DNA from: Actinomycetes bacterium
GTDB lineage: Bacteria > Actinomycetota > Acidimicrobiia > Acidimicrobiales > JAKAVM01
Direction: 5' to 3'
Assembly: GCA_021817065.1 (NCBI GenBank)
Contig: JAKAWH010000017.1
Span: 1-37,980 of the forward strand
Length of the DNA: 37,980 nt
Of this stretch, positions 1-37,980 are shown piece by piece (the stretch's first letter is position 1; each line of letters opens with the position of its first letter). The position numbers and the translations under genes were made by a program. Below the pieces are notes generated by a model. It worked only from the letters and a program-made list of their open reading frames with translations, was not told the DNA's origin and searched no databases.

Positions 1-1
1 T

Positions 2-190
2 CGAGTCGAAGGCGGCGAGAGGTTGACGGTCACGGTTGACCGGCGCCCGGTCGCCGAGATCGTGCCGCTGCGCCGTCGTCGGACGGTGCCGGCAACTGAG
101 GCGCTTGCCGTCGCGTCCCGGCATGCGGCCGACCGTGGCCTCCTGAGGGAGGTGCGGGGCCTGCTGTCCGATACGACCGATGATCTATGA
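2..190 (+). CDS. Antitoxin, Phd/VapB-like (5' truncated by window edge)
   Basis: Open frame from the window edge: RVEGGERLTVTVDRRPVAEIVPLRRRRTVPATEALAVASRHAADRGLLREVRGLLSDTTDDL*. 'VTVDRRPVAEIVPL' is typical of Phd/YefM/VapB antitoxins; its TGA overlaps the next ATG (ATGA). Confidence 0.8.
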   Translation, partial: RVEGGERLTVTVDRRPVAEIVPLRRRRTVPATEALAVASRHAADRGLLREVRGLLSDTTDDL

Positions 191-570
191 GGGCCCTACT
201 CGACACCTCGTTCTTCGTCGCCACTGAGTCGGGGCGACCCCTTGGCGAGATGGAAGGGGTGACCGAAACCGAGGTCTCTGTGGTGACGTTGGCCGAATTG
301 ACCCTCGGCGTGCTGATGGCAAACGACGATGATCGACCGGCCAGGGTCGCGACGCTCTCGGCTGTGGAGTCGACCTGGGATCCGTTACCAGTGGACGCCG
401 AGGTAGCGCGCCAGTTCGCCCGCGTAGCCGCCGTCCTGCGCGCCGATCGTCGCCGGGTCCCGATCCTGGACGTGCTGGTGGCTGCCACCGCCATTGCCGA
501 GCGGATCCCGGTCGTCACCCAAGATCACGACTACGACGCCATTCCCGGGGTCGAGGTGATCCGGGTCTGA
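187..570 (+). CDS. vapC: PIN-domain toxin, VapC family
   Basis: MRALLDTSFFVATE...VVTLAELTLGV...PILDVLVAATAIAERIPVVTQDHDYDAI: conserved acidic PIN residues, overlaps the antitoxin by 4 nt. Confidence 0.85.
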   Translation: MRALLDTSFFVATESGRPLGEMEGVTETEVSVVTLAELTLGVLMANDDDRPARVATLSAVESTWDPLPVDAEVARQFARVAAVLRADRRRVPILDVLVAATAIAERIPVVTQDHDYDAIPGVEVIRV

Positions 571-980
571 TCCAGCCCACGTCGATTCGAGCCGAGCACA
601 CTTACCCGTTCCCGCAGTTCAGGGAAGTTCGAATAGGACATCGTCTTCTCCTGCAGGAGCTTCTTACCAAGTCCATTGACGAGAAGGCCGAAGGTGTATC
701 CCGCCTGCCGGTAGGTGAGTTGGTGGGGCACTGCGTGCCAGTCGGAAATGACACCGAGCCTCCACTTGTCGGGTTCCGACAGGTTGACAAGTGCCTCGTA
801 GAATCTCGTGAGATGAGCCGGACAGTGATCGGCCAAGGCGATCAAGATTGCGATGATGAGGGTGCGCACGCTCAACCGCCGGGGCCGCACCCCGACCGGG
901 AGCAATGCTTCGATTCTATTGACGACTCCTGATTTATCGACGATGGCTTCAATGGGGGCGAGTTGATCTGCCTCGATCAT
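531..980 (-). pseudogene. Transposase-like N-terminal fragment (remnant)
   Basis: VNRIEALLPVGVRPRRLSVRTLIIAILIALADHCPAHLTRFYEALVNLSEPDKWRLGV resembles the N-terminus of actinobacterial transposases; the ORF is short and ends in unrelated sequence overlapping vapC. Confidence 0.5.
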
Positions 981-1276
981 CTCTTGCCCGACAGCAATCT
1001 CATCGACTCGGCCTCATCTACTACGGGAAGTGACGAGACGATGTCGCCGAGTCTCTGGGAGCAATCCACGCCGGACGCCTCCATGAACGCGCGCAAGCCG
1101 ATTGTCTCTGCGACGGATGTGAGCCAGGTCGAGCGCAGCCAGCGAATGCAGAGGGGGGCGAGGTCGATCCCACCGGCCAGAGGGGCGACGAGCCCCGAGG
1201 TGATGTTCTTCCTCGCCCGATCCATCCCGCCGACGATGAAGCCCTCTCCTGCATGGGCCCTACTTCCAGTGGACAC
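977..1276 (-). pseudogene. Possible tyrosine-recombinase C-terminal remnant, overlapping the transposase-like ORF by 4 nt
   Basis: LAPLCIRWLRSTWLTSVAETIGLRAFMEASGVDCSQRLGDIVSSLPVVDEAESMRLLSG resembles the C-terminal tail of actinobacterial integrases; no full catalytic domain present. Confidence 0.35.
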
Positions 1277-1452
1277 GCAAGGTGGCCTCCAAGACGGTCG
1301 GGAAGTGGTTCACCGCCGATCAGGCTGCCGACTATGAGGCGTGGATCGCCAACCATCGCCGCATTCGCGAACTGATCGCCCACCTTGAAGCGCTGGGCAT
1401 TACCCAGGTCGAATCCGACCCTCGTGCAAGTCGTGTCCAGGAGACGCGCTAA
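1252..1452 (+). pseudogene. DUF6788-like transposon-associated fragment (5' truncated)
   Basis: Frame +1 reads HGPYFQWTRKVASKTVGKWFTADQAADYEAWIANHRRIRELIAHLEALGITQVESDPRASRVQETR*; the 'GPY.WTRKV..KTV...' signature is recognisable, but there is no plausible start upstream. Confidence 0.55.
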
Positions 1453-1561
1453 CCTATGTGGATAGCCGTGGCGTCTTAACCTGTGGTGAGCATCGAAATC
1501 AGCTCACGTTGGTGCAGGTCAGGTCCAATTGTGAAGGCCTCACCAAGAGGACGAACGGCAT

Positions 1562-1945
1562 TTACCCACCCCCGCATGCCGACGCCCCGCCGGGCAACAT
1601 GTGCCGATACCGAGACACGAGGGCGTACCCTGATCGGGAGATAACGCTCAAAGCTGGGAGAAGGACGGCCCTCCCGAGAACGCGCCGCCACCCCCTGCAT
1701 TCCAGGAGAGCCCTGCCGACTGCACGATGGCCCCCGTCGCGCCGGCCTGACGAGTCGACCCACCACGCAGTCTTCCGGACGTCATCGGGCGTCAGTCCGA
1801 ATCCGGCGAGATCTTCCGAACCGAGTACCTGGAACGGAACTGCCCGGGCAGCCGATCTCCAGCTTGCCGACACCCACATGGCCGCCGCGGTGCAAAAACC
1901 GCAGTCGCCGTCGTAGATCAGAATGGAATGCCCCACTCCGGTCAT
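1562..1945 (-). CDS. DUF393 / DCC-family thiol-disulfide oxidoreductase-like protein
   Basis: N-terminal ILIYDGDCGFCTAAAMWV (YDGDCxxC motif). Confidence 0.85.
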   Translation of the reverse strand: MTGVGHSILIYDGDCGFCTAAAMWVSASWRSAARAVPFQVLGSEDLAGFGLTPDDVRKTAWWVDSSGRRDGGHRAVGRALLECRGWRRVLGRAVLLPALSVISRSGYALVSRYRHMLPGGASACGGG

Positions 1946-1999
1946 ACAGAGCCATCCAATCGGCTCAAATTCGTAGACCCCTGCTTGCGGTGTGCAATT

Positions 2000-3007
2000 C
2001 TACGCAAGCCAGTCCGCGTCATCTTCTCCCTCGGTGGTCCTGTCCCGGAGCCAGGTGTTGAGCTGTTCTGCGACGCGCTGCAAGCCCCCCGCAGTTCGCT
2101 CGAACACCGCCGTGAAACGCTCCCGGTAGTGTGATACCGCCGACTCGAACTCCTTCGTAATGGGAGGTTCCTGCCCTCGCCGGATGTAATTGCCCCCGTG
2201 TATCCGATCGAAGTCTCCTTCGCTCACCCACCTAACTAGTTCCTTTACCCGGCGGACAGCGAAAGGATGGGTCAGCCTCATCTCGGCCCACCGCCGCGTA
2301 TAGCGAGCGAACAAGTCTTCCTCTTCCTCGTAATTGGTCGCCTGGCGAACGAACGCGTCCAGGTTCATTCCGTCCAGCTTGCCGCCTGCACAGCGCATGA
2401 GCATCTCGCAGGTCGGCATCGGGTCCTCCATCACCAGAGTGCTCGCCCTGTCCGACGAGAGTTCGGCCGCCCGCGACCATTCCAGCAGTGAAAGGTAAAG
2501 AGCACGCACCGGCAAGCCGGTCACCAACGACCGCGGAAGCAACCCCTGCATCAGCAAGGTCAGGAGCACCAGAGCGGTCGTGTAGTAATAGTGCTCGGAG
2601 AGGACATGACCAAGCTCATGGGCCAGGACCGACTGAACCTGGGGTGGGTCCAGATCGCTCACCAGCGATGAGAAGACCACCACCATGGGTGTGTGCGCTC
2701 CGAAGGCGAAGGCGTTCAGAATGGGGTACTGGGTAACGAACAGCGGTGGTAGGGACTCCAAGTCCAGAACTCCAGCCGAAGCGACATACAGGTTCCACAG
2801 GTCAGGAACCTGGTCAGGGCCGATCTCGACCGAATTGGCCAGCATGGTCTGGCGCACTTGCCGCTCGAATCCCAGGTCGGTGAGCCTCTTGATCACCTTG
2901 TCGAGGAGCGGAATCGAGTGGAGAGCCGCCGTTGCGGCACGATCGGCGGGATGTTCGTACGCCTTGGGGCTCAGCGCCTCGTAGCGGAACGCATGCTCAG
3001 GAATCAT
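2000..3007 (-). CDS. M48-family zinc metalloprotease
   Basis: HExxH motif in VLAHELGHVLSEHYYYTT plus a downstream 'SRAAELSSDRAS' Glu ligand region; start chosen at ATG MIPEHAFRYEALSPKAYEHPADR. Confidence 0.88.
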   Translation of the reverse strand: MIPEHAFRYEALSPKAYEHPADRAATAALHSIPLLDKVIKRLTDLGFERQVRQTMLANSVEIGPDQVPDLWNLYVASAGVLDLESLPPLFVTQYPILNAFAFGAHTPMVVVFSSLVSDLDPPQVQSVLAHELGHVLSEHYYYTTALVLLTLLMQGLLPRSLVTGLPVRALYLSLLEWSRAAELSSDRASTLVMEDPMPTCEMLMRCAGGKLDGMNLDAFVRQATNYEEEEDLFARYTRRWAEMRLTHPFAVRRVKELVRWVSEGDFDRIHGGNYIRRGQEPPITKEFESAVSHYRERFTAVFERTAGGLQRVAEQLNTWLRDRTTEGEDDADWLA

Positions 3008-3107
3008 CACCACTCCCCTCTTCGGCGCGATGCTACCCGCCTGCGGTGGCATTCGCCGTGGGGAGCCCGAGGCTGGCGGTCGATTCGGACAGCCGAGAAA
3101 TCGAATC

Positions 3108-3121
3108 TTGTATCGCTACAA
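3108..3121 (+). promoter_or_regulatory. Putative MarR operator 1 (TTGTA-TCGC-TACAA) overlapping a -10-like TACAAT
   Basis: 5-bp perfect inverted repeat; shares TTGTATCnnTACAATGACTGnATG with 3742-3765. Confidence 0.6.
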
Positions 3122-3128
3122 TGACTGC

Positions 3129-3611
3129 ATGGCCACCAGGACTGCGGGGGCATCCACCGAGGAACTAACCGAAGCGGTCCTGAGCGCAAGCCGGGTCCTC
3201 GTCGCGGTCGCCGCACGGTCGCTCTCGAATTACGAGAACGAAGTTTCGCTCCAGCAGTACCGCGCCCTCATCGTGCTCGCCTCACGAGGTGCGCAACGTC
3301 CGGTCGACCTTGCAGAGGCACTCGGCGTGGACCCATCCACCTCGACGAGGCTGTGCGATCGCCTCTCCGCCAAGCATCTCATCTCCCGCCGGCGCGAGAC
3401 CGGGGACCGCCGCGAGGTCCGGCTCGACCTGACCGACCGCGGTCGCCACCTCGTCGAGACCGTGACCGAGCGCCGGCGGGAGGAGATCCGGCAGATACTC
3501 GCATCCATACCGCGCCAGGAGAGAGACGAGGTCGTGCGGGCCTTTCTCGCCTTCGCACGGGCAGCCGGGGAGGTCCCCGAGGACCAGTGGCCCCGGATCT
3601 GGGAGATCTGA
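3129..3611 (+). CDS. MarR-family transcriptional regulator
   Basis: MATRTAGASTEELTEAV...QQYRALIVLASRGAQRPVDLAEALGVDPSTSTRLCDRLSAKHLISRRRETGDRREVRLDLTDRGRHLVE: winged-helix MarR signature. Confidence 0.92.
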   Translation: MATRTAGASTEELTEAVLSASRVLVAVAARSLSNYENEVSLQQYRALIVLASRGAQRPVDLAEALGVDPSTSTRLCDRLSAKHLISRRRETGDRREVRLDLTDRGRHLVETVTERRREEIRQILASIPRQERDEVVRAFLAFARAAGEVPEDQWPRIWEI

Positions 3612-3740
3612 GCGCGCTGCAACGACTTTCCCGGTTCCGGGCGATTATCGCCGGAGCCGCATGGTGTCGCCGCAAGGTCCGGCCCCGTCTCGAAATCCCA
3701 ATGGCAGGACCCAGGAGTTCCAGACTTGCCGGACAAAGTG

Positions 3741-3756
3741 ATTGTATCAATACAAT
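3741..3756 (+). promoter_or_regulatory. Putative MarR operator 2 (ATTGTAT-CA-ATACAAT)
   Basis: Perfect 7-bp inverted repeat with 2-nt spacer, same geometry as operator 1, 7 nt before an ATG. Confidence 0.65.
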
Positions 3757-3869
3757 GACTGTATGACTACCAGAGCACCTCTTGGTTCTCTGGGCAGTAC
3801 GCTCCGCATCGGATTGCGCGAGGTCGCCGCTCGTGCCGGGCGGAAGATCCCTACCTGCGCAAGTGGGTA

Positions 3870-5858
3870 TTGCTCAGCTCTGCCATCGGGATCATTGCCG
3901 GTTTCGGCGCGGTGGTCTTCTACTCGGCGCTCTCCGGAGCCTCCTGGTTGTTCCTCCACTGGCTGCTCCACTACAACCCCCCGCTGCCTGCAGGGGAAGG
4001 TGTCCGCCGCGCCTCCGCCGGGTTCGCCCGACCGTGGGCCGTACCTCTGGTGGTGGGATTCGGAGGTCTCGTCTCCGGACTGCTGGTATTCCTATTCGCC
4101 CCCGAGGCGGAAGGACACGGGACTGACGCCGCCATCCGCGCCGTGCACGAGAACCCCCGCAGTATCCGAGTGCGGACCGTCATCGTGAAGATCGTCGCCT
4201 CTGCCCTTACCATCGGGTCGGGGGGGTCGGGAGGCAGGGAGGGCCCCACCGCCCAGATCAGTGCCGGATTCGGCTCCCTGCTCTCCCGCTTGTTGAACCT
4301 GTCACCGGCTGATGGCCGGATCGCGGTGTCGGTGGGAATCGGATCGGGGATCGGCGCAATATTCAAAGCACCCCTCGGAGGTGCAGTACTGGCTGCAGAG
4401 ATCCTCTATCGCGACGACATCGAAGTCGAAACGATAATTCCGGCGATCATCGCGTCGATCCTCTCCTATGCCGTATTCGGGGCTTTCGAAGGATTCAAGC
4501 CCCTGTTCGGTTATGTCCACAGCTACGTTCTCCAGGATCCGGTCAGCCTGGTGTGGTTCGCTCTGATCGGGGTGGTGAGTGGACTGATCGGATTGCTGTA
4601 CTCCAAGGGCTTCTACGGGATCGCCGACCTATTCGGGAAGCTGCCGGTCTCCCGTTTCTTCCGGCCCGCGATAGGAGCCACTGGAGTGGGGCTCCTGGCA
4701 CTGGCAGTACCCGAAGTCCTGAGTACCGGTTACGGGTGGGTTCAGCAAGGACTAGACAGGAACGCCCTCATGCACATGTCGCTCGCGGTGGTTCTTCTCT
4801 TGCCTTTTCTCCGCATTCTCGCCACGGGCTTGTCGATCGGATCGGGAGGCTCCGGCGGAATATTCGGACCGGGTATCGTGATAGGAGCTTTCGTCGGGGG
4901 CGGAATATGGCGCTTGCTCGAACCGATCGGTCGCGGCGTTCCCCATGACCCCACTGCTTTCGTGGTGGTCGGAATGATGGCCTGCTTCGGCAGCATCTCG
5001 CGCGCACCACTGGCGATAATGTTGATGGTTGCCGAGATGACCTCCTCCATCGAGATCGTCGCGCCCGCGATGCTGGCGGTCGGGCTGGGCACTCTGATCG
5101 TGCGTCGCTCCGACGACACCATATACCGGAGCCAGCTCCGCACCCGCGCCGAGTCGCGGGCCCACCGTCTGCAATTCGGAATGCCTTTTCTCAGCAGCGT
5201 CGCCGTCTCAGAGATGATGAAGGCGCCACTGGTGGTCCTCGACGTGGACGACACCGTCGAGAAGGGTATTGCCCAACTTCGCTCTGCCGAAGTTCCCGGA
5301 GCTCCAGTCGTCGACCGTCACGGAATCTTCGTTGGAACCGTCAATGAACCCCAACTCGCAGGCGTCGAGGAAGGACACCCCGAGCGCACGCTGGAACACT
5401 ACGTCGATGTGACCGCCCCCACCGTCCCGTCCAACTCGGCTCTGGATGCCGCCCTGGACGCTTTGGGCAACACCCATGAATCGTGGGTCAGCGTCCTCGA
5501 CTCGGGTCGTCGTGTGGTGGGAATCGTCAAACCGGGCGATATCGTCCGCGGCTATCGAAGGGCGCTCGCATCGAGCACCCGCCGCCTTTCCAGTCTCGCC
5601 GGTGACGCCGAACCCACGGAAGTGCCTGTGGGTCAGGGCGCCCCGGTTGCCGGCCGAGCCATACGCGACGCATCCCTGCCGCGAGGCACCATCGTGGTGA
5701 GTATCACTCGGGACAAGGGCCTGATATTCGCAGAGGCCGATACAATCCTCAAGCCAGGCGACTTGGTCAGCGCGCTGGTCCTACCAGGGTCGGTCGACCA
5801 TTTCCGTTGGCTGATGGGAGCCGGCGGAACGGGGTCGGCGGGGCTCTCCGGCCCGTAG
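3870..5858 (+). CDS. ClC-family chloride channel/antiporter with C-terminal CBS pair and TrkA-C-like domain
   Basis: GSGGSGGREGPTAQISAGFGS, GSGIGAIFKAPLGGAVLAAEILYRDDIE, GSGGSGGIFGPGIVIGAFVG motifs; CBS-like SEMMKAPLVVLDVDDTV; C-term LPRGTIVVSITRDKGLIFAEADTILKPGDLV. The true N-terminus probably begins upstream (see findings). Confidence 0.92.
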   Translation: MLSSAIGIIAGFGAVVFYSALSGASWLFLHWLLHYNPPLPAGEGVRRASAGFARPWAVPLVVGFGGLVSGLLVFLFAPEAEGHGTDAAIRAVHENPRSIRVRTVIVKIVASALTIGSGGSGGREGPTAQISAGFGSLLSRLLNLSPADGRIAVSVGIGSGIGAIFKAPLGGAVLAAEILYRDDIEVETIIPAIIASILSYAVFGAFEGFKPLFGYVHSYVLQDPVSLVWFALIGVVSGLIGLLYSKGFYGIADLFGKLPVSRFFRPAIGATGVGLLALAVPEVLSTGYGWVQQGLDRNALMHMSLAVVLLLPFLRILATGLSIGSGGSGGIFGPGIVIGAFVGGGIWRLLEPIGRGVPHDPTAFVVVGMMACFGSISRAPLAIMLMVAEMTSSIEIVAPAMLAVGLGTLIVRRSDDTIYRSQLRTRAESRAHRLQFGMPFLSSVAVSEMMKAPLVVLDVDDTVEKGIAQLRSAEVPGAPVVDRHGIFVGTVNEPQLAGVEEGHPERTLEHYVDVTAPTVPSNSALDAALDALGNTHESWVSVLDSGRRVVGIVKPGDIVRGYRRALASSTRRLSSLAGDAEPTEVPVGQGAPVAGRAIRDASLPRGTIVVSITRDKGLIFAEADTILKPGDLVSALVLPGSVDHFRWLMGAGGTGSAGLSGP

Positions 5859-5912
5859 CCGGCTCTACTTCCCCGTCCCTCCGGCCCGTAGCCGGCTCTA
5901 CTTCCCCGTCCC
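5847..5912 (+). repeat. 33-bp tandem duplication (2 copies) spanning the ClC stop codon
   Basis: TCCGGCCCGTAGCCGGCTCTACTTCCCCGTCCC repeated exactly twice (5847-5879, 5880-5912). Confidence 0.95.
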
Positions 5913-5972
5913 TCCAGCACCCGCGATGCCGGCGACTGAAACCACTCTCCGTGATTTATACGACGCTGAGAG

Positions 5973-6001
5973 TTGACACGAAATGTAACTACGAGTAGCA
6001 T
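5973..6001 (+). promoter_or_regulatory. Sigma70-type promoter candidate for the lipase gene
   Basis: TTGACA (5973-5978) - 17 nt - TAGCAT (5996-6001). Confidence 0.6.
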
Positions 6002-6076
6002 GCCAGTGAGCACTTTCCGTGTTCAGTGGCTGAGGCTGTAGGGGGCCTACTCACCTTTCCGGAGGGGTTGTACACC

Positions 6077-7048
6077 GTGAAGAAATTTGCCAAGAGACCG
6101 CTTGTGGCAATGGTGGCCCTGGTTGGGGTCATCGCCCTCTCCGCCTGTAGCCCGATCCAGGGATCTGGAGGCGGGTCCGGCAGCAACAACCTGCCGGTCG
6201 GAACGGTGGCAACAGGTCTGGAGCAGGACCTGCTCGCTCCCTCCTCAATGCCGCCGGGTTCCAACAACTGGTCGTGCAAGCCATCGCAAGCCCATCCCTA
6301 CCCGGTAGTTCTGGTCCACGGGACCATGGGCAGCTCCGCCTTCACCTGGCAGGCGCTCTCCCCCATGTTGGTAAATGCCGGCTACTGCGTTTACGCGCTC
6401 AACTACGGCGGTAATATCGGCCCCTTCTACGGTCTCGGTGACATCGCTCAGTCGGCCCAGGAGCTGGCTACGTTCGTGCAGAAGGTGCTGGCCTCCACCG
6501 GCTCCTCCAAGGTCGACATCGTGGGTCACTCCCAGGGCGGGATGATGCCGCGCTACTTCATCCAGTTCCTCGGTGGAGCCTCTGAAGTCCACATGCTGAT
6601 TGGTCTCGCTCCGTCCAACGAAGGGACTACGGCCGACGGAGTCGTCACCCTCGGCACCGACTTCTCCAAGCTCCTCGGGGTGGACCTTGTGAGCGGTGTG
6701 ACCTCGCAGCTTCCGACCTCGCTGGGCCAGCAGGTTCAGGGGTCCGCGTTCCTCACTCATCTCAATGCAGGCGGCGGCACGTCTTCGGGAGTGCAGTACG
6801 TCAACATCGACTCAAAGTTCGACGAGGTGGTTACTCCTTACACCAACGCGTTCCTCCCTGCCGGCCCCAACGTCGACAACATCACCCTGCAGAACTACTG
6901 CTGGACCGACTACACCGAGCACATCGGGATCGTCTACGACCCGGTCACCCTCGACCTGGTGATGAACGCGGTCGGCGCCGACGATCCCAACTACAAGCCC
7001 CCCTGCACGGTGGTGCTGCCGGTAGTGGGTGCACTCGGCAATATCTGA
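6077..7048 (+). CDS. Secreted lipoprotein lipase / triacylglycerol lipase (alpha/beta hydrolase)
   Basis: GTG start VKKFAKRPLVAMVALVGVIALSAC (lipobox LSAC); PVVLVHGTMGSSAFTWQAL oxyanion region; nucleophile elbow GHSQGG. Confidence 0.88.
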   Translation: MKKFAKRPLVAMVALVGVIALSACSPIQGSGGGSGSNNLPVGTVATGLEQDLLAPSSMPPGSNNWSCKPSQAHPYPVVLVHGTMGSSAFTWQALSPMLVNAGYCVYALNYGGNIGPFYGLGDIAQSAQELATFVQKVLASTGSSKVDIVGHSQGGMMPRYFIQFLGGASEVHMLIGLAPSNEGTTADGVVTLGTDFSKLLGVDLVSGVTSQLPTSLGQQVQGSAFLTHLNAGGGTSSGVQYVNIDSKFDEVVTPYTNAFLPAGPNVDNITLQNYCWTDYTEHIGIVYDPVTLDLVMNAVGADDPNYKPPCTVVLPVVGALGNI

Positions 7049-7180
7049 TCACGACTCCGGGAAAAGTGAGGTCCCCTCGAAACGGCGGGCCCACCCCACA
7101 AGAGCCCGGCAGCGGATCGTTCCGGCCCCGCGGCCGGCGGAATCAATGCCTCCACCAGATCGCCGCGACGATCCCCGAGA

Positions 7181-7468
7181 TCATCCGTGATCTCCTGCCT
7201 GGGTAACCAGGCAGGCCTCCAGCTCGGTCACCATCCGATCCAGCACAGCCACCTGCGGCTCCAGTCCCAGCCCGCGGATCGACGAAGCGACCGCATGGGC
7301 ATCTGCGGCCATGTCGAATACCCAGGAGCGGCTCATCGCCACCACCGCCGGGAGCTTCACCGGGCTGGGTTCCGATGGCGTCGACACCCGGGCCAGGAAG
7401 ATACGAGTGGGGATTGTGGGGGTCCTGAGATCATGTCGTTCCATCACTGTTTCGGCAACCGGTCCCAT
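7181..7468 (-). CDS. Hypothetical protein, 95 aa
   Basis: MGPVAETVMERHDLRTPTIPTRIFLARVSTPSEPSPVKLPAVVAMSRSWVFDMAADAHAVASSIRGLGLEPQVAVLDRMVTELEACLVTQAGDHG with upstream AGGAG. Confidence 0.55.
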   Translation of the reverse strand: MGPVAETVMERHDLRTPTIPTRIFLARVSTPSEPSPVKLPAVVAMSRSWVFDMAADAHAVASSIRGLGLEPQVAVLDRMVTELEACLVTQAGDHG

Positions 7469-7590
7469 GTGACAGTCTCCTTGTGAGGTGGGGGGGCTAA
7501 TAGTCGCGGATCGTCGCATGGGAACCTTGCAGCTGATCCCCCGCCAACCGTGCAGCAACCTTGCAGAAGCGAAAAAGTACGATTCCCTCC

Positions 7591-9153
7591 ATGTCCACCC
7601 TTCCGAACGGCATTCCCGGCACCCCCGTCTCCACCCCCCAGACCAGGTCCCGGTTGCTCGATACGGCAGTCGACCTCCTGACCGGAAAGGATCTCTCCCA
7701 CCTGGTGGAACTGGTGGCCTGGAGCAGCCGACCGGGGGTGTACGAGGCCCGAGCAATCGACGGCTACGTCCGCTTCCAGAAGCACGTGACCAACGGCACC
7801 CTCACTTTTCCCGTCGACGAGATCGAGGGACGCAATCCTCTCGGCGACCAGGACGTGACCCGCTTCTCTCCCCTCGAATCCGAATTGGCCTCGTGCCTCC
7901 CCGACCGGTCAGGCAATAGCTACCCCTACGCCTACGAGCACGTCGCCCAGGTGTTCGACCACCGGTGCGCGCCCGATATCATCGCCGTCCACACTGCAGC
8001 GCACCGCTACGACGCCAACATCGGCAATCACGGCTCACTCAGCATCGTCCAGGCGAGGGCCCCTTTTATCGCCTCCGGTCCCGGCATCGCCCGGAAAGGA
8101 CTGGTCGAGGGCCATTGCCGCCTCGTCGACCTGGCGCCGACCGTCCTGGAACTGTTGGGCGCCCCTACCGGCCCGGGGATCGGCCCCTCCGGGCTGGCCC
8201 AGGAAGTGGGACTTCACCTTTCCCGGCAGGACGGGCAGGTGGTCACCTCGATTCTCGACGCCTCGGGGGGACCTCCCCGCCGAGTTCTGGTCTTCCTGAT
8301 GGATGGCTGCAACGCCAACGTCCTCTACGACGCAGCCGCCCGCGGCCAGGTTCCCACCATCGCCGGCCTGATCGAATCGGGCACCGCCCTGTCCTACGGC
8401 GCTATCTCCACCCTGCCGACCGTGACCCTGGCCAACCACACCACCCTGATGACCGGGTGCCACCCTGCCCACCATGGAGTTCTCCACAACGCATGGTGGG
8501 ATCGGGAGGCAGCCAGCCAGGTGATCACCGAGTCGCTGGCCACCTGGCAGACGGCGATGCAATGGCTTCTCCCCGGAGTGGAGACCATCCACGAAGCACT
8601 CAAGAGATTCCGGCCCGGTGCAGTGACCTATGCGGTCAACGAGCCCGCCGATCGGGGAGCAGACTGGTCCACTTTCGAGGTGTTCCGACAGGGGCGGCAG
8701 ATGGAGATCATGCCCAACCTGGCAGGACCTTTTCCACTGGCCCATCCCGAAGTCGCGGACTTCTCGCCCCACACCCGGTTCGGCGTGGTGGCCGAGACGA
8801 TGGCGCTCAACCACGCTCTCGGGCTGTGGAAGGGCGAGCTGGACGGCCGTTCCTGGCCCCTCCCCGACCTTTGCTGGGTCAACCTTCCGCTCGCCGACTC
8901 CGTCTTCCACGACACCGGTCCCCATTCGGAGCTTTCCCGCCTCGCCCTCGCCGAGACCGATGCACGCATCTCCGCCATACTTCGTGCGGTAGAGACTGCC
9001 GGCGCCCGCGAGGAGACGGCGGTCTTCGTCGTGGCCGACCATGGCATGGAGCAGTCCGACCCCAACCTGACCGAGAGCTGGGAACCCGCCCTCTCGGGTG
9101 CGGGCATCGACTTCCGGGACGAGGCGCACGGGTTCATCTACCTGGAGCCCTGA
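7591..9153 (+). CDS. Alkaline phosphatase superfamily / type I phosphodiesterase-nucleotide pyrophosphatase protein
   Basis: RRVLVFLMDGCNANVLYDAAARGQVPTIAGLIESGTALSYGAISTLPTVTLANHTTLMTGCHPAHHGV (metal/nucleophile region) and C-terminal FVVADHGMEQSDP...HGFIYLEP. Confidence 0.88.
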   Translation: MSTLPNGIPGTPVSTPQTRSRLLDTAVDLLTGKDLSHLVELVAWSSRPGVYEARAIDGYVRFQKHVTNGTLTFPVDEIEGRNPLGDQDVTRFSPLESELASCLPDRSGNSYPYAYEHVAQVFDHRCAPDIIAVHTAAHRYDANIGNHGSLSIVQARAPFIASGPGIARKGLVEGHCRLVDLAPTVLELLGAPTGPGIGPSGLAQEVGLHLSRQDGQVVTSILDASGGPPRRVLVFLMDGCNANVLYDAAARGQVPTIAGLIESGTALSYGAISTLPTVTLANHTTLMTGCHPAHHGVLHNAWWDREAASQVITESLATWQTAMQWLLPGVETIHEALKRFRPGAVTYAVNEPADRGADWSTFEVFRQGRQMEIMPNLAGPFPLAHPEVADFSPHTRFGVVAETMALNHALGLWKGELDGRSWPLPDLCWVNLPLADSVFHDTGPHSELSRLALAETDARISAILRAVETAGAREETAVFVVADHGMEQSDPNLTESWEPALSGAGIDFRDEAHGFIYLEP

Positions 9154-9196
9154 GGAAGGCCGACCCGGCCTTGGGCTCCCTCACCGCCGGTCTCCG

Positions 9197-9224
9197 GCAG
9201 GCGGTTCAGGGCAGGCGGTTCAGG
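9197..9224. repeat. 14-bp tandem duplication at the 3' end of the LOG-family gene
   Basis: GCAGGCGGTTCAGG x2; the copies straddle the minus-strand stop codon at 9206. Confidence 0.9.
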
Positions 9225-10255
9225 GCATCGATCAGCTCGCGCAAGCGACCGTAGTGCTTCTTGTCGAAACGCAGGGCTATGCGCGCAAGGTCCAGGTGAT
9301 CGGCTCCGGCACGCTCCGGCGGCAGCGGCCCGACAGAGCGGATGGAGCCTCCCGAAAGGAGACCCGCGTACTCGGCGGAGAGATCCTTGAGCTGTGTTGC
9401 CGTGGGAGCGCGCTGCAACCGGATCACCAGCAGATCACCGACCCACCTGCACGAGTGGTAGTTCGAATAGAAACCGATGATCGCGTCTGCTGCCGTGTTC
9501 ACATCGTCGGTGATGGTGAAGAGCATCCGGTCCTCTGGCAATACGAGGCCACGTGCGACCAATTCGGTGATCACGAAGGAGGTCCATCGCTCCCAGTACC
9601 CGTCTCCGGGAACGTCTACGAGGACGATCGGCGCGGGTTGCGCCTTGCCGGTCTGGAGCAAGGTGAGCAATTCGAAGGTTTCGTCCATCGTCCCGAACCC
9701 GCCCGGAAGGACCGCGAATCCGTGGGACTCCTTCATCAGCATCAGCTTGCGGGTAAAGAAATATCTCATCTCGACTAGCTTTGGATCCGAAGCGATGAAA
9801 CGATTGGCGCTCTCGAAGGGGAGGCGGATCAGCACGCCGATCGCGTTGTCGATTCCGGCTCCTTCCATTCCCGCGGCCATGATCCCGGGTCCCGCACCGG
9901 TCACCACCATGAATCCGGCGCGAGCAACGGCCGCGGCCAGATCCCGTGCTTGGGAATAGGACGGATTGTCCGGAGCGACACGAGCCGAGCCGAAAATGGT
10001 TACCTTTCGCCGCTCCCGATAGGGACGGAACATTCGGAAGGCGTCCGCCATCTCCTCCAGGACGGCCCGGATGATCTTCAAATTGCCGGCGTCGGGTTCC
10101 TCTGCTGCCAGTTCAAGAACCGTGGAGAACATCGACGCGAAAAGAGTGCGGTGGTGCTCGACGCCGGCAGTGTCGAGAAACTGCTCCACGAGGTAGCCGT
10201 CCTCGTCGGACTCCTCCCCGATCTGGTTCTCGGGATTCCCCGGGATCTCCTCCAC
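9206..10255 (-). CDS. LOG-family / TIGR00730-type Rossmann-fold protein
   Basis: VTIFGSARVAPDNPSYSQARDLAAAVARAGFMVVTGAGPGIMAAGMEGA...MKESHGFAVLPGGFGTMDETFELLTLLQTGK: PGGxGTxxE motif. Confidence 0.88.
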   Translation of the reverse strand: MEEIPGNPENQIGEESDEDGYLVEQFLDTAGVEHHRTLFASMFSTVLELAAEEPDAGNLKIIRAVLEEMADAFRMFRPYRERRKVTIFGSARVAPDNPSYSQARDLAAAVARAGFMVVTGAGPGIMAAGMEGAGIDNAIGVLIRLPFESANRFIASDPKLVEMRYFFTRKLMLMKESHGFAVLPGGFGTMDETFELLTLLQTGKAQPAPIVLVDVPGDGYWERWTSFVITELVARGLVLPEDRMLFTITDDVNTAADAIIGFYSNYHSCRWVGDLLVIRLQRAPTATQLKDLSAEYAGLLSGGSIRSVGPLPPERAGADHLDLARIALRFDKKHYGRLRELIDALNRLP

Positions 10256-10424
10256 GTCACGACACTAACCGCATAACGGCTTTGCCGGTCCAATGGCTCT
10301 AGGATCTGTGCCACTGTGAACAAGAGGAAGTTCTTGCGCTCAAGCCGATTTGTCCCGCTCCGTGCTGCAACCCGGCCGGTCCGCGCCGGCCACGTCTGCG
10401 CTGGCCCGTGCAATCTCTAACCCA

Positions 10425-11543
10425 ATGATCGTCGGGGTCCCCACTGAGGTGAAGCCGGGCGAGAACCGGGTGGCAGTCACTCCCGATGGAGTGCGCGAGC
10501 TCGTGCACATGGGCCACCGGGTGCTGGTACAGTCCGGTGCCGGGCTCGGTTCGTCCCTGGACGACGCCTCGTTCGCCGCCGCGGGAGCCGAGTTGGTCAC
10601 GGCCGAGAGCGCATGGGAAGCCGAACTGGTGGTCAAGGTCAAAGAGCCCCAGCTCTCCGAGTTTGGCTATCTGCGCGCCGGTATGGCTCTTTTCGCCTAC
10701 CTCCACCTCGCCGCCTATCCGGAGGTCGCCCGGGCCCTGGTGGACGCCCGGGTCACCGCCATCGCCTATGAGACCGTGCAGAGACCCGACGGGGCACTCC
10801 CCCTTCTCGCCCCGATGTCTGAGGTGGCAGGCCGGATGGCACCCCAGATCGGGGCCCACTTCCTGGAGCGGGGACACGGTGGCCGCGGCATCCTGCTCGG
10901 GGGAGCCCCCGGTACCCGGCCGGCCCGGGTGGTCGTTCTGGGAGCAGGGAACGTCGGGTGGAACGCCGCCTGGATTGCTCAGGGCATGGAGGCGGAGGTA
11001 CTCCTTCTTGATCGGGACATCGACCGGCTCCGGTGGGTCGATCAGATTCATCGCGGAAGGATAATGACTCTTGCTTCGAACCGCGGGGTGGTCGAGCGCT
11101 CCGTCGCCGATGCCGACCTTGTAATCGGGGCAGTGCTGGTGGCAGGGGGCAAAGCTCCGGTGGTAGTGAGCGAGCAGATGGTGGCATCGATGAAGCCGGG
11201 GTCGGTGATCGTCGACGTGGCAGTGGACCAGGGAGGATGCATAGAGACCACCCGAGAGACCACCCACGACAGCCCTGTGTACGTCGACCACGGCGTCCTC
11301 CATTACGCGGTGGGCAATATTCCGGCGGCGGTGCCCCATACGTCCACCTATGCCCTGACCAACGCGACCATTCCCGGACTGGTCGAGCTCGCCACCAAGG
11401 GTGTCGCCGCTGCCCTGGCGAGCAATCCTTCCCTGACACGCGGGCTCAATGTAGCTGCCGGAGCGGTGGTCAACGACCATGTGGCAGAAGTCCTGGCTGA
11501 TCTTCCATCTGCCGGGCTGGTAGATGTGGTGGCGTCTCTATGA
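10425..11543 (+). CDS. ald: Alanine dehydrogenase
   Basis: MIVGVPTEVKPGENRVAVTPDGVRELVHMGHRVLVQSGAGLGSSLDDASF...VVVLGAGNVGWNAAWIAQGM...YAVGNIPAAVPHTSTYALTNAT. Confidence 0.94.
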   Translation: MIVGVPTEVKPGENRVAVTPDGVRELVHMGHRVLVQSGAGLGSSLDDASFAAAGAELVTAESAWEAELVVKVKEPQLSEFGYLRAGMALFAYLHLAAYPEVARALVDARVTAIAYETVQRPDGALPLLAPMSEVAGRMAPQIGAHFLERGHGGRGILLGGAPGTRPARVVVLGAGNVGWNAAWIAQGMEAEVLLLDRDIDRLRWVDQIHRGRIMTLASNRGVVERSVADADLVIGAVLVAGGKAPVVVSEQMVASMKPGSVIVDVAVDQGGCIETTRETTHDSPVYVDHGVLHYAVGNIPAAVPHTSTYALTNATIPGLVELATKGVAAALASNPSLTRGLNVAAGAVVNDHVAEVLADLPSAGLVDVVASL

Positions 11544-11614
11544 GAACGACCGAGGTCTCGCTCCACCCCGGGGCGCAACCGCCCGGACCTTGACCGGGAC
11601 GCAACCGGAGGAAG

Positions 11615-11632
11615 AAGGGACTTTAGTCCCTT
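11615..11632. promoter_or_regulatory. DosR-box-like palindrome AAGGGACTTTAGTCCCTT
   Basis: Perfect 8-bp inverted repeat; core GGGACTWWAGTCCC matches the known mycobacterial DosR consensus; adjacent TTGACA at 11631; 34 bp before the next ORF. Confidence 0.65.
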
Positions 11633-11665
11633 GACACGATTTAGCCGGTTCGCAAGGGTAACGGC

Positions 11666-12301
11666 ATGAACGTCCTCATGGTCGAAACGCTCTCACCCTT
11701 GGCGGCAGAGACAGCCGGCGTCCTGCGCACTGCGGGCGTTCAGGTTCGTAGCTGCCGCGACAGCCTGGACGGATTCGCTTGCCGGGCACTCCGGGGCGGT
11801 GATTGCCCGTTCGACACGGGTCCCATCGACGCAGCCGTTGCCGTGCGGGCCGGTAACGGTGCAATTACCACCTTCGGCGGAAACCGAGACACCGTCCCTG
11901 GCCTGGACGAGCAGGGGATCGCCTGCTCGATTCGTCGCCACGTGCCACTAGTGATGGTGTGCGACACCGGCGACCCTTGGGGAGGTCCCTTTGACGAGTG
12001 GATCGAAGCCGCCTGCGTCCATGACGAGGTGGGCGAGGAAATAGAGGCAGTCGTGGAAGGGCGTTCGGAGACCTATTCCGCGGTTGCCACCAAGGCACTG
12101 GGCGATGCTCTCCGGATCTACGGCGTGGAGGCTGCATCTCCTTCTGCTTCGGTAGTCCGCAAGAATGGGCAGCTCGCAGCCACCATCGGCCTACCAGCTG
12201 GGCTGGACGGCGACGTGAAAGATGGGTGCGCCGTCAAGGTTCACGACGCACTCCACGCCTTCGACCCGTGGATCGCCACCATCAACGTAACGATCACCTG
12301 A
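11666..12301 (+). CDS. Hypothetical protein, 211 aa
   Basis: MNVLMVETLSPLAAETAGVLRTAGVQVRSCRDSLDGFACRALRGGDCPFDTGPIDAAVAVRAGNG...; coherent ORF flanked by intergenic sequence. Confidence 0.75.
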   Translation: MNVLMVETLSPLAAETAGVLRTAGVQVRSCRDSLDGFACRALRGGDCPFDTGPIDAAVAVRAGNGAITTFGGNRDTVPGLDEQGIACSIRRHVPLVMVCDTGDPWGGPFDEWIEAACVHDEVGEEIEAVVEGRSETYSAVATKALGDALRIYGVEAASPSASVVRKNGQLAATIGLPAGLDGDVKDGCAVKVHDALHAFDPWIATINVTIT

Positions 12302-12340
12302 CGAGGTGGGCCGGAAAGCCCATTCGTTACCGATCGAGCC

Positions 12341-13240
12341 TCAAACGTCCAGGAATCGCCTAAGGGCCAGCGCGGAGCCCCCTGCCCCGATGATCGCACC
12401 GAAGGCGATCAGCAGCAGGTAGATGATCACCGTCTCTCCGGTTGAGGCGGTCATCGGCTGAAGGAGCTGTATCTTGTTCTCCGAGATCAGCTTGCGAAAC
12501 TCGCTGGCGAAGAAGGTCGTCAACCCGCAGCCAATCGCCGCTCCCACCACCCCCTGGATGAGACCCTCGGCCATGAAAGGGATCCTGATGAACCAGTTGG
12601 TGGCCCCCACCAGCTTCATCACCCCCACCTCTTTGCGCCGGGAGTAGATGGCGAGGCGGATCGAGTTGAGGATCAACACCACTGACGAGACCAGCAAGCC
12701 CAATGCCGCCACCACCGCTGCCACTTGCAAGAACTTGGAGAGCTTGAGGAGCTGCTCGACCTCGCCTTTGGCGTACTCGACTGCGCTCACTCCCGGCTGG
12801 TTGGTGAACTCGGCCCCCACCTGGCTGGCCTGGGAAGCGTGATTCAGCTTGATGCGGAAAGAAACCGGGAGTTGAGACGGCGCCGTGATAGCACCGCGCA
12901 GGGTGGGATCGTTGGCGAACATCTTCTGGTACTCGACGAACGCGCATTCCTGATTGCAGAAGGTCTCCTTGGCGACCTGCGGCATGTTGGAAAGCTGGCT
13001 CTCCACCGCTTTGGCTTGCGGATCGCTCCGGGCGGTGACATTGCCGTTCATGAAGATCGCAACAGTGACGCCGCTCTGCCAGCGCGCAGTCGCGTGGTCG
13101 ACCTCTTGGCGGAAGAGGGCCGCGACCCCGACAAACGAGAGGGAAAAAGCCACCGTCACGATGGCGGCGAAGCTCACCATCCAGTTCCGCCACAGGTTGG
13201 TGGACGTCTCTTTGACGACGTATTCGAAGGGAACTGCCAT
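12341..13240 (-). CDS. ftsX: Cell division ABC transporter permease FtsX
   Basis: MAVPFEYVVKETSTNLWRNWMVSFAAIVTVAFSLSFVG...YSRRKEVGVMKLVGATNWFIRIPFMAEGLIQGVVGA; adjacent to ftsE. Confidence 0.95.
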   Translation of the reverse strand: MAVPFEYVVKETSTNLWRNWMVSFAAIVTVAFSLSFVGVAALFRQEVDHATARWQSGVTVAIFMNGNVTARSDPQAKAVESQLSNMPQVAKETFCNQECAFVEYQKMFANDPTLRGAITAPSQLPVSFRIKLNHASQASQVGAEFTNQPGVSAVEYAKGEVEQLLKLSKFLQVAAVVAALGLLVSSVVLILNSIRLAIYSRRKEVGVMKLVGATNWFIRIPFMAEGLIQGVVGAAIGCGLTTFFASEFRKLISENKIQLLQPMTASTGETVIIYLLLIAFGAIIGAGGSALALRRFLDV

Positions 13241-13250
13241 CAGTTATCGG

Positions 13251-13940
13251 TCAGGTCCCGTACCCGTAGATGCCCCGGACCTGGTCGCGCATCACGTGCC
13301 CGTGAGCTAGCTCGATCACCCTCCGGCGCATCGAGTCGACGATCACGAAATCGTGGGTGGCCATGATGACGGTAGTCCCGGTCTTGTTGATCCGATCCAG
13401 CAGCCGCATGATGCCGCGGGTGGTAGCCGGATCCAGGTTCCCGGTTGGCTCGTCGGCCAGCAGCACCAGGGGGCGGTTCACAAAAGCCCGCGCAATGGCG
13501 ACCCGCTGCTGCTCACCACCCGAGAGCTCGTTTGGCAGCCGGTCCGACTTCTTGGCCAGCCCCACCAAATCGAGCACCTGGGGGACCTGGGTGGCGATGA
13601 TGTGGCGGGGCCGCCCGATCACCTCAAGCGCAAAAGCGACGTTCTCGGAAACCGTCTTGTTGGGGAGAAGCCGGAAGTCCTGGAAGACGCAACCTAGATT
13701 TCGCCGAAGGTAGGGAACCTTCCAGGTCGACAACCGGCCGATCTGCTTGCCAGCGACCCAAATCTTCCCAGAGTCAGGTACTTCCTCGCGCAGCAGCAGC
13801 CGGAGAAAAGTCGTCTTGCCCGACCCGCTTGGGCCGACCAGGAACACGAACTCGCCCTTCTGGATGTCGGTCGTGCACGCTTCCAGCGCCATGATCGACC
13901 CATCCTTGTAGGTCTTGGTGACGTTCTCGAAACGGATCAT
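13251..13940 (-). CDS. ftsE: Cell division ATP-binding protein FtsE
   Basis: [72 protein letters not shown]. Confidence 0.96.
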
Positions 13941-13954
13941 GACTACCGGCGAGC

Positions 13955-15061
13955 TTACCCGGCTCGTTCGCGTTGCCAGCGAAGGAATGCGTCGATGAAT
14001 TCGTCCAGATCGCCGTCGAGCACGCCGTCGACGTTGCCCTCCTGATGGTCGGTGCGAAGATCCTTCACCATGCGGTACGGGGCCAGCACGTACGAGCGGA
14101 TCTGGCTCCCCCAGGATATCTCCGCCTTGGGGCCGCTCAAGCCCTCCAGTTCGGCTCGTCGCTGCTGACGACCCAGCTCAGCCAGCTTGGCTCCAAGGAT
14201 CTGCATGGCTCGTGCCTTGTTCTGGAACTGGCTCCGCTCGTTCTGGCACGAGACCACCAGACCGGTCGGCAGGTGGGTGATCCGGACCGCCGAATCAGTG
14301 ACGTTGACGTGCTGGCCTCCTGCTCCGGACGACCGGTAGGTGTCGATTCGCAGGTCCTTGTCGTCGATCTCGACGTCCCGGGACGCATCCTCGACGAATG
14401 GAGTCACGTCGAACGAGGAGAAGCTGGTCTGCCGCCGATGGGCGGAATCAAAAGGCGACATGCGTACCAGACGATGGACGCCCCTCTCGGCACACAGGAG
14501 CCCGTAGGCAAAGCGGCCCTTGACGATGAAGGTTGCCGACTGGATACCCGCCTCCTGACCCGGAGACGCCTCGTCGAGCTCGACGTCGAAGCCGCGGCGC
14601 TCGGCCCACCTCAGGTACATCCGGAGCATCATCTCTGCCCAGTCCTGCGCGTCGGTCCCGCCCTCCCCCGAATGGATCTCGCAAACCGCGTCTCCCTCGT
14701 CATACTCCCCGGAAAAGAGGGCACGCAGCTCCAGTGCATCGAGCCGGCGCCCGAGATCGCGCACCAGGTCAGCGATCTCCTCCTCGACAGACTCGTCCTC
14801 CTCCTCGGTGGCGAGCTGGTAGAGCGCTTCGGCATCCGAGTGCTTCGAGCGCAGCGAGGCGAGCAGATCGGCGTCGTCCTTGTCGCGTCCGTACGCGGTG
14901 GTGATTGCCTTGGCCGACTCGGGATCGTCCCACAAACCGGGGCGAGACATTTCCCTCTCTGCTTCGGCGATACGCGTCCGGAGCGCGTCGAGGTTCAGGT
15001 AAGCCTCCGCCTCGGAAACCCGCTTGCCGAGCGCGGCGAGATCAGCATCGTAATCCCGCAA
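13955..15061 (-). CDS. prfB: Peptide chain release factor 2
   Basis: [30 protein letters not shown]...[44 protein letters not shown] motif; no programmed frameshift needed. Confidence 0.96.
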
Positions 15062-15064
15062 TTC

Positions 15065-17905
<2,841 letters not shown>

Positions 17906-18000
17906 GATCCGCCAATCCTACTTCCCCGGACCTACCGGGCCGGGGAAGAGGGAACCGTTCCCGCATAGTCGTGGGCGAGCAACACCAGCCTTTCGGCAAC

Positions 18001-18031
18001 GCGGGCGCCCACCGAAGAGGCAGGCGCCCGC
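18001..18031. terminator. Hairpin between hpf and secA (possible attenuator/terminator)
   Basis: GCGGGCGCC (18001-18009) / GGCGCCCGC (18023-18031) perfect 9-bp stem; no clear U-tract. Confidence 0.35.
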
Positions 18032-18090
18032 TTCCCTCGGGGGAGCAGCACCAGTGCCTCGGTTGCAGGCGGGCCGGTCCCCCCTGGTAG

Positions 18091-18384
18091 TTAGTGGACC
18101 TTCAGCTTCTCCACCCGGTGAATCGCCTTGCCGAAGACCCGGTCGAGCGCCGCCCCGGGCGCCGGACCTGCTGCCTTGACGCGGATGACCCGCCGCCGTG
18201 CTCCTACTACTACCAGGTTGCATACATCCTTATCGGCGATGCGGGGGTTCTTCTCTTCCGTGAAGCGGACTTCCGCCCGCTCTACCCCGCCCACGTACCG
18301 TCCCAGCCGGGCAACCTTGTCCTCGGCGGTCTGGATGAGCCCTCGGGTGAGATGCAGATTCTTCCCGCTCACCTCGACGTCCAT
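18091..18384 (-). CDS. raiA: Ribosome hibernation-promoting factor (short HPF/RaiA)
   Basis: MDVEVSGKNLHLTRGLIQTAEDKVARLGRYVGGVERAEVRFTEEKNPRIADKDVCNLVVVGARRRVIRVKAAGPAPGAALDRVFGKAIHRVEKLKVH; SD GGAGGTGAC upstream. Confidence 0.88.
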   Translation of the reverse strand: MDVEVSGKNLHLTRGLIQTAEDKVARLGRYVGGVERAEVRFTEEKNPRIADKDVCNLVVVGARRRVIRVKAAGPAPGAALDRVFGKAIHRVEKLKVH

Positions 18385-18424
18385 GCTGTCACCTCCAGTC
18401 ACGTATATTCGGCTAGGTCATGGT

Positions 18425-18447
18425 GATCGCCCGGCAGCCGGGCGATC
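18425..18447. other. Strong hairpin between the structured RNA and hpf
   Basis: GATCGCCCGG-CAG-CCGGGCGATC, perfect 10-bp stem with a 3-nt loop; no U-tract on the minus strand. Confidence 0.7.
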
Positions 18448-18465
18448 TATGTCATTTCAGGTACT

Positions 18466-18777
18466 CACATAAGGGTCGCGTACGGCTGACCTGGTCTTTG
18501 CCCCCACACTCGCCTGCTGCGAGGCTGCCCGGCCCGGTTCCCGGCGGCAAGGTCGACCAGATGTCCCGACAGGGTGGAGCACCTGGCCTCGCATAGCCCA
18601 GCGGTACCGTGGGTGGCCGGCTTCCCCTCTTCGCGCCCGGCCTCCCCGGCGGGGAGGAACGGACGGCAGGGCTTACTTCTAAACCGCGCCATGCTCAGCA
18701 ACGAATGTTGCCTTATGTGGGTCGTTTCGCCCGCGGCTGGCATCGACTTGCAACCACAGACCCGTACGCGACCCATC
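18466..18777 (-). ncRNA. Candidate raiA-motif structured noncoding RNA upstream of hpf/raiA
   Basis: Perfect 13-bp closing helix GGGTCGCGTACGG (18774-18762, minus) with CCGTACGCGACCC (18485-18473); additional 9-bp pairing CACATAAGG/CCTTATGTG (18719-18711 with 18474-18466); internal GC hairpins; -10-like TAGAAT (18789-18784) placing the TSS near 18777; immediately upstream of raiA. Confidence 0.6.
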
Positions 18778-18783
18778 ACGAGA

Positions 18784-18812
18784 ATTCTACGCCGGCCGGA
18801 CGAAAAAGTCTC
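18784..18812 (-). promoter_or_regulatory. Promoter candidate for the structured RNA
   Basis: GAGACT - 17 nt - TAGAAT on the minus strand; a TSS 7 nt downstream would lie 3 nt before the closing helix. Confidence 0.45.
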
Positions 18813-18890
18813 CGAGAGAATTATTGCGATCGCGCTACAGAGGGTGGTGCCGAAGTCAGGCGGTAATCGAGGCGATTCCGGGGCCGGCGA

Positions 18891-20222
<1,332 letters not shown>

Positions 20223-20274
20223 CTATGCGAAGTGGGCCAGCCTACAGCCGCCAGCTCTGGCAGCGGGGGTCCGG

Positions 20275-21309
20275 TCAGGACCTCAACTGTCTCTTGATGT
20301 CGTCGAGGACGGGGATGGGGCCCGGATCAATCCCTTCGGATCCGGCCATCTCGAGGGAGACCACGTCTCCGATGAAGATCAGGTCAAAGAGTTGGGCAAG
20401 TCCCCCCTCGCCGGATGCGCGAACTTCGCAGATTGCCGCGACCACTTCCTCCAGACCCAGCGAAACCAGCTCCACCCTCCGGGACACCTGCGGATGCTCC
20501 TCGTCATGCCGCAGGTTCACCAGAGTAATCGCCTGGCGAGTCACGTCGCCGTGTTGCCCCCAGCCGGCCAGCTCGTTGTGGCAAAGCTCCGGATAGACGG
20601 CGGTGAACGCCGGGCACTTGGCATTCTCGTTCACCTGGTTCTTCCACCTGAGCGCGGCAGCCGCCCCGATGCCGTCGGTGCCGTAGACGAGAGGAATGGT
20701 CCGACCGATTCGCTTGGCAATCGTCGCCGCGATGCTCGATTCCCCCGCCAGCTCCTCGCTTCGGGAACGCAGTTGCTTAACAGCCAGGTCCACCCACCTG
20801 CTGGCACCCGGGAAGAGTCCAACCTGCTCCAGGACCATGAGCGGAGGAATCGACATGGCACCGATTCCCGCCCGCGGCTGGGGGATGGCGGTCGGCACGT
20901 CGATCCGGGGCACGCCCCACTCACCTGCCAGGCGGCCCAGCTCTCCTCCGCTCGTTACCGCGACGATGCGGGCTCCGTCCTCGTACGCTTCGGTAACCGC
21001 TTCGAGGGTTTCCTCGGTATTCCCGGAAAAGGAGACTGCGAATACGAGCGAACCGCGCCCCACGAAAGCTGGTGTGCCATAGGACTTGGAGACGATGACC
21101 GGGACCGCCATGAATGGAGCGGCAACCGCCGCCATCACGTCGCCGGCAACACCACTACCGCCCATGCCGAGCACGACTACGTTCTCGATGTCGTCGTGGT
21201 CCGGAAGCCCTTCGACCGTCCGCGAACGGTCGGCTGCCTCGGCCAGCTGGTCGGCCAAACCGAAAACAGCCTGAACCATTCCCAGTGAATCGACGGCAAG
21301 TTCGATCAC
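20275..21309 (-). CDS. SIS-domain protein (bifunctional phosphoglucose/phosphomannose isomerase-like)
   Basis: VVVLGMGGSGVAGDVMAAVAAPFMAVPVIVSKSYGTPAFVGRGSLVFAVSFSGNTEETLEAV; stop/start overlap with Trm112. Confidence 0.88.
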   Translation of the reverse strand: MIELAVDSLGMVQAVFGLADQLAEAADRSRTVEGLPDHDDIENVVVLGMGGSGVAGDVMAAVAAPFMAVPVIVSKSYGTPAFVGRGSLVFAVSFSGNTEETLEAVTEAYEDGARIVAVTSGGELGRLAGEWGVPRIDVPTAIPQPRAGIGAMSIPPLMVLEQVGLFPGASRWVDLAVKQLRSRSEELAGESSIAATIAKRIGRTIPLVYGTDGIGAAAALRWKNQVNENAKCPAFTAVYPELCHNELAGWGQHGDVTRQAITLVNLRHDEEHPQVSRRVELVSLGLEEVVAAICEVRASGEGGLAQLFDLIFIGDVVSLEMAGSEGIDPGPIPVLDDIKRQLRS

Positions 21310-21545
21310 GAGGAAGTCCAGTTCTCCTTGATTCCCCCTTCTTCCGCCTTGGCGATCAAGCGCTCGTGCTCCGTCGCGTCGACCTGGCGCGCCTCCTCGA
21401 TCAGCATGACCGGGATGCCATCGCGGATCTCGTAGGCGCGCTTGAGGCGCGGATTGTAGAGAACCGACTCGTCCTCGAAGTACAGGAGCGGGCCCTTGTC
21501 CTCAGGACAGGCCAGAATCTCCAGCAACATCGGGTCCAGGGTCAT
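21306..21545 (-). CDS. Trm112-family protein
   Basis: MTLDPMLLEILACPEDKGPLLYFEDESVLYNPRLKRAYEIRDGIPVMLIEEARQVD. Confidence 0.9.
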   Translation of the reverse strand: MTLDPMLLEILACPEDKGPLLYFEDESVLYNPRLKRAYEIRDGIPVMLIEEARQVDATEHERLIAKAEEGGIKENWTSS

Positions 21546-24500
21546 TTCCTACCTCCTCGTGGCTTGAGCCCGAACAACCCTCCGGAACGGGAGGGAGCGC
21601 CGGCTTCGTGTTTGACAATGCCGAGCACCTCTTCGACGTGCTCATCGCACTCCTCGGTTGTCGGCGCCTCCAGGTTCAACCGGAGTAACGGCTCGGTATT
21701 GGAAGGGCGGAGGTTGAACCACCACGAGTTCATATCGACAGTCAGGCCGTCGAGATGATCCATGGTTACCCCCGCTCGCCCCCGGAAGCTCTCTTCCACC
21801 GCTTCGATCACCGCGGCTGGATCGGCAACTTCGCTGTTGATCTCGCCGGAGGCGGCATACCGCTCGAATGGCTTGCAGAGCTCCGAGAGCGGTTTGCCCG
21901 ATTCGGCCAGCATCTCCAGAACCACCAGCGCTGCGACCAAGCCGGAATCGGCTCGGTAGTTCTCGCGGAAGTAGTAGTGGCCGGAGTGCTCGCCCCCGAA
22001 CACAGCGCCCGTCTCCGCCATGATTGCCTTGATAAAAGAATGGCCGACCCGAGTCCGAATGCCGGTACCGCCATTCTCCGAGATCACTTCGCGCACGGTC
22101 TTGGAGCAGATGGCATTGTAGAGAACGGTCGCTCCAGGATGCTTGTCGAGCATGGACTTGGCGACCATCGCTGTCGTGAGGGAGCCTGATACCGGATTCC
22201 CTCTTTCATCGACCAGGAACACCCGGTCGGCATCGCCGTCGAATGCAAGACCGACGTCCGCACCGGTCTCCACCACCCGGTCGATCAAGGCGGTCAGGTT
22301 CTCGGGCTGAATGGGGTCGGCGGGATGGTTGGGAAAAGTACCGTCCAGCTCGGGGAAGAGTATCTCCAGCTCGGCACGAATGCCGGAGAAGACGGCCGGG
22401 ACCACCAGCCCTCCCATTCCGTTGGCCGTATCGGCGACGATGGTGAGTCCCTCCAGCGCCGACACGTCGACGAACGAGCGAACATGGTCGGCGAACGCAT
22501 CGAGCATGTTCATCGAAACCAGCGACCCGGATGGTGGCGTATGCACTCCCACCGCACTGTCGGCACCGCCCACGACCGGGCTCGGGCTCGGCCCGTTCGG
22601 ACCCAGCAGGCTCTCGGCGATCTTCTCGATCTCGGCCAATCCGGTTTCGACACCGATAGGGCGCGCCCCGGAGAGGCAGAACTTGATCCCGTTATATCGA
22701 GCCGGATTGTGCGACGCGGTGAAGACGGCGGCAGGAGCATCGAGCTTGCCGGAGGCGAAATAGGCCATGTCGGTGGAGGCCAGTCCCAGGTCGACCACGT
22801 CGACGCCCTGGGAACGCACACCCGCCATGAATGCACCGGCCAGCTCGACCCCGGATTCGCGCATGTCTCTGGCAACGAGGACCCGGTTGGAGGCACCGAG
22901 ATTGCCCGAGACTCTCAGGAAGAGAGCGAAACCGACTCCGATAGCGCGGCAGGTGGGAAAGTCGAGCTGATCGGGCACAGTGCCCCGAACGTCGTATGCC
23001 TTGAAGATCGCGCCGAGCGCGCCGGGTTGCTCATTCGCCTTGCCCATGCCGGGATCGAGCTTACCGGGGACCACGTCGGCGGAGTCCATCCCTGTCCCCC
23101 ATCCAGGTGGCGGGGAGGAGACGCCGGGAACGATACCGGTCGCCGCCCGGCCTGCCGGCATAGCAATTGGCCTGCGCCGTGCCATCGCCACTACCGCGGC
23201 GATACCGGCCAGGGTAAGCAGCCATCCGAGAAGGTCGATCGGGGTGTAGCCGTAATACACCACCACATGGTGAGAGGTCGGCACCACCACCATCTCGTTC
23301 GGCGTGGCCCGGTAGGGCCCGGTTGCGCCGGACGCTTTCCAGTTGGGGAAATAGGAGGTCCGGACTTCTACGGGAACGCCGATCCGGTCCACGTCGAAAC
23401 TCATCGAATGGGTGCTCACCACCAGATGGCTGACATGGACCGGCGGAAGGGGTACCGGGCTAGGAGTGCCGAGAGTGGTCCCGGCCCCCGCAATGGGACC
23501 CGAGTTGCTCGACGAGGCCGATTGCGGCGCGGTCACCACCTTCACCCGCTGCCAGGAGGCGGGGCCGTCGGCAGTGAGAACTACGTTCCACTTCGCCTGG
23601 TCGGTGTACCAGGCCATCGATGCGTCGAGCCACGCGTTGCCGGTCGCTCCCGCACCTGGTCCGGTCATCACTGCCGGTTGATCGGCCAGGGGGGTCACCG
23701 TCGAGGATCCCTTCACCCGGAAGATCGACCAGGTGATCGGATTCCCGGTAATCGACTGGGAACCCGTCCACGGTCCGCTGGTCGCGACCAACTGCAGGTT
23801 CGGATTGATCTTGGCCTGGCTCACCACGTCGTAGGTGTAGGCCATCAAATATCGTACTCCGAGTTGCTGGAGGTGCCCCACCGCCAGGGGCACATCCATG
23901 CCGGCATAGGGGATGTTGCGCATCGCCTCAGATGGGCTGTCGGAGAGCTCCGCCTGGTTGATGAAGTGGTACGGGGTGGTCGACGACGACTCGAAGAGAA
24001 GGCCCTCCATCGAATCGATGCAACCGTTGGTCCAGTAGGGAAGGAGCATGAGCGCCATGGGAGTGCCGAAATTATTCTCCGACGGATCGTACTCCCACAT
24101 CGCCGGTCCGCATCCATCGGAGGCGCCTACGTTGCTCATGGTTGTCATCAACCCGTGGTACTCGGGCCAGGTGGCTCGCGACTGGTATCCGCTGTAGTTC
24201 CAATCCACCCAGGCGGGAACGAAGCTCTTCTGTGCCACCGGTACGGTGCCCGGGAGCCAGGTGACGATCCGAAGGGGTAGAGCTACGTAGTAGAGCGCGA
24301 GAAGTGTTACGAAGATCGCTCCCGCCAGCGCACCGGGATGCCAGGTCTTGGGGGGATAGGCAAGTGGAGTCTCCGGAGCCGGCGGTGAATCGGCCTGGTC
24401 ACCGGTCACTGCTCCGGGATGGGATAGCTCGGATCCGGGCACCACGCCGGGTGGGGGCCTCAGGTCCGCACCGATCCACCAGTTCGCTGCCAGGCGCCCG

Positions 24501-25873
24501 AGCGTCGACCAGCGCCACAACCAGCCGGCCCCCGCTGCCGCCTCGCCGATGGCGACACCACCGAGGAGGTACACGCACAGGAACCAGAACGGCAGCGCCC
24601 GGGCGTTGTAGACCGCGCTGGCCGGCGCAAGGACAAAAGCGCCCGCCGATGCTGCACCCATCACCGCCAGGACCACCCCGAGGCGGTGCGGGCAGCCACT
24701 TCCCCACCCGCCCTTCCTCACCGATATCGCCCAGCGCACGACGGAGATCACTGCCCCCACTGCTGCAAGGCCGACGAACCACCCGAAAGCGATGACCTCC
24801 GAGTGGGGGGTGGTGGTGCACTGGGAGGTGGCGTTGTAGGGAAAGAGACACTTGGCGTAGTCGGTTACCGGGCTCCATCCCATGTCGGTGGAGTATCCGA
24901 TCCGCCACTCGAAGGGGAGCAGCCACACCGCAGTGAGTGCCGATCCGGTCAGTCCTGCACTCAGTCCCCACCACAGCCTTCGGCGCCCCATCTGGAGAAG
25001 CAGGAGCAGGACAGCACAGGCCGCGATGAACATCGCCGGGAGCACGTGGCACATCGCCACCACCGCGAAGAGCACTGCTGCCAGTGCCCGGTGCCGACCG
25101 GTGTCCAGGCCGCGTGCCACCAGGCCGAGCAGGATCAACCCCACCGAGAGGCTGATGGCGAACGAGTACTCCCCCGCCATGGTCGAGGCGATGTTGCCCC
25201 CGTCGATGGTGAAGGACCGCTCGAAGAGCAATGGCAGGGTTGCCGCGGCCATAGCGACCGGCACCGGCGGCTTCCACCCGGCGAGCTTTGCCATCGCCCA
25301 TGCCGAAATCGGCATGATCACCAACCCCGAGGCGGTTACCAGTTTGAACGCGACCCCATAGGGGATCACGAAGCTCGCCAAGGCTATGAACAAGCTGGGC
25401 AGGGGGAAGTAGAAGGTGAAGATGGGGAAGCCTGCGTACCAGCCCGGACTCCATCCGGTGATCCGACCTTGGCCCAACAGGGAATGGCGCATGAACCAGG
25501 GCAGGTAGACATGCGCCCCCATGTCGCCTCCGTCGGTCAGGGTGCCCGAGAAGAGGACGTCGGGGTGGAGCTGGACGACCACGAACACCGTCATCGCCGC
25601 CAGGGCGAATGCAGTCACCCACCCCGAAGCGGTGGGCCACCGAAGCGGGGGAAACCGGTATGCCGGCCACCGTCGAGAGACGGTGGTCTTCCCGGTACCC
25701 TCATCGATCCCGGTTCCACCCGAGTCCGGTTGCGAGCGCGGCGGTGCCACCTGGCTGGTCATCGTGGTGACGATTGTTTCATGCGGAGAGGACCAGCGGG
25801 GCTCAACGACCCGAGGTAACTCCGATTCCCCGGACTCGGGTTGCTCAGGAGAGATCATCCCCTCCTCCTCCAT
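21542..25873 (-). CDS. Fusion: N-terminal multi-TM GT-C-like (PTPS-related membrane) protein + C-terminal phosphomannomutase/phosphoglucomutase
   Basis: N-term WVTAFALAAMTVFVVVQLHPDVLFSGTLTDGGDMGAHVYLPWFMRHSLL...; C-term GAIFKAYDVRGTVPDQLD...FTASHNPARYNGIKFC...LAFDGDADRVFLVDERG...GGEHSGHYYFREN. Uninterrupted 1443-aa frame. Confidence 0.88.
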   Translation of the reverse strand: MEEEGMISPEQPESGESELPRVVEPRWSSPHETIVTTMTSQVAPPRSQPDSGGTGIDEGTGKTTVSRRWPAYRFPPLRWPTASGWVTAFALAAMTVFVVVQLHPDVLFSGTLTDGGDMGAHVYLPWFMRHSLLGQGRITGWSPGWYAGFPIFTFYFPLPSLFIALASFVIPYGVAFKLVTASGLVIMPISAWAMAKLAGWKPPVPVAMAAATLPLLFERSFTIDGGNIASTMAGEYSFAISLSVGLILLGLVARGLDTGRHRALAAVLFAVVAMCHVLPAMFIAACAVLLLLLQMGRRRLWWGLSAGLTGSALTAVWLLPFEWRIGYSTDMGWSPVTDYAKCLFPYNATSQCTTTPHSEVIAFGWFVGLAAVGAVISVVRWAISVRKGGWGSGCPHRLGVVLAVMGAASAGAFVLAPASAVYNARALPFWFLCVYLLGGVAIGEAAAGAGWLWRWSTLGRLAANWWIGADLRPPPGVVPGSELSHPGAVTGDQADSPPAPETPLAYPPKTWHPGALAGAIFVTLLALYYVALPLRIVTWLPGTVPVAQKSFVPAWVDWNYSGYQSRATWPEYHGLMTTMSNVGASDGCGPAMWEYDPSENNFGTPMALMLLPYWTNGCIDSMEGLLFESSSTTPYHFINQAELSDSPSEAMRNIPYAGMDVPLAVGHLQQLGVRYLMAYTYDVVSQAKINPNLQLVATSGPWTGSQSITGNPITWSIFRVKGSSTVTPLADQPAVMTGPGAGATGNAWLDASMAWYTDQAKWNVVLTADGPASWQRVKVVTAPQSASSSNSGPIAGAGTTLGTPSPVPLPPVHVSHLVVSTHSMSFDVDRIGVPVEVRTSYFPNWKASGATGPYRATPNEMVVVPTSHHVVVYYGYTPIDLLGWLLTLAGIAAVVAMARRRPIAMPAGRAATGIVPGVSSPPPGWGTGMDSADVVPGKLDPGMGKANEQPGALGAIFKAYDVRGTVPDQLDFPTCRAIGVGFALFLRVSGNLGASNRVLVARDMRESGVELAGAFMAGVRSQGVDVVDLGLASTDMAYFASGKLDAPAAVFTASHNPARYNGIKFCLSGARPIGVETGLAEIEKIAESLLGPNGPSPSPVVGGADSAVGVHTPPSGSLVSMNMLDAFADHVRSFVDVSALEGLTIVADTANGMGGLVVPAVFSGIRAELEILFPELDGTFPNHPADPIQPENLTALIDRVVETGADVGLAFDGDADRVFLVDERGNPVSGSLTTAMVAKSMLDKHPGATVLYNAICSKTVREVISENGGTGIRTRVGHSFIKAIMAETGAVFGGEHSGHYYFRENYRADSGLVAALVVLEMLAESGKPLSELCKPFERYAASGEINSEVADPAAVIEAVEESFRGRAGVTMDHLDGLTVDMNSWWFNLRPSNTEPLLRLNLEAPTTEECDEHVEEVLGIVKHEAGAPSRSGGLFGLKPRGGRK

Positions 25874-26646
25874 TAACCGTGGCCGGCAGCAAGGGCGATC
25901 ACCGTCACCGCGTTGAAGGCGGCATGAGCCACGATGGTGGTGCCCAGCCTGCCAGTCTTTACCATTAGCCCGGCGAGCACAATCCCAAAAGCTGCCAAGC
26001 CTAGGAACTGGAGGGGCTCGAAATGGAACAGAGCGAAGAGGAGGCCGTCCCCGGCCACCACCAGGACGATGCCCCGCCCCGAACCCGAGGGCGCGAGACG
26101 GCGCTGGAGGGAAGAGAGGAGCAATCCTCGAAAATAGAGCTCCTCGACGAACGGAGACCCGACGCTGACCAGGAGGCCGATTATGGCCAGATCAATTCCG
26201 TGATAGCCGCCGGCAAGGCGGTGTGCAGGTTGGGAGAGTCGCCGGGACAGAGTGTGGTCGACGGCCTCCCATGGAAGGTAGAGCAACGGGACCAGGGCGA
26301 GCTGCCCGACGACCCCGATGGCGACCCCGACCGGGAGATCGGATGGACGGAAACGGAGGCCGAAATCAGTCCTAATCGATCGGGTTCCCTTGGTACGGCT
26401 GGCAAATACGACCGACCCAGCGAGGCCGATCCACAGGCCGACCAGGCCCACCGCGGTTACCGCCAAGCTCTCCGAGCTACCCACCGGCACCTGATTACCG
26501 TGCGCGCCGGACCCTCCCCATGCGATTTGTGCCACAGTCTCCAAGAAGATCGCCAGGACGTATCCCACCAGAGCCCCTCCGACGACCTCTCCCAGTCCCC
26601 AGGAATGCCCAGAGCGATCGGGGGGTTGTGGAGGGGGAGATGTCAC
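25873..26646 (-). CDS. CPBP-family intramembrane (CAAX protease-like) metalloprotease
   Basis: PFVEELYFRGLLLSSLQRRLAPSG...GLLFALFHFEPLQFLGLAAFG; EExxxR and FxxxH motifs; GTG start; TAATG overlap with the next gene. Confidence 0.87.
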   Translation of the reverse strand: MTSPPPQPPDRSGHSWGLGEVVGGALVGYVLAIFLETVAQIAWGGSGAHGNQVPVGSSESLAVTAVGLVGLWIGLAGSVVFASRTKGTRSIRTDFGLRFRPSDLPVGVAIGVVGQLALVPLLYLPWEAVDHTLSRRLSQPAHRLAGGYHGIDLAIIGLLVSVGSPFVEELYFRGLLLSSLQRRLAPSGSGRGIVLVVAGDGLLFALFHFEPLQFLGLAAFGIVLAGLMVKTGRLGTTIVAHAAFNAVTVIALAAGHG

Positions 26647-26671
26647 AGTGGTCGCCTACGATAGGTGAGTC

Positions 26672-28624
26672 ATGAGCATGCAGCCTCCCGATCCCCGCTT
26701 CAGCCGCGACGGCAGCCCGCGCCCTGCCGGGAGCGGTCCCGACCAGAATTGGGTTCGGATCCTCTTCGCAGCGGTGCTGGCGGTACTGGTGGTGGCGTTC
26801 ATCTGGTCGCGAGTCCAGCCGCGCACCCCGGCTGCTTCCCTTTCCTACTCCGCCTTGATGTCCGACGTGACCCAGTCCAAAGTGTCCACCGCTGTCATCA
26901 ATAATGCGACCGGGCAGATTACCGGCTACCTCAAGGGGAAGATCGCCTATTCCGTCGACGGACCCAATCCGCCCACCTCCGACGAGGAGAGCGCCTTCCG
27001 TTCCCACGGCGTGGATGTGCGGTTCCCTCCGACATCCTCCAGCGCCCTGTGGCAGGCGATCATCCCCTACATCTTTCTCTTCCTGATTTTCGGGGTCTTC
27101 TGGTGGGTAATGCGCCGATCCGCCCAAGGACAGATGTCGGCTATCTCCTCGATCGGCCGGTCCCGAGCCAAGCTCTACACCACAGAGCGGCCCCGGACCA
27201 CCTTCGACGACGTGGCCGGCTATTCCGGGGTCAAGCAGGAGATCGCCGAGGTGGTCGATTTCCTGAAGAACCCCAGCCGATTCGCTGAGATCGGGGCGAA
27301 GATCCCCAAGGGGATTCTCCTGGTCGGTCCCCCAGGAACCGGCAAGACCCTTATCGCCCGGGCGGTGGCCGGCGAGGCTGGCGTTCCCTTCCTCTCCGTG
27401 TCCGGCTCGGACTTCATGGAAATGTTCGTCGGGGTGGGTGCCTCACGGGTGAGGGACATGTTCCAGACCGCCCGTAAGCAAGCACCAGCGATCGTCTTCG
27501 TCGACGAGATCGACTCCATCGGCCGCAAGCGGGGTGCTGGATTGGGCGGTGGCCACGACGAACGGGAGCAGACGCTCAATCAGATGCTCTCGGAGATGGA
27601 CGGCTTCGAAGCTACCGAGGGCATCATCATGATCGCCGCCACCAACCGGCCCGACATTCTCGATCCCGCCCTCCTGCGTCCCGGCCGATTCGATCGCCAG
27701 GTAGTGGTTCCGCTGCCAGACCTGGATGAGCGCCTTCCGATCCTCCGCGTGCACTCCAAGAACAAGAAGATCGGCGCAGATGTAGATCTCGACGTGGTAG
27801 CCCGCGGCACGCCGGGAATGTCCGGGGCCGATCTGGCCAACCTGGTCAACGAGGCCGCCCTCCATGCGGTTCGGCGCGGATCGGTGACCGTGCAGATGAT
27901 CGACTTCGAAGCCGCGCGCGACCGGGTCCTAATGGGACAACGCCGGGACTCGCTCGTACTCTCCGACGAGGAGAAGGAGCGGATCGCCTACCACGAGGGC
28001 GGCCACGCCGTGCTCGCCTACGCCCTGGACTCGGCCGACCCGGTCCACAAGGTGACCATCCTCCCCACCGGGATGGCCCTCGGGGTCACCCAGCAGCTGC
28101 CAATCGAGGAGAAGCACATCTACCCACGCGAGTACATCGAGGACTCACTGGCAGTCCGGATGGGCGGGCGGGTGGCCGAGATGCTCATTTACGGGAACCT
28201 GTCCACCGGCGCGAATAACGATCTGGTTTCCGCCACCGAGCTTGCCCGGAAGATGGTGCGGGAATGGGGAATGAGCGACCGGATAGGACCGATGGCCTGG
28301 GGATCCCAGGGGTTGGTGTTCCTGGGTGAGGACTTGATGCACTCGCGCGATTACTCGGAGGACACCAGCAGGGTGATCGACGAGGAGGTGGAGAGGATCC
28401 TGCGTGAGCAGGAGGAGCGGGCACATGCCGTGCTGTCCTCCCTGAAGAAGGGCTTGGCGGCGTTGGCTGCTGCTCTCTTGGAGAAGGAGACCATCGACGG
28501 GGACGAAGTGGCCCGATTGGTCGACGAGGCGACCGGCAAGGTGGTCTCCCTGTCGAAGAGTCCTACTTCCTCCTCCGTCGCCGAACCGGCCAATCGACCC
28601 GACGAGGCGAACGAGAACGCCTAG
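26672..28624 (+). CDS. ftsH: ATP-dependent zinc metalloprotease FtsH
   Basis: [58 protein letters not shown] zinc motif. Confidence 0.97.
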
Positions 28625-30273
28625 CCAGATCCCAGCACACCTGCCGACGCAGTCCATCCGGGCAGCCCCACCACCACCCACTGCTCCTCGGATACCACCG
28701 GTCCGGTCGAGGTGATCAAGAGGGCCATACCCGACTCGACCCCCACTCCGAAGTAGGCGTGGGACCCGGCGCCGATGACGATGTGTCCCATTCCGGGAAG
28801 GGAGCCCGGCTCGCCAAACCGGGACACCGACACGGAGACCCGCCTGCGCCCGGGATTCTGGATTGCGATCGACAGACCGGGTCCGCCGCCACCTCCCAGC
28901 TCCGGTCCGCCGGCCGACGCCGGCCGTGAATCTCCAGACCCGGTGGCCTCAGTCCCCCCTGCGGCACCGCCACCGGACCGGGTGATCGAAGGAGGCATGC
29001 CGGCCAGCACCCAATGGCGGGATGCCACCCGGGCCCCCAGCACGGTGGAGAGCCAGGGAGAAGCAGTCCCACCGTTCGACACGGTTTCGAGGGCGGTCGA
29101 CATCGTTGAGGGCGGAGGGGTTCCGACGGCCTGCATTGCCACGACCGGCGACCCGTGGGTCACCACCGCCGAAATCGATTCACCAACTCCTGCGGGAATG
29201 CGTGGCTGGCCGGACATGTCGACATCCGCCACCGAGTCGGCAGGAACCGAGACGGTCAGGGGAGATGCCTCCCCCGCATCGAGACCCACTTTCACCCGGA
29301 CCGTGCTCGCTGTCGAGCCCGGGTCGTAGAGGTAGAGGTGCTCGGGGGTCGAGGGTGTGGTGGTCCCTTCGGGGAAGTACCACACCGGACCAGCCGACGG
29401 AGCCCCCAGGACGACATCGACCGCTCCGGTTCCGGCCGGTCGCGCCGGTGACGTGACCGACGAACGACTCGGAGGTCGCAATTCGACCTGGAACGCCACC
29501 ACGCTCCCCCTCCGGCAGGTGACCGATGTTCCCACCGCGCCGTCGCTGAAAAGTCGGGCTGAGACATCCTCCTCGACCAACGCGTGGGCCGGAACGAAGA
29601 GACCCTGGTAGGCCGGATCCGCGATCACCCCCCCACTGCTCGCAAAGGTGATGCTTGCCGTCGCATCGGTTGCGGTGGGATTGAAAAGCAAGTAGATGAG
29701 CCGATCCTCCCCGTCTGCATCGCCTCCGGCGAAGTACCAGTTTGCAGCGGTATACGGCGAGCACGGGCCCACCGTTTCACCTCCGGGACCTCCCGATGCC
29801 TGCCAGGCGGACGATCGGCCCCCCTCCAGTTCCACGTCGGCCGCGGAAAAAGATCCTTTGGTGATCGGCGAAGCCAGAGCCACCTGGGAGGACGCGGGCA
29901 CCGACAAAGCTGCTACAACCGGAGGGCCGAACTCGTTCTGCCACGAAACGCTACCGCGCACCTCTCGTCGCAACCGATTGGCGATATCCACGAAACCCGG
30001 CGTCGTCCCGGATTCTCCACGGGGACCTGCACAGTACCAACTCGATGACGTGGCGGCGGCGAGCGCCTCCCTCGGCATCTGCGACGATGCCGAGGATTCC
30101 AGTTCGGATAGCGACCCGTCGGTGACCCGCCGCGCCCCCAACCCCGCCGGCACGGCGAGTGCCAGAGCGATCCCCGCAAAGACTGCCAGGCGCATTCGCC
30201 CCGCGCGCTGATCTGCTGGCCCGGCGCGGCGCTGATCTGGAACGTCCGCGGGCTCGGGAGCCGGATCGCTCAC
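28621..30273 (-). CDS. DUF5719-like membrane-anchored extracellular protein
   Basis: GTG start VSDPAPEPADVPDQ...MRLAVFAGIALALAVPAGLGARR; WYCAGP and WYFAGGDADGEDRLIYLLFNPTATDATASITF repeats; GTGA overlap with GT2. Confidence 0.75.
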   Translation of the reverse strand: MSDPAPEPADVPDQRRAGPADQRAGRMRLAVFAGIALALAVPAGLGARRVTDGSLSELESSASSQMPREALAAATSSSWYCAGPRGESGTTPGFVDIANRLRREVRGSVSWQNEFGPPVVAALSVPASSQVALASPITKGSFSAADVELEGGRSSAWQASGGPGGETVGPCSPYTAANWYFAGGDADGEDRLIYLLFNPTATDATASITFASSGGVIADPAYQGLFVPAHALVEEDVSARLFSDGAVGTSVTCRRGSVVAFQVELRPPSRSSVTSPARPAGTGAVDVVLGAPSAGPVWYFPEGTTTPSTPEHLYLYDPGSTASTVRVKVGLDAGEASPLTVSVPADSVADVDMSGQPRIPAGVGESISAVVTHGSPVVAMQAVGTPPPSTMSTALETVSNGGTASPWLSTVLGARVASRHWVLAGMPPSITRSGGGAAGGTEATGSGDSRPASAGGPELGGGGGPGLSIAIQNPGRRRVSVSVSRFGEPGSLPGMGHIVIGAGSHAYFGVGVESGMALLITSTGPVVSEEQWVVVGLPGWTASAGVLGSG

Positions 30274-33254
30274 GCCAGCACCACCCACCACACCGCCACG
30301 GACCAGGCAGCGAGTTGCGCGGCGAGCTCCGCCCACCGATAGGAAGGGGCTTTGGTCGAACGGGTCGCCGCACCTGCCGCAGTGATCGCGACGTCGTGAT
30401 CGGAGAAGACCTCCACCGACGGGTCGACCGGGATGCTCGACAGATCGCCCTGGGATTGCAGGCTGGACATTACCCAGGCGGGCGGAGGGAACCGGCTGGC
30501 AGCGCTTCCGGGCGCCAGCTGGAGTGGAACCACCACCTTGGTCACTCCCAGGGCAGCCAGATCATGACCGAGGCGAGAGGTGAGGCCCGCATGCGCCCGC
30601 TCCACCGCCGCGGCGACACGAGCAGCTCGGCGGGGATCTACCGGGACCCACAGATCGGTCTGGCCGGGGACCTCATCAGGGGAGATCGCGTAGGCGACAC
30701 CGGGTCCCAGCACCCACGAGCCAGACGGCAGTGCACGAGGGTCCCCGACCCACAGGGTGAGCCCGGGCGCGCCAGTGTTCGCCGCGGTCAGCATCTCTCC
30801 CCACCCTGTGATCGGGAGGCCGAACTGGCCACTCACCAGAGCGGCGACCACCGGCAAGGCACCGATGGTGAGTGCCATCGCCGATGCCGCGGCGACCGCC
30901 TGATGCCAGCCGAACCGGTGCGAGGAGAGGTCGGTCACGAAGGCGGAAGCCCCCAGAGAGATCGCCACCGCCATGGCAATGGCACCCGGTACGAGGAAGA
31001 GCGACGGATCCATGGTTGTCCCCCCCAGCCAGCCGTGCGCCCCGGCCCAGGCGGAAAGCCAGGACACCACCATCACTCCCCACATCCGGACCGCCCACCG
31101 GAAACGCCAGCCGAGACCGACCGCGACCGCCAGCCCGGCGGGCACCAGCATCGCCCACCCGGCGATCCCACCACCCAGGAATCCCAGGTCGAACCGCACG
31201 AATGCTCCCAACCCGGGCGCCGACCATGCTGGGCCCCCCTGACCAACCAGGGGAACTAGCGCGTGCCACGGACCGAGGAAGCTTGGAAGCCATGGACCGA
31301 GGAGAACTGCGGCTACCGCGGTCCCGGTCACTACCAGCCCCACCGAACGGACCCACCCGGCGATACCACCGACGACCAGCGACCCGAGGCCGGTCCCTAT
31401 GAGAACGATGCCTAGAACGACAATTTCTCCGGGCGCCACCGATGAAACGAGCGCCATGAGAATCCCGAAAGCGATCCTTCCCCTCCACCCGACCTGGCCC
31501 TCCGCCTCACAAGGCTCGGTCCTCCAGGCCCGGAACAACCGCGAAACCAACCAAGGGGTGGCTCCGTAGGCCACCAACGCCTCCAGGCGACCGGCGGAGA
31601 AGAGATCGTAGGGCAGGGCAACCACCAGATATGCGGCGGTGGCGAGCAGCCGGGGTATCCTCCCGCCGAAAGAGCGACCCAACCGGTAGACGCCCAACGC
31701 CCCACCGGGCAGGGCACCCAGGAAGAGCAGCTTCTGAACGAATCCGGTGGCACCGAAGAGCACGGTCGACGAGATCCCGAGCAGGGCCACAACCGGAGGC
31801 GCCGGGCTGTACGCGCCCGTGGCGGGAACCTGTCCCCCATCGAGGTAGCGGTGAACCAAAGTCAGGGAGGAGGGAAGGTGACCGAGTTGCCCGAGGGAGG
31901 GCAACGCGGCGGTGGCCCAATGGCGCATCCCGAAGAAGAGCAGAATGCCGATGCCTATCCACACCAGGGAAAGCCAGTCAGGAAGCCCGAAATCCCACCT
32001 GCCACCTATGGAGATTGCCGATTCGTCGCCCTGATCCTCCCTTCTCACTTCGACGCCGTGCAGGGACAGGTGGTGAACACCCGCATAGGAAGCTGCAAGG
32101 CGGCGGGTGAATGACGAGACCCGTGCGAACCCCCCCACCTGGAACTCCCGGACGTCCCGGTCGGATATGTGACGACTGGCCTGCACCTGCCTTCGATCCT
32201 GGCGCAGCGAGCCGAGCCGGCCGAGGTTCCAGATCCAGGCGCCGACAACTGACCTCGCCCGTTCGAGCTTGCCGGTCACCAGGCATATGAGGACCTCGGC
32301 AACCGATGCGGCAACTGCTTGGGGAAGCACTCGGAGAAGGCTCCACGCTCCGTAGCACTTGAGCAGCGTGCGGAGCTCGTGGCGGCGCGCGAGTGCCCGG
32401 ATTTCCTCCGATGATCCGGCTCGATCCCTCCAGCGAGTTCCGCTGCGAGTCGCTTCAATGTGGCGCACCCGCGCACCCGGGGCGACCACCACCCGGGCAC
32501 CGGCGACTTGAGCACGCCAGGAAAAGTCGAGGTCTTCCCCGAACATGGTTATCAGAGGGTCGAAGCCACCCAGGTTGGCGAAAAGGTCGGCACGGATGAG
32601 AGTGAAGCCCCCCGGCGCCACAAAGACGTCCCGGACTGAATCGTGCTGCTCCTGGTCCAGCTCTCCCGGCACCAACCGGTCGGCCAGTGCACCTAGCTTG
32701 TCCGCGTTCATCCCAACGCTCAAGAGGCGGGTCGGGTCCTCCCAAGCGACCATCTTCGGCGCGACTACCGCCGCGTTCGAGCGGAATGCCTCTTCCACCA
32801 TGAGGCGAACTGCACTCGGGTCGGCGGCCACGTCGTCATGGCAGAAGACGAAATGGGTGGCGCCTTCAGCCATTCCCGCCACCTCGTTGGCACTGGCGCC
32901 GAAACCGCTGTCGCCCTCCAGACGGCGAAAGAAGGCTTTCGGAACCACTTCGGCCACCCTCTCGGTGGGATCTTCCGCACTGGCCGCGTCGATAACAATG
33001 ATGGTCAGGTTCGGATAGTCCTGATCCCGCAGGGACCCCAGCGACTCTTCGAACCATGGCCCAGGGTCACGGGTAACCACAACCGCCACCACCGGTGGGG
33101 CTGCCTCTTCCGGGACCTCGACATCTTCGTCGTCCGGGACCTCGACATCTTCGTCGTCCGGGACCCCGACGTCGTCGAAATCCTCCGACGACTGTCCCGC
33201 CATTGTGTCCTCGGGTGCAGAGCTGGTAGCAAGGTCCTCCTGCTCCGTCATCAT
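30270..33254 (-). CDS. Large GT2-family glycosyltransferase with C-terminal multi-TM domain
   Basis: PPVVAVVVTRDPGPWFEESLGSLRDQDYPNLTIIVIDAAS...FVFCHDDVAADPSAVRLMVEEAFRSNAAVVAPKMV...MFGEDLDFSWRAQVAGARVVVAPGARVRH, followed by many TM segments. Start placed at MMTEQEDLATSS; the upstream part of the ORF is low-quality. Confidence 0.88.
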   Translation of the reverse strand: MMTEQEDLATSSAPEDTMAGQSSEDFDDVGVPDDEDVEVPDDEDVEVPEEAAPPVVAVVVTRDPGPWFEESLGSLRDQDYPNLTIIVIDAASAEDPTERVAEVVPKAFFRRLEGDSGFGASANEVAGMAEGATHFVFCHDDVAADPSAVRLMVEEAFRSNAAVVAPKMVAWEDPTRLLSVGMNADKLGALADRLVPGELDQEQHDSVRDVFVAPGGFTLIRADLFANLGGFDPLITMFGEDLDFSWRAQVAGARVVVAPGARVRHIEATRSGTRWRDRAGSSEEIRALARRHELRTLLKCYGAWSLLRVLPQAVAASVAEVLICLVTGKLERARSVVGAWIWNLGRLGSLRQDRRQVQASRHISDRDVREFQVGGFARVSSFTRRLAASYAGVHHLSLHGVEVRREDQGDESAISIGGRWDFGLPDWLSLVWIGIGILLFFGMRHWATAALPSLGQLGHLPSSLTLVHRYLDGGQVPATGAYSPAPPVVALLGISSTVLFGATGFVQKLLFLGALPGGALGVYRLGRSFGGRIPRLLATAAYLVVALPYDLFSAGRLEALVAYGATPWLVSRLFRAWRTEPCEAEGQVGWRGRIAFGILMALVSSVAPGEIVVLGIVLIGTGLGSLVVGGIAGWVRSVGLVVTGTAVAAVLLGPWLPSFLGPWHALVPLVGQGGPAWSAPGLGAFVRFDLGFLGGGIAGWAMLVPAGLAVAVGLGWRFRWAVRMWGVMVVSWLSAWAGAHGWLGGTTMDPSLFLVPGAIAMAVAISLGASAFVTDLSSHRFGWHQAVAAASAMALTIGALPVVAALVSGQFGLPITGWGEMLTAANTGAPGLTLWVGDPRALPSGSWVLGPGVAYAISPDEVPGQTDLWVPVDPRRAARVAAAVERAHAGLTSRLGHDLAALGVTKVVVPLQLAPGSAASRFPPPAWVMSSLQSQGDLSSIPVDPSVEVFSDHDVAITAAGAATRSTKAPSYRWAELAAQLAAWSVAVWWVVLA
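33112..33176. repeat. 24-bp coding tandem repeat encoding (E)VPDDEDV near the GT2 N-terminus
   Basis: GGGACCTCGACATCTTCGTCGTCC at 33112-33135 and 33136-33159, then a degenerate third copy. Confidence 0.92.
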
Positions 33255-33291
33255 CGCAGGGCCGAGCCTAGAGGCTCCGCCATTCGCACCG

Positions 33292-33355
33292 CCGGGCCAA
33301 GGGGAGCGGCCGGGCCAAGGGGAGCGGGACCGCACCGCCGGGCCAAGGGGAGCGG
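33292..33355. repeat. Three copies of the 18-bp repeat CCGGGCCAAGGGGAGCGG
   Basis: Exact copies at 33292-33309, 33310-33327, 33338-33355 in the GT2/SCP2 intergenic region. Confidence 0.93.
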
Positions 33356-33391
33356 CATACGGCAGGGAAGGGCCGGCGAGTTTGATTTCTA

Positions 33392-33407
33392 TTGACCATC
33401 TGGTCAA
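33392..33407. promoter_or_regulatory. TetR-type operator candidate TTGACCA-TC-TGGTCAA
   Basis: Perfect 7-bp inverted repeat with 2-nt spacer, 55 bp upstream of the SCP2 gene. Confidence 0.55.
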
Positions 33408-33461
33408 GATTTGAGGTACCGTCGACGGTGACGGCACCGGAACACAAGGACCGGAATACCG

Positions 33462-33872
33462 ATGAGCGAGGAGCAACCCATGGCATTTAATTTCCTCTCC
33501 GACGACTGGTTCGCCGAAGTGGACAAGATCCGCGCCGGCGCAGGGGACGACGCTATCCCGGTGACCCTCAGGGACCTGACTGTCAACATTGTGGTGACCG
33601 GCGGTCCTGACGGGGAGAAGGAAGTCCACCTGAACGGAGGAAACTACGAACGGGGACTCAACGCGACCGCTCCCACTAAGGTCACAGTTCCCTTCGACGT
33701 CGCAAAGTCCATCTTCATCGAGGGCAACCAGCAGGCCGCGATCCAAGCGTTCATGTCGGGGCAGATCAAGGTGGAGGGCGACATGACCAAGCTGATGGCC
33801 CTCCAAGCGGCACCGGCGCCAAACGACGCCCAGAAGGATCTACAAGCCAAGCTGCAATCGATCACTCTCTGA
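33462..33872 (+). CDS. SCP2 sterol-binding domain protein
   Basis: FLSDDWFAEVDKIRAGAGDDAIPVTLRDLTVNIVVTGGPDGEKEVHLNGG...FIEGNQQAAIQAFMSGQIKVEGDMTKLMALQ. Confidence 0.85.
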   Translation: MSEEQPMAFNFLSDDWFAEVDKIRAGAGDDAIPVTLRDLTVNIVVTGGPDGEKEVHLNGGNYERGLNATAPTKVTVPFDVAKSIFIEGNQQAAIQAFMSGQIKVEGDMTKLMALQAAPAPNDAQKDLQAKLQSITL

Positions 33873-33931
33873 GCAACCGGCACTCCGGGCGCAGAACCTG
33901 CCCACCAGGACGGCTCACGCCGGATGCGACG

Positions 33932-33971
33932 ATCGCGAAGAACCCGCCCGAAAGGGCGGGTTCTTCGCGAT
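33932..33971. terminator. Bidirectional terminator-like hairpin between convergent genes
   Basis: ATCGCGAAGAACCCGCCC-GAAA-GGGCGGGTTCTTCGCGAT, perfect 18-bp stem with GNRA-type loop. Confidence 0.8.
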
Positions 33972-33989
33972 ATAACGAGAGCGTGCCTG

Positions 33990-34502
33990 TTACAACTTAA
34001 TGTCAACCCTGAAACCAGTACCGACTCCCGGCTGCGGAGCCGGGGTGGTCAGACCTGCTGGATTACCTACTGGCGCCTGCTTACCGCCTCCGGTTGCCAC
34101 CTGGCCGTTTCCCAAGGTCACCGCCGGGGTCTTGCCCCCAGGTGATTGGCCGCCAAGAACCACTGCAGGGGGCTTGCCGCTCTCGAGCTGTGCTGCATGG
34201 GAATCGACCGACGGGGTTGGGCTGGGCTGGATCGTCGCCCCTCCACCGGGCGATTTGCCCCCGTAGGCAGGATTGGTCCCCGGACCCACCGGGGGGTTGG
34301 ACGAACTCGGATTACCGCCCTGTGGAGCAGTCGAAGCCGGACCCGATGCGACCACCGGGGTGCTCAGTCCTTGATCCGCCCAATTGCCCTCGAAACCTCC
34401 GGCATCGACCGGATCCACCATCCCTTCGAAATGCCCGTTGAGGTACATGTAGTAGGCAATCGCTCCGCCGACACCCCCTTGCCCGGACAGCGTGCTGGAC
34501 AT
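33990..34502 (-). CDS. Gly/Pro-rich low-complexity hypothetical protein
   Basis: MSSTLSGQGGVGGAIAYYMYLNGHFEGMVDPVDAGGFEGNW... followed by GGKSPGGG/GGQSPGGKTP repeats; SD GAGGAGAG upstream. Confidence 0.65.
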   Translation of the reverse strand: MSSTLSGQGGVGGAIAYYMYLNGHFEGMVDPVDAGGFEGNWADQGLSTPVVASGPASTAPQGGNPSSSNPPVGPGTNPAYGGKSPGGGATIQPSPTPSVDSHAAQLESGKPPAVVLGGQSPGGKTPAVTLGNGQVATGGGKQAPVGNPAGLTTPAPQPGVGTGFRVDIKL

Positions 34503-34714
34503 TTTCCCTAACCTCTCTCCTCGAGTTCCTTCTCACTCTCCATCAAGATGTACCTCTCCACTTCTTCTTTCGGAGCAAACCTTGATCAACTTTAGCGCAA
34601 TTCGCGGTGAAAACACCACCTCGGCTGCCTGAAGTCACAACCATGTAACACTCCCGGCTCCTGAAAAATTCCCAGTGGGAACCAGTTCGCGTCGGCGTCA
34701 CTGAGCCGCATGGG

Positions 34715-35671
34715 TTACTGCGAGGCGGGAGAAAGGTCCTTGAATGCCTGGTGGAGGTCGATCCCGAATGGCAAAAGGGCGATCACCGGCACAGTCACCC
34801 CGTTGTCCACATACCGGCGGATATGGGCACGGCACTGCGCCGGCGATCCGTGGACAATGAGGGCATCGACCACCTCGTCTGGAACTGCATTGGCCGCTTC
34901 CTTGCGATCCCCATTCCGCCAGGCTTCCCACATCTGCTCCAACAGGGGCCCTCGGCCGAGCCACTCATGGAAAGCCGCATAGACCGGCACGTTAAGGTAG
35001 GAGTTGACCAGCAGCCGCCCCACCCGACGCACATACTCGGTGTCCTCGGTCGGACAGACGAAGATCCTCGCCACGATCTCTTTTCCGGCTCCAACCTCCG
35101 GCACCACCCGGGACACGTCGTCGGCCGACAGCCAATTGATGATCGCGCCATCGGCCTCCCGGGCGGCTAGGTGGAGCATCCCTGGCCGGAGTGCGCCCAC
35201 CAGGATCGGCGGGGGATTCTCAACCGGGCGGGCGAGCCGGAACCCGCGTACGGTAAATGTGTCGAAGGCGGCATCGACCTTCTCTCCTGCCAAGGCCAAC
35301 TTGAGGAAGCGCACCATGTCACGAACCTTGCGATACGGGTCCTCGAAGGCGATGTCGTTCCACTGCTCCACGATCACCTGGGAGGACGAGCCGATCCCCA
35401 AGGTGAAGCGGCCGGGAGCAACTTCGGCCATGGTGGCGGCCGACATGGCGATCAGGCCGGGCCCGCGGGTATAGGCAGGGACCACCGCCGTTCCGAGTTG
35501 CAACGTGGGAGCCCTCTCGGCTGCCACTGCAAGCGGCACGAAGGCATCGGTGCCGTTCGCCTCCGACGACCAGAGATCGGTGTAGCCGAGATCGGCCATC
35601 TCGGCGAACCATTCCCGCTGCTCGGCCAGTGAAACCCCCTCCAGAGGAAGGCTCATCCCGTAGCGCATCAC
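34715..35671 (-). CDS. LLM-class (F420-dependent-type) oxidoreductase
   Basis: MRYGMSLPLEGVSLAEQREWFAEMADLGYTDLWSSEANGTDAFVPLAVAAERAPTLQLGTAVVPAYTRGPGLIAMSAATMAEVAPGRFTLGIGSSS. Confidence 0.88.
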   Translation of the reverse strand: MMRYGMSLPLEGVSLAEQREWFAEMADLGYTDLWSSEANGTDAFVPLAVAAERAPTLQLGTAVVPAYTRGPGLIAMSAATMAEVAPGRFTLGIGSSSQVIVEQWNDIAFEDPYRKVRDMVRFLKLALAGEKVDAAFDTFTVRGFRLARPVENPPPILVGALRPGMLHLAAREADGAIINWLSADDVSRVVPEVGAGKEIVARIFVCPTEDTEYVRRVGRLLVNSYLNVPVYAAFHEWLGRGPLLEQMWEAWRNGDRKEAANAVPDEVVDALIVHGSPAQCRAHIRRYVDNGVTVPVIALLPFGIDLHQAFKDLSPASQ

Positions 35672-35793
35672 CTCAGCCTAAGGGGTGGCCAGCGGAAGCG
35701 GGGGCGAGTAGACTACTTTCTTGTTATCCCACCACGCGCTGTGTACACTCAGCTACGGAGGGGGGCCAAGAAGGGCAGACAAGGGAGGCCGCT

Positions 35794-37845
35794 TTGGGGG
35801 AAGCACGCGAGATCTCAAACGCCATGATCGGGGCTCTGCTCTCCTACGTCAGGAGGGCGGGAGGAGAGGACGCGATCGAGGCCACCCTCGCGCTGGCCGG
35901 GGAGAAACGGCCCTTGGCTCTGCTGAACGACTACAGCAGTTGGAGTTCCTACGACCAGGTGCATGCCATCTACAGCGCGGCGGTCCTGGTAATGAGCGAC
36001 CCGGAGGTGGGCCGCAAGGCGGGAGAAGAGCTGGTCTCCACCCCCGACGCGATGGGAATGGCCGCCTACCTCCACAACCTCGGAGGCCCGAAAGAGATCA
36101 TCGCTCTCGTTTCCGAGATATGCGCGAAACACTCCACCGTCACCGAGATGGAGATGGTTCGAGCCGACCAGAACTCGGCACTGGTGGCCGCTCGGACCAA
36201 GTACCCGATCACCCGGGACCGGCTTTTCTGCGGGTATACCAGCGGGCTGCTTTCCCGACTCCCCTGGCTCTATGGCATGGAGCCCGCCGATGTAACCGAA
36301 GTGCAATGCCAGGCGCGGGGTGACTCCCGCTGCATCTACAAAGTCGTGTGGGACCCCACCACCCGTCCGGATGAGGACCCCGACCGGCACATCGAGTACT
36401 TGCATCGACAGATCACCATGTTGACCGATCGGGTCGAGTCGCTCGAGTCCGCCGCGGCCGATCTGGCCACCGCAGCAGACATCGATACTGTGCTGCAGAC
36501 CATCGTCATGCGCTCCTCTCTGGCTGCCCGCGGGCACACATATGTGCTGGCAGTCCGCCTGCCCGGCGAGCGAGATTTCCGGATCCACTGCCTTGGTTGC
36601 ACCGAGCAGGAAGGTCGGGTACGCGCCGCCGAGATCCTCGGCAACGACCTGGACGTCAAGGGTGGCTCCCGGCTGGTGGTGGACGTCGCTTCCGCCCGGC
36701 ACAAATTCGGCCGGCTGGCCGTCTTCTATCCAGAAGGATTCTCGTTCCTCCCCCACGAGCACAGGAGTCTCCGGGCCTACGCCGGTCATGCTGCAGCAGC
36801 ACTGGAGACCGCATCGGCTCTCGACGAGGCACGTCGCCGCGGCGACACATTGGGTGCGACTCTGGAGCTGGCTTCGGCAGTTGCGCAAGCACGCACCTCT
36901 TCCGAAGTCGCTGGGGTCCTCTCGACGATGTCGAGCTCGCTGGTCGAGTGCACACTCTCCTGCGTACTGCTCTGGGAGGCGGCCGACGAGATCTTCGTCC
37001 GAGCCGGCGAGCCCGACCAGCAAGGCACCTCTCCCGCCCTGCGCGCGCCCCACCTTGCAAACCGGTTCACCCGCACACCCGAGCCGGTGATGGTGGAGAG
37101 AGTCTCGAACGATCCGGCACTGGCCGGAATGCTCGCCCTGACCGGAATGGGGTCGGCGCTGCTGGTCCCCATCATCTCCCGTCACGAGCTTTTCGCGGTC
37201 CTGGCCCTCGGAGCAGAGGAGAAGGAATTGCCTTCAGCTCTGCGGATCGGCCCCGACTCCACCCTCGCCGAACGCCTGGCCGGGATCGCCAGCATCGCTG
37301 CGCCCGCGTTCACCAACGCGCGCCTACTGGCTCAGGTCGAGTACGAGGCTCTCCACGATCCGCTGACCGGCCTTCCCAACACACGGTTGCTCCAGGACGA
37401 GATGGTTCGTGCTCTCGCCCACGCCGAGCGCCAGAACCACCAGTGCGCGCTGCTCTTCGTCGATCTAGATCGTTTCCGCGACGTAAACGATACCCTCGGA
37501 CACGTCGGCGCCGACGACGTTCTGAGGGCGGTCGCGCTCATAATGCGCTCGGCGGTGCGCCGCGGGGACGTCGTTGCGCGCCTCGCCGGTGACCAGTTCG
37601 CCATCGTCCTTCCCCACGTTCGTGGTCCCCGCGACGCCGAGCTGGTAGCCAACAAGATCATCTCCGCTCTGGGCATCCCGTTCGACGACTTCGAACGACC
37701 CGTTTCGGTTCCGGCGAGCGTGGGAGTCGCCGTGTTCCCCGAGCACGGTCATAGCTTCGACGATCTTCTCGGCAGAGCAGACGCAGCGATGCGGGAAGCC
37801 AAGGCGAACGGCGGGAGCCGTTTCCTTCTCGGCGCTGTCCGCTAA
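35794..37845 (+). CDS. V4R/heme-NO-binding-like N-terminal domain + GAF region(s) + degenerate GGDEF protein
   Basis: TTG start with GGGAGG SD; N-term VTEVQCQARGDSRCIYKVVW (V4R-like C..GD..C); C-term LLFVDLDRFRDVNDTLGHVGADDVLRAVALIMRSAVRRGDVVARLAGDQFAIVLP. Confidence 0.8.
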   Translation: MGEAREISNAMIGALLSYVRRAGGEDAIEATLALAGEKRPLALLNDYSSWSSYDQVHAIYSAAVLVMSDPEVGRKAGEELVSTPDAMGMAAYLHNLGGPKEIIALVSEICAKHSTVTEMEMVRADQNSALVAARTKYPITRDRLFCGYTSGLLSRLPWLYGMEPADVTEVQCQARGDSRCIYKVVWDPTTRPDEDPDRHIEYLHRQITMLTDRVESLESAAADLATAADIDTVLQTIVMRSSLAARGHTYVLAVRLPGERDFRIHCLGCTEQEGRVRAAEILGNDLDVKGGSRLVVDVASARHKFGRLAVFYPEGFSFLPHEHRSLRAYAGHAAAALETASALDEARRRGDTLGATLELASAVAQARTSSEVAGVLSTMSSSLVECTLSCVLLWEAADEIFVRAGEPDQQGTSPALRAPHLANRFTRTPEPVMVERVSNDPALAGMLALTGMGSALLVPIISRHELFAVLALGAEEKELPSALRIGPDSTLAERLAGIASIAAPAFTNARLLAQVEYEALHDPLTGLPNTRLLQDEMVRALAHAERQNHQCALLFVDLDRFRDVNDTLGHVGADDVLRAVALIMRSAVRRGDVVARLAGDQFAIVLPHVRGPRDAELVANKIISALGIPFDDFERPVSVPASVGVAVFPEHGHSFDDLLGRADAAMREAKANGGSRFLLGAVR

Positions 37846-37859
37846 CCCGCCTGTTGTTC

Positions 37860-37980
37860 ATGAGGGGGGGTCGGAGCCTGGCTCCTGCAATGGCGTGGGT
37901 GGCGGTGGTCGCCGCCCTGGTCGCCTTTCCCACTCGTCCGGTGGTCGCCACTCCGCTGACACACGCGGTACCCGGCCACA
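37860..37980 (+). CDS. N-terminal fragment of an exported protein (truncated by window end)
   Basis: ATG MRGGRSLAPAMAWVAVVAALVAFPTRPVVATPLTHAVPGH: signal-peptide-like, open to the window edge. Confidence 0.55.
   Translation, partial: MRGGRSLAPAMAWVAVVAALVAFPTRPVVATPLTHAVPGH

Follow-up and report, generated by a model that had tools for sequence, protein, structure and literature searches.

The raiA-motif RNA, also designated ModT (Rfam RF03072), is a known family of noncoding RNAs that was named after a neighbouring gene, and the name hints at ribosome hibernation. In C. difficile, ModT is reported to be an abundant, stable and trans-acting RNA, and read-through to yield a longer isoform (PMC11706538). 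The cryo-EM structure of the raiA RNA contains a pseudoknot, pk-1, in which seven pairs join the P3 loop to the pk-loop, and the RNA has no expression platform (PMC11751092). According to a figure cited in PMC11706538, a raiA/hpf gene lies downstream of 66% of raiA RNAs, so the two are not always adjacent.

The window analysed here, meaning the whole stretch of 37,980 nt, comes from a member of the Actinomycetota that probably belongs to the class Acidimicrobiia (below, the class). A cmscan (Infernal) search of the window returned a single Rfam match, to RF03072, on the minus strand. The match spans model positions 1-209 without truncation and scores 135.5 bits (E = 1.8e-33), well over the gathering score of 101.3 bits. 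A raiA-motif (ModT) noncoding RNA is encoded upstream of hpf, as the initial annotation had proposed on reading the sequence, and the covariance-model search suggested there found the family on the expected strand. A 104-aa open reading frame (18779-18465) runs across the RNA and was rejected as a protein gene, as it has no Pfam match; the earlier impression that no convincing protein is encoded here holds. RF03072 RNAs were found in 24 of 59 relatives from the order and in 45 of 395 genomes of the class, every one above the cut-off; the class-wide search used strict filters, and only presences were taken from it. A literature text search, which covered a minority of subscription papers and not the PNAS 2024 raiA paper, returned no single paper with both the raiA motif and Acidimicrob-.

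The gene order in the window is ahcY, the RNA, hpf and secA, followed by a gene that resembles prfB, for release factor 2, in its GGQ motif; the features of the locus are collected in Table 1. The HPF of the window genome is short and divergent, and PF16321, the C-terminal dimerisation domain, has no match in this genome; relatives have a long HPF, a short one or none. The idea that the RNA compensates for the dimerisation domain missing from a short HPF was rejected: PF16321 is present in about 10 of the 24 relatives that carry the RNA, and HPF is lacking altogether in others. The perfect hairpin between the RNA and hpf is absent from the 3' flanks of two relatives of the same family (L005 and L010), and it was dismissed as a genomic repeat because it is present in a single copy in the genome. 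Elsewhere in the window, in a 1443-aa frame at 21542-25873 (minus strand), a membrane protein that matches PTPS_related weakly is continuous with a complete phosphomannomutase/phosphoglucomutase; L170 has this arrangement too, and in L168 the mutase is a separate gene.

Table 1. Coordinates of the raiA RNA, its structural elements and the neighbouring genes in the window.
Feature	Position	Strand	Basis or remark
raiA (ModT) RNA	18477..18770	-	RF03072 positions 1-209, cmscan
-10 element TAGAAT	18784..18789	-	TANNNT conserved in relatives
P1 helix 5' strand, GGGTCGCGTACGG	18762..18774	-	covarying 13-bp helix; Rfam model begins 4 nt inside
P1 helix 3' strand, CCGTACGCGACCC	18473..18485	-	covarying 13-bp helix
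P3 loop AGCCGCG, pk-1 5' half	18732..18738	-	pairs with 18688-18682
pk-loop CGCGGTT, pk-1 3' half	18682..18688	-	pairs with 18738-18732
Enlarged variable P7/P8 region	18524..18660 (boundaries approximate)	-	cmscan alignment, 95 nt skipped by the model
Perfect 10-bp hairpin between RNA and hpf	18425..18447	-	T-rich stretch follows on the plus strand only
hpf/raiA gene, short form, 97 aa	18091..18384 (start ~18384)	-	PF02482 (Ribosomal_S30AE), 39.2 bits
secA, next after hpf	15065..17905	-	Pfam SecA domains
ahcY, upstream of RNA	18891..20210	-	Pfam AdoHcyase

The two strands that close the RNA pair perfectly over 13 bp, as noted initially, and the helix is P1 of the raiA RNA, real beyond chance. 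Among 58 distinct loci belonging or close to the class, a mean of 10.8 of the 13 positions is paired, against 8.16 +/- 0.23 when the 3' arms are swapped among loci; the highest value in 2000 permutations was 8.95, and the observed value is lowered by a few loci in which the anchoring of P1 was missed. Of the 13 pairs, 12 (pairs 2 to 13) show compensatory changes, for example from G-C to C-G or T-A. Because the observed pairing exceeds that of the permutations and compensatory changes accompany it, the P1 helix of this group is genuine and exceeds that of the Rfam model in length.

Judged from the sequence, the known pseudoknot pk-1 is also present in the window RNA, where its two halves pair at all seven positions, one of them by G-U. 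In 25 distinct pairs of arms, 6.48 of the 7 positions are paired, compared with 5.99 +/- 0.07 on permutation and ~2 when the arms are slid by one. Once the residue numbering of PMC11751092 had been mapped onto the Rfam consensus, the alignment reading placed A28, A44-A46, C181/A182 and G190/G191 (Clostridium numbering), which take part in pk-2 and the other tertiary contacts described in that work, in the window RNA as well. At position 43, G replaces A both in the window RNA and in most of the relatives listed. The initial annotation had called the RNA a divergent or little-studied member of its family; its core is not divergent, as every published tertiary-contact residue that was compared is kept except A43, and the window RNA adds one ordinary member to the raiA/ModT family.

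Two internal hairpins had been proposed as well. CCTCCCC/GGGGAGG is found at 18657-18651/18647-18641 (minus strand). The letters of CTCGC/GCGAG are likewise in place at 18523-18519/18513-18509 (minus strand), but in the RF03072 alignment the family fold pairs GCAGG (18517-18513) with CCTGC (18670-18666), and because CTCGC/GCGAG competes with this pairing, it is unlikely to be a native hairpin.

A further 9-bp pairing, between CACATAAGG (18719-18711) and CCTTATGTG (18474-18466), was initially put forward as a pseudoknot or an alternative conformation. As a real alternative fold, it would break the core and switch the RNA. The pairing is perfect in the window genome and involves a highly conserved segment. 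Its conservation was examined in 149 loci drawn from the class, other Actinomycetota and the Bacillota: the mean length of the longest Watson-Crick run that the CACATAAGG segment makes with the 3' flank is 3.91, against 3.97 with shuffled flanks, a run longer than 7 occurs in the window only, and none of the 148 other loci has a 9-bp counterpart. When the flank of the window RNA is shuffled, a pairing of 9 bp or more with some part of the RNA arises in 11 of 300 cases, and the 9-bp pairing does not form in the minimum-energy folding of the window RNA. The A in CACATAA occurs in 13 of the 149 loci and so is not peculiar to the window genome. The letters of the 9-bp pairing are thus real, but the match itself looks like chance; as a family trait the alternative fold is already refuted, the helix having no counterpart in relatives, and that it is a genuine switch in the window RNA is extremely improbable.

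Upstream of the RNA, the TAGAAT noted initially lies at a conserved place: in 58 of 59 distinct loci, a TANNNT element begins between -33 and -17 from a conserved GTC, against 4.0 +/- 1.9 loci after shuffling. TANNNT elements cluster at the same place in the remaining loci too, which are mostly from the Bacillota. A consensus scan found no classical -35 element upstream of the RNA. The position of the -10 element varies by a few bases, probably in step with how long P1 is at each locus. From this near-fixed element, both in the loci of the class and in the Bacillota-rich remainder, it appears that in both phyla the raiA RNA forms a transcription unit that has a start of its own. In the window, the RNA would be transcribed from its own TAGAAT promoter, with a predicted start at ~18777, at the base of the 13-bp P1.

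The initial annotation had the RNA acting together with ribosome hibernation, and hpf is its most regular neighbour. Gene neighbours were mapped in 48 loci of the class, from 25 genomes with hpf and 23 without it, and in all 25 of the former hpf directly follows the RNA, which favours a role in which the RNA cooperates with HPF. The hpf-less genomes tell against such a partnership. At least 31 RNA-bearing genomes of the class, from 12 genera and six families, gave no hit to PF02482 or to a class-specific HPF profile (0/31 at E <= 0.1); the profile was built on 19 HPF proteins of the class and recovers the HPF of the window genome, the positive control, at 8.8e-36. Missing contigs cannot explain the absence, since these genomes are 88-100% complete across so many genera and families. 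A SecA tree requires three or more changes in hpf presence among the genomes that carry the RNA, and two of the changes are forced by well-supported branches. Among the 59 relatives from the order, hpf is present in 19 of 24 with the RNA and in 22 of 35 in which a search with stricter filters, from which the RNA absences too were taken, did not find it; the presence of the RNA and that of hpf are unassociated (Fisher p = 0.25). The RNA also accompanies long and short HPF alike. Cooperation with HPF in ribosome hibernation is accordingly very unlikely. Because hpf-less genomes retain the RNA, they argue against HPF as an obligatory partner and provide natural test cases for the function of raiA/ModT; they are compatible with an effect on ribosomes by another route. 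Neighbours other than raiA were already known for this family, and what is added here is that the RNA is kept in genomes without any detectable hpf.

In the 23 hpf-less loci, the gene that follows the RNA is secA in 13 (at a distance of 40-99 nt), a NarL-type response regulator in five and a convergent response regulator in one (G018), and the RNA lies elsewhere in four. Three of these four (G291, G296 and G421) belong to one family: miaA follows the RNA in G296 and G421, where this was confirmed, and in G291 the frame after the RNA resembles miaA. In the fourth, G024, the next long frame carries Big_1 and Flg_new repeats (Pfam). In L037 and L047 the raiA RNA (1501-1750) lies directly upstream of miaA, unlike the usual hpf/secA setting. 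In ~16 relatives, including L003, L011, L013 (where it is inverted), L014, L043 and L046, a NarL-type response regulator gene separates secA from hpf or from the RNA; it is missing at that place in the window.

These neighbourhoods bear on whether the RNA is a riboswitch-like leader that acts in cis on hpf or on the whole hpf-secA operon, the actual shared target being secA. Rfam itself types RF03072 as "Cis-reg; riboswitch", and most loci have the RNA just upstream of a codirectional hpf or secA operon, an arrangement that is compatible with a cis effect too. Little sequence separates the RNA from the first gene, a search there for an intrinsic terminator on the minus strand found none, and in most hpf-less loci it is secA or the response regulator that takes the place of hpf. 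Against a leader, the RNA also precedes miaA in one family and sits beside a convergent gene in G018, the genes downstream of raiA RNAs vary by phylum (a PTS antiterminator in C. difficile; PMC11706538), and pairing between the RNA core and the 3' flank is not conserved for the one segment tested. On this balance, a cis-acting leader is unlikely, though less so than a partnership with HPF.

The RNA is probably free-standing rather than an hpf switch, since relatives keep it after hpf is gone. The reading held with high confidence is that the locus is an RNA gene with its own promoter and a compact fold, whose product would most likely be a stable structured RNA that acts in trans and does not switch hpf. 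The RNA would adopt the compact fold known in Clostridium, with pk-1 and pk-2, and the downstream hpf and secA would probably be reached by read-through or from promoters of their own. By analogy with the published work on the Bacillota, the present RNA may be expected to be transcribed, to be stable and abundant, and to act in trans.

Since the RNA is kept beside secA, and elsewhere, in lineages that have lost hpf several times, a housekeeping role in the class, independent of both HPF and sporulation, is suggested with moderate confidence. A sporulation phenotype of the raiA/ModT RNA has been seen in Clostridia. To our knowledge, the class is not known to sporulate, and sporulation is for this reason improbable as the general function of raiA RNAs.

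Compared with the described raiA/ModT RNAs (RF03072; C. acetobutylicum cryo-EM structures, PMC11751092 and PMC12286853), the window RNA matches the model over its full length and likewise has raiA/hpf downstream. It shares with them P1, the pk-1 pairing, a GNRA-like turn, A28, A44-A46 and the CAAA and CCAGGTCAG motifs. It differs in that P1 reaches four pairs past the Rfam model and in the G for A at position 43, which is common in the class. It is ~300 nt long instead of ~210 nt, mainly because of the enlarged P7/P8 region; variable P5, P7 and P8 are normal in the raiA/ModT family (PMC11706538). HPF/RaiA (PF02482), for its part, is a protein, whose gene is the downstream neighbour here and whose presence in the order is not associated with that of the RNA.
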